This document shows positions 1-64,000 of a stretch of DNA of 64,000 bases, piece by piece. Position 1 is the first letter of the stretch; each line of letters begins with the position of its first letter. Made by a program: the position numbers and the translations under genes. The DNA comes from Collimonas sp. OK242 (lineage in GTDB: Bacteria > Pseudomonadota > Gammaproteobacteria > Burkholderiales > Burkholderiaceae_D). Under the pieces are notes generated by a model. The model saw only the letters and a list, made by a program, of their open reading frames with translations. It was not told where the DNA came from and made no database searches. The stretch covers positions 1 to 64,000 of the forward strand of contig NZ_FNOR01000013.1 in NCBI RefSeq assembly GCF_900107095.1. The letters run 5' to 3'.

Positions 1-77
1 CGCGTCGTTCTCAACGGGAGGCGAACTATAGCAACCCTCCCCCGCCCCCGCAAGTACTTTGTTAAAAATATTTCGAT
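1..77. other. Left edge, no gene recognised
   Basis: The first 77 bases lie downstream of the bioC stop codon on the minus strand. They contain a C-rich stretch near 36-50 and then an AT-rich stretch. I see no ORF, hairpin or RNA gene here, but the window edge may cut a feature. Confidence 0.4.
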
Positions 78-1022
78 TTACTTCTTTTTACCCAAATCCC
101 ACTGCACGATAGACTCGCCGCCGCTAGTAGTTTTGGGCACCGGCCGGAATGCATGGCCGTAGATAATTTCAAAGGTGAGCGGCAATTTACCGTCCGGGCG
201 GCGCGTAGCTTCCAGTGCGGCCTTGATGCTAGCCCCGGCGGCGCGTCCTAACAAGCCACGGCCGCGCGTCGCCAATGGGTTACCGCCCCAGGCGCGGACA
301 TCGGCCAGCAATTTCTCCACCGTGTCATAAGTCACGGTAATGGTCTCCATATCCATGACCGGCGTCGAGAAGCCGGCATTGACCAGCATGTCGCCAAAAT
401 CATGCATATCGACGAACGGTAATACATGCGCGCCATTATCAATGGCCGCAAACGCATTGCGCAGTTCTTTAAAGGTGTCCGGGCCGAAGCAAGAGAACAT
501 CAGCAAGCCGTCCACTCTTAATATACGACGCCATTCGGCGAACACGCGATCCGGCTGCGGATGCCAGTGCAGGGCCAGGTTGGACCAGACCAGATCCACC
601 GCGCCCGGCGCCAATGGCAGCTGGGCGAAATCGCCGCACACCAGGGCCGATGCCAGCTCGTCGCTTTTGCCGGTGAATGGCAACCACTTCTTCAACAGGC
701 GATTGACCGATAGCTGCGCCGTCCGACGTTGCTCTTTTGCTATCAGCAGCATGGCGGCGGACGCATCCAGGCCAATAATGGCGGCTTCGCTGAAGCGCTG
801 CTGCAATGTATATATATCCGGGCCGGCGCCACAGCCGGCATCCAGCACCCGTTGCGGCTCAAGTTTCACCAAAGCAAGACGCTCGTGCATGCGGCTGGAA
901 ATTTCGCGACGCATGAACTCGGATTCGCGTACCAGCGCAGGCTGTGCAAATAGTTGGCGTACCCGGCGCAAATCGATAGGCGCACTTTGACTAGTTTCGA
1001 GAGGAGGGAGTGAGGTAGGCAT
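78..1022 (-). CDS. bioC: Malonyl-ACP O-methyltransferase BioC-like
   Basis: Class I SAM-dependent methyltransferase of 314 aa. BioC methylates the free carboxyl of malonyl-ACP so that the fatty acid pathway can build the pimeloyl chain of biotin. The SAM-binding glycine motif DAGCGAG is at about residues 61-67, followed by SNLALHW near the usual acceptor motif. The frame stays open to 1139, but that would overlap comF on the other strand, and the peptide MPTSLPPLE fits a natural start. No other biotin gene is in the window, so a generic methyltransferase role is possible. It is divergent from comF. Confidence 0.78.
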   Translation of the reverse strand: MPTSLPPLETSQSAPIDLRRVRQLFAQPALVRESEFMRREISSRMHERLALVKLEPQRVLDAGCGAGPDIYTLQQRFSEAAIIGLDASAAMLLIAKEQRRTAQLSVNRLLKKWLPFTGKSDELASALVCGDFAQLPLAPGAVDLVWSNLALHWHPQPDRVFAEWRRILRVDGLLMFSCFGPDTFKELRNAFAAIDNGAHVLPFVDMHDFGDMLVNAGFSTPVMDMETITVTYDTVEKLLADVRAWGGNPLATRGRGLLGRAAGASIKAALEATRRPDGKLPLTFEIIYGHAFRPVPKTTSGGESIVQWDLGKKK

Positions 1023-1073
1023 CGGAATCCGGCAAGTGAGATGAAATGCGATAATCGCCAGTAGTTTACACGC

Positions 1074-1916
1074 TTGAATGCCTGTAGGCTGGGAGTGCCG
1101 CCATCCTTCTCTCCCACACCTGACAAGAACGAGACTCACCCTTTGCCATTTCCCCAGCTACGCCATTGGCCACAACTGCAACTTGCCCGTATCCTGGCGA
1201 GCATGCCGTCGTGCTGCGCGTTGTGCAATCAAAGCGGCAAGCGCATTATTTGCGAAGGCTGCAACCAGCATTACTTTTCCGATTGCCCGCCGCGCTGCAG
1301 GCAATGTGCGAATCCGCTTCCCCGGCTCAACGGTCCCGGTCCCGGTCCCGCACTATGCGGCAATTGTTTGAAACGACCCCGTGCCTTCGATGCCACCATC
1401 GTGGCCTGCGACTATGCGGCGCCAACCGATCAGTTGATTCTCGCGCTAAAATTCGGTGGACGGCTGGCGTTGGCGCCGATGTTTGCACAAATGCTACGCG
1501 ATGTGATACTGCTCCAGGCAAGCAGCGCTCAACCGACGCTATCGGCGGACTTGCCTGATATCCTGACAGCGGTACCGCTCAGCGCGCAACGGTTGCAGCA
1601 GCGCGGTTTCAATCAGGCTTTGGAGATAGCCAAGCCCCTGGCACCTATGCTCGGGCTTAATTTGCAACACGGACTGCTGCTGCGGCAGCGCGACACACCG
1701 CCCCAATCTCAAGTGCCGGAACTGGAGCAGCGACGTCGCAACCTGCGCCAGGCGTTTGCCGTGCCGCCTGCAGCCATGCAATACATACACGGCCGCCACA
1801 TAGGCGTGGTCGACGATGTCATGACCAGCGGCGAGACATTGCACGCACTGGCAACGACGCTACGCCGGCATGGCGCACGGCGCATCACCAATTTCGTGTT
1901 CGCCAGGACGCCATAG
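1074..1916 (+). CDS. comF: ComF family phosphoribosyltransferase-like protein
   Basis: 280 aa in this frame. An N-terminal zinc-finger region with paired cysteines (CALC, CEGC, CRQC, CGNC) is followed by a type I phosphoribosyltransferase fold whose PRPP loop reads VVDDVMTSGET near the C-terminus. ComF proteins are needed for DNA uptake in competence, probably moving single-stranded DNA inwards. No ribosome site precedes the first ATG; starts at 1143 (TTG) or 1203 (ATG, just before the first Cys pair) are equally possible. Divergent from bioC, an order common in Burkholderiales. Confidence 0.85.
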   Translation: MNACRLGVPPSFSPTPDKNETHPLPFPQLRHWPQLQLARILASMPSCCALCNQSGKRIICEGCNQHYFSDCPPRCRQCANPLPRLNGPGPGPALCGNCLKRPRAFDATIVACDYAAPTDQLILALKFGGRLALAPMFAQMLRDVILLQASSAQPTLSADLPDILTAVPLSAQRLQQRGFNQALEIAKPLAPMLGLNLQHGLLLRQRDTPPQSQVPELEQRRRNLRQAFAVPPAAMQYIHGRHIGVVDDVMTSGETLHALATTLRRHGARRITNFVFARTP

Positions 1917-1981
1917 CTATCCTGGCGATCCATTATCTCGATCTGCCATCTCTATCTGTTACCTATATAAGGAGAATCAAG

Positions 1982-2464
1982 TTGTTCCATGTCGTATTGG
2001 TTGAACCGGAAATCCCGCCGAATACCGGCAACATCATCCGCCTGTGCGCCAATACCGGCGCGCAATTGCATTTGATCGAACCGCTCGGCTTTCCACTGGA
2101 CGACAGCAAAATGCGCAGGGCCGGCCTGGATTACCACGACTACGCCACCATGCAGGTGCATGCCAACTGGAACGCCTTCGTCGCCAGCATGCGTGCTGCC
2201 GGCAACTACCATCCCAGCCGCATGTTTGCCATGACCACGCACGGCTCGACGCCATTTGCCAATCTCCAGTTCCAGGCAGGCGACGTATTTGTGTTTGGCT
2301 CGGAGACCCGCGGCCTCGATCCGGCCTTGCGCGAATCATTTGCGGCTTCGCAACGGATCCGCTTGCCGATGCGGCCGGATAATCGCAGCTTGAATCTATC
2401 CAATACCGTGGCAGTCGTGGTGTACGAGGCCTGGCGCCAAAATGGTTATAGCGGCGGAGCCTGA
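1982..2464 (+). CDS. trmL: tRNA (cytidine(34)-2'-O)-methyltransferase TrmL
   Basis: SPOUT-fold methyltransferase of 160 aa, which is the family's usual length. TrmL 2'-O-methylates the wobble base of certain leucine tRNAs. The NTGN motif at about residues 13-16, the SETRGLD loop and the C-terminal knot motif RSLNLSN are all visible. The start is a TTG at 1982: an AAGGAG ribosome site at 1969-1974 lies seven bases upstream, and the peptide MFHVVLVEPEIPPNTGN matches the family's beginning. There is no ATG at this position. Confidence 0.93.
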   Translation: MFHVVLVEPEIPPNTGNIIRLCANTGAQLHLIEPLGFPLDDSKMRRAGLDYHDYATMQVHANWNAFVASMRAAGNYHPSRMFAMTTHGSTPFANLQFQAGDVFVFGSETRGLDPALRESFAASQRIRLPMRPDNRSLNLSNTVAVVVYEAWRQNGYSGGA

Positions 2465-2613
2465 GCAGGTTTCCCTTGGTAAAGGAACAATCAGGCCGCG
2501 ATTGCTATAATCCATCGTCTTGCAAATAGGCATGATGTTTCCCGAGTCGCCCGTGAAAAAACCAGCCCCACTATCTGCCTTTGGCATTTACCTAATTTAA
2601 TCGAAGGATCATC

Positions 2614-3090
2614 ATGTCTTTACGTTCCATTTCCCTGTTTCTCTGCACTCTCGCTATCAGCGTTACCGCTCATGCCCACGAGTACGACCTCGGCAGCCTG
2701 CACATCGGCCATCCCTATGCGCGCGCCACTGTCCCGGGCCAGCCTGGCGGCGGTGCGTTTCTGAGTATCGAGAACAAGGGCAAAGAAGCAGACAAACTGA
2801 TCGGCGTCAGCTCATCGGTCGCCAAGAGCACTGAGATCCACACCATGGCTATGGATGGCAATCTCATGAAAATGCGCGAAGTCGGCGCGATCGATCTGCC
2901 GCCGGCAAGCACCGTCGACATGAAACCGGGCCACGGTTACCACGTCATGCTGATCGGCCTGAACCAGCCATTGAAGGCCGGCGACAAATTCCCGCTGACT
3001 CTGACCTTCCAGAAAGCCGGCAAGATCGAAGTGTCGGTAGTCGTCACCGATCTGAGCGGCAAATCAGCCGAAGCGGCGCATCAACATTAA
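2614..3090 (+). CDS. Periplasmic copper chaperone, PCu(A)C family
   Basis: 158 aa with a cleavable signal peptide (hydrophobic to about residue 20, ending AHAHEY). The fold belongs to the PCu(A)C group, which carries Cu(I) in the periplasm, often to cytochrome oxidase CuA sites. The copper ligands are recognisable as H76, M87 and H110-x-M112. An AAGGAT-like ribosome site precedes the ATG. The C-terminus is His-containing (AAHQH). It stands alone, closed by a strong hairpin terminator at 3108-3140. No oxidase genes are nearby, so its client cannot be read from context. Confidence 0.85.
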   Translation: MSLRSISLFLCTLAISVTAHAHEYDLGSLHIGHPYARATVPGQPGGGAFLSIENKGKEADKLIGVSSSVAKSTEIHTMAMDGNLMKMREVGAIDLPPASTVDMKPGHGYHVMLIGLNQPLKAGDKFPLTLTFQKAGKIEVSVVVTDLSGKSAEAAHQH

Positions 3091-3107
3091 ATACAAACGG
3101 TTTCTGC

Positions 3108-3140
3108 AATGAAAAAGCGCGGAATCCGCGCTTTTTCATT
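3108..3140. terminator. Bidirectional intrinsic terminator between copper chaperone gene and rfaE2
   Basis: A perfect 15-bp stem, AATGAAAAAGCGCGG (3108-3122) pairing with 3126-3140, closes a three-base loop. The outer A and T runs make it a terminator in both directions, which suits the convergent flanking genes. Confidence 0.9.
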
Positions 3141-3159
3141 GCCCAGCTGATCGTGAAGA

Positions 3160-3639
3160 TCAAGCGCCTTGCCGCACCTTGTCCAGCAATTTGCTGGTCG
3201 AACGATCATGGGCAAACGGGATCGCGACTACCTGGCCGCCATACGCCAGTACGGCCTGGCCTTCCGGAATCGCATCCATCTGATAGTCGCCGCCTTTGAC
3301 GTACACCCCCGGCTGCGCCTCCCGCACCACTTCCAGCGCCGTATCTTCGTCAAATTCGACCACCAGGCTGACCGCTTCCAGCGCCGCCAATACGGCCATG
3401 CGGTCGGCACAGATATTGATCGGCCGGTCGTCGCCCTTGCCCAGGCGCTTGACCGAGGCATCGGTATTCACCGCCACCACCAGCGACGCGCCTTGTTCAC
3501 GCGCCTGCGCCAGATAGGTGACATGGCCGCGATGCAGGATATCGAATACGCCATTGGTCAACACCACCGGCTGCGGCAAAGCAGCAACGCGGGCTTTCAA
3601 TTCAGCACGGGTACAAAGCTTGGTTTCAAATTTAGGCAT
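3160..3639 (-). CDS. rfaE2: D-glycero-beta-D-manno-heptose 1-phosphate adenylyltransferase
   Basis: 159 aa, matching the stand-alone C-terminal half of HldE. It activates heptose 1-phosphate to ADP-heptose for the lipopolysaccharide inner core. The nucleotidyltransferase signature is clear: GVFDILHRGH with the HxGH motif at 36-39, and the family-typical YVKGGDY and DRSTSK segments. The kinase domain (RfaE1) is absent here, as is usual in betaproteobacteria where the two activities are separate genes. Convergent with the copper chaperone. Confidence 0.92.
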   Translation of the reverse strand: MPKFETKLCTRAELKARVAALPQPVVLTNGVFDILHRGHVTYLAQAREQGASLVVAVNTDASVKRLGKGDDRPINICADRMAVLAALEAVSLVVEFDEDTALEVVREAQPGVYVKGGDYQMDAIPEGQAVLAYGGQVVAIPFAHDRSTSKLLDKVRQGA

Positions 3640-3679
3640 GGCGAATATAAAGGGTCACAATGAAAAAGCCGCAATAAAA

Positions 3680-3706
3680 AAGCCGCAATACTTGCGCTTG
3701 CGGCTT
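3680..3706 (-). terminator. Intrinsic terminator downstream of the ferritin-like gene
   Basis: Read on the minus strand, a 9-bp stem AAGCCGCAA / TTGCGGCTT with a 9-base loop is followed by TTTTATT. A second copy of the arm lies just downstream at 3666-3674, a small duplication. Confidence 0.8.
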
Positions 3707-3763
3707 GGATTCAATCAATTTGCAGCAGTTACAGGCTACGCTAAAAGCTTAGCGTCGTTCACA

Positions 3764-4624
3764 TCAGACTGCTGGAGCTGGGGCCGATGTCAAGGCCAAG
3801 CGGGCGACAACTTCCTTGCGATAGCGGTTCAGTTCTTGCACCGTATCAAAGGTACGCTCAAACAACAACGACATATTGTGCAGGATACGATCGACCACCT
3901 TCTTTTCCCAGACGCCGTCGAATTTGATTTGCTCGTCCAGCCAACGCTCCAGCCACTCCGGATCCGGCAGGCGGCTCTGCACCGTATCGTTCGGGAACAA
4001 CGACTGATTCACGTGCAGATTGGTCGGGTGCAGCGGTTTTTCGGTACGGCGCGCCGAAGCCATCAAGACGCCGATCTTGGCGAATGCGGCAGAAGCGCCG
4101 TCACCCACTTCATTTAAAGCCTTCTTCATGTAGCGCAGGTAAGCGCCGCCGTGACGTGCTTCGTCCTGGCTGATGATCTTGTAAATTTGCTTGATCACCG
4201 GCTCGGTATGCCAATCGGAGGCGCAACGGTACCAGTGGTTGAGGCGAATCTCGCCGCAGAAATGCATCATCAGCGTTTCCAGCGGCGGCGCCGGGTCGAA
4301 TTCGAAACGGACCTTGTCCAGCTCCGCTTCAGTCGGCACCAGTTCGGGCCGGAAACGGCGCAGATATTCCATCAACACCAGGGAATGCTTCTGTTCTTCA
4401 AAAAACCATACCGACATGAACGCGCAAAAATCGCTGTCGCCGTGGTTATCGCGCAGGAACATCTCGGTTGCAGGCAGCGCCGACCATTCCGTAATCGCAT
4501 TCATACGAATAGTTTGAGCTTGTTCGTCGGACAGCTGGGTGGCATCAAACTTGTCCCATGGAATATCGGTCTCCATGTTCCAGCGGACTTGTTCAAGCGA
4601 TTTAAACAGTTCTGGATACAGCAT
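3764..4624 (-). CDS. Ferritin-like diiron protein (desaturase/AurF-type fold)
   Basis: 286 aa. Two ExxH iron-binding motifs, E77-Q-K-H80 and E155-A-R-H158, with additional acidic residues (E46 or E54, E125), make a four-helix diiron site of the ferritin/acyl-ACP desaturase/AurF type. Such proteins bind two irons and activate oxygen; the substrate cannot be told. The start at 4624 was chosen because TTAAGG lies six bases upstream, whereas the longer reading needs a TTG at 4639. A terminator follows at 3680-3706. PhaM is encoded upstream on the same strand, 253 bases away. Confidence 0.75.
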   Translation of the reverse strand: MLYPELFKSLEQVRWNMETDIPWDKFDATQLSDEQAQTIRMNAITEWSALPATEMFLRDNHGDSDFCAFMSVWFFEEQKHSLVLMEYLRRFRPELVPTEAELDKVRFEFDPAPPLETLMMHFCGEIRLNHWYRCASDWHTEPVIKQIYKIISQDEARHGGAYLRYMKKALNEVGDGASAAFAKIGVLMASARRTEKPLHPTNLHVNQSLFPNDTVQSRLPDPEWLERWLDEQIKFDGVWEKKVVDRILHNMSLLFERTFDTVQELNRYRKEVVARLALTSAPAPAV

Positions 4625-4877
4625 ACATACCTTAAGCAAGTGAGTTAACTATTCGATTTTACCAAGAAATTGTTACAAGCCCGTTTTTAAACCGGCAGGC
4701 GGCTGTGTTTTTGCCAAAAACCATACTAAAACCATAATAAAATTAAGTTATCACTTAGAGTTTTTCATCCAGGCACCGATCTTTAATCATTGCACTTATC
4801 CGGCGCTAGTCAAGCTGGCGAAGTAAGCGCAGCTTGACTAATTGACACTTCCCGCTGGCATGAAAGCAATGCCGCGA
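4625..4877. other. AT-rich intergenic region, promoter of the ferritin-like gene
   Basis: 253 bases between the phaM stop and the ferritin-like start. The 4690-4790 part is AT-rich and probably holds the minus-strand promoter. I see no small ORF or strong hairpin. Confidence 0.4.
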
Positions 4878-5582
4878 TTATTTTGAAACAAACTTGGCTT
4901 TGCTTGCGCGCGTTGCTGCCTTGCCGCCGGCGACGGAGTTGTTCTTTTTTCCAGCGGGCTTCGACTCTGCGCCGCTGTTTGCCTTGCTACGCGGTTTGAC
5001 TGCCGGCTTTGCCTGCGCTGGAGTTTTAGTCGGCATGACCATTTTTTCAGCAGCAACCACGCTATCGACTGCTTGCTTGAATTGATTCTGCAATAAATCC
5101 CACCACGCATTGGAATTCCCCAACGAGGATTCAGCGGCGTCGCTTGCGGTTGATGGGATTTCAACTGCGGCTTTAGTTTCAGCATCGGCCACCGGCTGCG
5201 CGGTTTGGGTTGACGGGGCAGAAGCTTCTTGCGCCGGACTCGTAAATGAAAACGGGAAACCTGACGGCATCGCCCATGCACTCGCTGCAGACTCGGCGCC
5301 GCCTTGATTCTGAGCGCTGGTCTGATTGACGGCTGCCATTGCCTGCAACGCAGAAATAGTCGCGCTTTGCACTTCCAGTGCCTGTATGGTGGTGCGCAAC
5401 ATGTTCAGGTTAAGGTTCAGCCAGGATTCGACTGCCTTCAGGTCAGTGATTTTCTTGTTGATTTCTTCCACCGACAGTGTGGGGACAACCATCCCCGGCA
5501 CGCCCAGGCCGCCCCACATTTTCTTGATGAATTCGAGACTATCCTGCATTGCATCGGCTCCTGGAATATTTGAACTGCTCAT
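4878..5582 (-). CDS. phaM: PHA granule regulatory protein PhaM
   Basis: 234 aa. The N-terminal part (SLEFIKKMWG, then a helix rich in Leu and Asn) is the conserved PhaM region, which in Ralstonia activates the PHB synthase PhaC and attaches granules to the nucleoid. The last 50 residues are Lys/Ala/Pro-rich (TKTPAQAKPAVKPRSK and onwards), resembling a histone tail and matching the DNA-binding end of known PhaM. The middle is low-complexity Ala/Ser/Gln. It implies that the organism stores polyhydroxybutyrate, though no pha synthesis gene is in the window. Confidence 0.85.
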   Translation of the reverse strand: MSSSNIPGADAMQDSLEFIKKMWGGLGVPGMVVPTLSVEEINKKITDLKAVESWLNLNLNMLRTTIQALEVQSATISALQAMAAVNQTSAQNQGGAESAASAWAMPSGFPFSFTSPAQEASAPSTQTAQPVADAETKAAVEIPSTASDAAESSLGNSNAWWDLLQNQFKQAVDSVVAAEKMVMPTKTPAQAKPAVKPRSKANSGAESKPAGKKNNSVAGGKAATRASKAKFVSK

Positions 5583-5631
5583 CGCACATCTCCTTCAGGG
5601 TAATCCACGCGACAGAATAAAATCTCCGGCG

Positions 5632-6939
5632 TCAGGGGCGCTGCATCTTGCACGTATTGGCTAGGGCCGTCGCTGCCGGCGCCAGGTAACGCTCGGTCTT
5701 GAAACCATAGCCGCTACCTTCATTATCAAACCGGATACCGCCATCGGCAAGCTTTTGCATTACGGCGACATACAAGGGTTGTATCAATTGATGATCGCTG
5801 GCGCGCATGCTGGCTTCATGGAACTTGCTCTTGTACTGCGCTCCTTCCAGCGCGCGTGCAACGGCACCCGCATCTGTCGTTTGCGCCTTCTCGATTGCGG
5901 TCACCAACATGTCGATCATGACATCCATGCGCAAAAACAGATAGTCATCTTTCGGCTGCGGATAACGTTGGCGGAAATTTTGGTAGAACGCATCGCTGGC
6001 AGCATTGCCGTCGACAGCGTTCGGATGCCACTCGGCGACGGCGCGCACCGTGCCTACGCCAGCATCGCCGATTGCCGCCGGCGCGCCCAGGCTATTGGCG
6101 TAAAAAGTATAGAACTTGAGATGCAGGCCAGCCTCTTTGGCGGCTTTCACCAGCAAGGTCAGGTCGTTGCCCCAATTGCCGGTGACTACCGTATCGGCGC
6201 CGCTGGCGCGAATTTTGGCAATGTAGGGGGCAAAATCCTTTACCTTGCCGATCGGATGCAATTCGTCGCCGACAATCCTGATATCCGGCCGTGCCGCCTG
6301 CAGCTGTTGACGCGCAGCCTTGGCGACCTGCTGGCCGAAGCTGTAGTCCTGGCCGATCAGGTAAACGCTTTTTGCCTGGCTGTCGCTTTTGATAACATCT
6401 ACCAGTGCGCGCATGCGCATGTCGGCGTTGGCGTCAAAACGAAAATGCCAGAAACTGCACTTTTCATTGGTCAATGCCGGATCGACTGCCGAATAGTTCA
6501 GGAACAAGACACGATTGTCCGGAGTCCGGGCATTGTGTTTGTTGATGGCTTCGACCAGCGCTCCGGCAACTGCAGAGCTATTGCCCTCCAACACGAACGG
6601 GATTTTCTGGTCGGTCAATTGCTTGAGCTGCAATAACGCGTCCTCTACCCCTTGTTTGTTATCGAACACGCTCAGGTTCAGGAGATGCCTGCCGTCCGGT
6701 AAGCGCACGCCGCCGCGCGCATTGACCTGCTCCACCGCAAACCGGATATTGCGTTCCACGGCTTCACCGGCATTGGCGAAGGGACCCGACATGCCCTCGA
6801 TCATGCCAAGCCGAATCGGCGCCAACTTGGCCGCTGCCGGTGCGGTAGCCGGAGCGGCAAATGCGATCGGCGTCATGGCGCCCATGGCCAGCGTGCATGC
6901 CAGCGAGGTGCTGACGACGTGATGGTATCGATGCTGCAT
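5632..6939 (-). CDS. Periplasmic substrate-binding protein, branched-chain amino acid ABC transporter type
   Basis: 435 aa with a signal peptide ending around AFAAPA (residues 28-31). The body is a Peripla_BP_6/LivJ-type fold: LGMIEGMSGPFANAGE near the start and a characteristic GQDYSFGQQ segment midway. These proteins capture branched-chain amino acids, amides or aromatic acids for a LivHMGF importer. No permease or ATPase gene adjoins it, so it is an orphan receptor and its ligand is unknown. Confidence 0.85.
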   Translation of the reverse strand: MQHRYHHVVSTSLACTLAMGAMTPIAFAAPATAPAAAKLAPIRLGMIEGMSGPFANAGEAVERNIRFAVEQVNARGGVRLPDGRHLLNLSVFDNKQGVEDALLQLKQLTDQKIPFVLEGNSSAVAGALVEAINKHNARTPDNRVLFLNYSAVDPALTNEKCSFWHFRFDANADMRMRALVDVIKSDSQAKSVYLIGQDYSFGQQVAKAARQQLQAARPDIRIVGDELHPIGKVKDFAPYIAKIRASGADTVVTGNWGNDLTLLVKAAKEAGLHLKFYTFYANSLGAPAAIGDAGVGTVRAVAEWHPNAVDGNAASDAFYQNFRQRYPQPKDDYLFLRMDVMIDMLVTAIEKAQTTDAGAVARALEGAQYKSKFHEASMRASDHQLIQPLYVAVMQKLADGGIRFDNEGSGYGFKTERYLAPAATALANTCKMQRP

Positions 6940-7043
6940 CGGCGACTATTCTTGTTTGATGTAAATGCAATATTTTACGTGGTTTATCGCCGCCGCCCAC
7001 TCTTGCCCGGATTAATCCCGGCAGATACGTTTACACTATACGA

Positions 7044-8171
7044 ATGTTGTCTTCCTCCGTTCCTCCTTCAATTTCGCGCTATACCTTCTCCAGCCGCCGT
7101 CGATGGCTGTGGGTGTTGCTGCTTACGATGCTGCTGCATTTACTCCTGTTTAGCTGGGGTAGCCGCCAATTCAGGGCGCCGCCGGTCAATCGGCCGGACC
7201 GTCCAATCATCGCCACTATCGTGCCGCTGCCGCCCGTTGAAAAGCCCGTACTGCTGCCGCAAGCGCCCAACCCGAAACCCGATACGCAAACACGTCCCAA
7301 GGCGACGCCAAAACCGCGCCCGGCGCCAGCGCCAGCCGTGGAAGTTCCGGACACACCTATCAGGGAGACTGTTACGCCGCTGGACGACAATGGGCCGACC
7401 GGCCCTGCCGCAACCGGCACAGCTGCGGCAGGCGCAGCCACGGCGCCAGCAACTACGCCGGCGGCGCAGGCAGACGCGACGCCTCCTGCCGGCAAGCACT
7501 ACCAGACCACCCCGCCACCGTCGGCGGAGCTGAAGTACGATGTGGAAGCCTTGCAAAAGGGCCAGAATTATCATGGCGGCGGCAAAATCACCTGGCAAAC
7601 CGATGGCGGCAGTTACACCATCAACGGCGAGGCCGGTGCTTTGTTCATTACCGTTCTCGATTTCAAGAGCGAAGGCGAAATCAACGGCTTTGGCGTGGCG
7701 CCGCTGACTTATACGCAAAAACGTTTCCGCAAGCCCGCCACCCAGACCATTTTTCATCGCGAGCGCAATGCCATCATCTTTTCCTCCTCGCCGAATAGCT
7801 ACCCGCGCAGCGGCGGCGAACAAGACCGCGCCAGCGTGGTCTGGCAACTGGCCAGCATCGGCCGCGGCGACAGCACGCAATTTTCTCCTGGTGCGGTAAT
7901 CGACCTGTTTGTCGCGGGCCCGCTGGATGCCGAAACCTGGCGCATGCAAATCATCGGGCAGGAAAAGATCACGGTTGGCGGCGGCGATCTCGATGCCTGG
8001 CACGTCATTCGCGTGCCACAGGCAGGTTCTCACGAGCAGCGGCTCGATATCTGGCTGGCGCCGCAACAGGATTGGTATCCCGTCAAACTGCGGTTTACCG
8101 AAACCGATGGCGATTATCTGGATATGTCGCTGTCCAAGATGAAACGATTGAATACGGCAGCGGCAAATTGA
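7044..8171 (+). CDS. DUF3108 protein with N-terminal membrane anchor and proline-rich linker
   Basis: 375 aa. A basic N-terminus and one transmembrane helix (about residues 21-35, WVLLLTMLLHLLLFSWG) are followed by a Pro/Lys/Ala-rich stretch to about residue 155, similar in layout to TonB-type periplasm-spanning linkers. The rest is a DUF3108 domain, with the motifs GFGVAPL, SYPRSGGEQDR and DIWLAPQQDWYPVKLRF. The next gene encodes a soluble paralogue. The function of DUF3108 is not known; an envelope role is an inference. Confidence 0.8.
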   Translation: MLSSSVPPSISRYTFSSRRRWLWVLLLTMLLHLLLFSWGSRQFRAPPVNRPDRPIIATIVPLPPVEKPVLLPQAPNPKPDTQTRPKATPKPRPAPAPAVEVPDTPIRETVTPLDDNGPTGPAATGTAAAGAATAPATTPAAQADATPPAGKHYQTTPPPSAELKYDVEALQKGQNYHGGGKITWQTDGGSYTINGEAGALFITVLDFKSEGEINGFGVAPLTYTQKRFRKPATQTIFHRERNAIIFSSSPNSYPRSGGEQDRASVVWQLASIGRGDSTQFSPGAVIDLFVAGPLDAETWRMQIIGQEKITVGGGDLDAWHVIRVPQAGSHEQRLDIWLAPQQDWYPVKLRFTETDGDYLDMSLSKMKRLNTAAAN

Positions 8172-8243
8172 TCTTCCTGCATTACTGAACCACCGAGTCA
8201 CCGAATCAAGCTTTTTGAAAACAGCATCATTTTTTGGAAAACC

Positions 8244-9005
8244 ATGAAATCATCTTTACTCCGACTATCCATGGCCGCCGCACTTTGCTGCAGCATGCTG
8301 ACGGCTTCTGCAGCCACCACCGATCATCCTGCGACCAAGTACAAGATAGACCTGCCGCCATCGGCCGACCTGAGTTATGCGATCCAGGCCAAACAAAGCG
8401 GCATCACGCTCGGTGGCGAAGGCAGCGTCAACTGGCTGGTGGAGGACAAGCACTTCAGCGTCAAGTCGGAAACCCGCGCCATGCTGCTCGGAAAAATCCT
8501 TGAATCTACGAGTGAAGGCGCCATCGACGGCTTTGGCCTGGCGCCTGCCCAATTCGTCAACAAGCGCTTCCGCAGGGAGGCCACCACCACCACTTTCCAT
8601 CGCGATAGCGGCACCATCGGCTTTTCCGAATCCAGCAGCAGTTATCCCTTGAAAGGCGGCGAGCAGGATCGCACCAGCATCATCTGGCAGCTGATTTCGG
8701 TGGCGCGCGCAGCGCCGCAACAGTTCAAGCCGGGGTCGGACTGGACCTTCTTTGTGGCCGGCATGCATGATGCAGAACCATGGACCTTCAAAGTCATCAG
8801 CACTGAAAAAATCAAGACGCCGATGGGCGACCTGGACGCTGTCCATATTTTCAAGGCGCCGCCGCCGGACGCCAAGGATCAGCAGCTCGACATCTGGCTG
8901 GCGCCTTCTCTGGAATGGTATCCGGTGCGCTTGCGGTTTACCGATCCGAACAAGGATTTTGTCGAACAGACCCTGCAGCAGGTAAACAACAAGGCCAGCA
9001 AATAA
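8244..9005 (+). CDS. Secreted DUF3108 protein, paralogue of the preceding gene
   Basis: 253 aa with a signal peptide (hydrophobic to about residue 24, ending ASAATT). The mature protein aligns along its whole length with the C-terminal part of the previous gene: [44 protein letters not shown]. The pair thus arose by duplication, one copy keeping a membrane anchor and proline linker and the other becoming a free periplasmic protein. They are 72 bases apart and probably co-transcribed. Function unknown. Confidence 0.8.
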
Positions 9006-9069
9006 TGTAGCAAATATTGTAGTAACTAAGGCATACAATCTCTTCTTGAATCTTTGGACAGTAAATCAT

Positions 9070-9780
9070 ATGACTACACCAAACGGCGCCATCGTCCTGT
9101 TTAGCGGCGGCCAGGACTCCACCACCTGCCTGGCATGGGCTCTGGCGCGGTATGAACGCGTGGAGACGATCGGCTTTGATTACGGCCAGCGGCACGCGGT
9201 AGAGCTGACGGTACGTCCGGTCCTGCTACAGAAGATCCGCGCCCAGTTTCCGCAATGGGCCGGCAAGCTGGGCGAAGACCACATGATCGACCTGTCGCTG
9301 ATTTCGAAAATATCGTCGACCGCGATGACGGAAGACGTTGAAATCGTGATGCAGGAAAACGGCTTGCCGAACACCTTTGTGCCAGGCCGCAACCTGCTGT
9401 TCATGACGGTAGCGGCGACGGTTGCCTATCGACGCGGCTTGAATGTGCTGGTGGGCGGCATGTGCGAAACCGATTTTTCCGGCTATCCCGATTGCCGCGA
9501 CGACACCATGAAAGCCTTGCAGGTGGCGCTGAACCTGGGGATGGCGACCCGGCTCAAACTGGAAACGCCGTTGATGTGGATAGACAAGTCCGAGACCTGG
9601 AAACTGGCGCAAGACTTGGGTGGCGATGCTCTGGTCGACCTGATCCGGGCCGATACCCACACCTGCTATCTGGGTGAGCGCGGCACGCTGCATGACTGGG
9701 GTTATGGCTGCGGCACTTGCCCGGCCTGTGCGCTGCGCGCGCGGGGATACCAGCAATTCAAGCAAAACCCGACCGCTTGA
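9070..9780 (+). CDS. queC: 7-cyano-7-deazaguanine synthase QueC
   Basis: 236 aa. QueC is an ATP-dependent enzyme that turns 7-carboxy-7-deazaguanine into preQ0 for queuosine tRNA modification. The PP-loop SGGQDS is at residues 12-17 and the C-terminal zinc-binding cysteines appear as CYLG...CGTCPAC. The ATG at 9070 ([14 protein letters not shown]) suits the family; an upstream TTG at 9046 is in frame. I looked for a preQ1 riboswitch in the 64-base leader and did not find one. QueD, QueE and QueF are not nearby. Confidence 0.93.
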
Positions 9781-10062
9781 GCCAGTCCCGATAGTTCGCC
9801 TGTAAATAAGAATCTCAACAAAAACCTGGCCATCAAGATGTCAGCCTCGAATAAGGGCTGACATTGTCAGGCTGACCGTCCTTGTCCCTCCCCCCATCCT
9901 CGATATCAAATTGGCTGGCGTCCCAAGCGCAGTGCAGTTTGCAATTGCGAACAGGAAATATATTTCCCCCATACCAATATATTTATCAAGATGCTAAGTA
10001 CAATCTGTGCAAGCGCTAATGCCGCGTGAATAATTTATATCACTTAAATCCGGAGAAATTAG
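9781..10062. other. Intergenic region with a hairpin and a 14-bp palindrome
   Basis: 282 bases after queC. A hairpin of ATGTCAGCC (9838-9846) with GGCTGACAT (9856-9864) may end queC transcription, although there is no T run. Further on is the perfect palindrome GGAAATATATTTCC (9954-9967), a candidate operator for the next gene, in AT-rich promoter-like sequence. Confidence 0.5.
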
Positions 10063-10854
10063 ATGTCACAGACGGTAGCTTCGCTTCGCACACAAAAAGA
10101 AAAAACCTATCAGGCGCTCATGATAGGTTTTGGCATATTGCTTTGGATCGCCATCGGGCTGGCAGTCATAGCATCATGGTCAGATCCCAAATTGGAACGG
10201 ATGGTGCGTATCTATATTGGATATGCGGTGGCAATTGCTGTTTTTTATTGGATCGCTGCCGCCGTTTATCGCGCATCGGCATTCGGCAACATGATTCTTT
10301 TAGGACCGAAGCAATTTCCGGAACTGCACCAGATGGTGGTCGCAGGATCGCAGGAAATCGGATTGTCCGAACCGCCGAAGACGTTTCTGTATAACTCCAA
10401 CGGCCTCGTCAACGCCTTTGCGCGACGCTTGCTTGGCGGCCGCTATGTATTCCTGACTTCCGCTCTGGTTGAGGCCAATAGCGATGCGCAAGTACGCTTC
10501 GTCATAGGTCATGAGCTTGGGCATCATGCCGCCGGACATCTGAATCCCTGGCTCAACACCCTGAAATTGCCAGCTCATATTGTCCCGTTTTTAGGAAAAG
10601 CCTATTCCCGCTCGCGCGAATATACCTGCGACAACATTGGCGCTTATTTATCAAAGGATTTCGAGGCGTCGCGCAGCTCGCTGCAGATGCTTGGCTGCGG
10701 CTGCCGCCGATTGAATCAGGAGATGAGTTGCGAATCTTTTGTGGAACAAGAAGCGATGGTGCCGCCGGTGTTCGGCTTCCTCAACGAGATTTGCCGCACC
10801 CACCCGCGTCTGACACGCCGGGTTGCAGCGATCAAGGAACAGATCAATAGCTGA
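10063..10854 (+). CDS. Membrane-bound M48 family zinc metalloprotease
   Basis: 263 aa. Two transmembrane helices (about residues 19-38 and 49-68) precede an M48 peptidase domain with the HELGHH motif (zinc ligands H150 and H154, catalytic E151) and the third ligand E186 in SREYTCD. This is the HtpX/Oma1-like arrangement, so cleavage of membrane or misfolded proteins is likely. A CCGGAG ribosome site precedes the ATG. It is short of the usual HtpX length and I do not assign that name. A palindrome upstream at 9954-9967 suggests regulated expression. Confidence 0.82.
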   Translation: MSQTVASLRTQKEKTYQALMIGFGILLWIAIGLAVIASWSDPKLERMVRIYIGYAVAIAVFYWIAAAVYRASAFGNMILLGPKQFPELHQMVVAGSQEIGLSEPPKTFLYNSNGLVNAFARRLLGGRYVFLTSALVEANSDAQVRFVIGHELGHHAAGHLNPWLNTLKLPAHIVPFLGKAYSRSREYTCDNIGAYLSKDFEASRSSLQMLGCGCRRLNQEMSCESFVEQEAMVPPVFGFLNEICRTHPRLTRRVAAIKEQINS

Positions 10855-10866
10855 TGACAGGCTAGC

Positions 10867-10916
10867 GCAGGATAGGTCTTGATGTGCCTATAGACGACAC
10901 ATCAATACCTACCTGC
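10867..10916. terminator. Imperfect hairpin between convergent genes
   Basis: GCAGGATAGGTCTTGATGTG (10867-10886) pairs imperfectly with 10898-10916 around an 11-base loop. It lies between the M48 gene and the IOR gene, which converge, and may act as a terminator for either. There is no T run, so this is tentative. Confidence 0.5.
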
Positions 10917-10939
10917 CGCATGTGATTGCAGGCGCTCAA

Positions 10940-13900
10940 TCAAGCTGCAATCGATCGCCCCAACTCCCCCTTCGGTTCAGCTGCAGGGTGATTGAACTGA
11001 TTGAGCAACTCGGCTTCCTTGGCGCGTGCAGCAGCCAGATGCCGTTCCTTGACATGGCCATAGCCGCGGATTTCCTCAGGGAGGCTGGCGATTGCCACTG
11101 CAGCGGCCAGATTATCGGCAGTCAATTGCGATAACAAAGAAGCGATGGTTTCCTTGTAATGCACAATCAGCCCGCGTTCTTCCTTGCGCTCGGCGGTATG
11201 ACCGAAAATATCCAAGGCGCTGCCGCGCAGGAATTTCAGTTTCGCCAGCAGACCAAAAGCACGCATCATCCAAGGACCGAATTCCTGCTTGATCAGATGG
11301 CCGTGCGCATCGTGCTTGGCAAGCAGCGGTGGCGCCAGATGGAATTTAAGCTTGTAGTCGCCTTCAAACATACCCGCAATCTTGGCCTTGAAAGCACCGT
11401 CGGTATATAAGCGCGCGACTTCGTACTCATCCTTGTAAGCCATCAGCTTGAACAGATAGGTAGCGACCGCCATGCTCAGCCGATGCGCTGTGCGTCCGCT
11501 TTCTGCATGAGGCAATTGCGCTTCGGCTGCCTGCACCTGTTCGACAAAGGTGCGATATTGCTCCGCATATGCGGCATCCTGATAAGACGTCAGGACCGCG
11601 ACGCGGCGCTTGATCAACACGTCCAGATCAGGTGCGCGTTTGAACTCGATCACCTGCGCCGGCGTATCGCTGAGGCGGGTACGTTTTTCCAGTCCAGCCA
11701 AATCGCAAGCAGCCGTGCGGCCCCAGACAAAAGCCTGTTTGTTGAAGGCGACCTGCAAGCCATTCAGTTCGATCGCCCGCATCAGCGATGCTTCCTGCAA
11801 CGGCACCCAGCCCTTTTGCCAGGCGTAACCGAGCATGAACATATTGGTTGCGATGGCGTCGCCCATCAAGGCGGTAGCGATACGGCCGGCATCGATGAAT
11901 TCCACACGATCGCTGCCGCAGGCTGCGCGTATATCGTGCTCAGCTGCTGCATCGGGGGACTGCCAATCCGGGTTCTTGATGAAAGCGGCAGTTGGCGTGC
12001 GGGTTGAATTGATCGCTGCATAGGTACGTCCTTCGCCCATGCGCGACAAGGCATCGCGGTTGGCGCTGACGATGGCGTCGCAGCCGATTACCAGATCCGC
12101 ATCGCCGGTGCCGACACGGGTCGAATAGATATCGTCGGGATGATCGGCCAGCCGCACATGCGACATTACTGGGCCGCCCTTTTGCGCCAGGCCGCTCATG
12201 TCCAGCACCGAACAGCCTTTGCCTTCGACATGGGCCGCCATCGCCAGGATCTGGCCGATAGTCACCACGCCGGTGCCGCCGATACCGGTGACCAGGATGC
12301 CGAACGGTTTTATCGTATTCGGCAAGACCGGCGGCGGCAAGCTGGCAGTCGACGCGGCGGCCGGCGTTGCCGTTACTTTCGCCGGCTTCTTCAAATTACC
12401 GCCTTCGACCGTGACGAAACTCGGGCAAAAGCCGGTCACGCAAGAAAAATCCTTGTTGCATGAGGATTGATTGATCTGCCGTTTGCGGCCGAATTCGGTT
12501 TCCAGCGGTTCCACCGACAGGCAATTCGATTGCACGCTGCAATCGCCGCAACCTTCGCACACCGCTTCGTTGATCACGGCGCGTTTGGCCGGGTCCGGAT
12601 ATTCATTGCGTTTCCGGCGGCGGCGTTTTTCCGACGCGCAGGTCTGGTCGTAGATCATCGCGGAAGTACCGACCATCTCACGCAATTCGCGCTGCACGGC
12701 ATCCAGTTCGCTGCGATGGCGGATCGTTACGCCAGGAGCCCAGTTGGTGTCGGCGGCGTATTTGTCCGGCTCGTCAGTCACCACAATAATCGGCGTCACG
12801 CCTTCGGCGGCAATCTGGCGAGAAATCATGGCAGGGTCCAGCGGGCCATCGAAGGCCTGGCCGCCGGTCATGGCCACCGCATCGTTAAACAGGATCTTGT
12901 AGGTGATGTTCACCTTGGCCGCGACCGAGGCGCGAATCGCCAGCAGGCCGGAATGGAAATAAGTACCGTCGCCCAGGTTGGCAAACACGTGCTTTTCCGA
13001 AGTGAACGGCGCCTGGCCGACCCAGGTCACGCCTTCGCCGCCCATATGGGTAAACGTCGACGATTCCCGATCCATCCACAACACCATGTAATGGCAGCCG
13101 ATGCCTGCCAGGCCACGGCTGCCGTCCGGCAGCTTGGTCGAGGTATTGTGCGGGCAGCCCGAGCAGAAATGCGGAACGCGATCTTTGTTTGGATCGGGCT
13201 TGCTGCTGATATTCAGCAACGCTTCCTTGGCTTCCAGATAGGCTACGCGTTGCTGCACGCGTTGCGCCACCGGATGGCCGGCAAAATATTTTGAAATGCG
13301 GGTCGCAATCGCTCTGGCGATCTGCGCCGGATTCAATTCATAGGTAGCCGGCAACAGCCAGTCGCCATGGCCTTCACCGCTGCGGTTGCTCCACTCGCCG
13401 GTATCGTCGAACTTGCCGACCACGCGTGGGCGCACATCGTCGCGCCAGTTATACAGCTCTTCCTTGACCTGGTATTCCAGGATCTGGCGCTTTTCTTCGA
13501 CCACCAGGATTTCTTCCAGGCCCTGGGCAAACTCGCGCACGCCTTCCGCTTCCAGCGGCCAGGTCATGCCGATCTTGTACAGGCGAATGCCGATGTCGCG
13601 CGCCACGGTTTCATCGATGCCCAGATCGGCCAGGGCCTGGCGCGTATCCAGATACGATTTGCCGGCGGTGATGATGCCGATCTTGGCGCGCGGGCTGTCC
13701 CAGATGATCTGGTTCAGCTTGTTCACGCGCGCATAGGCCAGCGCCGCGTACCATTTGTAATTGTTCATCCGCGCTTCCTGGCCCAGCACGGTGTCGGGCA
13801 AGCGGATGTTCAAACCATGGCCATCCGGCGGCAGTTCGAAATCGGTCGGCAAGACGATCTTGACGCGGTCCGGATCGAGATCGACCGCGGCGCCGGATTC

Positions 13901-14575
13901 AACCAGGTCGGTGACGCATTTCATCGATACCCATAGACCGGTATAGCGGCTCATGGCCCAGCCATGCAAGCCGTAATCGAGATATTCCTGTACCGAGGAC
14001 GGATACAGCACCGGGATGCCGCAGGCTTTCAGGATATGTTCGCTTTGATGGGCGGTAGTCGACGATTTGGCCGCATGATCGTCGCCGGCCAGCACCAGTA
14101 CGCCGCCATGCTTGGACGTACCGGCCATGTTGGCGTGCTTGAAGACGTCGCCGCAACGGTCGACGCCGGGGCCTTTGCCGTACCACATGCCGAATACGCC
14201 GTCGTATTGGGCGCCCGGGAACAGGTTCACCTGCTGCGTACCCCACACACTGGTGGCGGCCAGGTCTTCGTTCATGCCGGGGTGGAACTTGACGTGATGC
14301 GCGTCCAGATATTTTTTTGCCTTGGCGGCCGTCATATCGACGCTGCCAAGCGGTGAGCCGCGATAACCGGTAACGAAACCGGCGGTATTCAAACCTGCCA
14401 GGGCATCGCGTTGCCGTTGCAACATCGGCAAGCGAATCATGGCCTGTGTGCCCGTCATGAAAGCACGGCCACGCTCCAGCGTATATTTGTCATCCAGGGA
14501 AATGCCATCAGCTTCAGACGCTTGCGCCGATTCTGAGGGCAGCAAGGCTTGCGCCGATTTGAGTGGTGCGTTCAT
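10940..14575 (-). CDS. Indolepyruvate:ferredoxin oxidoreductase, fused alpha/beta form
   Basis: 1211 aa. This oxidoreductase family decarboxylates aryl- (or branched-chain) 2-oxo acids to acyl-CoA with thiamine diphosphate and iron-sulfur centres. The N-terminal half is the IorA-like thiamine-binding part (FANLGDGTYFHSGLLA region); a ferredoxin-like cysteine cluster CEGCGDC lies near the middle; the C-terminal half is the IorB-like gamma part (GIGGTGVVTIGQILA). Such single-chain forms are typical of proteobacteria. With phhA upstream and an Lrp-type regulator next to that, aromatic amino acid degradation is the likely role. Confidence 0.9.
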   Translation of the reverse strand: MNAPLKSAQALLPSESAQASEADGISLDDKYTLERGRAFMTGTQAMIRLPMLQRQRDALAGLNTAGFVTGYRGSPLGSVDMTAAKAKKYLDAHHVKFHPGMNEDLAATSVWGTQQVNLFPGAQYDGVFGMWYGKGPGVDRCGDVFKHANMAGTSKHGGVLVLAGDDHAAKSSTTAHQSEHILKACGIPVLYPSSVQEYLDYGLHGWAMSRYTGLWVSMKCVTDLVESGAAVDLDPDRVKIVLPTDFELPPDGHGLNIRLPDTVLGQEARMNNYKWYAALAYARVNKLNQIIWDSPRAKIGIITAGKSYLDTRQALADLGIDETVARDIGIRLYKIGMTWPLEAEGVREFAQGLEEILVVEEKRQILEYQVKEELYNWRDDVRPRVVGKFDDTGEWSNRSGEGHGDWLLPATYELNPAQIARAIATRISKYFAGHPVAQRVQQRVAYLEAKEALLNISSKPDPNKDRVPHFCSGCPHNTSTKLPDGSRGLAGIGCHYMVLWMDRESSTFTHMGGEGVTWVGQAPFTSEKHVFANLGDGTYFHSGLLAIRASVAAKVNITYKILFNDAVAMTGGQAFDGPLDPAMISRQIAAEGVTPIIVVTDEPDKYAADTNWAPGVTIRHRSELDAVQRELREMVGTSAMIYDQTCASEKRRRRKRNEYPDPAKRAVINEAVCEGCGDCSVQSNCLSVEPLETEFGRKRQINQSSCNKDFSCVTGFCPSFVTVEGGNLKKPAKVTATPAAASTASLPPPVLPNTIKPFGILVTGIGGTGVVTIGQILAMAAHVEGKGCSVLDMSGLAQKGGPVMSHVRLADHPDDIYSTRVGTGDADLVIGCDAIVSANRDALSRMGEGRTYAAINSTRTPTAAFIKNPDWQSPDAAAEHDIRAACGSDRVEFIDAGRIATALMGDAIATNMFMLGYAWQKGWVPLQEASLMRAIELNGLQVAFNKQAFVWGRTAACDLAGLEKRTRLSDTPAQVIEFKRAPDLDVLIKRRVAVLTSYQDAAYAEQYRTFVEQVQAAEAQLPHAESGRTAHRLSMAVATYLFKLMAYKDEYEVARLYTDGAFKAKIAGMFEGDYKLKFHLAPPLLAKHDAHGHLIKQEFGPWMMRAFGLLAKLKFLRGSALDIFGHTAERKEERGLIVHYKETIASLLSQLTADNLAAAVAIASLPEEIRGYGHVKERHLAAARAKEAELLNQFNHPAAEPKGELGRSIAA

Positions 14576-14949
14576 TCAGTCTCCGTGCCAAAAATTATGT
14601 TTTTGCTTGCACTGCGTGGAGGTTATCCTACGCGGTAAAACGTCTTTGCCTTTTGGGCAAATCGTCCTGTTTTTTTACTACTATCCGTCGCGACGACAGC
14701 AGCGCCACATTATCACATGCGGGTAGCTGACTCAATGCACGCCGCAGCAATCGGCCGCGGCGTAGCGGACGTAACAACTGTAACAACTGGTAAATCGAAT
14801 AGGAATGGGAATCAACTAGGCGTGTAATGGCAACTTGTCTGATGTGGCTGAATACCTCCCCTGGACCAGCCATGTCGGGCATTCCTCCCTCTAGTGTTCC
14901 CATTATCACTAGTTTGCGGATTCTGCTCTCCCCGGCAGAATCCGCTTTT
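14576..14949. other. 374-base intergenic region: IOR promoter and candidate sRNA
   Basis: This stretch separates the IOR start from the phhA stop. It must contain the minus-strand IOR promoter unless IOR is read from phhA. It also has a direct repeat GTAACAACTG/GTAACAACTG-like (14771-14789), a small hairpin TTTGCC/GGCAAA near 14645-14660, and the plus-strand RNA candidate described separately. A minus-strand reading frame (14628-14909) is open, but its product resembles nothing known. Confidence 0.5.
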
Positions 14950-14955
14950 TTATTT
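14800..14955 (+). ncRNA. Candidate small RNA with anti-Shine-Dalgarno loops
   Basis: Read on the plus strand this segment folds into an orderly RNA. An outer helix pairs AATGGGAA+ACTAG (14804-14819) with CTAGT+TTCCCATT (14891-14904). Inside it, a 15-bp hairpin pairs 14836-14850 with 14867-14881 (two or more G-U pairs), exposing a loop containing ACCTCCCC. TTCCTCCCT (14882-14890) is left single-stranded. A terminator hairpin with loop CTCTCCCC and a T tract follows. Three exposed C-rich elements complementary to ribosome-binding sites are typical of regulatory sRNAs that block translation. No clear promoter is seen; TTGGGC-N17-TACTAC at 14653-14681 is possible. Confidence 0.5.
14916..14955 (+). 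terminator. Intrinsic terminator on the plus strand, antisense to the phhA 3' end
   Basis: GCGGATTCTG (14916-14925) pairs perfectly with CAGAATCCGC (14936-14945) around a 10-base loop, followed by TTTTTTATTT. The T tract is on the plus strand only, overlapping the phhA stop codon from the opposite side. No plus-strand protein gene lies upstream, which is why an sRNA is proposed. Confidence 0.8.
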
Positions 14956-15858
14956 CAGCGGCAAGTTTGTTTCACCCGGCAGCAGGGTATTCGCCGGCAA
15001 CGGTTCCAGCGCTTTCAAGCGTTGATATATCGGCGTGAAATCCGGTGCGGTGTCATTGAACAACTGCTGAAAATCGTTAATCACGAAGTAAGTTTCCTGG
15101 TAAGAATCGATTTTGTACAAGGTGCGCATCACGCGTTCGACATCGAACGGCAGCCGCAGCGACGTCGGACTGGTCAGGCAATGTTCGATTTCACCACCGG
15201 AAGACAAAATCCCGGCGCCATATACGCGCAAGCCTTGCGGGCTCTGGATCAAGCCAAATTCAACCGTGTACCAATACAAACGGGCCAACATACCCAGGCC
15301 ATCCAGTTTCATCGCCTTTAAGCCGCCCTTGCCGTAGTCCTGCAAATGGTCGGCAAAAATCGGGTTGAACAACAGCGGAACGTGACCGAAGAAATCATGG
15401 AACACATCGGGTTCGACGATGTAGTCGAACTCTTCCGGATCGCGCAACCAGACGGTGACCGGGAAGCGGCGGTTTGCCAGATGTTCGAAGAAAATATGAT
15501 CCGGCACCAGGCCGGGCACCGCCACCAGCGTCCAGCCGGTCGCCTTGGACAGCAAGGCCGAACACTCCTCGAAGCGAGGAATGCCATCGCCGATATTCAG
15601 CATTTCCAGGCTTTCGATGAACACGTCGCAAGCCCGCCCCGGGATCAGCTTGGCTTGCCGTTGATACAGGCGGCGCCACAAGGCGTGCTGCTCCGGCGTA
15701 TAAGCATCCCAGTCTTGCTTGACCACGTATTGGGCGTCGATCTTGCTGTAGTCGCCACGCAATACGGCACCGTCCGATTTCTCGGCGACGGCGGCAAAAA
15801 AATCGGCGGTGTTCGAATCGGCGGTGTTCAAGCTTGCTTCCATCACTTTTGCATTCAT
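14950..15858 (-). CDS. phhA: Phenylalanine 4-monooxygenase PhhA
   Basis: 302 aa. PhhA uses tetrahydrobiopterin, oxygen and iron to hydroxylate phenylalanine to tyrosine. The iron ligands are H154 and H159 (HDFFGH) and E200 (WYTVEFG). The bacterial enzyme is normally about 260-300 aa, so this is full length with a somewhat long N-terminus. The pterin recycling gene phhB is not adjacent. It is divergent from an Lrp-type gene, the likely regulator, and upstream of the IOR fusion on the same strand. Confidence 0.95.
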   Translation of the reverse strand: MNAKVMEASLNTADSNTADFFAAVAEKSDGAVLRGDYSKIDAQYVVKQDWDAYTPEQHALWRRLYQRQAKLIPGRACDVFIESLEMLNIGDGIPRFEECSALLSKATGWTLVAVPGLVPDHIFFEHLANRRFPVTVWLRDPEEFDYIVEPDVFHDFFGHVPLLFNPIFADHLQDYGKGGLKAMKLDGLGMLARLYWYTVEFGLIQSPQGLRVYGAGILSSGGEIEHCLTSPTSLRLPFDVERVMRTLYKIDSYQETYFVINDFQQLFNDTAPDFTPIYQRLKALEPLPANTLLPGETNLPLK

Positions 15859-16001
15859 TTTCTCTATCCTGGACTAAACGCGTTTGCTTCTCTGCTGCCT
15901 ATAGTATAGGGCCGAGCTGGCGGCAGTTAATTGCAAAATTCGCCTCATACATAAAAATTTGCGCAATAATATAATAAAAATCATTATCTTTAGGGTGACT
16001 T
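15859..16001. promoter_or_regulatory. Divergent phhA / Lrp-type regulator promoter region
   Basis: 143 bases between the two starts. The inverted pair ATTGCAAAATT (15930-15940) and AATTTGCGCAAT (15956-15967) is a plausible binding site for the Lrp-type protein. AGGGTGAC just before 16002 is the ribosome site of the regulator. The operator assignment is an inference. Confidence 0.5.
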
Positions 16002-16520
16002 ATGCCAAAGATTGCAATGGATGCAACAGATCGTAAAATTCTGGCGATCTTGCAGGAGGATGGCCGCCTCAGCAATCAGGAAGTGGCGGAAAGAGTCAAC
16101 CTGTCGCCGTCGCCGTGCCTGCGCCGTATCAAGCACCTGGAACAGGCTGGCGTGATCCGGCAATACGTGGCGCTGCTGGAGCCGGACAAAATCGGACTGG
16201 GCCTGCTGGCTTACATCAATGTGCGCCTGGAAAAACATAGCGATCCGCAGTACCTGAGCGGCACCAAGACGGCGGCACAACACCCAGCCCTGTCGCCGCG
16301 CGCCTCATTTTCGGCGGCGGTCGAACAATGGCAGGAGGTAGTCGCCTGCTACGCGATGACCGGTGAGATGGATTTTCTGCTGCGGGTGCATGTGGAAGAC
16401 ATGGCGCATTTTTCGCGCTTCATGATGGAGACCTTGCTGCGCCATCCGGCGGTGCTGGATGTCAAATCAAGTTTTGCTCTGCAACGGATTAAAGATACGA
16501 CGGCGCTGCCTTTGCTTTAG
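16002..16520 (+). CDS. Lrp/AsnC family transcriptional regulator
   Basis: 172 aa. An N-terminal winged helix-turn-helix (ATDRKILAILQEDGRLSNQEVAERVNLSPSPCLRRIKHLE) is followed by an RAM-type ligand-binding domain. These regulators sense amino acids and often control the neighbouring catabolic gene. Divergent transcription from phhA and an inverted repeat between them suggest that it controls phenylalanine use. The segment at about residues 86-106 (SGTKTAAQHPALSPRASFSAA) is longer than in typical family members. Confidence 0.88.
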   Translation: MPKIAMDATDRKILAILQEDGRLSNQEVAERVNLSPSPCLRRIKHLEQAGVIRQYVALLEPDKIGLGLLAYINVRLEKHSDPQYLSGTKTAAQHPALSPRASFSAAVEQWQEVVACYAMTGEMDFLLRVHVEDMAHFSRFMMETLLRHPAVLDVKSSFALQRIKDTTALPLL

Positions 16521-16530
16521 TCGCACTTAA

Positions 16531-17250
16531 TTAATCACGCTTAATGCCCGGTAAATTGCCCAGCCATTTGAGCGCAGCCCGCAGATTCGCCTTGATGGTG
16601 TAATCAAGTGTCGCCACCTGCTCCTGGACAGCTTCTTGCAGCACGCTGGCCGGATTAGCCGGCGGTAATTTCAGATAAGCATCCGCTTCACCGTAATCGC
16701 GATGGATCGCCATGCCGGCTTTCTTGGCGATGTGCATCATCACCTTGTTTGAGGACAGGCAGTGCATGTACAAGGTGTCGATATCGACGTTGCGGCAGCG
16801 TATCGCGGCGCGTTCGAACAAATGCGTGCCGACTCCCAAGCCACGCGCGGAGGCCGCGACGGAGACGCCGAATTCGGCCACCCGCTCCTTGGTGGTGGAA
16901 GCGCTCACCGATGGCAACGCCTCGCGTGGCGCAAATGCCAGATGGCCGACGCCGAGCAAGCGCAATTTGCGGTCGTAGACACCGAATACCGTATCGCGCG
17001 TGAAATCGATATTTTCGACATAGCGGCTGACCAGATCATCCGACAATACCGAGCCGAAGCGCAGCAGGCGATCGCCGCTGCTGAGCGCCAGGAAGTGCCG
17101 CAGCAAGCGTTTGCGGGCACGGCGCGACAATTCCTTGACGAAAATTGTGGGGCGCGATGCCTTGGTTTTATCCGAGCCGGCGCCGCCGGTGCCGCCGGTT
17201 ATGCCCGGCACCTGGCTTGCGGAACCCGCTTTGGCATCTGTAGCTGTCAT
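16531..17250 (-). CDS. GNAT family N-acetyltransferase
   Basis: 239 aa. The acetyl-CoA binding signature appears as SARGLGVGTHLFERA at about 136-150, with the usual strand and helix around it. An N-terminal 40-residue extension is rich in Gly/Ala/Thr. GNAT enzymes move an acetyl group from acetyl-CoA to an amine of a protein or small molecule; this target is unknown. It converges on the Lrp gene, ten bases from its stop, and lies upstream of cca's stop on the same strand by 36 bases, so it is probably read with cca. Confidence 0.78.
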   Translation of the reverse strand: MTATDAKAGSASQVPGITGGTGGAGSDKTKASRPTIFVKELSRRARKRLLRHFLALSSGDRLLRFGSVLSDDLVSRYVENIDFTRDTVFGVYDRKLRLLGVGHLAFAPREALPSVSASTTKERVAEFGVSVAASARGLGVGTHLFERAAIRCRNVDIDTLYMHCLSSNKVMMHIAKKAGMAIHRDYGEADAYLKLPPANPASVLQEAVQEQVATLDYTIKANLRAALKWLGNLPGIKRD

Positions 17251-17286
17251 CTTGCTAGCTCTCCTGTCGGATAAGCTTACCTCGGA

Positions 17287-18513
17287 TCATGGTCGTTGCG
17301 CTTGCATCGTCTGCTCAACCATCTCGACCCGCGCCGCATGGATGGCCTCGGGTATCCGTTGCGGCTGCTGCTGGAACATGCCGGCGATGACGCCGGCGTT
17401 GACCGATTGCGCTGCCTGCAACGCCGCCAGCAGATAGGCGAATTGCGGATAGGGACGTCCCGCGTACCCGGTCCTGCCACGATAATCACACTCGGCGGCG
17501 CGCAGCATATCGATAAATCGCTGTGGTTTGCGAAAGGCATCGCACCGCCCCAGCAAATTCACTATGGTGTTCGCGCGCAGCTCGAATGCGCGGCCGACAT
17601 TGCCGTGCTCACGCGCGGTCATGAGCGCCAGGTCGCGCGCCTCGCCCGGCACTTTGAGGCGCTGGCAAACCCGTTCCACCAATTCCACGCCATACCCCTC
17701 GTGACCGTGATGGCTAGGCCAGTCGGCGGCCGGCGTGACGCCCTTGCCCAGATCGTGCATCAGTGCCGCGAAGCGCACCGGCAAGGCGTAGTTTTCACGT
17801 GCAGCGGTATCCACCACCATCATCACGTGCACGCCGGTATCGATTTCCGGATGATATTTTTCTGGTTGCGGTATGCCCCACAGGACATCCAGCTCAGGCA
17901 GGATGCGCGCCAGCGCACCGCAGGCGCGCAAGACATCAAACATGCGCGACGGCTGCGCTTCCATCAGACCGCGCGCCAATTCCTGCCACACGCGCTCCGG
18001 CACCAGCGCATCGACTTCGCCGGCGGCGACCATGCGCTGCATCAAGGCATTGGTCTGCGGCGCCACCGTGAAGTCGGTAAAGCGCGCGGCAAACCGGGCT
18101 ACGCGCAAGATGCGTACCGGGTCTTCGGCGAAAGCCTCGGAGACATGGCGAAATACGCGGTCCTGCAGATCCTGCCGGCCGTTAAACGGATCTGCCACAG
18201 TGCCGTCGTCGGCGCGCGCGATGGCGTTGATCGTCAAGTCGCGGCGCACCAGATCTTGTTCCAGAGTGACGTCGGGATCCGTATGAAACACAAAGCCCTT
18301 GTAGCCCGGCGCAGTTTTACGTTCGGTGCGCGCCAGCGCATATTCCTCGTGCGTGTCAGGATGCAGGAACACCGGGAAGTCCTTGCCGACCGGCCGGAAA
18401 CCTTGCGCCAGCATGTCTTCCGGCGTAGCGCCGACCACCACGTAATCACGGTCTTTTACGGGTAACCCGAGCAACTCGTCGCGTACCGCGCCGCCAACCT
18501 CAAAAACTTTCAT
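17287..18513 (-). CDS. cca: Multifunctional CCA-adding tRNA nucleotidyltransferase
   Basis: 408 aa. The enzyme adds or repairs the 3' CCA end of tRNAs. GGAVRDELLG (7-16) is the nucleotidyltransferase motif and DRDYVV supplies the carboxylates. The C-terminal HD domain (ALMHDLGKG) gives 2',3'-cyclic phosphodiesterase and phosphatase activity, as in the class II enzyme of gamma- and betaproteobacteria. Full length. The neighbour on the same strand, a GNAT gene, starts 36 bases beyond the stop. Confidence 0.95.
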   Translation of the reverse strand: MKVFEVGGAVRDELLGLPVKDRDYVVVGATPEDMLAQGFRPVGKDFPVFLHPDTHEEYALARTERKTAPGYKGFVFHTDPDVTLEQDLVRRDLTINAIARADDGTVADPFNGRQDLQDRVFRHVSEAFAEDPVRILRVARFAARFTDFTVAPQTNALMQRMVAAGEVDALVPERVWQELARGLMEAQPSRMFDVLRACGALARILPELDVLWGIPQPEKYHPEIDTGVHVMMVVDTAARENYALPVRFAALMHDLGKGVTPAADWPSHHGHEGYGVELVERVCQRLKVPGEARDLALMTAREHGNVGRAFELRANTIVNLLGRCDAFRKPQRFIDMLRAAECDYRGRTGYAGRPYPQFAYLLAALQAAQSVNAGVIAGMFQQQPQRIPEAIHAARVEMVEQTMQAQRP

Positions 18514-18544
18514 GGCTGTGATTGAACCTGCTTAGTCTGGCAAT

Positions 18545-19255
18545 TTAATCTGGTAACACTTCAGTTTCCGCCAACGCCTCGCGTATCCAGCGCGCCACGG
18601 CGGGATGCGCCTGGACCCGTTCGGCATAAGCTTGCAAGGCTGGCGCCAGCGATACCCCGTAACTGCGGAAACGCATCACCACCGGCGCAAAATAAGCATC
18701 GGCAATCGAAAAGGCGCCAAACAAGAATTGATGATGGCCGAATTCGGATAAACAGCTTTCCCAGATTTCGATCACCCTGGCGATGTCAGCCTGGGCGCCG
18801 GCAGTACGGCCCTGGCCCGGCTTGTGCGCGCGGATATCCATCGGCATTGCCGAACGCAGGGAGGCGAAACCGGCATGCATTTCAGCGCATATCGAACGGG
18901 CAGTGGCGCGCGCCATGGAGTCTTGCGGCCACATGCCCAGATCGGGGAACTGCTCGGCCAGATATTCGCAAATGGCCAGCGAATCCCAGATCGGCCTGTC
19001 GCTTACCAACAGAATCGGCACCCGGCCGCTGGCCGAATAGCGTCCGATCTGGTTCGCGGTATCCGCTTGCCGCAGCAGGATCTTGTGCTCCTTGAAGGGA
19101 ATCCCGAATGCCGTCATCGCCACCCACGGCCGCATCGACCAGGAAGAATAATTCTTGTTGGCGATCACCAGTATCAAGCCATCTGCCCCAGCTTTTTGCA
19201 AAGCGGCGGACAGGCTGGGATCAAGTTCTGTGGTTTGCATGGGTGCGCCTAGCAT
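18545..19255 (-). CDS. Glutathione S-transferase family protein
   Basis: 236 aa. It has a thioredoxin-like N-terminal domain (NYSSWSMRPWVAM, with a SxSxR motif that typically holds glutathione, and RVPIL followed by DSLAICEYLAEQFP) and an all-helical C-terminal domain. GSTs conjugate glutathione to electrophiles or reduce peroxides; this subgroup is poorly defined. The first ATG at 19255 has GCGGAC upstream; the in-frame ATG at 19240 is also possible. Followed on the same strand by cca, 32 bases from its start. Confidence 0.85.
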   Translation of the reverse strand: MLGAPMQTTELDPSLSAALQKAGADGLILVIANKNYSSWSMRPWVAMTAFGIPFKEHKILLRQADTANQIGRYSASGRVPILLVSDRPIWDSLAICEYLAEQFPDLGMWPQDSMARATARSICAEMHAGFASLRSAMPMDIRAHKPGQGRTAGAQADIARVIEIWESCLSEFGHHQFLFGAFSIADAYFAPVVMRFRSYGVSLAPALQAYAERVQAHPAVARWIREALAETEVLPD

Positions 19256-19297
19256 GTGTCCGCCTATTCAACTCCGGATGTCAACATTTTTGCGATA

Positions 19298-21292
19298 TCA
19301 AGGCAGCGCCGATTCGACGAAACCCTTGGGCGCGACCGTGCCCAGCCGCGCCTTCAAGGACTGCGGCTTGCCTTCGAACAGGGCTGCATAGTAAGTTGCG
19401 TTGGACAGTACATTTTTTACATAGCCGCGGGTTTCGTTAAACGGAATCGACTCCGCAAAAACCGCGCCTTCAACTGTGCCCGGCAAGGTCGAACGCCAGG
19501 CGCGCGGCCGGCCAGGGCCGGCATTGTAGGCGGCCGAGGCCAGCGCTTGCGAGCCGTCCAGATCGGATAACACCATGCTCAGATAATTGGTGCCCAGCAG
19601 GATATTGGTATTCACATCGGATATCTGGTCGTTGGTAAAACCGTTCAAGCCGATTTTCTTTGCGACCCAGCGTGCTGTCGTCGGCATCACCTGCATCAAG
19701 CCGCTGGCGCCGACGTCCGAGCGCGCACTTCTGATGAAGCGCGACTCTTGCCGGATCACGCCATATACCCATGCCATATCAAGCCCCAGATTTTGCGTAT
19801 TGGCGGTCATGACGTCACGATGAGGAGACGGGAAGCGCTGGTTGAAATCGACTTCGACCTTGGTACGGTCGGAAGTATTCACCATGCGGTCGAGGACATT
19901 GTTTTGGCGCGCGAATTCGGCCGCCGTCAGCAATTGACGATCGGTCATTGTGCGCAATTCCCAGTTCCATTCGCGCACGCCTTCAAAGCGCAGATTCATG
20001 TCAAAAAACCGCAGCGCACGACGGAAGCCCTGGTTATTTGTCATCGGAGCCAGTTCGGCCGGGCTGAACGCTTGCGTGGAGGAAACCGCGATGATTTTCT
20101 GTCCTAATTCTTCCAGCGCCAGTTGACCATAGAAATTGGTCTGGTCGGCGATCGACTGGAATTGCTGCTGCGCTTGCTCAGACTTTCCTTCCGACTGATC
20201 GGCCCGCCCCATCCAGTAGATCCAGGTCGGATCGCTGCGTAACGCCGCCGGCATTGCCAGGATAGCGCTACGGACCAGCTTCCAGTCGCCGGCGCGCAAG
20301 GCAGAACGGACCCGCCACTGATAAGCATCCGTCGACAACGGCGTATTGCCCGCATTACCTTTGACCTGGCGCCAATAATCGATGGCCTGCGGTTCCAGCT
20401 TGAGCGCCGACTGCAGCGCTATCTGCGCCCATGCCAGGGATCGTTCGGAGGATGTCAATTGATCCGCGGATGCGTTCAGCGCGTCGGCCGCCCTGCCTGT
20501 ATCGTTTTTGGCTACCCGCCCCAAGGCAATGATGAATAACTCATGGTTGTCCCGGCTGGTTCCCGGACCGCGTGCAACCATCAGGGCGTATTTTTCGATG
20601 GCCTGCGCCACCTGGGAGTCGTCAGCGTCGATATACGGCGTCATGCGGCGCGCGACGCCGCCAAACCCTGCCTCTACCGCTTGCCGGATCTGGAACCAGA
20701 CATCATCCGCGGTGAACTGGCCATTTTGCGCCAGCGTGCCAATCAGACCGGTGCAACCCTGGCCGAAATCCTTCGGCGTGGTCAGCAAGGCACGCGCCTC
20801 CGCGGCGACATTCTGGCCTTTCAACGCAGCCGAGGTCAGCGCGTAGCATTTCAATTGCGTATCGTCGTCGAGTACGAATTTCGGATATTGTTCGTCGAAA
20901 GTGCTCCAGTCGCCGGCCTTGCCCAACTCCAGCAGCCAGTCGTTGCGCAGGCGGTCGGCAATGGCGCTGCCATCGTAACGCGCCAGATATTCGCGAATCT
21001 CAGATTGCGGAGCAACCAGGTCTTTGATCAAGGGCTTTAAGCGGTAATAATCGACATACGAAGGAATGTCATAATCACTTAAAGTGGAAGCCAGCAGCGC
21101 TGCCTTATCCGTATTGTTCGCACGTGCGGCATCGCGCAAGGCCAGGAAAGCATCGTCCTGACTGGCGTAACTGGCGGGAGCGGCTCCGGTGGCGGCATTA
21201 TTGGAGCGCTTTTGAGCATAAGCTGCACCTGTCATCACGGCGGAAGAAGCCACAGCGACGGCGATCACAGCAAGCCATTTCTTTTTAAACAT
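19298..21292 (-). CDS. slt: Soluble lytic murein transglycosylase
   Basis: 664 aa. The product carries a signal peptide (MFKKKWLAVIAVAVASSAVMTG, ending AYAQK). A long alpha-superhelical (TPR-like) domain fills most of the middle. The C-terminal SLT domain has the catalytic glutamate in VIRQESRF, then GLMQVMPTTA and AYNAGPGR. It cleaves peptidoglycan glycan strands with 1,6-anhydro ring formation in the periplasm. The frame is open to 21514, but that reaches into the opposite gene and lacks a signal peptide; 21292 is therefore chosen. Confidence 0.92.
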   Translation of the reverse strand: MFKKKWLAVIAVAVASSAVMTGAAYAQKRSNNAATGAAPASYASQDDAFLALRDAARANNTDKAALLASTLSDYDIPSYVDYYRLKPLIKDLVAPQSEIREYLARYDGSAIADRLRNDWLLELGKAGDWSTFDEQYPKFVLDDDTQLKCYALTSAALKGQNVAAEARALLTTPKDFGQGCTGLIGTLAQNGQFTADDVWFQIRQAVEAGFGGVARRMTPYIDADDSQVAQAIEKYALMVARGPGTSRDNHELFIIALGRVAKNDTGRAADALNASADQLTSSERSLAWAQIALQSALKLEPQAIDYWRQVKGNAGNTPLSTDAYQWRVRSALRAGDWKLVRSAILAMPAALRSDPTWIYWMGRADQSEGKSEQAQQQFQSIADQTNFYGQLALEELGQKIIAVSSTQAFSPAELAPMTNNQGFRRALRFFDMNLRFEGVREWNWELRTMTDRQLLTAAEFARQNNVLDRMVNTSDRTKVEVDFNQRFPSPHRDVMTANTQNLGLDMAWVYGVIRQESRFIRSARSDVGASGLMQVMPTTARWVAKKIGLNGFTNDQISDVNTNILLGTNYLSMVLSDLDGSQALASAAYNAGPGRPRAWRSTLPGTVEGAVFAESIPFNETRGYVKNVLSNATYYAALFEGKPQSLKARLGTVAPKGFVESALP

Positions 21293-21323
21293 GTAACTGC
21301 CAACCTTAATTTTACGAAAGCGG

Positions 21324-21923
21324 ATGATGATGTCTAGCATAGCATGTGATGCCAGTGATGCAACGCCAGGCGCGGACAAAACGCTGCTGCGGCGTAGCTT
21401 GCTGGCGACACGCAAGTCGATCAGCCCGGCCTGCCGCCAGGATTGGGACGCAGAGCTTGGGCGGCGGGTAATCGCCTGGGCCACGCTGTGGACCGATACA
21501 CATCCGGACGGCACGCTCGGCGTCTACTGGCCGATCCGCGGCGAACCGGATCTGCGCCCGGCCTATGCCGAACTGGCGGCGCGCGGCATGCGGCTGGCAT
21601 TGCCGGTAGTGGTCGACAGTGATAGCCCGTTGCGCTTTGTCGGCTGGAATCCGGGTGAGGCCATGGTCAAGGATGGATTCGGTGTCGCCATACCGGCCAG
21701 CGATGTAGCGGCCACACCGCAGGCCCTGTTGATTCCCTGCGTCGGCTTCAACATGCACAAAGTACGGCTGGGTTACGGCGGAGGATTTTATGACCGGACG
21801 CTGGCGCCGTCGCCGCGTCCGCAGGCAATTGGCATTGCCTATGCCTGCGGGCTGGCCGAATTTGACGGCGCAGCGCATGATGTCGCGCTGGATGCCATCA
21901 TTACCGAAACAGTGAATTTATAG
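21324..21923 (+). CDS. 5-formyltetrahydrofolate cyclo-ligase
   Basis: 199 aa. The enzyme converts 5-formyl-THF to 5,10-methenyl-THF with ATP and so returns stored folate to one-carbon metabolism. The C-terminal motifs LIPCVGFN and RLGYGGGFYDR are diagnostic; the N-terminal KTLLRRSLLATR supports it. The gene converges with metF, which also acts on folate, and its 3' end overlaps metF's by six bases. In many proteobacteria 6S RNA sits near this gene; only about 30 bases separate it from slt here, so no 6S RNA is present. Confidence 0.93.
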   Translation: MMMSSIACDASDATPGADKTLLRRSLLATRKSISPACRQDWDAELGRRVIAWATLWTDTHPDGTLGVYWPIRGEPDLRPAYAELAARGMRLALPVVVDSDSPLRFVGWNPGEAMVKDGFGVAIPASDVAATPQALLIPCVGFNMHKVRLGYGGGFYDRTLAPSPRPQAIGIAYACGLAEFDGAAHDVALDAIITETVNL

Positions 21924-22760
21924 CTTGAGGCGCTGCCAGATCGCGATAGTCGCAGCCGATTGATTCAGAGTGTAGAAATGCAAACCGGGCGCACCGCCTG
22001 CCAGCAGGCGCTCGCAAAGCTGGGTCACCACGTCCAGGCCGAAGGCGCGGATCGAATCCGTGTCGTCGCCGTAGCTGGCGAGCTTGAGGCGAATCCAGCG
22101 CGGGATCTCGGTGCCGCACATATCTGAAAAACGCATCAACTGCGAATAATTGGTGATCGGCATGATGCCGGCGATCACCGGTATGGTCGCACCCAGTTTT
22201 TGCGCTTCTTCGACAAAGCGGAAATAAGCATCCGCATTGTAGAAATATTGCGTAATGGCGCCGTTGGCGCCGGCTTTCACCTTGCTGACATAACGCTGCA
22301 CATCGTCTTGCGGCGATTTGGCTTGCGGATGCATTTCAGGATAGGCCGCAACTTCGATATGAAACCAGTCGCCGGTTTCAGCGCGGATGAATTCCACCAG
22401 CTCATTGGCATAGCGGAATTCGCCGGAAGAAATATCCATCGCGCCGTAACCGCTGGGCAAATCGCCGCGCAATGCAACCAGGTGCTTGATGCCGTTATCC
22501 TTGTACTGCGTCAGAATCGAACGCAGCGATTCGCGCGAACTGCCCAGGCACGACAGATGCGGCGCCGCCTCATGGCCTTCGCGGCGGATCTCGAGCACGG
22601 TGTCCAGCGTACCCTTCTGGGTCGAACCGCCGGCGCCGAAGGTGACTGAAAAATACTTGGGGTGCAACTCAGCCAGTTTGGCACGCGTCACCCGCAATTT
22701 TTCTGCGCCTTCAGGGGTCTTGGGCGGGAAAAATTCAATGCTGAAATTCTTTTTTGCCAT
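21918..22760 (-). CDS. metF: 5,10-methylenetetrahydrofolate reductase MetF
   Basis: 280 aa. MetF reduces methylene-THF to 5-methyl-THF, the methyl donor for methionine synthase, using NADH and FAD. The N-terminus IEFFPPKTPEGAEKL and the internal FGAGGST and ITQYFYNAD segments are family hallmarks. The ATG at 22760 is preferred to a GTG at 22772 because MetF proteins begin close to FSIEFFPPK. It is the third gene of an ahcY-holin-metF operon with an SAH riboswitch at its head. Confidence 0.95.
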   Translation of the reverse strand: MAKKNFSIEFFPPKTPEGAEKLRVTRAKLAELHPKYFSVTFGAGGSTQKGTLDTVLEIRREGHEAAPHLSCLGSSRESLRSILTQYKDNGIKHLVALRGDLPSGYGAMDISSGEFRYANELVEFIRAETGDWFHIEVAAYPEMHPQAKSPQDDVQRYVSKVKAGANGAITQYFYNADAYFRFVEEAQKLGATIPVIAGIMPITNYSQLMRFSDMCGTEIPRWIRLKLASYGDDTDSIRAFGLDVVTQLCERLLAGGAPGLHFYTLNQSAATIAIWQRLKL

Positions 22761-22780
22761 TTTCTGTATCACTCAATCAT

Positions 22781-23125
22781 TCAATTTTTCTTCAACAGCA
22801 AAGTAGAGAGTGCCCACGAAACAATGCTGTACAAGATAGCGCCGCCAACCGCCGACCAGAAACTGGCCACGTAGAATCCGCTCACCAGGTGCGACACCAG
22901 CCAGAACATCAGGCCGTTGATGATGAAGATGAACAAGCCCAGCGTCAGTAAAGTTGCCGGCAAAGTCAGCAGCAGCAGGATCGGACGAATCAGGGTATTG
23001 ACGAAACCCAGCACCAGCGCCGCAATCAGCGCCGCACCGAAACTGGCAAACTGCACCGAGTGCATCAAATACGGCACCGCCAGCAAGGCCAGGGTGTTGA
23101 TCAGCCAGGTAATCAGTAAACGCAT
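22781..23125 (-). CDS. Small phage-holin-family-4-like membrane protein
   Basis: 114 aa with four hydrophobic segments and little else, typical of Phage_holin_4_2 domain proteins (MRLLITWLINTLALLAVPYL at the N-terminus). The function of these chromosomal proteins is unknown; lysis is not implied. GAGGAA upstream of the ATG at 23125 decides the start. It lies between ahcY and metF on the same strand, 20 bases from metF, so it is co-transcribed with the methyl-cycle genes. Confidence 0.85.
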   Translation of the reverse strand: MRLLITWLINTLALLAVPYLMHSVQFASFGAALIAALVLGFVNTLIRPILLLLTLPATLLTLGLFIFIINGLMFWLVSHLVSGFYVASFWSAVGGAILYSIVSWALSTLLLKKN

Positions 23126-23200
23126 CGTGTGTTCCTCTTGGTGATGAAAGAACTGCGGTCGGCACATATATATGTATACGCACCGATCGCAGCCTCGCGA

Positions 23201-24652
23201 TTAGTAGCGGTAGTGTTCCGGCTTATACGGACCGGTTTGCTTGACGCCGATATAAGCGGCCTGCTCTTCGGTCAATACCGACAACTGCGCATTGAGTTTT
23301 TTCAACTGCAGGCGCGCGACTTTTTCGTCCAGGTGTTTTGGCAAGGTGTACACGCCGACCGGATAGGCTTTCGTGTTCACGAACAATTCGATCTGAGCGA
23401 TGGTCTGGTTGGCGAACGAAGAACTCATCACGTACGACGGATGGCCGGTACCGCAACCCAGGTTAACCAGGCGCCCTTCCGCCAGCAGGATGATGCGTTT
23501 GCCGTCCGGGAAAATGACGTGGTCGACTTGCGGCTTGATGTTTTCCCAAGTGTACTGCTTCAACGCGGCGACTTCGATTTCGTTATCGAAGTGACCGATG
23601 TTGCAGACGATTGCCTGGTCTTTCATTTTTTGCATGTGAGCGTGGGTGATCACATGGTAGTTGCCGGTGCAGGTGACGAAGATGTCGCCATGTTCAGCGG
23701 CGTACTCCATGGTCACTACCCGGTAACCTTCCATCGCCGCCTGCAAGGCGCAGATCGGATCGACTTCGGTTACCCAGACTTGCGCCGACAATGCGCGCAT
23801 GGCTTGCGCCGAACCCTTGCCGACGTCGCCATAACCTGCGATCACGGCAACCTTGCCGGCGATCATGACGTCGGTGGCGCGCTTGATGCCGTCGACCAGC
23901 GATTCGCGGCAACCGTACAGATTGTCGAATTTGGATTTGGTGACGGAGTCGTTGACGTTAATTGCCGGGAACGCCAGCTTGCCTTCCTTGTGCATCTGGT
24001 ACAGGCGATGTACGCCGGTAGTGGTTTCTTCGGTCACGCCCTTGATCTGGGCCAGGCGCGTCGAATACCAGTTGGGCGCCGTCGCCAGCTTTTTCTTGAT
24101 CGCGTTGAACAGGCAGATCTCTTCTTCGGAGCCTGGATTGTTCAAGACCGAAATGTCTTTTTCTGCACGGGTGCCGAGGTGCAGCAACAGTGTTGCGTCG
24201 CCGCCGTCATCCAGGATCATGTTGGCTTGCCCGTCAGCTTGGGAACCCGGCCATTCGAAAATGCGGTGCGTGAAATCCCAGTAATCGTCCAGCGACTCGC
24301 CCTTGAAGGCGAACACTGGCGTGCCGGCGGCGGCAATCGCGGCGGCGGCGTGGTCCTGGGTCGAATAGATATTGCAGGATGCCCAGCGTACCTTGGCGCC
24401 CAAGGCTTCCAGTGTCTGGATCAGCACCGCGGTCTGGATCGTCATGTGGATCGAACCGGTAATGCGTGCGCCTTTGAGCGGTTGCGCGGCGGCGAATTCT
24501 TCGCGGATCGCCATCAGGCCCGGCATTTCGGTTTCGGCGATCTTGATTTCCTTGTCGCCCCAGGCGGACAAGCTGATATCGGCAACCACGTAATCGTGGC
24601 TAGTGGAAGTTGTCGAGGAATGTGTAGATGCGTTCATGACTGCGGCGTTCAT
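23201..24652 (-). CDS. ahcY: S-adenosylhomocysteine hydrolase
   Basis: 483 aa. AhcY splits SAH to adenosine and homocysteine, preventing product inhibition of methyltransferases. The NAD-binding loop [18 protein letters not shown] is clear, as is the C-terminal YKPEHYRY end. An AGGAGG ribosome site is five bases upstream of the ATG at 24652, so this start is preferred over the GTG immediately before it. First gene of the ahcY-holin-metF operon; expression is probably switched on by SAH through the riboswitch in its leader. Confidence 0.97.
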
Positions 24653-24683
24653 CACGCCCTCCTTTCGTTAGAAAAAAAGTAAC

Positions 24684-24748
24684 GTGAGCGCAGTTGCAAA
24701 ATGACTGTACCAAGCCTGGCAGACCATGTCTGTCGCAACGCTCCTTGG
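24684..24748 (-). promoter_or_regulatory. S-adenosylhomocysteine (SAH) riboswitch
   Basis: On the minus strand the leader reads CCAAGGAGCGTTGC, a central arm, then CCAGGCTTGG, and further on GCAACTGCGCTCACG. P1 pairs 24744-24748 with 24710-24714. The pseudoknot pairs GAGCG/GCGTTGC (24735-24743) with GCAAC and CGCTC at 24686-24697. This matches the SAH riboswitch consensus known from beta- and gammaproteobacteria, where it sits before ahcY and is an ON switch. The AGGAGG site follows it by about 20 bases. Confidence 0.93.
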
Positions 24749-24783
24749 ATACGAGCCGCTATTTTAAAGCAAAACGGCAGATT

Positions 24784-24797
24784 TTCGGCTAGCCGAA
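24784..24797. promoter_or_regulatory. Perfect palindrome upstream of the ahcY leader
   Basis: TTCGGCTAGCCGAA is a perfect 14-bp palindrome. On the minus strand a TAAAAT -10-like hexamer (24764-24769) lies below it, so the palindrome falls near the -35 position and could be a regulator site for the ahcY operon, or a terminator remnant for the neighbouring gene. Confidence 0.4.
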
Positions 24798-24841
24798 GCA
24801 CATATTCCGCTTATCTCGATTGACGAATAACCGGCCGGCCC

Positions 24842-25987
24842 TCAGACCCAGCCCATTTCGTGCAACTCGCTCTTGATATAAGCATAGTAAATCGGCGCGG
24901 CTACCAACCCGGGCAAACCGAAAGCCGCCTCGGCCAGGACCATCATCAGCAGCAACTCCCAGCTGCGGGCGTTGATTTGCGAACCGACAATCCGCGCATT
25001 GAGAAAATATTCCAGCTTGTGTATCAGCACCAGGAACACCAGCGCCGCCAATGCCACGTAGACCGATACCGAGAGGGCCACCATGACGATTAGCGTGTTG
25101 GAAATCAAGTTGCCGATCACCGGCAGCAAACCCGCCAGAAAAGTGACGATGATCATGGTCTTGGTCAATGGCAGGTGGACGCCGCCGAGCCGCAGCACCA
25201 CCAGCAGGAAGATCGCCGTCAATATCGTATTCAACAGAGAAATCTTGATCTGGGCGAACACCACGCGATGAAAAGCGTCTGCCAGCAGACGCGCCCGTCC
25301 CAGCAATTCGCCGGCCAGCGGCTGCAGCAGCGGCATGGGGTGGGCCGCGTTCAGCGCCACCATGGCGCCCAGCACCATGCCTACCAACACATGCACGAAT
25401 ACCTGTACCGCCTCCTTGCCTGCCAGTTGCACTTCGCCGCTATGGGATTGCAGCCAGTCGCTCATGATTTGCCGGATTTCTTCGATGTCGTCGGGCAGGT
25501 ATTGCTGCAGCCAGGCCGGCAGTTGGGTACGCGCCTGGTCCACCACCACCAATAATTGGGATTGCAGCACTTGCAGGCGATCGGGACCGCCGTGGAAGAA
25601 TGCAACCAATCCGAAAATGATCAGCGTCAACAGCCCGATAATAATCGCCGACAGAAACACCACGGAAATCAGATGGGCCCGCTCGCTGGTCAGCCGCCGC
25701 TGCACAAATGGGGTCAATGTGCGAACCAGTTCATACACCAGCAGACCGGCCAGCAGCGCCGTCAGCATGTGCAGGCTCATCACCAGGAACAGCGCGGCTA
25801 ACGCCACCAGCCAGGCCGCCAGGCGAAAGCGTGGCAAGACGGTGATCACCGGACGCGACTGACCAGGATCGGATAGCGCTTCGGGAGCGGACTCAAAAGC
25901 GGATTCAGAAGCAGATTTGGGGGCGGAGGCCATGTAGGGGACTTGGTTAAATCGGGCGCAATACATCGAGTGTTGCCGCGGGATCAT
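24842..25987 (-). CDS. AI-2E family transporter (TqsA/PerM-like)
   Basis: 381 aa. Seven to eight transmembrane helices, beginning with LAAWLVALAALFLVMSLHML, and the family's conserved end with GLPGLVAAPIYYAY. The name comes from an E. coli member reported to export autoinducer-2; other members carry ions or small solutes, so the substrate here is open. The N-terminus is uncertain: ATGs at 25987 and 25933 both lack a good ribosome site, and the latter gives 363 aa, closer to the usual size. Confidence 0.82.
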   Translation of the reverse strand: MIPRQHSMYCARFNQVPYMASAPKSASESAFESAPEALSDPGQSRPVITVLPRFRLAAWLVALAALFLVMSLHMLTALLAGLLVYELVRTLTPFVQRRLTSERAHLISVVFLSAIIIGLLTLIIFGLVAFFHGGPDRLQVLQSQLLVVVDQARTQLPAWLQQYLPDDIEEIRQIMSDWLQSHSGEVQLAGKEAVQVFVHVLVGMVLGAMVALNAAHPMPLLQPLAGELLGRARLLADAFHRVVFAQIKISLLNTILTAIFLLVVLRLGGVHLPLTKTMIIVTFLAGLLPVIGNLISNTLIVMVALSVSVYVALAALVFLVLIHKLEYFLNARIVGSQINARSWELLLMMVLAEAAFGLPGLVAAPIYYAYIKSELHEMGWV

Positions 25988-26064
25988 TCTTTTAGGGAGT
26001 CACTGAAGTGGTCAGTGTAGCAAGTCGTTACCATCGTGCAAAGCACGATTCTGGCATCGCCGGT

Positions 26065-26108
26065 GATTTGGCTTGATTTGGCTTGATTTGGCTTGATTTG
26101 GCTTGATT
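26065..26108. repeat. Short tandem repeat, 10-bp unit
   Basis: Four exact copies of GATTTGGCTT (26065-26104) are followed by a partial copy (GATT). It lies just beyond the metK terminator, between it and the AI-2E gene. A repeat of this type can change copy number by slippage; no function is apparent. Confidence 0.9.
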
Positions 26109-26109
26109 A

Positions 26110-26143
26110 GGGCCTGGCAGGGAAGCACATCCCTGCCAGGCCT
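26110..26143 (-). terminator. Hairpin downstream of metK
   Basis: GGCCTGGCAGGGA (26111-26123) pairs perfectly with TCCCTGCCAGGCC (26130-26142) around a six-base loop. It directly follows metK. There is no T run on the minus strand, so it may act as a processing or stability element as well. Confidence 0.75.
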
Positions 26144-26152
26144 GCACGGTAA

Positions 26153-27313
26153 TTACAGCGCCGCAGCTTTCAGCGCAGCAGCCTTGTCGGTACGTTCCCA
26201 GGTGAACTCAGGTTCTTCCCGGCCGAAATGGCCGTAGGCGGCAGTCTTTTGGTAAATCGGACGCAGCAAGTCGAGCATTTGCACGATGCCCTTCGGACGC
26301 AGGTCGAAATGTTCGAGCACCAGCTGCGCCAGCTTTTCGTCGCTGATCTTGCCGGTGCCAAAGGTGGTCACCATCACCGAGGTCGGCTTGGCGATGCCGA
26401 TTGCGTACGATATCTGGATCTGGCAGCGTGAGGCCAGGCCGGCGGCAACGATGTTCTTTGCCACATAACGGCCGGCATAGGCCGCCGAACGGTCCACCTT
26501 GGATGGATCCTTGCCGGAGAATGCGCCGCCGCCGTGGGGCGCAGCACCGCCGTAGGTATCGACAATGATCTTGCGCCCGGTCAGGCCGCAATCGCCTTGC
26601 GGGCCGCCGATGACGAAACGGCCGGTCGGATTGACCAGGTAACGGGTATTTTGCAGCCATTCCTTCGGCACTACCGGCTTGATGATTTCTTCAATCGCCG
26701 CTTCTTCAATCGCCTTGTGCTGCATTTCCGGCGCATGCTGGGTCGACAGCACCACGGTATCTATCGCCACCGGTACGCCATCGACGTATTTCAGCGTAAC
26801 TTGCGACTTGGCGTCCGGACGCAGCCATGGCAGGCGGCCGTCTTTACGCAATTGCGACTGGCGCTCGACGATTCTGTGGGCGTAATAAATTGCAGCCGGC
26901 ATCAGTTCCGGCGTTTCGTCGCAGGCGTAACCGAACATCAATCCCTGGTCGCCCGCGCCTTGATCGAGATCGAGGCCCTTGCCTTCATCCACGCCCTGGG
27001 CGATATCCGGCGATTGCTTGTCGTAGCCGACCAGCACCGAGCAACTCTTGTAGTCGATGCCGTAGTCGGCATTGTCGTAGCCGATACGTTTGATGGTTTC
27101 ACGCGCAACGGCGATGTAATCGACATTGGCGAAGGTAGTGACCTCACCCGCCAGTACGACCAGGCCGGTATTGCACAGGGTTTCGGCAGCGACCCGGGCT
27201 TGCGGGTCCTGGGTGAAAATTGCGTCGAGAATCGCGTCGGAAATTTGATCCGCGACTTTATCGGGGTGACCTTCGGAAACGGATTCAGAGGTAAAGAGGT
27301 ATTCATGTGCCAT
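26153..27313 (-). CDS. metK: S-adenosylmethionine synthetase
   Basis: 386 aa, the normal length. MetK makes SAM from methionine and ATP with release of PPi and Pi. The ATP-binding GHPDK motif is at 15-19 and the phosphate loop [16 protein letters not shown] is intact. The ATG at 27313 has GGAG upstream (seven bases) and yields the conserved [19 protein letters not shown]-type N-terminus, so the longer frame to 27358 is rejected. It is divergent from two lipid A acyltransferase-type genes, an arrangement common to the Burkholderiales. Confidence 0.97.
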
Positions 27314-27618
27314 TGCAAGCTCCAACAAAAAAACAAGTGGTGACCATGTCGCAGTCAAACCTGTTGAGCCTGCGACGCTTTAGCGAAATTTGTATGCCGC
27401 CTCGCAAGTTGTCTATTAACTCGGCGGATGATGCTAATTGCTACAATTACTATATATTAAGATGATTCCGATGATTTCAATGATTCCTACCGGTAATCTG
27501 TCTGCTTTCCAAAAGCGCTGTGCAACGCCGTCCGGTTGTCAAACTATTGTGCTATTTTACGCCTCTTGAAAAAAATCGGCAAAATCCAACCTCTTTTGGC
27601 TCTTATCGAGCTCCGCTA
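27314..27618. other. Divergent promoter region, metK / acyltransferase
   Basis: 305 bases. The part at 27430-27480 is AT-rich (TACTATATATTAAG) with two or three ATGATT-type repeats, and probably holds both promoters. I looked for a SAM riboswitch in the roughly 150-base metK leader and did not recognise one. Confidence 0.45.
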
Positions 27619-28482
27619 ATGCTTGTAACGCTCTTTCGCCTGCTCTCGACGCTACCTCTATTTTTCCTACACGCAATAGGGACGCTGGGCGGCTGGCTGG
27701 TGTACCTGGCCTCTGGCGCCTATCGCGACAAATTAAAGGACAACCTGTTCCGGGCCGGGTATCAAACGGCTTTGCCGCAAGCCATCAGTGAATCCGGCAA
27801 GAGCATGTTCGAGTTGCCGTTTATCTGGTGCGCAGCGCCGCAACGTGTGCTACGTACCGCCGCCATTGAAAACTGGGAGCTGGCGCAGGCAGCGCTGGAC
27901 GCCAAAACCGGCGTGATTTTCCTGACCCCGCATCTGGGCTGCTTTGAAATCATCGCCCAGGCTATCGCCACCAAGACCCCTCTTACTGCGCTCTATCGGC
28001 CGCCCCGCAAAGCCGCTCTTAAACCTTTGATAGAAGGTGCGCGCAGCCGCCACAACCTGCTGCTGGCGCCCGCTAACCTGGCGGGTGTCCGCACCCTGTT
28101 CAAGGCACTCAAGAAGGGTCAGGCAATCGGCTTGCTGCCGGATCAGGTGCCGCAGAACGGAGAAGGCATATGGGCCGATTTTTTTGGGCGCCCGGCCTAC
28201 ACCATGACCTTGCCGGCCAAGTTGCAACAAATGAGCGGCGCGCCGATTATCCTGTCTTATGCCGAGCGCCTGCCGTTCGGCCGCGGTTACGTGATCCGCT
28301 TTGTGCCGTTCGAAGAAACCCCGGGCCACACCACGGAACAACGCACACTGGCCATCAACCTGGCCATGGAGAAGCTGATCGCACGTTGCCCGGCGCAATA
28401 TATCTGGAGCTACAACCGTTACAAGACTCCACCCGGAGTCGCGGCACCGCCGGCCCCGGCCGCCCAGGAGCCGCAGGCATGA
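27619..28482 (+). CDS. Lysophospholipid / lipid A biosynthesis acyltransferase (LpxL family), first copy
   Basis: 287 aa. An N-terminal hydrophobic anchor (TLFRLLSTLPLFFLHAIGTL) is followed by the LpxL-type acyltransferase domain with TPHLGCFE, where histidine and glutamate form the HxxxxE catalytic pair, and GLLPDQVP. These enzymes add secondary acyl chains to lipid A or an acyl chain to a lyso-lipid at the inner membrane. The ATG at 27619 is preferred because it gives a natural membrane anchor. Its stop overlaps the next start (ATGA). Confidence 0.85.
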   Translation: MLVTLFRLLSTLPLFFLHAIGTLGGWLVYLASGAYRDKLKDNLFRAGYQTALPQAISESGKSMFELPFIWCAAPQRVLRTAAIENWELAQAALDAKTGVIFLTPHLGCFEIIAQAIATKTPLTALYRPPRKAALKPLIEGARSRHNLLLAPANLAGVRTLFKALKKGQAIGLLPDQVPQNGEGIWADFFGRPAYTMTLPAKLQQMSGAPIILSYAERLPFGRGYVIRFVPFEETPGHTTEQRTLAINLAMEKLIARCPAQYIWSYNRYKTPPGVAAPPAPAAQEPQA

Positions 28483-29387
28483 GGGCCTTGCTCGGTTTGT
28501 TGTGGCTGGCGCATTTTTTACCGCTGTGGATTTTGGGCCCGGTTGGCGAAGCCTTGGGCTCATTGCTGTTTATCATCATGAAACCACGGCGGCATATTAC
28601 GCTGACCAATCTGCGGCTTTGTTTTCCTGACATGCCTGAAGCTGAGCGCGTGGCGCTGGCGCGCCGCCACTTCCAAGCATATTCGCGCAGCGTGCTGGAG
28701 CGAAGCGTGTTGTGGTGGGCTTCGGAAAACCGTTTGCGGCGCCTGATCAAGATTGAATCGGATCTGCCGCTCAGCACCTTGCAGGCCGGCCCGACCATTC
28801 TGCTGTGCCCGCATTTCGTCTGCCTGGAAATTCCCGGCATCGCCTTGGTGCTGAATTCTTCGACCTCGATTTGCACTATCTATTCGCGCCAGCAAGATGC
28901 AGTGATCGATGCGGCGCTGCTGAAAGGACGTTCGCGCTTCCGGCCGGTCAAACTGTTTACCCGCGAGCAAGGCGTCAAACCCATCATCCGGGCAATGCGC
29001 GAAGGTTTTCCTTTCATCATGCTGCCGGATATGGATTTCGGCATCAAGGACGCCGAATTCGTAACGTTTTTTGGCGTCCAGGCGGCGACTCTCACGGCCA
29101 CAGCACGGATTGCCGCTGCGACCAAAGCCAGGGTGGTGCCGATGATCGCAAGCTTTTTACCCGGTTACAAAGGCTGGAAGGTCACCTTTTATCCGGCCTG
29201 GGAAAATTATCCGGGCGACGATATGACAGAGGCAACCCGCCGCATGAACGCATTTATCGAAGACCGCATCCTTGAGGCGCCGGCCGAATATTTCTGGGCC
29301 CACAAACGCTTCAAGACACGGCCGCCGGGGCAGCCTGATGTTTATTCGGCGCCCGCGCCAGACCATACCGGCAGTGCTGCGCACTAG
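28479..29387 (+). CDS. Lysophospholipid / lipid A biosynthesis acyltransferase (LpxL family), second copy
   Basis: 302 aa. Begins with a hydrophobic anchor (MRALLGLLWLAHFLPLWILG) and continues with the LpxL fold: CPHFVCLE (catalytic HxxxxE), then a hydrophobic MLPDMDFG motif in the place of the substrate-binding DQ motif. The ATG overlaps the previous stop by four bases, so translation is coupled. The two proteins share the domain but are diverged; they probably add different acyl groups. dapF follows 24 bases on. Confidence 0.85.
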   Translation: MRALLGLLWLAHFLPLWILGPVGEALGSLLFIIMKPRRHITLTNLRLCFPDMPEAERVALARRHFQAYSRSVLERSVLWWASENRLRRLIKIESDLPLSTLQAGPTILLCPHFVCLEIPGIALVLNSSTSICTIYSRQQDAVIDAALLKGRSRFRPVKLFTREQGVKPIIRAMREGFPFIMLPDMDFGIKDAEFVTFFGVQAATLTATARIAAATKARVVPMIASFLPGYKGWKVTFYPAWENYPGDDMTEATRRMNAFIEDRILEAPAEYFWAHKRFKTRPPGQPDVYSAPAPDHTGSAAH

Positions 29388-29411
29388 CTGCGTTTCCAGC
29401 ATAATGTTCTT

Positions 29412-30266
29412 ATGAAACTCAAATTCACTAAAATGCACGGCGCCGGCAATGATTTCGTCGTGATTGACGCGATACACCAACATGTCGATTTCACTGCGGA
29501 GCAATGGCAGCAATTGGGCGACCGCCGCTTTGGCGTGGGCGCAGATCAAATGCTGGTGGTTGAAAAATCGCAGGCAGACGGCGTCGATTTTCGCTATCGG
29601 ATTTATAACGCCGACGGCGGCGAAGTCGAACAATGCGGCAACGGCGCCCGCGCCTTCGTCAAATTCGTGACCGACAAGGGTCTGACCGGCAAGCGCACGA
29701 TCAGGGTGGAAACCATGTCCGGCATCATTGAGCCGAGGCTGGAAGACGATGGCCGCATTACGGTCGATATGGGCGCGCCGGTCCTGGCGCCGGCCGCGGT
29801 GCCGTTTGACGCCAGTAATCTAAGCAGCCAGGCGATGGGCGAGGATGCGCTCTGGCCGCTGGATATCCAAGGCAAACAAGTCTGGATCTCAGTGGTGTCA
29901 ATGGGCAATCCGCACGCGGTGCAAGTGGTTGAAGACAGCGAAGCTGCGCCGGTCTTGGTCGACGGCCCGCTGATAGAACATCACCCGCGGTTTCCAAGGC
30001 GGGTGAACGCCGGTTTCATGCAGATTATCGATCGCCGCCATATCAAGCTGCGTGTATTCGAGCGCGGCGCCGGCGAAACGCTGGCTTGCGGCACCGGAGC
30101 CTGCGCAGCAGTGGTGGCAGGCATTCGACGCGGCTTGCTCGACACCCCGGTCAAGGTGCAAACCCACGGCGGCGAACTGTCGATTGCCTGGGCCGGGAAC
30201 GGCCAGCCGGTATTGATGACCGGTCCGGCAGTGTCGGTATTCGAGGGCGAGATAGAAATCGGCTGA
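29412..30266 (+). CDS. dapF: Diaminopimelate epimerase
   Basis: 284 aa. DapF interconverts LL- and meso-diaminopimelate for lysine and peptidoglycan synthesis. Both catalytic cysteines are present: C75 (EQCGNGAR) and C226 (LACGTGAC). The N-terminus [19 protein letters not shown] matches the family. It follows the acyltransferase pair closely, so it may be part of that operon, and converges with the Sel1-repeat gene five bases away. DUF484 and xerC, usually next to dapF, lie about 3.6 kb downstream after the porin. Confidence 0.95.
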
Positions 30267-30271
30267 TTTTG

Positions 30272-31876
30272 TCAGCCGGGCTCGGCTTCCAGCGCCGCTG
30301 CCGGCACCGCGGTTTTGAAGCGGTAAAGGCGTTGCCGGTAATTTCCTTCCGGTCCGTCCGGGCCGCAATCGACATCTTCGAACAAACGTGCGATCCGGCT
30401 CAGCGCCTGACGCTCGTCGCCGGTCTGGATCTGGATCAGGCGCCGCTTGCTGCGCGCGTACTGGGTGCGGATATCGACCACCAGACAGTGCCCGCAATCG
30501 GCCAGATTCAGATCCAGCAACAGCGCTTCCGGCCGGCTCAAGCCGAATAATGTCGCCAATTCGATCCGTGCCGCCAGAAACGGATGCGCCGAAACTTGTT
30601 CGCGCGTCAATTGCTGCCTGGCGACCTCGGCCCATGGCGCCGGCTGCGCGCTATCGGCAATTTTTGCCAGCAATCCCGCCGCCTCGCGACTGCCTTGGGC
30701 AGCGGCCTTTTGCAGCCAGTACACCGCACGCACGTCGTTAGCGAGTTTCTCCCTGCGCGTGCGCCAGGCGCTCAGGCCGCACTCCAGTTGCGCCGCGCAA
30801 TGCCCCATTTCAGCGGCATGCTCCAGATGGCGCTGCATATCCACCAGATTGCGTTGGGAAAACTCGGATTTCAGATAAATCCGCGACAAGGCGTACCAGG
30901 CATCCGCCAAACCGGCCTCGCCTGCCAGCGTCAGCCAGCGGATGGCTTTTTTGTAGTTGGCCGAACCGCTCCCCACCAGCAAGCGCTCGCCGTCGCTGTT
31001 CATGCGGGCATGCCACAGGCCCAGCGCCAGCTGCGCCGCTTTGTCATCGCCATACGCTGCCAGTTCAAGAAACTGCTGCACTTCGGCGGCATCGAAGGTG
31101 ACGCTGGTCTGCAACACTTGGGCACAGCGCAGCAGTAAAGACAGATTTTCTTCGCCCAGCTGCCGCTCCAGCGTCTCCGACGGCACATTCAATTGCGCCA
31201 GGATATCGGCATACTGCTCCGAAAGCGCCCTGGCCAGCGGCAGCGCCCGTTCCAGGAAGACCGGCCAATCGGCATTTTCCCAAGCCAGCTGCGCCAGCGA
31301 TTGCTGTGCCTGCATCACTCCGGCATCTGCGGCGCGCGCGGTCCACTTTAATGTTGCGTCCTGTTCAGGCTTGGAAGCTGGCTGAATCCCAGCCAATGGC
31401 TGGCTTGACACGACCGCGCGATCGGAAGCTTGAGCCGGCACGCTGTCGGCATGCTGGGCCAATAGCCATTGCGCCTCGGCGATGCCGGCATTGGCAGCAG
31501 TCTCCAGCACTTTGATGACTTTGCCACGCAGCCCGTGCAACAGGTTCGGATCGCCGCCTTCGCGGCGCAATACCAGTTGCGCCAGCACCAGGCCGGCCTG
31601 CATCAGGCCCGCATCAAAAGCGCGCTCATACCAAACGCAAAGTGCCAGCGGGTCACCGACTGCTTGCGCCACTTCAAGCGGAATATGGCTGCCAATCAGC
31701 ATCCAGGCTTCAGCTTCCTGTTGTTGCGCGGCCCGATCCAGCCAATGCAGCGCCGTCGACAAACTTTGCGGCAAGCCGTTGCCGCCGAATAAATAGCGCT
31801 TGCCTAGGGCTAACTGGGCAGCCGCCTGCCCGGCGCGCGCTGCGCGAATAATCGCCAAGTCTTCACGTTTAGCCAT
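30272..31876 (-). CDS. Sel1-like repeat protein
   Basis: 534 aa made almost wholly of helical Sel1/TPR-like repeats (for instance ALGKRYLFGGNGLPQSLSTALHWLDRAAQQ, GLADAWYALSRIYL and a run near 330-420 with cysteine-bearing AAQLECGLSAW). The repeats form a superhelix that binds partner proteins. No signal peptide is evident, so it may act in the cytoplasm. The final 100 residues (VVDIRTQYARSKRRLIQIQTGDERQALSRIARLFED) are a separate conserved end. Partner unknown. Confidence 0.8.
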   Translation of the reverse strand: MAKREDLAIIRAARAGQAAAQLALGKRYLFGGNGLPQSLSTALHWLDRAAQQQEAEAWMLIGSHIPLEVAQAVGDPLALCVWYERAFDAGLMQAGLVLAQLVLRREGGDPNLLHGLRGKVIKVLETAANAGIAEAQWLLAQHADSVPAQASDRAVVSSQPLAGIQPASKPEQDATLKWTARAADAGVMQAQQSLAQLAWENADWPVFLERALPLARALSEQYADILAQLNVPSETLERQLGEENLSLLLRCAQVLQTSVTFDAAEVQQFLELAAYGDDKAAQLALGLWHARMNSDGERLLVGSGSANYKKAIRWLTLAGEAGLADAWYALSRIYLKSEFSQRNLVDMQRHLEHAAEMGHCAAQLECGLSAWRTRREKLANDVRAVYWLQKAAAQGSREAAGLLAKIADSAQPAPWAEVARQQLTREQVSAHPFLAARIELATLFGLSRPEALLLDLNLADCGHCLVVDIRTQYARSKRRLIQIQTGDERQALSRIARLFEDVDCGPDGPEGNYRQRLYRFKTAVPAAALEAEPG

Positions 31877-32515
31877 AAGTACTCATTACCAAAACGTAAA
31901 TTATGCTCGATAAATGGATGAAATTTTATTTTTGCTTGATTTTTACGATATGTGGATCTTTTACGCAACATCAACTCCCAGCCGACAAAAAATTTATACG
32001 ATGACAGCATTGCCCGGCGGCGTCTGAGACAGCGGTGAAAAAATCATGCAACATCGCCCAAACAGCATCAAAAGCCCTTAGTTTCACAAAATTGACGTCA
32101 ACCGATTTTAAAAAACGAAATCGTCGCTTGATGTGGCACTTATTCGGCTGGCCGGGCCGCCCGAATTGCATCCCATATCCTGCTTTTGAAATAGTCCGGG
32201 AGCGGGAAATACAAACCAGGACCTTCACTAGCCTTCGCAAAAAGCCTAGTATTAGTCACGCAATATGTGCAATTACTAAATTGCACACGCAGCAATACTT
32301 CTGTTTGCGCAAATCCAGGCCGCTGCAAGCACAGCCAAAGCCCTTCCTTGCTTGTCACAAAAATACAACACAAATAACAATCTTCTTCAATTTCGACCAA
32401 TTTATAGCGTCACAGGAAACCAAACCGCCAGCATTGCCAGCGAGACCCCTTAATGTTCATCCATCCGGCAAGATGTACGGATCCTTAAGACAGTTTTCTA
32501 AATAAAGGACGTCAA
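31877..32515. other. Long AT-rich intergenic region before the porin
   Basis: 639 bases without a supported gene. It contains TGTGCAATT (32266-32274) and its exact inverted copy AATTGCACA (32279-32287), a 22-bp inverted repeat with a four-base centre that could be an operator. ACTAG/CTAGT (32227 and 32246) form a weaker hairpin. The last 60 bases are the porin leader with AAAGGA. Much of the stretch may be a regulatory zone, or hold an unrecognised RNA. Confidence 0.5.
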
Positions 32516-33697
32516 ATGAAGAAATCACTAATCGCACTGGCCGTACTCGGCGCAATCGCAGGTGCAGCACAAGCTCAAAGCTCCGTAACCATCTACGGTA
32601 TCGTTGATACTGGCATCGTATACACAAGCAAGGTTTCGACTGGCAAGGGCGCTGACGGCTTCTCCAACGCAAACGGCAGCAAATTCAGCGTTAACTCCGG
32701 CATCATCCAAGGTTCGCGTCTGGGTTTCAAAGGCGTTGAAGATCTGGGCGGCGGTCTGAAGGCTCTGTTCCAATTGGAAGCTGGCTTCAACAACGACAAC
32801 GGCGCATTGAACGGCCAAGACAAGGGCACAACCAACCTGTTCCGTCGTAAATCGGTAGTCGGCCTGGGCGGCAACTTCGGTTCCGTTCTGCTGGGTCGTC
32901 AAACTGACATCCTGGACGACGTCAGCCAATGGACTTCGGTTCAAGATTTCGGTGGTGTAACTGGTGCCGTCGGTCACAATCTGGACCGTTTGGAAGGTAC
33001 ACGTACCAACAATTCGATCCGTTATAACACTCCAGATCTGTCTGGTTTCACTGGTAGCCTGATCTATGGCTTCGGCGAAACAGCTGGTAAGACTTCTGCC
33101 GGCCAATCGTTCGGTCTGGGCGGTCAGTACGCTAACGGCCCACTGGGTCTGTTCGCTGCTTACTACCAATCGAAACTGGGCGCTACTGCAAGCGATACTG
33201 CTGTTCTGAACGGCACATTCCCTAGCGGCAACGTTGGCGATACAGCCTTGAAGACATTCAGCCTCGGTGCTAGCTACCAAGCCGGTCCTGCACGTCTGTA
33301 CGGTAACTGGTCGCGTACTAAGCAACCTCTGGCAATCAGCTCGACTCTGGGTACCACAGGTGTCCTGCAAGCAAACAGCTTCACAGTTGGCGGCTTCAAC
33401 AACACCAAGGCTGACATTTTCGAACTGGGCGTGAACTACGCTGTTACTGCACCTCTGCACCTGTTGGCTAGCGTTCAATACAACAAGCTGACATTTGCTG
33501 ATGCAGGCTCCGCCAAGGGCAAGCTGACCCAAATCAACCTGGGTTCTGACTACTTCCTGTCGAAGCGTACTGACCTGTATGCATTCGTGTCGAACCTGCG
33601 CGCTAAAGATGCTATCAATCCAGGCGTCTTCGGTGACAGCACCGGTAGCAACAACAACCAAACAGCAGTTGCTGTTGGTATCCGTCACAAGTTCTAA
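32516..33697 (+). CDS. Outer-membrane porin, gram-negative type
   Basis: 393 aa with a signal peptide ending AAQAQSS (about residue 21). The mature protein opens with VTIYGIVDTGIVYTSK and closes with VGIRHKF, both hallmarks of the betaproteobacterial Porin_4 family; the terminal Phe is the sorting signal. Sixteen beta strands are expected. Codon use is unusually regular (GGT, CTG, AAC), a sign of strong expression. An AAAGGA site and a strong terminator bracket it. Confidence 0.95.
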   Translation: MKKSLIALAVLGAIAGAAQAQSSVTIYGIVDTGIVYTSKVSTGKGADGFSNANGSKFSVNSGIIQGSRLGFKGVEDLGGGLKALFQLEAGFNNDNGALNGQDKGTTNLFRRKSVVGLGGNFGSVLLGRQTDILDDVSQWTSVQDFGGVTGAVGHNLDRLEGTRTNNSIRYNTPDLSGFTGSLIYGFGETAGKTSAGQSFGLGGQYANGPLGLFAAYYQSKLGATASDTAVLNGTFPSGNVGDTALKTFSLGASYQAGPARLYGNWSRTKQPLAISSTLGTTGVLQANSFTVGGFNNTKADIFELGVNYAVTAPLHLLASVQYNKLTFADAGSAKGKLTQINLGSDYFLSKRTDLYAFVSNLRAKDAINPGVFGDSTGSNNNQTAVAVGIRHKF

Positions 33698-33756
33698 TTT
33701 AAGCTGACCGAACCCGCAGCAACAAGCGGGCAAGGTTGCTTGAACAGAGATGTAAA

Positions 33757-33790
33757 AGGCCCACATGGCTTGCCATGTGGGCTTTTTTTA
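33757..33790 (+). terminator. Intrinsic terminator of the porin gene
   Basis: GCCCACATGGC (33759-33769) pairs perfectly with GCCATGTGGGC (33772-33782) around a TT loop, followed by TTTTTTTATT. Confidence 0.93.
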
Positions 33791-33881
33791 TTGCCTGACG
33801 ATTGGCGCAAGACTGCAAAGTTGTCACGCACCGGCATAGCGGTGTACTCTTGATCATTCCTTTTCTTCATCATCGACACAC

Positions 33882-34547
33882 ATGACCTTCCAACTTGATC
33901 CCGATACTATTGCCCAATATCTGATCGACTCTCCGCATTTTTTCGAAGAACACGCCGAACTGCTGGCCAAGATCCGTCTCACCAGCCCTCTGTTAGGCCG
34001 GGCCGTGTCGCTGCAAGAGCGGCAAATGGAAGTACTTCGCGAAAAAATCAAGCTGCAGGATTTACGCCTGGCCGACATGGTCCGCAATGCCCAGGAAAAC
34101 GATGCAAGCGCGCATAAACTGCATAGCTGGACCCGCAGCCTGCTGCTGGCCCGCAACGACGTTGACCTGCCGCACACGCTGATCGATGGCTTGCGCACCG
34201 GCTTTGCAGTACCGCAGGCCACCCTGCGGCTGTGGGGCGTCGCCGAAGACTATTCACACACCTGGTTTGCGGCAGCGGCTTCCGAGGACGCCAAGATTTT
34301 CGCCAACGGCTTGAGCCTGCCGTTTTGCGGCAGCAATAATGATTTCGAAGCTGCCGCCTGGCTTGAGCAGGATATCCAGTCCATCGCCATGCTGCCGCTA
34401 CGCAGCAGCGCCAACACCTCGGCAGCCTTCGGCCTGCTGGTGCTGGGTTCTCCTGATCCGCAGCGCTTCAGCGCCGACATGGCGACAGATTTCCTGGTGC
34501 AAATTGGCGAGACCGCAAGCGCTGCGCTAGCCTGTCTGCTCGAGTAA
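33882..34547 (+). CDS. DUF484 family protein
   Basis: 221 aa. DUF484 is a GAF-like fold encoded next to xerC (YigA in E. coli). The hallmark N-terminus reads IAQYLIDSPHFFEEHAELL, followed by a coiled region (LQERQMEVLREKIKLQDLRLADMV) and a GAF-like domain ending GLLVLGSPDP. The role is unknown; proximity to xerC is conserved. It starts 20 bases ahead of xerC and is probably co-transcribed. Confidence 0.85.
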   Translation: MTFQLDPDTIAQYLIDSPHFFEEHAELLAKIRLTSPLLGRAVSLQERQMEVLREKIKLQDLRLADMVRNAQENDASAHKLHSWTRSLLLARNDVDLPHTLIDGLRTGFAVPQATLRLWGVAEDYSHTWFAAAASEDAKIFANGLSLPFCGSNNDFEAAAWLEQDIQSIAMLPLRSSANTSAAFGLLVLGSPDPQRFSADMATDFLVQIGETASAALACLLE

Positions 34548-34567
34548 GCGCGTCATCCCCTGACATC

Positions 34568-35551
34568 GTGAGCGGCGACAGCAACCAGGCCTACCTCAGC
34601 AGCTATCTGGATAGCCTGGCGGGGCAGCGCCAGCTATCAGCGCATACGATCAGCAACTATGCCCGTGACTTGAAGGAACTGGCGAGCCTGACGCAGGCAC
34701 TCGGCGACGGCTGGGAGTTTGCCGCCGTCACCCACTTCCACATCCGTAAATTTGCCGCGCAATTGCACTCTCGCGGTTTGAATCCAAGTTCGATTGCGCG
34801 CAAACTGTCAGCCTGGCGCGGCTTTTTCGAATGGCTGGCAGAACAGACCACGCTCGCCAGCAATCCGGTCGACGGCGTGAAAGCGCCAAAGCGCGCCAAA
34901 CCGCTGCCGAAAGCCATGGCCGCCGATGACGCGATTCATCTGGTCGCCAGCGGCAACCCGTTGGCCGATGCCGGATCCAGCATGGCCTTATGCAATCACG
35001 CGATGTTTGAATTGCTCTATTCCAGCGGACTGCGGGTCTCGGAACTGGCAGGACTGGACCTGCGCTATCACCGGCAAGCGGGGTATGAATCGGCAGGCTG
35101 GATCGACCTTGACGCTGCCGAAGTGACCGTCACAGGAAAAGGCGGCAAGAAACGTAGCGTGCCGGTGGGCAAGCCGGCAATACAAGCGATTGCGGCCTGG
35201 CTGCCGCAACGCCAGGCCTTGCTCAAAAATGACCAGGATGACAAGGACGGGCACGCTGCAGCCCTGTTCCTGACCGAACGCGGCACCCGCGTATCGCCGC
35301 GCGTGATCCAATTGCGCCTGAAACATCATGCGCAATCGCTCGGCATCGCTAGCAATGTCCATCCCCATGTGCTGCGCCATTCGTTCGCCTCGCACATGCT
35401 GCAGGGTTCCGGTGATTTGCGCGCAGTACAGGAATTGCTGGGGCATGCATCGATCGCCGCTACCCAGGTCTACACCTCGCTTGACTTCCAGCGCCTGGCG
35501 CAGGTTTATGATGCCGCCCACCCGCGCGCCAAGAAAATCTCGGATACATAA
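34568..35551 (+). CDS. xerC: Tyrosine recombinase XerC
   Basis: 327 aa. XerC with XerD resolves chromosome dimers at dif. The catalytic set is complete: R156, K191 or K192, H267-R270, H293 and Y302. The N-terminal core-binding domain (TISNYARDLKELASL) is standard. The start is a GTG at 34568. It follows DUF484 by 20 bases. The length exceeds the common 300 aa through small inserts such as NDQDDKDGHAAA. Confidence 0.93.
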   Translation: MSGDSNQAYLSSYLDSLAGQRQLSAHTISNYARDLKELASLTQALGDGWEFAAVTHFHIRKFAAQLHSRGLNPSSIARKLSAWRGFFEWLAEQTTLASNPVDGVKAPKRAKPLPKAMAADDAIHLVASGNPLADAGSSMALCNHAMFELLYSSGLRVSELAGLDLRYHRQAGYESAGWIDLDAAEVTVTGKGGKKRSVPVGKPAIQAIAAWLPQRQALLKNDQDDKDGHAAALFLTERGTRVSPRVIQLRLKHHAQSLGIASNVHPHVLRHSFASHMLQGSGDLRAVQELLGHASIAATQVYTSLDFQRLAQVYDAAHPRAKKISDT

Positions 35552-35616
35552 GCTCAGATGCAAGAGCAGCAAGCCATAAATTCTCGGACGGGATGGTTCG
35601 AACCACATGTCACATC

Positions 35617-35640
35617 AAATATGCAACTGAATTGCATTTC
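35617..35640. promoter_or_regulatory. Candidate Zur/Fur-family operator
   Basis: ATGCAA (35621-35626) and TTGCAT (35632-35637) form a palindrome with a five-base centre, set between AT-rich arms 40 bases before the Fur-family start. The location suits self-regulation. The sequence is not the E. coli Zur box, so this is a proposal. Confidence 0.45.
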
Positions 35641-35676
35641 AGGCATAATTGGCATCTCACCTACCCATACTGCATT

Positions 35677-36276
35677 ATGAACCCAGGCCCAAAACTGAAA
35701 TCTGCCGCTACCGTCGCAAGCGCCAAGGGCAACACCCATCAGCATGCGGCGGCATTGGCCGAGGCGCAGTTGCGCGAAGTCGCACTGCGCATCACGCCTG
35801 CACGCATCAAGGTCTTGGCGGCCCTGCTGGAGGCCCGTTGCGCTTTTTCGCATCAGGACATGCAGGACCAGTTTACCGAGATGGACCGGGTAACCTTGTA
35901 TCGCGCCCTCGATTGCCTCACCGATGCCGGCCTGGCGCACAAGATTGCGGGCGACGATCGCGTGTTCCGCTATAGCGCCGGCACCGAGCACGGCGATGCC
36001 AGCCCTCATGGCAGCGCGACGCACCAGGCCCAGCATCAGCATGGACATTTCAAATGCACCCGCTGCGCCAAGGTATTTTGCCTGGACGGCAGCGGCGACG
36101 CCGGCTTTCTGGACAGCATACTGGCGCTAGGCGACAGCCATGCCAGCACCGCTACGACTCCGGCCAAGCTGCGCAAACAACTGCAACAAGCTTTACAAGA
36201 CACGCTGGGCAAGGGCTTTCAAGGTCATGAGATCGAACTGACCATCAAAGGCTGGTGCGCCGATTGCGCGCATTAG
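35677..36276 (+). CDS. zur: Zinc-uptake-type Fur family transcriptional regulator (Zur-like)
   Basis: 199 aa. A winged helix-turn-helix (ITPARIKVLAALLEA and onwards to VTLYRALDCLTDAGLAHKI) and the Fur metal-binding core, with a His run (H120, H122, H124), CTRC (127-130) and a C-terminal CADC (194-197). The cysteine pairs bind structural zinc. The ATG at 35677 is chosen; the longer frame to 35593 would put the operator inside the gene. A CobW GTPase and DksA follow, which supports Zur rather than Fur or PerR. Confidence 0.8.
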   Translation: MNPGPKLKSAATVASAKGNTHQHAAALAEAQLREVALRITPARIKVLAALLEARCAFSHQDMQDQFTEMDRVTLYRALDCLTDAGLAHKIAGDDRVFRYSAGTEHGDASPHGSATHQAQHQHGHFKCTRCAKVFCLDGSGDAGFLDSILALGDSHASTATTPAKLRKQLQQALQDTLGKGFQGHEIELTIKGWCADCAH

Positions 36277-36372
36277 TTCGCGGCAACCGCCGCAGCCGCA
36301 GCCGCAGTTTGCCGATCTGAATTTCCACCCGGTTTTCTATCGTTTTTAGTTTTTATCTTTCCGAATCCCACT

Positions 36373-37428
36373 ATGGCACTCATCCCCACCACGATCCTGA
36401 CCGGCTTCCTCGGCGCCGGCAAAACCACTCTGCTGAACCGTATCCTGCAACAGCAGCACGGCCATAAAATCGCCGTGATTGAAAATGAATTCGGCCAGGA
36501 AAATATCGATAATGAAATCCTGGTGCAGGACAGCACCGAACAAATCGTCGAAATGAACAACGGCTGCATCTGCTGCACCGTGCGCGGCGACCTGATCGTT
36601 GCCCTGACCACGCTGGCGCGGCGCCGTGCAGCCGGAGAACTGAACTTCGACCGGGTGATTATCGAAACCACCGGCATGGCCAATCCGGGGCCGGTAGCGC
36701 AAACCTTCTTTGTCGACGACGAAGTGGCGATGCACTTCATGCTGGACGCGATTGTCACCGTGGTCGATGCCAAGCATGCGATGTCGCAACTCGATCAGCA
36801 GGAAGAAGCGCAACGCCAGGTAGGTTTTGCCGACAAATTGCTGCTCTCCAAAACCGACCTGGCAAGCGCAGAAGAAGTTGCGGCATTGACCGGCCGCCTG
36901 AAACGCATCAATCCGCGCGCACCGGTCATTACATTGGATCCGCAACACACGCCGATAGACGAAATCCTGGATATCCGCGGCTTCAACCTCAACGCCAAGC
37001 TGGAAATCGACCCCGATTTTTTGGCAACGGAAGAACACGCCCACGAGCACAGCGGCGACGACTGCGATCACCCGTCCCATGGCCATGAGGGCCACGACCA
37101 TCGCCACGACCATCACCATGCGCATCATGATGATGAAATTGCCGCTTTTGTGTTCAAAAGTGAAAGGCCCTTCGATACTGCGCGCCTGGACGAATTCCTT
37201 GGTGGCCTGGTACAAGTTTACGGACCGCGCATGTTGCGCTACAAAGGCGTATTGTTGATGGATGGCGCCGACCGCAAGGTGGTGTTTCAAGGCGTGCATC
37301 AGATCATGGGCAGCGATGTCGGCGGCAAATGGGATGCAAATGAGACACGCGGCAGCAAAATGGTCTTCATTGGCAAGAATCTGCCGAAAGACATCTTTAT
37401 TCGCGGTTTGGAGCAATGTTTGGTATAA
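36373..37428 (+). CDS. CobW/ZNG1-family zinc-handling GTPase
   Basis: 351 aa. G1 loop GFLGAGKT (11-18), the zinc motif C65-I-C-C68, and TTGMANP near 100 are typical of the COG0523 GTPases that insert or move zinc. A His/Asp-rich loop (221-253) is a metal store or sensor. The C-terminal CobW_C domain follows. It lies 96 bases downstream of the Zur-type gene and overlaps no other gene. Low-zinc metallochaperone work is likely; a B12 role is not supported since no cob gene is near. Confidence 0.9.
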   Translation: MALIPTTILTGFLGAGKTTLLNRILQQQHGHKIAVIENEFGQENIDNEILVQDSTEQIVEMNNGCICCTVRGDLIVALTTLARRRAAGELNFDRVIIETTGMANPGPVAQTFFVDDEVAMHFMLDAIVTVVDAKHAMSQLDQQEEAQRQVGFADKLLLSKTDLASAEEVAALTGRLKRINPRAPVITLDPQHTPIDEILDIRGFNLNAKLEIDPDFLATEEHAHEHSGDDCDHPSHGHEGHDHRHDHHHAHHDDEIAAFVFKSERPFDTARLDEFLGGLVQVYGPRMLRYKGVLLMDGADRKVVFQGVHQIMGSDVGGKWDANETRGSKMVFIGKNLPKDIFIRGLEQCLV

Positions 37429-37511
37429 ACTATGGCAGTTTTGCGCTGGGAAATCACTGGATAGCGGGCCAATCGCATCGTCGCTTGGCTGCTGATTTAA
37501 GGGAGAGGACC

Positions 37512-38453
37512 ATGAACCTGACCGTTAAAAAAACCGTTGCCAAGAAGGCGCCGGCCTCGCTAGGCAAATTGACGCCGAAAGCCCGGCCAGCCAGTGCTCC
37601 CGCCAGTAAAATAGTTAAAGGCGCAACCGGCAGCACAAAAACAGCTGGAAAAGCAGCAAAAATCTCCACCAGGGCGCCAGTGAAGACTGAATCCCCTGCT
37701 GCAACTGCAAGTAAGGCTGCGTCCAAAGTTGCCAAACCCAGCCCCAAACCTGTTGTAAAATCCCTAGCCAAGAAAACGGCGACGGCCAAATCTGTTACCA
37801 GCTCCGCTCCGGCGGCAGAGAAGGCAACGCGCAATAAGGTAACGCGTAAGGAAGTAACGCGAAATACAACGGCAAAAGCCGGTAGTTCTGTTACAAAGAA
37901 ACTGAGTTCCCCAACGGCCAGATCCGACGCTAGCAGCACCAGCAACAAGCCCGCAAGTGCCGGATTAACGGATAAAATTGAAAAAAACGTCGTATCGAAA
38001 GCAAGCGAAGTGGCTACTAAAACAACCAAACCAACCTCCGAATCCATTCTGTTGACCGAAGAGCAAATCCTCAAGATGAGCGAAAAGGACTACATGAATG
38101 AGGCGCAACTGGCTTTCTTCAAAGCGCGTTTGCAGCAGTTAGAAGTCGACCTGCTCAAGAACGCTGGAGAAACCACTGAGCATTTGCGTGAAACCGTCCT
38201 GGTGCCAGATCCGGCAGACCGCGCCACCATCGAAGAAGAACATGCGCTGGAATTGCGTACCCGCGATCGCGAACGCAAATTGCTGAAAAAGGTACAGCAA
38301 TCGATCGCATCGATTGACGCCGGTGAGTACGGCTGGTGCGAAGAAACCGGAGAACCGATCGGCATTCCACGCTTGCTGGCACGCCCGACCGCAACCTTGT
38401 CGCTGGAAGCGCAACAACGCCGCGAACTGAAACAAAAGCTCTACGGCGATTGA
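37512..38453 (+). CDS. dksA: DksA-type RNA polymerase regulator with long basic tail
   Basis: 313 aa, about twice the normal length. Residues from about 180 make the DksA coiled coil and globular end (PDPADRATIEEEHALELRTRDRERK). The zinc-finger cysteines are mostly lost: C276 remains, but the others are T279, S297 and A300, as in zinc-free DksA2 of Pseudomonas. The first 170 residues are Lys/Ala/Thr/Ser-rich, like histone H1 tails, and could bind DNA. DksA alters RNA polymerase at ppGpp-controlled promoters. A strong GGGAGAGGA ribosome site decides the start. Confidence 0.88.
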   Translation: MNLTVKKTVAKKAPASLGKLTPKARPASAPASKIVKGATGSTKTAGKAAKISTRAPVKTESPAATASKAASKVAKPSPKPVVKSLAKKTATAKSVTSSAPAAEKATRNKVTRKEVTRNTTAKAGSSVTKKLSSPTARSDASSTSNKPASAGLTDKIEKNVVSKASEVATKTTKPTSESILLTEEQILKMSEKDYMNEAQLAFFKARLQQLEVDLLKNAGETTEHLRETVLVPDPADRATIEEEHALELRTRDRERKLLKKVQQSIASIDAGEYGWCEETGEPIGIPRLLARPTATLSLEAQQRRELKQKLYGD

Positions 38454-38545
38454 TCCTCGATAGCGGCCCGGCGGGCTATGGGGGAATTTAAACCAAGGTA
38501 GCATTGCAGCCTTGCTTGGTTTTTCTGTAGCCTTCAGCCTGATCC

Positions 38546-39214
38546 TTGATTGCTGCCCGCTTTCGCCGTCTTTGTTTTCACGCTGCCAGACTCCTGACGT
38601 CCACCCAGGTATTCCGCTCAAGACGCCTCCGGCACGCCGCCTTTGCGCCCGTGCTGATATTGGCGATCCTGTTCGCGCAATTGCTGGGGCTGACGCATAG
38701 CATCGTCCATGCAGCCTGGGAAAACAAACAATCGACTCAGCTGACGCACATGACGTCGGTAATCGAACGCGCCATCGAAGGCGGTGGCAAAGCACATCAC
38801 TCTTGTGCCGCATTCGACGACGCCACCCTGGCGGCAACAATCTACTCGGCGCCGCTGACATTACCGCCACTGCCCGGCACACATGTGCTGGCCTTGTGGC
38901 AGGCATTCACCTCCCGGGATGCCTCGTGCGCCACCCCGCTCCTGACAGGACGCCTTACCGGCTTCGCTCGTCCCGAAGCAAAGCATTCATCATGCTTGTC
39001 CAACGTACTCTGGTTATCCAGCACGGTTCTGTCCGCACTGACCGTTCTCTCGTCTGCAGCATCCGCTGCGCTTACTCAACCCGAAGAAGCGCGCTTCTCT
39101 GCCCTGGCGGCCGAAAGCGGTCTGCCAGATACCGTGCCGCGCATCAAATCGACTTCGATCGCCGCGTTCCTGGTGGAAGAGCGCAGCTTCGGCCCGGCGC
39201 TGGCCGCAGCTTGA
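38546..39214 (+). CDS. Hypothetical membrane protein, possibly frameshifted
   Basis: 222 aa. A hydrophobic helix (VLILAILFAQLLGLTHSIVHA) is followed by a short His/Cys segment (GKAHHSCAAFDDATL), resembling the DUF2946-type proteins seen beside zur clusters. After about residue 130 similarity to that type is lost. The next frame would read RAPPRS and stop at 38945, a typical end of that family, so a frameshift near 38900 is possible. The rest has one hydrophobic segment. Function unknown. Confidence 0.45.
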   Translation: MIAARFRRLCFHAARLLTSTQVFRSRRLRHAAFAPVLILAILFAQLLGLTHSIVHAAWENKQSTQLTHMTSVIERAIEGGGKAHHSCAAFDDATLAATIYSAPLTLPPLPGTHVLALWQAFTSRDASCATPLLTGRLTGFARPEAKHSSCLSNVLWLSSTVLSALTVLSSAASAALTQPEEARFSALAAESGLPDTVPRIKSTSIAAFLVEERSFGPALAAA

Positions 39215-39697
39215 TTTTCGGCGTGCGCACCAGGTTCTAAATTTCCGACTTGGAAAACCGGGATTGCAAAGCAAGGAAATCATGCATGTAAAAGCATGCA
39301 GGCCGCGCAATCCCGGCCTGCTTTCAAGTATGCATTTATGGGCAAAATATCTATTTTTTACGTTCGACATGCAAATATCACAACATATTTATGTCATAAC
39401 TTAAGGTGTTCCAGACACACTTCCTGAGTTGCTTTGTGTTACCTTTAGAGGTATCGATTGATCGTGCTTTTTTATTTTTCAGAATAGGTGGAAGCGCGCA
39501 AAAACGAGAACAGCATCAAAACAAAAATGTGGCCATAAACATAGCAAAGCAATGGCAAAAAGCGATGATAAAAGCGCATCTGAAAATTTGCGGAACAGGT
39601 AGCGGCCAGTTAGCCGTATCTCGCAGCCCGGTTTTCAATAATAATAATCACAGCTACTCATACAGCTTCAACAGCAACTTACTTTCGGGATTGACAC
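39215..39697. other. Intergenic region with terminator, AT-rich
   Basis: 483 bases. A hairpin at 39258-39316 may end the upstream gene. From 39330 it becomes AT-rich; the part 39400-39690 probably contains the promoter of the STAS gene. I see no convincing small ORF. Confidence 0.5.
39258..39316. terminator. Two-part hairpin after the hypothetical membrane protein
   Basis: CCGGGATTGC (39258-39267) pairs perfectly with GCAATCCCGG (39307-39316). A smaller GCATG/CATGC hairpin sits inside (39284-39299). There is no T run, so a role in termination is only likely. Confidence 0.5.
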
Positions 39698-41086
39698 GTG
39701 GGGATTTTCTCGCTCTTCGGCAAAAATAATCGTCCAAACAGCGCTTCACCGGTGGATGAAAAAGTACCAGCCGCGGCAGACAATCAAACGCCGGTTCTGT
39801 TTGGCGAAAACCAGGAGCGGCTGGCCAACTCGACCACGCTGCGCGATGGTACGGCGCGTGCTACGACGTCCATGAAGATCGATGCGATCGAGTCGGAAAT
39901 GTCGTCCGAATTCGTCCATCTGCCGCCCGCTTCCAAATTGCCTCTCGATGCCAACACGTCGCCGATCACGACTACGCAAGGCCCTAACACCACCCAGATG
40001 ACGCTGCCGGTGATGAGCAGAACCACCGAATTTCTGGAAGATCAATCGAGAAGCGGCAGCATCGAGGTATCTGTCTCCGATACGCCGGAAGTGATTGAAG
40101 AGGCGGCAGTATTATTCGCCAGCGATCAGAGCGACATCGCCGAAGCGCTGCTGTTGAATGCAATTGCCGAAAACAATCTCGGTTCATCGACGCACCTGGT
40201 CTGGTGGATGCTGCTGGATCTGTACCAGATCACCGGCAAGCTACAGGAATTCGACAATCTGTCGGTCGATTTTGCCAACAAATTTGAAACTTCGCCGCCG
40301 ACCTGGATCGATATCTTGACTCTCGACCCGCAGGCAAAGAACCAGGAAAAGCCTGGCACGCTGCCGTCGGTAGCGTTCTCCGGCAAGCTCGACGCCAACA
40401 TCGGCAAGCAGCTTGAGCGAGCGCAAAAACTGAGCGCCACCCACCCGGCAGTGCGCCTGGAGTTCACCCGGGTCAGCTCGGTCGACCCTATCGGTTGCGG
40501 CCTGTTGCTGCGCATGTTGAAAAAACTGCAAAAATCCGGGCTCGACCTGGTACTGGTCGGCGCCAATGAACTGGCCGACAAGATCCGTGAGATCCTGCTT
40601 GTCGGACGGCGCGACGAAACCGCCGCCCCATGGCTATTGCTGCTGGAAATCCTGCATCTGCTCAATCTCGAGCAAGCCTACGAAGATGCCAGCATAGATT
40701 ATTCGATTACGTTTGAAGTCTCGCCGCCGCCTTTTGTAAAACCGCAAGCCAAGGTCATTACCGCCGCCGAAGACAATACCCTGGGTCCCAATACCAGCGC
40801 CGGCGGCAACAACAGCTTGCTCATGCCGATACTGATCGAAGGCCGGACCAGCGAGCTGCTGACCAAAATTCAAACCCACGCCAATGCCTGCAGCCCCGCG
40901 ATCATGGATTGTTCGCGCCTGGTCCGGGTGGACTTCAGCGCAGCCGGCGAACTGCTGAATGGCTTGTCTATGCTCGCCAGCAACGGCAGTGCGATTGAAT
41001 TTCATAACGTCAACCACCTTGTGACAGCCTTGTTCAAGGTCGTCGGCATACACGAAGTCGCACGTGTGGTATCGCGCAAGAATTAA
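39698..41086 (+). CDS. Protein with two STAS-like regions
   Basis: 462 aa. A short N-terminus (MGIFSLFGKN) and a low-complexity region to about 125 precede a helical part (DQSDIAEALLLNAIAENNLG) and two STAS-type folds (about 225-290 with FTRVSSVDPIGCGLLLRMLKKL, and 375-455 with DCSRLVRVDFSAAGELLNGLSML). STAS domains bind nucleotides or partners, as in anti-sigma antagonists. The start is a GTG at 39698. It precedes hslV in Burkholderiales; its role is unclear. Confidence 0.7.
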   Translation: MGIFSLFGKNNRPNSASPVDEKVPAAADNQTPVLFGENQERLANSTTLRDGTARATTSMKIDAIESEMSSEFVHLPPASKLPLDANTSPITTTQGPNTTQMTLPVMSRTTEFLEDQSRSGSIEVSVSDTPEVIEEAAVLFASDQSDIAEALLLNAIAENNLGSSTHLVWWMLLDLYQITGKLQEFDNLSVDFANKFETSPPTWIDILTLDPQAKNQEKPGTLPSVAFSGKLDANIGKQLERAQKLSATHPAVRLEFTRVSSVDPIGCGLLLRMLKKLQKSGLDLVLVGANELADKIREILLVGRRDETAAPWLLLLEILHLLNLEQAYEDASIDYSITFEVSPPPFVKPQAKVITAAEDNTLGPNTSAGGNNSLLMPILIEGRTSELLTKIQTHANACSPAIMDCSRLVRVDFSAAGELLNGLSMLASNGSAIEFHNVNHLVTALFKVVGIHEVARVVSRKN

Positions 41087-41172
41087 GTAATTAAACTTGA
41101 AGAATTAAGCTTTTAATATAGTCAAATCTCTGCAGTAATAAAAAAACAACGCTAAATCTACGTAATTCAGCG

Positions 41173-41200
41173 CTTGTAATCACGTCAGCCGTCCCCATTT
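41173..41200 (+). promoter_or_regulatory. Sigma-32 (heat-shock) promoter of hslVU
   Basis: CTTGTA (41173-41178), 14 bases, then CCCCATTT (41193-41200) matches the sigma-32 consensus CTTGAA-N13-15-CCCCATnT in all but one base. It lies about 120 bases upstream of hslV. Confidence 0.8.
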
Positions 41201-41321
41201 TTTCGGAACAGTATCGATTTATCATTCGATAGCGAATCACATCATGCGGCACGGGTGCCTAGCGCCCGGCATGAGCGGCCTGACAACGTATTCCGGTCCG
41301 CATTTTCTGAGGCTAGCAAAA

Positions 41322-41858
41322 ATGGAACAATTTCACGGCACCACCATCCTTTCAGTACGGCGCGGCAACAGTGTCGCTTTGGGTGGAGATGGTCAGGTAA
41401 CACTCGGCAATGTCGTAATGAAGGGCACTGCCCGCAAAGTCCGCAAGCTATATCAGGGCAAGGTACTGGTCGGTTTCGCCGGCGGCACGGCCGATGCGTT
41501 CACCTTGCTCGATCTGTTTGAGGCAAAACTGGAAAAACACCAGGGTAATCTGATGCGGGCCTCGGTCGACTTGGCCAAGGAATGGCGCACCGACCGCATG
41601 TTGCGGCGGCTGGAAGCCATGCTGCTGACGGCCGACCGCGAAACCACGCTGGTCATCACCGGCAACGGCGATGTGCTGGAGCCTACCGATGGCATCGGTG
41701 CGATCGGTTCGGGCGGTACTTTCGCCCAATCGGCAGCCAAGGCGCTGCAAGAAAACACCGAGTTGGCGCCGGCTGATATTGTCAAGAAATCGCTGGTGAT
41801 TGCCGGCGAGCTTTGCATCTATACCAATCAGTCGCACATTATCGAAACCCTGGACTAA
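41322..41858 (+). CDS. hslV: ATP-dependent protease subunit HslV
   Basis: 178 aa, the usual length. HslV is the threonine peptidase of the HslUV proteasome-like complex. After processing of MEQFHG the catalytic T7 becomes N-terminal ([10 protein letters not shown]). The ATG at 41322 is chosen on this basis. It is followed by hslU; a sigma-32-type promoter lies upstream, so heat induction is likely. Confidence 0.96.
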
Positions 41859-41967
41859 GACTTCATCGCAGCTCTGCCCGGCAAGCCAGCGCAAACACTT
41901 GCCTGATTCCAAAGAAAATCTGACCCGGCATGGCTTGCGAGCTCACCCATCAAACGCGGAAAAAAAC

Positions 41968-43320
41968 ATGAACATGACCCCCCAAGAAATTGTTTCAGAA
42001 CTGGATAAGCATGTAGTCGGCCAGGATCGCGCCAAGCGTGCGGTGGCGATTGCCTTGCGTAACCGCTGGCGCCGGCAACAGGTCGCCGAACCGCTGCGCC
42101 ACGAAATCACGCCCAAGAATATTCTGATGATCGGACCTACCGGCGTCGGCAAGACCGAAATCGCACGCCGCCTGGCCAAACTGGCCGATGCGCCATTCAT
42201 CAAGATCGAAGCCACAAAATTCACCGAGGTCGGTTATGTCGGGCGCGACGTCGACACCATCATCCGCGACCTGATCGACATCGGCATCAAGCAAACCCGC
42301 GAGGCCGAAATGCGCAAAGTCCGCACCCGCGCGGAAGATGCCGCAGAAGACCGGATTATCGACATCCTGGTACCGCCTGCACGCGATTTCGGCTTCCACC
42401 CTGAGCAGAGTTCCGCAGACGCTGACAGCACTTCGGATAAAGGCGGCAATACCCGCCAGACTTTCCGCAAGCGGCTGCGGGAAGGCCTGCTCGACGACAA
42501 GGAAATCGAGATCGAATTGTCGGAAGCGGCATCGCAAATGGAAATCATGGCGCCACCCGGCATGGAAGAAATGACCGAGCAGATCAAATCCATGTTTTCC
42601 GGTATTGGCAGCAACCGCAAGAAAAATCGCAAGATCAAGATCAAGGATGCAATGAAAGTCTTGATCGAAGAGGAAGCCGCCAAACTGGTCAACGAAGATG
42701 AGCTGAAGCAGAAAGCTATCACCAACGTCGAGCAAAACGGCATTGTGTTTCTTGACGAGATAGACAAGATCGCCACCCGCTCGCAGAACGGCGGCGCCGA
42801 TGTTTCGCGCGCCGGTGTGCAGCGCGACTTGCTGCCGCTGGTGGAGGGCACCACGGTCAACACCAAGTACGGCATGATCAAAACCGATCACGTCCTGTTT
42901 ATCGCATCCGGCGCCTTCCATCTGGCGAAACCATCCGATCTGATTCCGGAACTGCAGGGCCGGTTCCCGATCCGGGTCGAACTCGATTCACTGTCTATCA
43001 GCGATTTCGAAAGAATCATGACCGGCACCGACGCCTGCCTGACCAAGCAATATGAAGCCTTGCTGGCGACCGAAGGCATAACGCTGGAGTTTGCCAAAGA
43101 AGGCGTGCAGCGACTGGCGGAAATCGCTTTCTCGGTCAACGAGAAAACCGAGAATATCGGCGCGCGCCGGCTGTACACGGTGATGGAAAAGCTGCTGGAA
43201 GAAATCTCGTTTTCAGCGACTAACGCCAGCGAAAAGGCCATGGTGATCGATGCGGCTTATGTCGATCAGCGGCTGGGAGCGTTGGAGGTGAATGAAGATT
43301 TGTCGCGATACGTACTGTAA
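41968..43320 (+). CDS. hslU: ATP-dependent protease ATPase subunit HslU
   Basis: 450 aa. HslU is the AAA+ unfoldase that feeds HslV. The Walker A motif GPTGVGKT is at 56-63, Walker B in GIVFLDEID, and the C-terminal YVL end that docks into HslV is intact. The ATG at 41968 gives the normal N-terminus [17 protein letters not shown]. It is 109 bases after hslV, in an unusually long gap for this pair. An inexact direct-repeat copy lies shortly after the stop. Confidence 0.96.
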
Positions 43321-43363
43321 AACAGCTGGCAGGGTGGAAATCCCTCTCGGATCCCTTCCCTGC

Positions 43364-43375
43364 TGCCCATCCTAC
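43364..43375. repeat. 12-bp direct repeat, left copy
   Basis: TGCCCATCCTAC occurs here, 44 bases beyond the hslU stop, and again exactly at 45254-45265. The two copies bracket an AT-richer segment with two secreted-protein genes. Confidence 0.85.
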
Positions 43376-43429
43376 GGAATGCCGTTCTGACATATAAATT
43401 CATTTTATGCCAAGCGTTCTTCCAGACTC

Positions 43430-43915
43430 CTATTTTGGTGGCTTAATATCAAAAAATACCTTGTTATAACCGGATTTTTCCGGTGTGCCATAAATGACAA
43501 ACACTTCACCTGTTAGCAAAATTTTTTCTTGACTGAAAATGGCGGTAATTAATCCAGATGCATTCGTTTGCAAATCTCGCCCGTCGCCGAGAACATCGTA
43601 AAAAGTGGCTGGACTATGGGTAATATCCGTGATCGTCCCATCTGCCTCAATCATTTCAACCTTCAGCTGTAAACTTCGGCCCATCGTGATAGGGACAATG
43701 TTCGCGTTGATGATTGCAGTCGCTTGCTCTTCATTTTTAATCAGTCCCTTTTTTTCCATATTTTCCATATCACGCTCCCCCAGAACAAGGCGTTGATGAA
43801 CGCTGATACGTAGCTCGACATTGGGTTCTGTACCGAGATATTTTGCGGTTGTTTCTGCCCACACCATCGTCGACCACAATAGTAGTATTGCAAAAAAACA
43901 TCTGGTCGCTTTCAT
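43430..43915 (-). CDS. Secreted protein of unknown function
   Basis: 161 aa. A clear signal peptide (CFFAILLLWSTMVWA, cleavage before ETT) and a mature body of about 140 residues with beta character; one segment reads THSPATFYDVLGDGRD. An AAGGAGATATTG ribosome site six bases before the ATG at 43915 decides the start. It lies 31 bases beyond the next gene's stop, on the same strand, so the two are co-transcribed. The region is clearly AT-richer than its neighbours; I recognise no family. Confidence 0.7.
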   Translation of the reverse strand: MKATRCFFAILLLWSTMVWAETTAKYLGTEPNVELRISVHQRLVLGERDMENMEKKGLIKNEEQATAIINANIVPITMGRSLQLKVEMIEADGTITDITHSPATFYDVLGDGRDLQTNASGLITAIFSQEKILLTGEVFVIYGTPEKSGYNKVFFDIKPPK

Positions 43916-43945
43916 CAATATCTCCTTCATCAACACAATCGACAC

Positions 43946-44833
43946 TCAGCTTTTGGGGCGACTTGCCTGGCACATTTTTCGTATTTCATTCCGCTTTTTT
44001 ACGATAATGCCATTTGCAACGAGCGTCGGAATAAAGCTATTTTGTTCAGCGACACATTCATGAATATATGTACCTACTTCGTCCCAATCAGCTTCGGTGC
44101 CACATCCATTCTCATTGAGCGATTTTTGTAAATCTTGCTGGATATGGTATTTAGCCATCTTGTCTTCGCATCTTTTATCTCTCACGTAGGCTGGAAGAAA
44201 TTTCGACTGAGAAGCACAGGCCTGCATCACCTCATTCCAACTACCAGACTTGTCCAAAAACGGTTGTACGAAGGCCGGCACGACCTTCGTCAGCCAGGTT
44301 GTGTTCTGCATTTGCGGACGGTTGCCACAAGAGTATTTAGCAATACAACGTTGATTTGTGACGAAACCATTGGTTGGGTCATTTGGCGGTTTTGGGATTT
44401 TATCGAGCTCTTCCACCATCGCATAACACTGATCACCAGGCTTTACATAGAACAAGCGCACGATGTCTGATGCTTCACACTCCGGAAGTGGCCATTGCCT
44501 TTGGAGCCAACCTATAAGCTCATACTTGTTGCGCCCCTCATGTAATGTTTCAGGAGCAGCAAAATGGAAATATTCCATTTCATCGGAAAATTCCCACGAA
44601 AAACCAAACTCGTCATCATAAATCATACCGACCATTGCCCAGCCCCCTCGAATATTCGGGCGACTGGAGGCAGTGCCGTTAACAGCGTTTGTACGCAAGA
44701 CCTCATTTGCAGGCAAAACACTGTTATCTGCTTGCGAGGTAAACTTGAGTTGGAGGCTACATGATTGAGCGATGACGTGGGAGCACGTCAACATTGCGCA
44801 TGCTATGAACCATACGAGTGATATGTGATGCAC
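43946..44833 (-). CDS. Cysteine-rich secreted protein of unknown function
   Basis: 295 aa. A signal peptide (FIACAMLTCSHVIA) precedes SCSLQLKF. The mature part contains ten cysteines, an even number that could make five disulfides (PECEASD, DQCYAM, RCIAKYSC, ACASQ, RCEDK, NGCG, ECVAEQ, KMCQA). A Trp-rich WEFSDEMEYFHF region lies near 80-92. The start is a GTG at 44833 with AGGGGAAC upstream. First gene of a two-gene operon. No family is recognised. Confidence 0.68.
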   Translation of the reverse strand: MHHISLVWFIACAMLTCSHVIAQSCSLQLKFTSQADNSVLPANEVLRTNAVNGTASSRPNIRGGWAMVGMIYDDEFGFSWEFSDEMEYFHFAAPETLHEGRNKYELIGWLQRQWPLPECEASDIVRLFYVKPGDQCYAMVEELDKIPKPPNDPTNGFVTNQRCIAKYSCGNRPQMQNTTWLTKVVPAFVQPFLDKSGSWNEVMQACASQSKFLPAYVRDKRCEDKMAKYHIQQDLQKSLNENGCGTEADWDEVGTYIHECVAEQNSFIPTLVANGIIVKKRNEIRKMCQASRPKS

Positions 44834-45006
44834 ACTGTTCCCCTAGAAAATGACAGGACCGAGCTCAGTATGCGATCTAGATCTTTATTTTTAAATAGGG
44901 GTTTTCTTGACTTTAAAGAAGCATGTAACTTCCCGCTCCCGAAATCAAAGGATGACGATTAACAGACGCATGAATTCAACCATGAAGCGTAAGTTATATC
45001 TCTGCA

Positions 45007-45252
45007 TTATATGAACAGTACAGGGTAAGCATGCTGAAAGAGGTCGACATACACTCTTGCCTCATTGAACTGTACGCGTTCTCTGACGCGACCCAAGTCC
45101 TTGCGGATTTTCCTTTGATCTGATTTCAAGAAATGGAGTGGCCGGAAAATTTGCTTCGAACTGAGCCAACCCAGTTGAATAAGATAGATATTTTTTCCCA
45201 TGTACCACCGAGATAATCGGCATAGGAAATTTGACTTCACGCGTGGGCACAA
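45007..45252 (-). pseudogene. Possible frameshifted gene remnant
   Basis: Two overlapping minus-strand frames cover the region. One gives FPMPIISVVHGKKYLSYSTG, the other RKDLGRVRERVQFNEARVYV further on. Each looks protein-like over part of its length, which suggests one shifted gene. No family was recognised and chance cannot be excluded. Confidence 0.3.
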
Positions 45253-45265
45253 GTGCCCATCCTAC
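45244..45265. repeat. Right 12-bp direct repeat with a hairpin
   Basis: TGCCCATCCTAC (45254-45265) repeats the left copy at 43364-43375. Here it is part of a hairpin, TGGGCAC (45244-45250) with GTGCCCA (45253-45259), a form seen in dispersed REP-like repeats. Confidence 0.75.
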
Positions 45266-45270
45266 TTGCC

Positions 45271-45807
45271 TTACTTGTCCTGCACCGGCACCGCCGGTTG
45301 TTCCGGCGGCAAATCCTGATTAGGAGCGCCCGGCGCCTGTATCGGCGCGGGGCTGGCCATTCCCGACTTGGAACGCGCATCTTCCGGCAGCATCACGCGC
45401 TTCAAAACCCCACCCTCAGACAGCAAGACATAGGTGGCGTGCACTTCCTTGACGCTGGTTCCCGGCAGTAATTCCTTACTCTGCCGCACCGCCTGCGCCG
45501 GCTTGCCGTCGGCGCTCAGGATCGCCACGCTGTCCTCGTCTTTTTTTGCGGCCACCACACCCAACAGCTGATAATTGCTGGCAACCGTAACCGTGCCGCG
45601 GCCGCCGAACAAACCTGCCGCCAGGGAGACATCGACCTGCGCTTGCTCTGCTTGCGGCGGCGCTGTCACTGCACGCAGTGGCGGCTTGATCAGCTGCATC
45701 ACCCAGTATGCCGTGCAGGCGCACAACAGCATGAACAGCAGCAGGCTGAGAAATTCCGGCAGACGTTTGCTTTGCCGTCCCAGTTTTTTAGTTAATGGTA
45801 GATTCAC
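45271..45807 (-). CDS. gspC: Type II secretion system protein GspC, short form
   Basis: 178 aa. A transmembrane helix (LPEFLSLLLFMLLCACTAYWV) and the HR domain (SNYQLLGVVAAKKDEDSVAILSADGK) are clear; the rest is a Pro-rich tail without the PDZ domain of typical GspC (about 270 aa). GspC links the inner-membrane platform to secretin GspD through the HR domain. Last gene of the gsp operon, 18 bases after gspF. The small size is shared by some betaproteobacterial systems. Confidence 0.85.
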   Translation of the reverse strand: MNLPLTKKLGRQSKRLPEFLSLLLFMLLCACTAYWVMQLIKPPLRAVTAPPQAEQAQVDVSLAAGLFGGRGTVTVASNYQLLGVVAAKKDEDSVAILSADGKPAQAVRQSKELLPGTSVKEVHATYVLLSEGGVLKRVMLPEDARSKSGMASPAPIQAPGAPNQDLPPEQPAVPVQDK

Positions 45808-45825
45808 GTTTTTCCTAACTTTGTC

Positions 45826-47046
45826 CTAGCGCACTAACTGGTTGATTTCAATAATGGGCATCAGCACTGCCAGCACGATCAGCAGCACCACCACCCCCAT
45901 CGCCAGAATCAGGGCCGGTTCCAGCAAACCGGCAATGGTCATCGCGCGCCTTTCCAGATCCTGTTCCTGGGCGCTGGCTGCACGCTCCAGCATGGCTGGC
46001 AATTCACCGGTCACCTCACCGGCCCGTATCATGTGAATCAGCATCGGCGGGAAATGTTTGTGGGCCGCCAGCGCGCGCGCCAGGCCGACACCTTCGCGCA
46101 CGCTGGTGGCGGCGGTATCGACCTGCTGCCGCATGGCGACGTTGGACAAGGTATCGCGGCTGGTTTGCAGCGCTTTCAAAATCGGTACGCCGGAGCCGGT
46201 AGTAATCGCCAGCGTACTGGCGAAGCGCGCAGTATTCAAGCTGCGTTCGAATTTGCCATACAGCGGCGCACTCAGCAGCCAGGTATGCCAGCGCATCTTG
46301 GTGGCGGGATTTTTCAGCGCCGTGCGCCAGCCGTAAAACAGTGCGATCACCGCCAGCAGGACCATCCAGCCATAATTGCGGACGAAATCGGAAGTGGCCA
46401 GCATCATCACCGTCAGCATCGGCAGTTTCTGCTTGGTGTTGGCGAAGACTGAAACGATCTGTGGCACCACGTAGGTCAGCAGGAAGATGACGATCACAAA
46501 CGCCACCACGGTCACGATCGCCGGATAAGTGAATGCCAGCTTCACTTTTTGCACCAGCGAGTTGCGCCGCTCGATGTAGTCGGCCAGCCGCGACAGCACG
46601 CGCGACAACTGGCCGATCTGCTCGCCCGAAGCCACCAGCGCCCGATAGATTTCGGCGAAATCGCGCGGATGCGCGGCCAGCGCGGTGGATAGCGAGGCGC
46701 CGCCCATCACGTCGGATCGGATCGATGCGATCAGGTCGCGCTGGTAACTGCGTTCGGATTGTTCCAGCAGCGCCGTCAAGGCTTGCTCCAGCGGCAGGCT
46801 GGCTTCCAGCAAGCTGGCTAGCTGACGCGTGAACAAGGCGATCTCTACCGTCGACAGATGTTCGCCAAAGCCGCGCCGTTTCAAGTTGCCGGCAGCATCC
46901 ACCTGCTGCGCAATCGCTTCCACCGTCAGCGGCAGCAAACCTTGGGCGCGCAGCTCGGCACGCGCCATCTTGGCGCTGTCCGCATTCACCACGCCCTTGG
47001 TGGTGCTGCCGGCGGTATCTACCGCTTCGTAACGAAATGCTGGCAC
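45826..47046 (-). CDS. gspF: Type II secretion system inner-membrane protein GspF
   Basis: 406 aa. The polytopic platform protein that engages GspE. It has two copies of the T2SSF domain (FTRQLASLLEASLPLEQAL and ASTLAITTGSGVPILKAL) and three transmembrane helices (for example VTVVAFVIVIFLLTYVV). Residues 1-60 form the N-terminal cytoplasmic region. Between gspE and gspC in the operon. Confidence 0.95.
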   Translation of the reverse strand: MPAFRYEAVDTAGSTTKGVVNADSAKMARAELRAQGLLPLTVEAIAQQVDAAGNLKRRGFGEHLSTVEIALFTRQLASLLEASLPLEQALTALLEQSERSYQRDLIASIRSDVMGGASLSTALAAHPRDFAEIYRALVASGEQIGQLSRVLSRLADYIERRNSLVQKVKLAFTYPAIVTVVAFVIVIFLLTYVVPQIVSVFANTKQKLPMLTVMMLATSDFVRNYGWMVLLAVIALFYGWRTALKNPATKMRWHTWLLSAPLYGKFERSLNTARFASTLAITTGSGVPILKALQTSRDTLSNVAMRQQVDTAATSVREGVGLARALAAHKHFPPMLIHMIRAGEVTGELPAMLERAASAQEQDLERRAMTIAGLLEPALILAMGVVVLLIVLAVLMPIIEINQLVR

Positions 47047-47088
47047 GCTGCTCCTCTACTGTTCGCTTATTCCTCGGTGATTCTTTAG

Positions 47089-48540
47089 CTATTCCTTGGT
47101 GACCCGCAACAGCTCGGCCTGGGTAGTAACGCCCTCCGTCAGCCAGCGTTCGCCATCCTGGCGCATGGTGAGCATGCCATTGCGCTGCGCCACCTGCTGT
47201 ATCTCGGCTTCCGACGCCCGGTTGTGGATCTGTGCGGCAATTTCATCGGTCGTCAGCAACAACTCATAGACACCGACCCGGCCTTGATAGCCGGTATGGC
47301 CGCATTGCTCGCAACCGACCGCATGCCACAGCTGGCCGTCATGGCGGCGGCAATGAGTACACAGTTTGCGGACCAGGCGCTGCGCCACCACACCCAACAG
47401 GGACGACGACAACAGGAATGGCTCGATTCCCATGTCCAGCAATCGGGTCACTGCTGCGGCAGAATCGTTGGTATGCAAGGTCGCCAGCACCAGATGCCCG
47501 GTCAGCGACGCCTGCACGGCAATCTGGGCGGTTTCCAGATCGCGGATTTCACCGATCATGATGACATCCGGATCCTGCCGCAAAATCGCCCGCAAGGCTT
47601 TGGCAAATGTCATGTCGATGCGCGCATTGACCTGGGTCTGACCAACCCCGGCGAGTTCGTATTCGATCGGATCTTCCACCGTCAGGATATTGGTGCTGCT
47701 GGTATTCAAGCGCGACAGCGCAGCGTATAAGGTGGTGGTCTTGCCGGAACCGGTCGGCCCGGTGACCAGCACGATGCCATGCGGCTGTGCGATCAGGCGA
47801 TCGAACTGCGGCAACACCGCAGGACTCATGCCGAGATGCTGCAGATCGAGCCGGCCGGCTTCCTTGTCCAGCAGCCGCAACACGGCGCGTTCGCCATGAC
47901 CGGTAGGCAGGGTCGAGACCCGCACATCTACCGGTTTGCCGCCGACGCGCAAAGTGATGCGGCCATCCTGCGGCAAGCGCTTTTCGGCGATATCCAGTTG
48001 CGCCATGATCTTGATACGGGAAATCAGCGAGGCATGGACGGCTTTCTTGGGCCGCACCACATCGCGCAAACTGCCGTCGATGCGAAAACGCACCACCGAA
48101 ATCTGCTCGAACGGTTCGATATGGATGTCCGAAGCGCCCTCGCGTAAAGCCTGGGTCAGCAATACATTGATCATGCGGATCACTGGCGCATCATCCGACG
48201 ATTCCAGCAGATCCTCGATCGCGGGCATGTCTTGCATCAGCTTGGCGAAATCGAGGTCGGATTCAAATTCGTCCACCACTTGCGCGGCATCGCCGCCGGC
48301 GCCGGCATAGGCTTTGGCAATCGCCTCGTCCAGTTCATCGCGCGACAGTTTACGGAATTTGACGCGGCCAAAACGGCGGCTGACTTCGGCAATAGCGCTA
48401 GGCTGAGTGGCTTCGGAAATCCACAGTTCCACCGCATTGTCAGCGCCTTTGCCATCCTCGGTACGCTGCGCCAGCAATGAAAAATTGCGGGCAAAAGCGT
48501 AAGGCAACAGACGCGTGTCAGTCATTCTGGGGTCGTTCAT
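47089..48540 (-). CDS. gspE: Type II secretion ATPase GspE
   Basis: 483 aa. The cytoplasmic ATPase driving pseudopilus assembly. Walker A is GPTGSGKTT (near 255), followed by Asp and His boxes and the tetracysteine zinc motif CTHC...CEQC (near 396-419) typical of GspE. The N1E domain is at the start. Overlaps the gspD stop by four bases. Confidence 0.96.
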   Translation of the reverse strand: MNDPRMTDTRLLPYAFARNFSLLAQRTEDGKGADNAVELWISEATQPSAIAEVSRRFGRVKFRKLSRDELDEAIAKAYAGAGGDAAQVVDEFESDLDFAKLMQDMPAIEDLLESSDDAPVIRMINVLLTQALREGASDIHIEPFEQISVVRFRIDGSLRDVVRPKKAVHASLISRIKIMAQLDIAEKRLPQDGRITLRVGGKPVDVRVSTLPTGHGERAVLRLLDKEAGRLDLQHLGMSPAVLPQFDRLIAQPHGIVLVTGPTGSGKTTTLYAALSRLNTSSTNILTVEDPIEYELAGVGQTQVNARIDMTFAKALRAILRQDPDVIMIGEIRDLETAQIAVQASLTGHLVLATLHTNDSAAAVTRLLDMGIEPFLLSSSLLGVVAQRLVRKLCTHCRRHDGQLWHAVGCEQCGHTGYQGRVGVYELLLTTDEIAAQIHNRASEAEIQQVAQRNGMLTMRQDGERWLTEGVTTQAELLRVTKE

Positions 48541-50825
48541 GGCGCTCTGTCATTCACAAAGCCTGGAGCCGGCGCGGCCACGGGTTTCGGCATCAGCAAC
48601 TGCGGCTGCTCTGGAGCAGGCTGATGTTGTCCGTCAGGCGCATTTTGCTGCTTGCGCAAGTCGATGAAAGGGCCGCCATCTTCCAGCTTGCTGGTTACCG
48701 ATGAGCCGAAATCGGTCAGGATGCTGCTGCCTGGCTGCACTTTAATCTGTTGCTTGCGCATGTAATCATAGCGATCTACGGCTAACAGATTGCTGGTCTC
48801 TTTGTCGCGAACAATAATCGGACGCAAAAATATCATCAGATTGGTTTTCTCGCGGGACCCGGTCTGGTATTTAAAGAAATTACCAATAAACGGCAAATCG
48901 CCCAGCAGCGGCACTTTTTGCACGCCACCCTGGTTGTTATCGCCAATCAAGCCGCCCAAAGCGATGATCTCGCCATCATCAATCACGACATTCGTATCCA
49001 AGGAACGTTTGGTCGTCGTCGGGCCGTTGGTATTGCCGGAAGTGCTCGCAACTACCGCAGATACCTCTTGCGAAATTTCCAGACGGACCGTACCGCCCTC
49101 TGAAATATGCGGCTTTATCTTCAATGCAGTACCGACGTCCTTGCGATCGATGGTGGTAAACGGACTGCTGGTGCCGGCGCCGGTGGTCAAGGTGGAACCC
49201 GTGACAAAAGGTACGTTTTGGCCAACGATGATCTTGGCTTCCTCATTGTCCAAGGTCAGCAAATTCGGCATGGACAGCACATTGCTGCCAGTGGTGGAAT
49301 TCAAGGCGCTGGCTAGAGCGCCCAAGCCGATTTTGCCGGCAATCTGGCGAAATATACCTAACTGCAGGCCGCTCCCGACATTTGGCAAGGTGGCGGTAGT
49401 TCCGGTATTGACGGCCTGGCCGATTGCCGTGTTGAACAGATTATTGCCAACAATCCCAGTGCTGGTGCCAGTGAATCCGGTGCCGCCGCCAACCCGGTAA
49501 TTGCTGTTTTTATCTCCGCTCAAGGCCAGCCACTGCACGCCGATCTCGCTGGCTGCACTATCCGTGACTTCGACGATCAGGGCCTCCACATACACCTGGG
49601 CGCGACGTGTGTCGAGCTGGTCGATCACTCCACGAATATTGCGGTATACCGGTTCGCTGGCGGTAATGATCAGGGTATTGGTGGATTCGTCTGCCTGGAT
49701 AAAGCCCGCGGCACCGCTACCGCTGCCGCCAGTCTGAGATGACGCATCGGAAGACGGCGACGGCGAAGTCGGCGCGGTCGAATTCCCGGTGTTGAGCGCT
49801 CCGCCAGTGCCCGAACCTTGCAGCATGCCGCCGGAACCGCCGCTGGAACTCTTGCTGGATTGGCTGGAGACTGGGGCCGAAGCATCCTGCGACACAATCG
49901 CGCGCAAGGTTTTAGCCAGCTTGCCGGCGTCGGCGTTTTTCAGATAAACCACATGCACATTGCCGGCGCTGGCGGTCGGCTGATCGAGCTTGGCGATCAG
50001 CGACTTGGCCAGGTTTGCCCGTCCTACGGACGGCGCCCGGATAACTACTGAATTGGTCCTGGAGTCGGCCATGATCATGGTGCGGGCACCGTCACCGGCG
50101 CCGGGTGCGCCGGAGCCGGAATCGAGTAATTTGCTCGCCATCACCGCAATATCGCTGGCCACCGCATACCGTACCGGGATCACATCCAGATCGCTGACCG
50201 CCGGCACGTCGAGGGCGGCAATCATTTTTCCCAGACGCTGCAGATTTTCCGCGTAGTCGGTCACCACCAGCGTGTTATTGCCGGGGTTGGCATTGATGGT
50301 GTTGTTAGGCGAAATCAACGGCCGCAATACCGGCAGGATATTGGTAGCCGATTCGTAGTTCAGCGAAAAGATCTGGGTTGCAATCTGATCTCCCCTGACG
50401 CTGGCCGGCCGGGTCGGCGCCACCTGCAGTTTGGCGTCCGCTTCCGGCACCACTTTGACGAAACCGTCGCCGCGTACTACCGCATACCCTTGCAAACGCA
50501 AGGTCGAGGCCAGCAAATCGAAAGCCTGGGATTTACTCAACGGCTTTTCCGAAACCAGGTTGATGCTACCCTTGACGCGCGGATCAACGATGAAAGTGGT
50601 ATTGGTGTACTGGCCGACGGCCTTGATCACGGATTCGATGTCGGCGCCGACGAAATTCATCACGGCCTGGTCGCTCATGCCGCCAGCGGCATTGTTGCCG
50701 CTTCCCGGCACCGGCTGTATCGGCTGTCCTGCAACGGCAGTAGCGCAGGTCAGCAGGGCGATGGCCGCAGCGCCGCGCCAGTTGCTTGTGCTTGAAAGTA
50801 GTGCGAAATACATTTTATCTTTCAT
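48537..50825 (-). CDS. gspD: Type II secretion secretin GspD
   Basis: 762 aa. Outer-membrane channel. A signal peptide (AIALLTCATAVAGQ) is followed by N0 (FVGADIESVIKAVGQYTN), N1-N3 with a Ser/Gly-rich insert near 310-370, and the C-terminal secretin domain (VPLLGDLPFIGNFFKYQTGSRE). The tail is Pro/Gln-rich. Overlaps gspN by four bases. It provides the outer-membrane gate for folded enzymes. Confidence 0.96.
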   Translation of the reverse strand: MKDKMYFALLSSTSNWRGAAAIALLTCATAVAGQPIQPVPGSGNNAAGGMSDQAVMNFVGADIESVIKAVGQYTNTTFIVDPRVKGSINLVSEKPLSKSQAFDLLASTLRLQGYAVVRGDGFVKVVPEADAKLQVAPTRPASVRGDQIATQIFSLNYESATNILPVLRPLISPNNTINANPGNNTLVVTDYAENLQRLGKMIAALDVPAVSDLDVIPVRYAVASDIAVMASKLLDSGSGAPGAGDGARTMIMADSRTNSVVIRAPSVGRANLAKSLIAKLDQPTASAGNVHVVYLKNADAGKLAKTLRAIVSQDASAPVSSQSSKSSSGGSGGMLQGSGTGGALNTGNSTAPTSPSPSSDASSQTGGSGSGAAGFIQADESTNTLIITASEPVYRNIRGVIDQLDTRRAQVYVEALIVEVTDSAASEIGVQWLALSGDKNSNYRVGGGTGFTGTSTGIVGNNLFNTAIGQAVNTGTTATLPNVGSGLQLGIFRQIAGKIGLGALASALNSTTGSNVLSMPNLLTLDNEEAKIIVGQNVPFVTGSTLTTGAGTSSPFTTIDRKDVGTALKIKPHISEGGTVRLEISQEVSAVVASTSGNTNGPTTTKRSLDTNVVIDDGEIIALGGLIGDNNQGGVQKVPLLGDLPFIGNFFKYQTGSREKTNLMIFLRPIIVRDKETSNLLAVDRYDYMRKQQIKVQPGSSILTDFGSSVTSKLEDGGPFIDLRKQQNAPDGQHQPAPEQPQLLMPKPVAAPAPGFVNDRAP

Positions 50826-51610
50826 GATTTGAACTCTAGTCCGATAATATTTCTGCCATTCATCTGACGCCGTTGCCCGAGTAAACTCAGTAAAGTCGCC
50901 AACTTTTCCTCTTGCCCCGCCGCCGCTTCCGCAGTACCCGAAAACTGTAAGTGACCGTCTTGCAATCTGCCGCTACCGTTCAACAGCATCGCCCCGTCCA
51001 GCGTCGCCAGCGTCAGGGTCGCCAGGCGCCCCTGCCAGTCGAACCGCATGCGATAACTGCCGAGCGGCTTGACCGGCGACAAGCGCGACGCCATCGCTAG
51101 CAGGTCGAGTGTCATGACACCGCTTAAATCGACGCCGCCGCCGTTGCGAGCCAGCGTCAATTGCTGCCAGCCCAGCTTCATCTGGCCCGACGGCTGCAAG
51201 GTGTTCAAGGGCGCACCCAGCGCCGCCAAACGCTCAGCCGGCAAAGCCATGCTGGACGGACTGATGGTCCATGTACTCCAGCTGCCGCGAATACTGACCA
51301 CGTTCGACAGCGCTTCCGCGTTCTCCATTGTCGCCTCGACCCGCCCTACTAACACCAGCGGCGACAGGCGCCAGGCAAACCGCCCCGGCAATAAAGCCGT
51401 CACCGCATCTTTGCCGCTTGGCGCGGCCCCGATAAAGGCCGAACCTCGCCACAACGAGCCTTGCGCATCGCCCAGCGTGAGCCTGCCGCCGGTACGACTT
51501 TCCACCAGCGGCGCCAGCCACGCAGCCGGCAAAAAAGCCGAGATTGTGATCAGCACGCTCAAGAGCGCCGTTGCCGCCCACATCAATACTCTGCTCAAAC
51601 CGCGCATCAA
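50822..51610 (-). CDS. gspN: Type II secretion system protein GspN
   Basis: 262 aa. One N-terminal transmembrane helix (LMWAATALLSVLITISAFLP) and a periplasmic body with the family's GGRLTLGDAQGSLWRGSA motif. GspN is an accessory protein present in some systems; its exact task is not settled. Between gspM and gspD, overlapping gspD. Confidence 0.88.
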   Translation of the reverse strand: MMRGLSRVLMWAATALLSVLITISAFLPAAWLAPLVESRTGGRLTLGDAQGSLWRGSAFIGAAPSGKDAVTALLPGRFAWRLSPLVLVGRVEATMENAEALSNVVSIRGSWSTWTISPSSMALPAERLAALGAPLNTLQPSGQMKLGWQQLTLARNGGGVDLSGVMTLDLLAMASRLSPVKPLGSYRMRFDWQGRLATLTLATLDGAMLLNGSGRLQDGHLQFSGTAEAAAGQEEKLATLLSLLGQRRQMNGRNIIGLEFKS

Positions 51611-51628
51611 ATTTCCCGCATCCGGCGA

Positions 51629-52168
51629 TTACTCATGCTTTTGCTGCCACAAGGTGACCGTGGCATTCACAACACCCGGTTGCGCGTTCGCTCCGCCCGC
51701 TGCACTGACGTTGGCGTCCACGACTTGCCAATGCGCGTTTTTTTGAGCATCGTCGAGCCAGTCTAGCAAACCGGCGAACGCCACCGCCGACAATTGAACC
51801 TTCGCCATATCGCCGCTGAGCACCACGCTTTGCGGGGTCAAACCCTTGCTTTTCAATGCTGTCTCAACCGCCTCTTTGCTGAGTTGCGAGGCTGGCCGCC
51901 CGGCCTGCTGGCCAGACAGCGAGATTGCCTTGGCCGTCAGGGCTTGCAATTCGGCGGCTTGCTGGCGCAGCGCCGGCAAGTCCTTTTGCAAGCGAGCACG
52001 CCCGCTCAGCGCCGGATCCAGCAAGAGCAGATAAATCGCGGCGCTCAACATCAATGCTCCGGCGGCAGCCAGCAAGCGCCGTTCGCGCTGGTTCCTCTGC
52101 GCCCAATAGAGGCTGGCCGGCGTGCTGATTTTTTGCCAGGTTTGCTGTATCGGATTACTTGTCGACAT
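51629..52168 (-). CDS. gspM: Type II secretion system protein GspM
   Basis: 179 aa. A bitopic protein (helix LLAAAGALMLSAAIYLLLL) with a ferredoxin-like periplasmic domain that pairs with GspL. The ATG at 52168 overlaps the gspL stop (TAATG), a sign of coupled translation, so the longer frame is rejected. Confidence 0.9.
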   Translation of the reverse strand: MSTSNPIQQTWQKISTPASLYWAQRNQRERRLLAAAGALMLSAAIYLLLLDPALSGRARLQKDLPALRQQAAELQALTAKAISLSGQQAGRPASQLSKEAVETALKSKGLTPQSVVLSGDMAKVQLSAVAFAGLLDWLDDAQKNAHWQVVDANVSAAGGANAQPGVVNATVTLWQQKHE

Positions 52169-53490
52169 TACTTTCGGCTCCCGATTTGCCATACGCCGGT
52201 AGCCGGCTTGCTCAGCGTTAATTGACTGCTCTCCAGCGCACTCTTGACTTGCGCTTCCGCCCCGTCGGCATCGGCGGCATTTTTCAAACGCACCAGCAAA
52301 TGGTGGTCGCGATATTCCAGGCTGCTGATTGCCGTGCTGTCGGCACTCTGCGGCGATCCGGCCCAGGCTGCGCCGAAGGCAGCTGACAGCGCCAGGAAAT
52401 CATCGGCCGCAAGCTGGCCGCCATCGCGTTGTGCGGCAGCGATTTTTTGCCTGGCCTGGGCGATCGGATCGATGATCACGGTTTCTTTCGGGAAGGCCGC
52501 ACGATAGCCTTGCATCATGCCGGCGCGCAGGCTGGCGGCTTCGTGCCGCATGCGCAACCAGTCGTAATTCAGGCTAAGCACATTCACCAGCAACAAAGCC
52601 GCCGCCAATCCCAGCGGCCAGCGCCAACGGCGCCAGCTGAACTCGGTGCCGGCCGCGCTTGCTGTCAGGCCGTTCATCAAATCCATGCCACTACGCGGCA
52701 GTTCCTCTGCGCCGGCAATCCAGTGCGACCAGTCGTCGGCCAGCACCGTGATTTTTCCTTGCCCTTGCTCAAGGTCCTGAAGGTCTTGATATAGCGCCAG
52801 GCTGGATTGCGGCACGTACAGGGTGATTGGCTGCTGCGGCAGGATCGCCGCGATGCTGTCCAGCACCTCCTGCGCTACCGACTGTCCCGAAGCCGGCGAT
52901 AAAGACCAGCCTATGCCCTGCTCTGCGGCGATGCGCAATGCGACATCGATATCGCCGCCGTGATCGGTAATGGCGGCGACTGCCGTATCCGGCACCCCCA
53001 AGGGCAGGCACAGCTGGGCCGGCCATGCTTGCAGATTGCGGGCGCCCAGCGCCAGCAGGGTTTTCACCAGCAACTCCAGCCAGTCTCTTTGCACCACTGC
53101 GATCAGGCGTAGCTTATTTGCAACCTTATCCGCAGCCTGCGCAACACCACCGCCGGCGGCACCATTGCGCTTGCGGCCGACGACGATCACGCAGTCGAAA
53201 GGATCGACCAGCAGTTGTTCTTCCACCAGATTCGGCAACGCCATTTTCAGCTTGGCGTCGGATAGCGGCGGCACATGCAGTTGCAACAAATTGACGTCGG
53301 CAGCGGCCAGTATCAACACCACACGCGCGGCAGCGGCGATGGCTTCCGCCAAGCCGGATAATTGTTCAACTCCCTGCCGTTCAATGCGGCCGCTATCGGC
53401 AACCAGCGCGAAGCGGCAATCGGGCATGGCGACCGCCGCCGCGCTATCGAGCGTGGCCCTGGCGGGTAAGCGAATAAATAAGGTACTCAA
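52168..53490 (-). CDS. gspL: Type II secretion system protein GspL
   Basis: 440 aa. An actin-like cytoplasmic domain fills the first 290 residues (LVEEQLLVDPFDCVIVVGRKR), then a helix (WPLGLAAALLLVNVLSLNY) and a periplasmic domain that binds GspM. GspL anchors GspE to the membrane. Its stop is shared with the gspM start. Confidence 0.93.
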   Translation of the reverse strand: MSTLFIRLPARATLDSAAAVAMPDCRFALVADSGRIERQGVEQLSGLAEAIAAAARVVLILAAADVNLLQLHVPPLSDAKLKMALPNLVEEQLLVDPFDCVIVVGRKRNGAAGGGVAQAADKVANKLRLIAVVQRDWLELLVKTLLALGARNLQAWPAQLCLPLGVPDTAVAAITDHGGDIDVALRIAAEQGIGWSLSPASGQSVAQEVLDSIAAILPQQPITLYVPQSSLALYQDLQDLEQGQGKITVLADDWSHWIAGAEELPRSGMDLMNGLTASAAGTEFSWRRWRWPLGLAAALLLVNVLSLNYDWLRMRHEAASLRAGMMQGYRAAFPKETVIIDPIAQARQKIAAAQRDGGQLAADDFLALSAAFGAAWAGSPQSADSTAISSLEYRDHHLLVRLKNAADADGAEAQVKSALESSQLTLSKPATGVWQIGSRK

Positions 53491-53504
53491 AACGCGTCTT
53501 CCAT

Positions 53505-54476
53505 TTATTGTTCTCTAATCCACACGATTTCGCTGCTAGCACGGTTGTTGGCGGGGCGTCGTATCAAGGATACGGTATTAAGGGCTGCGCGCCCCATGCG
53601 AATCTTGCCGTACACCAAAAAAAAGTTGCTGGCTGGTCCTATTTTTGCAGTTGGCGAGAATGTTTTGTTCAGCCGCTCTCCCATCCGCATCTGCACATTG
53701 TCCCGAAATGGAGCCGTACGCCGCATCTCTATCACCGTATTGGCCTCGGCCAACGATAAATTGTCGAAACAGGCAGCCAGCACTTCCGCTGATGCTGTAT
53801 TGGCATTGATCGGGGTAGCGGCACCGGTCGGAGGCAGAACCACGACATAATCTTGCAATTTACGTACGATATCCGGCGTAATGCCAGGCACCGCCAGCAA
53901 GTCGTCCACTTGCAGCATAGGCAAAGTGCCGCTGCCGGACTTGGCTGCAGTCTGCTGTCCGGCGGGAGCAGTGACGGGTTGACTGTCGGCGATGGCTTGG
54001 GCGACGGCCGTGGCCAGGCTGGTCGGCAGCCGCAAATAACCCAGCAGGCGTTTGAACCCTGCCACCTCATCCGCAACCGGTTGGCCATTGAGACTCAGGT
54101 TATTCAGGTTGTAGCGCGACTGGGCATCGATAATGCTGCCGGAAAGGATGGCGTCACCGGCGTCGCCGGCAGATGGTCCATTTTCGGCATATTGATCGAG
54201 GCGAGTGTCAGCCAGGGGCGTGGCCCACGGCTGGCCCAGGTGGTCATAGTTGAACTGCCTGGCGCTGGCGCGCAAGATCATGCTGGCCCAATCCAGCGCC
54301 CCGCGCATGATCCAGTCTTTCTGCAATTGCAGGCGCTGGTTCTCAATCGAACGTACCTGCACTTGCTGTTGCCAAAACAAGCTGGCGACGATGGTTACCG
54401 CCAATGTCGTCAGCAGCAAGGCCGTCACCACCGCGACACCGCGCTGCGCGCATCGCATCCGCAGCGGTTTGCTCAT
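53505..54476 (-). CDS. gspK: Type II secretion minor pseudopilin GspK
   Basis: 323 aa. The tip pseudopilin, larger than the others, with a short leader (CAQRGVAVVTALLLTTL) that lacks the Glu at +5, normal for GspK. The large alpha domain contains NLNNLSLNGQP and a SAM-like segment (DDLLAVPGITPDIVRKLQDYV). ATGA overlap with the gspJ stop fixes the start at 54476. Confidence 0.93.
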   Translation of the reverse strand: MSKPLRMRCAQRGVAVVTALLLTTLAVTIVASLFWQQQVQVRSIENQRLQLQKDWIMRGALDWASMILRASARQFNYDHLGQPWATPLADTRLDQYAENGPSAGDAGDAILSGSIIDAQSRYNLNNLSLNGQPVADEVAGFKRLLGYLRLPTSLATAVAQAIADSQPVTAPAGQQTAAKSGSGTLPMLQVDDLLAVPGITPDIVRKLQDYVVVLPPTGAATPINANTASAEVLAACFDNLSLAEANTVIEMRRTAPFRDNVQMRMGERLNKTFSPTAKIGPASNFFLVYGKIRMGRAALNTVSLIRRPANNRASSEIVWIREQ

Positions 54477-55138
54477 GACGCCCCCAACAGGAAAGTCTTG
54501 ACCATGGTGCTGTCGTGGCCGCGCAGTTGCAAGGCAACTTGCAAGCCGGTCCAATGGTTGGCGTTGGTGTTGACGCTGCTGGTGTCCTGGCTGCCGGCCG
54601 CGGCGGCGGCTGACGGCCGCCAGCCTTGGCCATCGCTGCCCCACAATTGCATCTGCATGCTGCCGATATCGGATTGCAACAGCACCGACTGGCTATTGGC
54701 GCTGCCGTCAGCAGAGTCATCGATGGCGCTCTGCCACATGGCATCGAGCACCTTCAGGTCGCGCGTCGGCGCCGATTCCTGCCGCCTTAGCTGGCCGTTG
54801 CGTAAACGGTAATCGACTATCTGGACGCGCGTCGGCTGCTGCTCCGCAAACACCAGCCGCACCATCAACAGGCGGCCCGCTGTCGCCAGCAGGGTGGGAC
54901 GTGCCGACATCAGGCTGATGGGCGCGATTTGCGCGCAATCGCTTTGCAGTTGCGCAAACGTCAATTGCATGCCGCGCGTTTGCTCCATTTCGCTGGTCAA
55001 CGCAACGCGCGACCGTACAATGCCGTCAAGGCCGCGCCAGCCGAGTATCGCCACCATCGCCAGGATGGTGATCGCGATAATCATTTCGACCAGGGTAAAC
55101 CCGGACGCATTTTTTCCGGGCATGCTGCTAGCGCGCAT
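54473..55138 (-). CDS. gspJ: Type II secretion minor pseudopilin GspJ
   Basis: 221 aa. Prepilin cleavage motif SGFTLVEMIIAIT at residues 12-24 with Glu at +5. GspJ forms the pseudopilus tip with GspI and GspK. An AGGTGG ribosome site precedes the ATG at 55138, which overlaps the gspI stop by 11 bases. Confidence 0.93.
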   Translation of the reverse strand: MRASSMPGKNASGFTLVEMIIAITILAMVAILGWRGLDGIVRSRVALTSEMEQTRGMQLTFAQLQSDCAQIAPISLMSARPTLLATAGRLLMVRLVFAEQQPTRVQIVDYRLRNGQLRRQESAPTRDLKVLDAMWQSAIDDSADGSANSQSVLLQSDIGSMQMQLWGSDGQGWRPSAAAAAGSQDTSSVNTNANHWTGLQVALQLRGHDSTMVKTFLLGAS

Positions 55139-55544
55139 TCGGCACCACCTGCGACAGGTTGACTATGCGTCGCTCCGAATCAGCGTTATCGAACACCGAT
55201 ACCTCAACCCGCCGAAAGTAGGGGTTGGGCGTACCGGATACATGTTCTTCGCAATGCAAAGGCAAGTCGCCTTGCGGGCATTCGAAGGAACGATCGCCGA
55301 TCACCGGCCATTCATGCCCGAGACGGATTTGCGTCAGCCGGTTTTCTGCCGACCAGGTCGCCATCATGGCGGCGCGCAAGCCGTTGCTGTTTTGCGTCAG
55401 GCTGCCGACCGCCCGCAAGCTGGCGCCCAGCGCGGTGCCTACAATGACCAGCGCCACCAGCACTTCCAGCAGGGTGAAACCGGCATCATGGCTAGCATGA
55501 GGACGAACATGACGACGGCCGGGAAGCACGCGCAGGATAGACAT
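55128..55544 (-). CDS. gspI: Type II secretion minor pseudopilin GspI
   Basis: 138 aa. Cleavage motif AGFTLLEVLVALV at residues 22-34. It starts the pseudopilus tip complex. Immediately follows gspH (adjacent start and stop) and overlaps gspJ. Confidence 0.93.
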   Translation of the reverse strand: MSILRVLPGRRHVRPHASHDAGFTLLEVLVALVIVGTALGASLRAVGSLTQNSNGLRAAMMATWSAENRLTQIRLGHEWPVIGDRSFECPQGDLPLHCEEHVSGTPNPYFRRVEVSVFDNADSERRIVNLSQVVPNAR

Positions 55545-56057
55545 TTATTCGACCGAGAAATGACCGATGCCGTCGGCGCGAATGATGACGCTGTCGTCGC
55601 CGTTGGCCAAGGTTAGCGCAAATGGTTTGTCGACCGGCTCGCGGCCGAATGTAATGCGCAGCGTATTCGGTGCTGCCGTCTCGGTCGGCTCCGGACTCAT
55701 GGCAAGCTGCATCGGCGCCCGCTTGAAATCACGTTGCCGCAACATGTCGTCCTGGGCCAAAGGCTGCCAGCCGTTTTCTTCACGCACCAGGAAACGGTAG
55801 CTATTGGCGTCGGCTTCGAAAGCGGTAGGACGATTGCGCAAGATGGCTTCCTCACGCGTCAATTGCAGCAGCAAGGCGATCCGTTGCGCATCGTTCTGTA
55901 TTACCTGGCGATCGCTATGGAAAGCGTTGAGCGAGACAACGCCCAGGGTGATGCCGGCAATGACTATCACTACCAGCAACTCCAGCAGCGTAAAACCATT
56001 GCGCGTAACGGTAGCGGCTTTGAACTGGCGCAATTTGCGATGCGCCATTGCAAACAT
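55545..56057 (-). CDS. gspH: Type II secretion minor pseudopilin GspH
   Basis: 170 aa. Cleavage motif NGFTLLELLVVIV near residues 20-32, then the GspH beta domain. The ATG at 56057 shares bases with the gspG stop (TAATG); longer frames to 56069 begin with GTG and are less likely. Confidence 0.9.
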   Translation of the reverse strand: MFAMAHRKLRQFKAATVTRNGFTLLELLVVIVIAGITLGVVSLNAFHSDRQVIQNDAQRIALLLQLTREEAILRNRPTAFEADANSYRFLVREENGWQPLAQDDMLRQRDFKRAPMQLAMSPEPTETAAPNTLRITFGREPVDKPFALTLANGDDSVIIRADGIGHFSVE

Positions 56058-56521
56058 TACAGACTCCACGAGCCGATGTCGGCGTCGTTGCCTTCACCGC
56101 CCGGCTGACCATCTGCACCATATGAGAATACGTCCACTTCGCCCTTGATGCCAGGCGACAGGTATTGATAGGGACTGCCCCAAGGATCTTTGGGCAGTTT
56201 GTCGATATAGCCACCGCTTTTCCAGCCATTGGCGGCCGGGCCGCTGGTCGGTTTGCTGACCAGCGCCTGCAGACCTTGTTCGGTGGTCGGGTAACGCTGG
56301 TTGTCCAGTTTGTAGAGCTTGAGCGCTTGCATCAAAGTGCCGATGTCCTGGCGTGCCGCTTGAATCCGCGCATCGTCGGTACGCCCCATCAGCTTGGGCA
56401 CGACCAAAGCAGCCAGAATCCCCATGATCACCACCACCACCATGATTTCAATCAGCGTGAATCCGCGTTGCACGGCAAGCGTGGAGCGGCGTCGAACGGC
56501 AGGGAACATAGTGCTATGCAT
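56057..56521 (-). CDS. gspG: Type II secretion major pseudopilin GspG
   Basis: 154 aa. Cleavage motif RGFTLIEIMVVVVIMGILAA; the mature protein shows the conserved calcium-site region and GWKSGGYIDKLPKDPWGSPYQY. It is the main pseudopilus subunit and the first gene of the operon. An AAGGAAAG site lies before the ATG at 56521. The prepilin peptidase gspO is not in the window. Confidence 0.95.
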   Translation of the reverse strand: MHSTMFPAVRRRSTLAVQRGFTLIEIMVVVVIMGILAALVVPKLMGRTDDARIQAARQDIGTLMQALKLYKLDNQRYPTTEQGLQALVSKPTSGPAANGWKSGGYIDKLPKDPWGSPYQYLSPGIKGEVDVFSYGADGQPGGEGNDADIGSWSL

Positions 56522-56564
56522 TTCTTTCCTTATCAAAAAACCATGAGCATGTTTGGAAAGGGCG

Positions 56565-56591
56565 ATTATATGCCGCAATCCTTGCTTACAA
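56565..56591 (-). promoter_or_regulatory. Candidate sigma-70 promoter of the gsp operon
   Basis: On the minus strand a perfect TATAAT (56565-56570) is preceded, 15 bases upstream, by TTGTAA (56586-56591). The start would give a leader of about 37 bases before gspG. The short spacer leaves some doubt. Confidence 0.5.
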
Positions 56592-56737
56592 GCATGATAA
56601 ATACACTTAATTCCGTTTGGCGTATCCATCCGGGTTTTGTCACCGGCCTGACACAAAGAAATGATACTACTCAAATACGCAGGACGACATTGCATCGTCG
56701 TGCTTAATTCGTAGACAGCGTCGGCCCAGCGGATGAT

Positions 56738-57754
56738 TCAGACAGCCTCTTCACGCGGATTGCGCGATAACAGCAGTTCCATCACCGTCCGCACCGAATC
56801 GCCGTCGAACAAGACTCCGGCCACCGCGTTAGTGATCGGCATCTCAACCCCGCACTCCTGCGCCAAGGCGCGCACGGCGGCCGCACAACGCACGCCTTCG
56901 GCGACATGGCCGAGTTCGGTCACGATGGATGCCAGCGGTTTGCCTTGCGCCAGGCCTAGCCCTACCCTGCGATTGCGCGACAGATCGCCGGTACAGGTCA
57001 AGATCAAATCGCCGACGCCGGATAAGCCCATGAAGGTTTCGCTACGGCCGCCCAGTGCGACGCCAAGCCGCGTAATTTCTGCCAGGCCGCGGGTAATCAA
57101 GGCTGCGCGCGCATTTAAGCCGAGGCCGAGACCGTCGGCGACGCCGGTGGCGATCGCCAGGATATTCTTGACCGCACCGCCGACTTCGACGCCGACCAGG
57201 TCGTCGGTCGAATAGACGCGGATATTCCCGCCGTGAACCGCTGCCACCACCTGCTCGCACAAGCCCGCATGGACACTGGCCACCGACAAGGCGCAAGGCA
57301 AGCCGCGTGCGACTTCCTGCGCAAAAGACGGACCGGACAACGCCGCTGCCGGAATCGCATCACCCAGCACCTGGCGCACAATCTGATGCGGCAGCAAACG
57401 GGTGTTTTCTTCGAAACCCTTGCACAGCCAGACGATATTGGGAATAGGGAAAGCCTGCAGCTGCTGGGCCAGTTCGCGCAAACCCGCAACTGAAGAAGCG
57501 ACAATCAGCAATGCCTCCCTCTGGCTCGCCTTGGCATCGGTAGTCACGTGCGCGATTGCCTGCGCAAAATCGGCGCTGACAGTCAGCGTGTCAGGCAAGG
57601 CAAAACCGGGGAGGTAGGCTGTATTTTCGCGCTGCGCAGCTACCGCCGCCATAGTCTCCGGATTACGTCCCCATAGCAGCACATTGTGGCGCCGGGCCAA
57701 TGCAATCGCCAGCGCGGTACCCCAGGCGCCGGCGCCGAGTACGGTGACACTCAT
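56738..57754 (-). CDS. gpsA: Glycerol-3-phosphate dehydrogenase [NAD(P)+]
   Basis: 338 aa. It makes sn-glycerol 3-phosphate for phospholipids. The NAD-binding [10 protein letters not shown] is near residues 7-16 and the catalytic lysine lies in [10 protein letters not shown]. The ATG at 57754 ([12 protein letters not shown]) is preferred over a GTG at 57793. secB and grxC lie upstream on the same strand, an order common in the group. Confidence 0.94.
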
Positions 57755-57837
57755 GGATGGATGCATGGAAGGGATGGTAGATTCAGAGGACACGGGCGGC
57801 TATCAATCGGGTAAAACTAAAATCGGCGAAGCAAAAT

Positions 57838-58296
57838 TCAGTCGCCCCATACCTCGGCCGCCTTCACATAGCCGGTCTGGCCATCGCGATGACGTACCTT
57901 GGCCCAGCCGGACGCCACCGGATCAAGCAGTTCCAGCAGCACACCCTTGTCGGCAGTAAATGCGACGGCTGCTGCATCGTCCGGATTAGTCCTGATCTTG
58001 GCGTTGGCGACGCTGACCTGCAGATTGCGCTTGGCGACCAGGCCCTTGGACTGCAACCACGACAAATCGCCGCTGGCGTCGCGCACCTTGGTCCATTCGC
58101 CGTAAGTCAACACTACTTCGACCGGCATGCCGCGCGGGGCAAGCGCTACCCGCCGGCCTTTTTCAGATGGCGCATCGTAGAGCACCACCGGCGCCGCACC
58201 GACCGACTTGAAGTCAAGTGCTTGGGCGGAACCGGCGACACCGAGCAAGCTTGCCAGCAACAAAGCGGTGGATCCCGCTACGCGTGCAAAATTCAT
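57838..58296 (-). CDS. Periplasmic SH3-domain protein
   Basis: 152 aa with a signal peptide (ALLLASLLGVAGSAQALDF). Two SH3-type folds follow: one with PVVLYDAPSEKGRRVAL, the other with KIRTNPDDAAAVAF and WAKVRHRDGQTGYVKA. Bacterial SH3 domains often bind peptidoglycan or partner proteins. Its place between gpsA and secB is common in Burkholderiales; function unknown. Confidence 0.82.
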   Translation of the reverse strand: MNFARVAGSTALLLASLLGVAGSAQALDFKSVGAAPVVLYDAPSEKGRRVALAPRGMPVEVVLTYGEWTKVRDASGDLSWLQSKGLVAKRNLQVSVANAKIRTNPDDAAAVAFTADKGVLLELLDPVASGWAKVRHRDGQTGYVKAAEVWGD

Positions 58297-58416
58297 CTAT
58301 TGCTCTCCAGTTGCGGTAAAACTTCCAGGGTGGAGCGCGCCGCTCGTGTCCGCCGCCATCCATGTGGCGCCAGGCAAGGCAAAACACCGCCGATCCACCC
58401 TGCTTGCGGTGCGAAA

Positions 58417-58926
58417 TTAATTAATCGCTGTAGTACCGTCAACCGCGATGCTGTCGCCGCTGCCCTTTTGCTGTTGCTCGGCCAGTGCTTGCAGACGTTG
58501 TTGGTAGAACACTTCAAAGTTGATTTCGGCCAGGTGGATAGGCGGGAAACCAGCGCGGGTGATAGCGTCCGCCAGATTGGCGCGCAAATAAGGATAAACG
58601 ATGTTCGGGCAGCCGATGCCGAGCAATGGATCCAGTTGTTCGGTCGGGATGTTGCGCAACTCGAAAATACCGGCTTGCTTGCCTTCAACCAGGAACGCTA
58701 CCTTGTCTTTCACCTTGGCGGTGACGGTAACCGTAACGGTCGACTCGAAAATGCCTTCGGCCAGCGCTTCAGCGCCGACATCTACCGCTACTTCGATTTG
58801 CGGCGCATCTTGCTCGAGGAAAATGGCCGGCGAATTCGGTTGTTCAAGCGACAAATCTTTCAGGTAAACGCGTTGAATCTGGAACACCGGTTGTGGTTGT
58901 TCAACTTGTTGATTCTCTTCAGCCAT
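58417..58926 (-). CDS. secB: Protein-export chaperone SecB
   Basis: 169 aa. The homotetrameric chaperone keeps preproteins unfolded for SecA. The segments [19 protein letters not shown] and [18 protein letters not shown] are diagnostic. The gene is upstream of the SH3 protein and downstream of grxC, on the same strand. Confidence 0.96.
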
Positions 58927-59066
58927 GACACTCTTTCAGTTAATTTAAATTAGCCAGATAACAAACACTGCCATCTGGCCGGTTTTTAGGGTCGCTAGGT
59001 CTGCAACAATACCTGAATCGTCGGCGAACTGACGAAAATTAGTTGCTGAAGCCCGGCGGCCGAAAA

Positions 59067-59330
59067 TCAGGCGCTTTGCAGCAGGGGCTCAAGCTTGCCA
59101 TCGCGATCGAGCGCATGCAAGTCGTCAAAGCCGCCGACATGGGTTTCGCCGATATAAATTTGCGGCACCGTGCGGCGTCCGGTCTTTTGCATCATCGTGT
59201 CGCGCTGCGCCGGATCGAGATCAATCCGGATCTTTTCTATATTTGCCACGCCTTTGGCCTTCAGCAATTGCTCGGCGCGAACGCAATACGGGCACACGGC
59301 GGTGCTATACATTACTACATGGGCAGTCAT
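59067..59330 (-). CDS. grxC: Glutaredoxin 3
   Basis: 87 aa. Reduces disulfides with glutathione. Active site CPYC at 13-16, then TVPQIYIG and GGFDDL for glutathione binding. GGAACA precedes the ATG at 59330. The frame upstream is open but not needed. Between the rhodanese gene and secB. Confidence 0.94.
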   Translation of the reverse strand: MTAHVVMYSTAVCPYCVRAEQLLKAKGVANIEKIRIDLDPAQRDTMMQKTGRRTVPQIYIGETHVGGFDDLHALDRDGKLEPLLQSA

Positions 59331-59376
59331 GATTGTTCCTTGTACCAGCCGGATCCTGCCATGGATCCCGGCTTTA

Positions 59377-59778
59377 TTATTTGACGGTAGGCAAACCCTG
59401 GGTCTGCCAGGCGGCGATACCGCCTTCCAGGTTATAGGCCTGAGTGAAACCGGCCTGCCCCAGTAGCGCAACGGCTTTGGCCGACTGGTTGCCGGTCTGA
59501 CACACTACCAACACGTTCTTTGCTTTAAACTTGTCCAATTCAGCCATGCGTTGCGGCAAGTCCTTCAAGGGAATATTTTTGGCATCGATCAGGTGAGCGG
59601 CGGCAAAAGCGACGCTGTCACGGACATCCAGCACCAGCGTTTTACCCTGGTTCATCAGCTGGGTAGCCTGCAAGGCCGAGACCCGGTTGCCGCGTTTTTG
59701 CAACAAAGGCAACAATAGCGCGCCACCCGACAAAATTGCTACTGCAAACAGAAAAATGTTATCAATCAAGAATTTCAC
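59377..59778 (-). CDS. Rhodanese-like protein with membrane anchor
   Basis: 133 aa. An N-terminal hydrophobic helix (IFLFAVAILSGGALLLPLL) anchors a single rhodanese domain with the active-site cysteine C93 in VVCQTGNQSA. Such proteins carry sulfane sulfur. Upstream of grxC and secB on the same strand, the arrangement usual in proteobacteria. Confidence 0.9.
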   Translation of the reverse strand: MKFLIDNIFLFAVAILSGGALLLPLLQKRGNRVSALQATQLMNQGKTLVLDVRDSVAFAAAHLIDAKNIPLKDLPQRMAELDKFKAKNVLVVCQTGNQSAKAVALLGQAGFTQAYNLEGGIAAWQTQGLPTVK

Positions 59779-60003
59779 AGTGATCCAATGGTATTAGTTA
59801 ATCCCGCCATTATAAAATAGAAGCTGACGCGCCATTCAATTCGTATCAGGTCCCGCGAAAAAACCTTTGCGCCCTGCGTTTGCTTTACAGTCGCACTTCT
59901 GGCCGCGTACTCCTAGTCGCGTAAATGGGGGGCTCTTGGCCGAATTCCAATGGCGGGCAATAGATTCATAGATTTCTCACTCTTAGCAAACTGCAAACTT
60001 ACC

Positions 60004-60750
60004 ATGTACAAAATCGTACTCATGCGCCACGGCGAATCCACCTGGAACCTGGCGAACCGCTTCACCGGCTGGGTCGATGTCGACCTCACCGAAAAAGGCG
60101 TGGCCGAAGCCCGCCAGGCCGGCCAGATCCTGCAACAGGCCGGTTTCACTTTCGACCTGGCTTACACTTCCGTATTGAAGCGCGCCATCCGCACCCTGTG
60201 GGGCACGCTCGACGAAATGGACCTGATGTGGCTGCCGATCCGGCATCACTGGCGCCTCAACGAACGTCATTATGGCGCTCTGCAAGGCTTGAACAAGGCG
60301 GAAACCGCTGCCAAATACGGCGATGAACAGGTCATGGTGTGGCGCCGCAGCTACGACACGCCGCCGATGCCGCTGGATGCAGACGATCCACGCACTTCCT
60401 ATAACGATCCGCGCTATGCCGGCTTGAAGCGCGAAGAAATCCCGCTGACTGAATGCCTGAAAGACACGGTAGCGCGTGTATTGCCATTTTGGAACGATGA
60501 AATCGCACCGGCCATCCGCAGCGGCAAGCGCATCATCATCTCGGCCCACGGCAATAGCTTGCGCGCCCTGATCAAAATGCTGGACGGCATCAGCGACCAG
60601 GATATCGTCGGTCTCAACATCCCCAACGGCCAGCCGCTGGTCTATGAACTGGACGCTGATCTGAAGCCGATCAAGAGCTATTACCTTGGCGACCAGGCAG
60701 CGATTGCAGCGGCAATGAACGCCGTCGCCAGCCAGGGGAAAGCGAAATAA
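60004..60750 (+). CDS. gpmA: 2,3-bisphosphoglycerate-dependent phosphoglycerate mutase
   Basis: 248 aa. Glycolytic interconversion of 3- and 2-phosphoglycerate. The phospho-accepting histidine is in LMRHGEST (H9) and the second in [10 protein letters not shown]. The ATG at 60004 gives the conserved N-terminus [13 protein letters not shown], so the frame from 59950 is shortened. Divergent from the rhodanese gene. Confidence 0.96.
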
Positions 60751-60833
60751 ATATCTCGCCGGCTAGGCTCCTGAAGCTCCTGACCTGCAGTAAATCCAGT
60801 CACGCCATTGGCCGAGCGCCATTAGCGTGGCTG

Positions 60834-62276
60834 TTGGCGCTGGCGGTGCTTTTTTTGTCGGCGGCGCTGCCGGCGGCAGCCAATGCCGTCCCCAAGACCA
60901 CGGAGCGCAGCAAGCAAAAGCAAGCGGCAGAAGCACAGCGCGCCGACTTACGCCAAAAACTGGATCAGCTCAAGCACGACATCAGCCAGACTGAAACCGA
61001 GAAAGACAGCGCCAGCGACGCCCTGGCGGACTCCGAAGCGGCGGTTTCCAAGGCCACCCGGTCTTTGCGCGATCTCGGCGCAGAACAACAGCAGACCGAA
61101 GCCAAACTGGCCAAGCTGGCGAAGCAGCACGATGAGCTGAGCAAAACCGTGGCTATGCAGCAAACGCAGCTAGCCAACTTGCTGCGCCAGCAATACGTTG
61201 CCGGCAATGAAGACCGCATCAAACTGCTGTTATCGGGCGACAACCCGAACCGCATCAATCGCGATCTGCAATACATGGGTTATGTATCGCAGGCGCAAGT
61301 CAAGCTGCTGGAGGCGCTACGCGCCAATCTTGCCGCAGTGGAAGCCAACCAGACCGAAGCGCAGGATGCCAAGGATGATCTGGACGAAATTGCCCAGGAG
61401 CAGCGCGATCAAAAGAATCTGCTGGAAAAAGAAAAGGCCAAGCGCGCTGCCTTGCTGACCCAGCTCTCCAGTAAACTGGCCAGCCAACGCAAGGAAGCCG
61501 GCAATATCGAACGCGACGATCAACGCTTGTCAGGCCTGGTCGACAAGCTGGCGCAGCTGATCGAAACGCAAAAGAAAGCCGATGCCGCAGCGGCTGCAGC
61601 CCGCGAGAAATTGCGTCAGGAACAGCTGGCGCAAGCTGCCGCCAAGGCCCAGGCAGCGCTTGAACGCCGGCGCCTGCTTGAGCAACAGCGCCAGCTGGCC
61701 GACCAGGCCAGGAAGCCGCCCGCCGCCGATAATCAGGCCAAGCCTGGCCCGGCCGGACCTAGCCAGGCCGGACCTATCCCGGCCGGGCCGAAAGTGGCGA
61801 ATCCGGATGCGATCGACGACGATCAGCCGCCGCCGGCCCGTAACGAACTGACCCCGGAAGCCGGCAGCGCCTACGGCAAGCCGTTCGACTCCCTGCGCGG
61901 CCAGCTCAGGCTGCCGGTGCGCGGCGACGTCATGGCGCGCTTTGGCAGCAAGCGAGGCGACGGCCCGAGCTGGAAAGGCTTGTTTATCCGCACTCCGGAA
62001 GGCAGCGAAGTGAAAGCGGTTGCCGCCGGCCGGGTAGTCTTTGCCGACTGGCTGCGCGGCTTCGGCAATCTGATCATTGTTGATCATGGCAATCAGTACA
62101 TGACGATTTACGGTAATAATCAGGCACTATTGAAACGTCCCGGAGATGCGGTCAAAACCGGCGACGTGATTGCCAGCGCCGGCAACAGCGGCGGTAATGA
62201 ACAATCAGGTTTATACTTTGAAATTCGGCATCAAGGCCGTGCGTTTGACCCACTCGGATGGGTAACTACTAGGTGA
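60834..62276 (+). CDS. envC: Murein hydrolase activator EnvC
   Basis: 480 aa from a TTG at 60834. A long coiled coil fills residues 20-270, and a degenerate M23/LytM domain the C-terminus: the zinc ligands are replaced (WKGLFI and YMTIYGN in place of histidine motifs), as in EnvC, which activates the amidases AmiA/B rather than cutting itself. The start is doubtful: the signal peptide lacks its basic residues unless translation begins upstream (for example an ATT at 60807), and no ATG is available. ctpA follows directly. Confidence 0.85.
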   Translation: MALAVLFLSAALPAAANAVPKTTERSKQKQAAEAQRADLRQKLDQLKHDISQTETEKDSASDALADSEAAVSKATRSLRDLGAEQQQTEAKLAKLAKQHDELSKTVAMQQTQLANLLRQQYVAGNEDRIKLLLSGDNPNRINRDLQYMGYVSQAQVKLLEALRANLAAVEANQTEAQDAKDDLDEIAQEQRDQKNLLEKEKAKRAALLTQLSSKLASQRKEAGNIERDDQRLSGLVDKLAQLIETQKKADAAAAAAREKLRQEQLAQAAAKAQAALERRRLLEQQRQLADQARKPPAADNQAKPGPAGPSQAGPIPAGPKVANPDAIDDDQPPPARNELTPEAGSAYGKPFDSLRGQLRLPVRGDVMARFGSKRGDGPSWKGLFIRTPEGSEVKAVAAGRVVFADWLRGFGNLIIVDHGNQYMTIYGNNQALLKRPGDAVKTGDVIASAGNSGGNEQSGLYFEIRHQGRAFDPLGWVTTR

Positions 62277-62279
62277 AAC

Positions 62280-63791
62280 ATGGGCAGTAAACTCAAGAAT
62301 ATCGGTCTGATCAGCTTAGGCGTCATTGCCGGGATAGGCGCCTCCATCCAGTTCGATGCGATTGCGCAGAAAAGCGCTGCAGCGCCGTTGCCGCTGGAGG
62401 AGCTGCGGCAACTGGCCGATGTTTTCGGTCTGATCAAGTCCGATTATGTCGAACCGGCCGACGATAAAAAACTGCTGACCGAAGCCATTTCCGGCATGGT
62501 GGCCTCGCTCGACCCGCACTCCGCCTATCTGGACAAGAAGGCATACAAAGAGTTGCGCGAGAGCACCCAAGGCAAATTTGTCGGCCTGGGGATCGAGGTC
62601 GGCATGGAAGACGGCTACATCAAGGTAGTATCGCCGATCGAGGATTCGCCGGCCTACCGCGCCGGCATCAAGTCGGGTGATCTGATCACCCGCCTCGACG
62701 CCACCCCGGTCAAGGGCTTGACGCTGGATCAGGCGGTCAAGCGCATGCGCGGCGAGCCTAACACCAAGATCACCCTGACCATCACCCGCAAGGATGAAGA
62801 CAAGCCGTTGATCTTCAGCATCATGCGCCAGGAAATCCGTGTCCAGAGTGTGAAGGCGAAAGTCATAGAACCAGGCTACGCCTGGTTGCGTGTGACCCAG
62901 TTCCAGGAACCGACGGTCGACGACATGGCGAAGAAAATCACCACCATCTATGCGCAAGAACCGAACCTGAAGGGTCTGGTGCTGGACCTGCGCAATGATC
63001 CGGGCGGCGTGTTGCCAGGCGCGATCGGCGTTTCTGCCGCATTCCTGCCCAAGGATTCGGTGGTGGTCACCACCAACGGCCAGTTGCCAAGCTCGAAGGC
63101 TTTGTTCTACGCCAAGCGCGAGTACTACGCCAATCCCGGCAATGACCCGCTGGCGCGTCTGCCTGAAGCGCTGAAGAAAGTACCGATGGTGGTATTGGTC
63201 AACACCGGCTCCGCCTCGGCCTCGGAAATCGTGGCCGGCGCTTTGCAAGACTATAAACGCGCCACCATCATGGGCACGCAAACCTTCGGCAAGGGCTCGG
63301 TGCAATCGGTGATCGCCTTGCCGCCGGACCGTAACACCGCGGTCAAGCTGACCACCGCCCGTTACTACACGCCGAACGGCCGCTCGATCCAGGCCAGAGG
63401 CATCGTGCCGGATGTGATGGTGGATGAATATGCCGACGGTGACGGCTTGAACGGCCTGCGCCTGCGCGAAGCCGACCTCACCAAGCATCTGAGCAACGAT
63501 ACCGACAAGAGCCCTGAAGTTACCGCGCCTAAGGTCGACGAACTGGAAGAAGCGCAGCGCGTTGCTGCAGCCGAAAAGAAACGCAAACCATTGGAATTCG
63601 GCAGCAAGGACGACTTCCAGCTGGCGCAGGCGCTGAACCAGTTGAAGGGCCTGCCGGTACAAGTGTCCAAGGTGAAGCCGGAAATCCGCTCGGAAACCGA
63701 CAAGGACGACAAAGCAACGAAAGATGACAAGCCAGCGCCGGCCGAGGACGGCATCATCAAGAAGAACCTGATGAAGAACGAGAAAAAATAA
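62280..63791 (+). CDS. ctpA: Carboxyl-terminal processing protease CtpA (S41)
   Basis: 503 aa. An N-terminal membrane segment, then a PDZ domain (GIEVGMEDGYIKVVSPIEDSPAYRAGIKSGD) and the S41 peptidase with catalytic Ser in GSASASEIVAGAL and Lys in FGKGSVQ. It trims periplasmic or membrane proteins. The C-terminal tail is charged and Lys-rich. It starts three bases after the envC stop, so the two are probably read together, as is known for their pairing. Confidence 0.94.
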   Translation: MGSKLKNIGLISLGVIAGIGASIQFDAIAQKSAAAPLPLEELRQLADVFGLIKSDYVEPADDKKLLTEAISGMVASLDPHSAYLDKKAYKELRESTQGKFVGLGIEVGMEDGYIKVVSPIEDSPAYRAGIKSGDLITRLDATPVKGLTLDQAVKRMRGEPNTKITLTITRKDEDKPLIFSIMRQEIRVQSVKAKVIEPGYAWLRVTQFQEPTVDDMAKKITTIYAQEPNLKGLVLDLRNDPGGVLPGAIGVSAAFLPKDSVVVTTNGQLPSSKALFYAKREYYANPGNDPLARLPEALKKVPMVVLVNTGSASASEIVAGALQDYKRATIMGTQTFGKGSVQSVIALPPDRNTAVKLTTARYYTPNGRSIQARGIVPDVMVDEYADGDGLNGLRLREADLTKHLSNDTDKSPEVTAPKVDELEEAQRVAAAEKKRKPLEFGSKDDFQLAQALNQLKGLPVQVSKVKPEIRSETDKDDKATKDDKPAPAEDGIIKKNLMKNEKK

Positions 63792-63805
63792 TCGTTTTTC
63801 ACACT

Positions 63806-63831
63806 AAGGCCGCAGCGATGCGGCCTTTTTT
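63806..63831 (+). terminator. Intrinsic terminator after ctpA
   Basis: AAGGCCGCA (63806-63814) pairs perfectly with TGCGGCCTT (63819-63827) around a GCGA loop, followed by TTTT. Confidence 0.9.
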
Positions 63832-63916
63832 ATGCTTCCGCGTTACGCTCTCCCGCGCTTGCCTGACGTCGCGGTGAAATTTCCGGAATATAGTTTTATC
63901 TATTTGACAGCATCCT

Positions 63917-64000
63917 ATGAACGACCAGCAATTACTCCGCTATTCGCGCCACATCCTGCTCGACGACATCGACATAGACGGCCAGGAAAAATTTCTGGCG
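63917..64000 (+). CDS. ThiF/MoeB-type adenylyltransferase, 5' end only
   Basis: The first 28 codons (LLRYSRHILLDDIDIDGQEK) match the N-terminus of the HesA/MoeB/ThiF family, which adenylates sulfur carrier proteins for molybdopterin or thiamine synthesis. The rest lies outside the window, so the exact member cannot be told. The envC-ctpA-thiF/moeB order is common in the group. Confidence 0.85.
   Translation, partial: MNDQQLLRYSRHILLDDIDIDGQEKFLA

Follow-up and report, generated by a model that had tools for sequence, protein, structure and literature searches.

Comparative sequence analysis indicates that the plus strand at 14834-14951 of the window, the whole 64,000-nucleotide stretch of the Collimonas sp. 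OK242 genome analysed here, is a real, conserved small RNA (sRNA) gene. The first-pass annotation had proposed a plus-strand sRNA with exposed segments resembling anti-Shine-Dalgarno sequences at this place, and the conservation of the RNA in three genera supports this proposal. The candidate RNA is located on the plus strand between the divergent IOR gene and the convergent phhA gene (Table 1); the name IOR is that of the first-pass annotation, and only the Pfam domains of its product come from the present analysis. We consider it fairly probable that this is a stand-alone sRNA gene of Collimonas, Glaciimonas and most of the sampled Herbaspirillum, which acts in trans and is derived from the transcription unit of an EF-hand protein gene.

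Table 1. Features of the sRNA locus and its two neighbours, in coordinates of the window.
Feature	Position	Strand	Remarks
IOR (indolepyruvate ferredoxin oxidoreductase)	10940-14575	-	Divergent neighbour; Pfam POR, DUF6537, TPP_enzyme_C
Probable operator	14771-14794	+	Direct repeats GTAAC (14780-14784) and GTAAA (14790-14794); further GTAAC (14771-14775)
Putative promoter	14800-14828	+	Weak -35 near 14800-14805; 17-nt spacer; -10 TGTAAT (14823-14828)
Small RNA, about 118 nt	about 14834-14951	+	From promoter position, fold and homologues in three genera; inferred start, about +/-3
Stem-loop 1 (inner hairpin)	14836-14850/14867-14881	+	15 bp; apical loop with CCUCCCC
Linker UUCCUCCCU	14882-14890	+	Predicted unpaired; conserved anti-Shine-Dalgarno-like segment
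Hairpin CUAGUG-N10-CACUAG	14891-14912	+	Unchanged in 36 of 36 intact members
Intrinsic terminator	14916-14951	+	12 pairs (14916-14945), then T6; loop with CUCCCC
C-rich segments	ACCTCCCC 14854-14861; TTCCTCCCT 14882-14890; CTCTCCCC 14926-14933	+	Read in the sequence
phhA	14950-15858	-	Convergent neighbour; Pfam Biopterin_H

Fold, promoter and boundaries of the RNA

The results of our folding of positions 14800-14955 showed a z-score of -6.0 for the plus strand, with none of 200 shuffles as low, while the opposite strand reached -3.1, with 2 of 200 shuffles as low; an element on the minus strand was rejected, its fold being weaker and without a T tract. The corrected fold is predicted to proceed from stem-loop 1 through an open CCUCCC linker to the CUAGUG/CACUAG hairpin and then to the terminator. 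Three alignments, called A2, A3 and A4, were used to compare the homologues, and the rows of the window itself (L001, L003 and L032) were dropped from the comparisons. Alignment A2 held 17 of 20 Collimonas and Glaciimonas sequences and left out L002 (identical RNA), L008 and L021 (degenerate). Alignment A3 held 12 hand-chosen sequences, without the Glaciimonas loci L016, L017, L019 and L020, in which the hairpin was misaligned. Alignment A4 was made from 39 chosen sources, these four Glaciimonas loci included, and had 27 distinct rows out of 39. What we call the 36 intact members are the sequences of A4 minus L021, L085 and L141, and many of them are nearly identical.

Comparison across relatives of the three helices drawn by the first-pass annotation upheld two of them. 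In stem-loop 1, 97.6% of the cells were paired in the 17 Collimonas and Glaciimonas sequences, six pairs were changed on both sides and none of 500 shuffles scored as high, and the terminator, confirmed with its T tract and present on the plus strand only, covaried in the alignments. The outer helix (14804-14820/14890-14904) did not stand. It belongs to the lowest-energy fold of 14800-14955, yet its 5' arm is unconserved promoter spacer, and it gave no signal of covariation: 73.7% of its cells were paired in the same 17 sequences versus 72.8% after shuffling, 88 of 500 shuffles scored as high, one pair was changed on both sides, and RNAalifold did not predict the helix. Its 3' arm pairs instead within the CUAGUG/CACUAG hairpin, where its partner is conserved; this hairpin is invariant in the 12-sequence alignment, so that covariation is silent on it. 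The first-pass annotation had also placed the start of the RNA near 14800, while the promoter seen in relatives puts it at about 14834. A larger RNA that begins at about 14800 and is closed by the outer helix is therefore, in our estimation, barely credible.

The evidence that the RNA has a promoter of its own is comparative and consists of a conserved operator and a conserved -10 element at constant spacing. The conserved blocks are separated by a segment whose length is constant, but for one insertion in L023, and whose sequence varies; TGTAAT or TTTAAT follows it. The pattern GTAAC-N5-GTAAR is conserved at the sRNA loci and at the EF-hand loci of other genera. The motif TGTAACAANNNGTAAR was found once per genome in six of the nine genomes searched, always at the locus adjacent to IOR, while the reversed control matched three times. 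The direct repeats are probably the site of an activator; they resemble CpxR boxes, whose consensus is GTAAA-N5-GTAAA, and their 10-bp period is that of CpxR/OmpR-type sites. A scan for sigma-70 consensus promoters found no site at the locus, from which we infer that the promoter depends on an activator. Together with this promoter, the locus has the intrinsic terminator and the conserved structure of an sRNA gene. A plus-strand open reading frame (14827-15321) was considered as a possible small-protein gene and rejected: it begins inside the -10 region, crosses the terminator and has its frame broken by one-base length differences among Collimonas (L007 and L013).

The open linker and its probable action

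The first-pass annotation had described three exposed C-rich anti-Shine-Dalgarno segments. All three are present on the plus strand of the window, but only the linker is common to all members of the family. CCUCC is located directly 5' of the CUAGUG hairpin in 36 of the 36 intact members, whereas the C-rich terminator loop is found in 33 of the 36 (it is absent from L020, L090 and L091) and the C-rich motif of the stem-loop 1 loop is absent from the Herbaspirillum copies that were aligned or folded. The conserved core is thus the linker with its hairpin, not three equal anti-Shine-Dalgarno segments. The linker was predicted to be unpaired in most folded representatives but not in all, its unpaired probability being as low as 0.40 in L091 and 0.44 in L141, and CCUCC is the classic complement of the Shine-Dalgarno site; the RNA carries in this linker the open, C-rich motif complementary to Shine-Dalgarno sites that characterizes anti-Shine-Dalgarno RNAs.

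These features suggest a mechanism in which an activator bound to the direct repeats would switch the RNA on, after which the open CCUCC linker would pair in trans with the Shine-Dalgarno regions of several mRNAs and lower their translation, assisted in many species by the C-rich loops. Pairing of CCUCC with Shine-Dalgarno sites in trans is the likely action by analogy with sX13 of Xanthomonas, whose C-rich motifs have been shown to act on G-rich start regions (PMC3771888).

A different action, the titration of an RNA-binding protein or of another sRNA by the CUAGUG hairpin and the C-rich linker, would account for a hairpin that did not change in any of the 36 intact members. In two Collimonas genomes, the complement of the linker extended through CUAG was found in the sRNA gene and nowhere else; there was one other place in G014 and there were three in G207, and the reversed-pattern control gave more matches (9, 10, 3 and 19); because the extended complement matches no other place in the two Collimonas genomes, the invariance of the hairpin stays unexplained by target pairing. 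No partner is known, however, and the linker is a Shine-Dalgarno complement, so that we hold titration to be rather unlikely and prefer Shine-Dalgarno pairing by the linker.

Comparison with known RNAs showed likenesses of design. The RNA sX13 (RF02232; PMC3771888) has three stem-loops and C-rich open segments directed against G-rich translation-start motifs, as the present RNA has, but there is no homology between the two (13.6 bits against a cut-off of 50, E 4.5), and the best-kept C-rich segment of the present RNA is a linker rather than a loop. The Betaproteobacteria toxic small RNA (RF02278) comes from the same bacterial class and also has an open CUCCUCC run, a hairpin and a terminator. 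Its hairpin and terminator are different ones, however, and it did not match the locus either at the gathering score or at E up to 10 (14560-15100). In the same genome RF02278 has nine copies above the cut-off, and the number of matches rises to 22 when E up to 10 is allowed; they lie on contig C26 (121569-128080), where several are clustered, and on other contigs (L072-L079), whereas the present RNA is single-copy. SmelA075 and SmelA099 of the Rhizobiales are multi-hairpin RNAs with repeated anti-Shine-Dalgarno motifs like the present RNA, but they carry the motif CCUCCUCCC in each hairpin loop (PMC3927594), and no sequence match to them was found.

Distribution among relatives and position beside IOR and phhA

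A DNA search found homologues in 35 of the 294 genomes of the family, in three of its 44 genera. The covariance model R1, which represents the 3' half of the sRNA and was built from sRNAs only, matched 46 of the 294 genomes: 15 Collimonas (one of them, G083, with a degenerate copy), 5 Glaciimonas, 20 Herbaspirillum, 1 of genus g37 and 5 of genus g5. Stricter filters were applied in searches spanning more than 40 genomes, and second R1 matches of 28.1 bits (G174) and 18.1 bits (the genome of the window) were set aside. When 399 genomes were drawn evenly from the order, four matches were obtained; one of them, in another family (L035, 28.5 bits), was weak, had neither neighbour and was taken as chance. 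A pattern scan of named genomes gave nine loci, seven of Collimonas and two of Glaciimonas. No homologues were found on plasmids.

Among the 26 Herbaspirillum listed with IOR, 20 have the RNA. In the six others (L144-L149), phhA is 256-348 nt from IOR or from the start of the fetched stretch, and there is no operator. At the two g37 loci (L141 and L085) the RNA has diverged: it is about 133 nt long and its linker is CUCCCU. No EF-hand gene is present there; the operator is intact in one of them and its second half is degenerate in the other. They are possibly an intermediate form.

No Rfam family matched the locus at gathering scores, and a search of 14560-15100 at E up to 10 gave three weak matches, far below gathering. 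Elsewhere in the window, an S-adenosylhomocysteine (SAH) riboswitch is found on the minus strand at 24679-24753 (RF01057, 59.5 bits). A literature search found no publication title on the present RNA. One Herbaspirillum genome (G207) contains the Northern probe of H. seropedicae Hsnc082 letter for letter (probe from PMC7011215), and none of six published H. seropedicae Northern oligonucleotides occurs exactly in the loci compared. The available parts of PMC7011215 and PMC6337395 name no sRNA beside phhA or the indolepyruvate gene; their full sRNA lists are in supplements, where an unnamed entry is possible.

Of 59 loci examined, several genomes being counted twice, 58 have IOR and phhA on either side of the RNA. 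This constancy would suit an RNA that controls phhA by antisense pairing or is a co-regulator with IOR, in connection with the use of aromatic amino acids, a link at which the first-pass annotation had hinted. The overlap that it had called antisense to the phhA 3' end is no more than the T tract meeting the stop codon of phhA (14950-14952), a contact that is not conserved. Moreover, four Herbaspirillum genomes (G026, G082, G207 and G268) have phhA more than 1 kb away from the sRNA; in G207 the gene of a di-haem cytochrome c peroxidase (Pfam CCP_MauG; L026:1586-2617, minus strand) lies between them, and in G026 there is an open reading frame that by eye resembles it. In other genera the operator adjoins an EF-hand gene and keeps this position even at three loci, described below, where it is parted from IOR by a LysR-type gene. 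With phhA displaced and such loci present, the comparison does not lead to antisense control or to a role in aromatic metabolism, and we judge both to be very improbable. A gene of an Lrp/AsnC-type regulator, divergent from phhA, is located at 16002-16520 on the plus strand; it is a likely regulator of phhA and was not tied to the sRNA operator.

The EF-hand gene at the same place in other genera

In genera g3, g17, g5, g24, g26 and g30, the same chromosomal place is occupied by the gene of an EF-hand protein, with a signal peptide as read by eye. The EF-hand domains were found by Pfam in 12 of 14 loci; the two others (L104 and L113), truncated where the stretch ends, were recognized by BLAST only. 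The region upstream of IOR was examined at 48 loci: 14 have the EF-hand gene, 2 (genus g37) the diverged sRNA-like unit and 32 neither within 1.5-2 kb, and the operator pattern was present in 13 of the 14, 1 of the 2 and 0 of the 32, respectively. The fourteenth EF-hand locus (L151), whose promoter was read by eye, has GTTAC-AGCAG-GTAAA by the same reading. At L104, L113 and L162 the operator adjoins the EF-hand gene at a distance of 1.1-1.26 kb from IOR, and the interval contains a LysR-type gene (called by Pfam for L113 and by eye for L104 and L162).

Alignment from the operator to the -10 position is gapless across the EF-hand and the sRNA forms, although no more than 5 of 13 EF-hand loci have at that position a hexamer that differs from TATAAT by two mismatches or fewer. 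In g3 and g17 the EF-hand genes have at their ends CAGTTGCGGATTCC...GGAATCCG followed by a T run, which is nearly the terminator stem of the sRNA, while no matching stem was found in those of g24 (L142, L143, L162 and L163) and g26 (L151). CCTCCTC follows the EF-hand stop codon in L159 and L111. In the five g5 genomes, the R1 matches are within 1.8 kb of IOR, with the EF-hand gene between in G047, G156 and G235, and we read all five as putative 3' ends of EF-hand genes. The RNA module may thus already have been present in the 3' UTR of the EF-hand mRNA.

The RNA gene would accordingly be what was left of the EF-hand transcription unit once the coding sequence had been lost, and such a descent is probable from the sequences compared. 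A tree of IOR clusters the states at the locus (10 changes versus 25.6 when shuffled), but its deep branches are open and neither the direction nor the number of the changes is fixed by it; we take the EF-hand form as the older one because it is spread over more lineages.

The RNA shares its promoter with the EF-hand genes, and its terminator stem with those of some genera, which could also mean that the hairpins and the terminator are a decaying, functionless remnant of a dead EF-hand gene, and the locus is indeed degenerate in one reduced genome (L021). Against this are the compensatory changes in two helices and a linker-hairpin that is invariant across three genera, which leave a functionless remnant little plausibility. 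L021 comes from a Collimonas genome of 1.7 Mb (G083), in which IOR is broken into frames, the matched part of PhhA is only 40% identical, and the terminator of the sRNA is degenerate; the entire locus appears to be decaying there.

For a functional RNA descended from the EF-hand unit, the nearest parallel among sRNAs associated with a secreted protein's transcription unit would be CpxQ, from the cpxP 3' UTR (PMC4817254 and PMC9438474). CpxQ is released by cleavage of an intact mRNA, whereas the present RNA is without a coding sequence and would be a primary transcript. In Collimonas there is no coding sequence between the promoter and the RNA, and the latter does not fall in the class of 3'-UTR-derived sRNAs.

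The family described here adds to the Burkholderiales an sRNA that is absent from Rfam, and the corrected boundaries decide where the RNA is to be probed and mutated. We see about an even chance that a protein-coding gene has turned into a regulatory RNA gene in place, the operator of a secreted and probably calcium-sensing EF-hand protein now driving an anti-Shine-Dalgarno RNA in Collimonas, Glaciimonas, Herbaspirillum and a fourth genus, with the output of the regulator changed from a protein to an RNA. If this is true, relatives with the protein form stand beside relatives with the RNA form under one operator, and it would become possible to test directly how a regulatory RNA is born from an mRNA.
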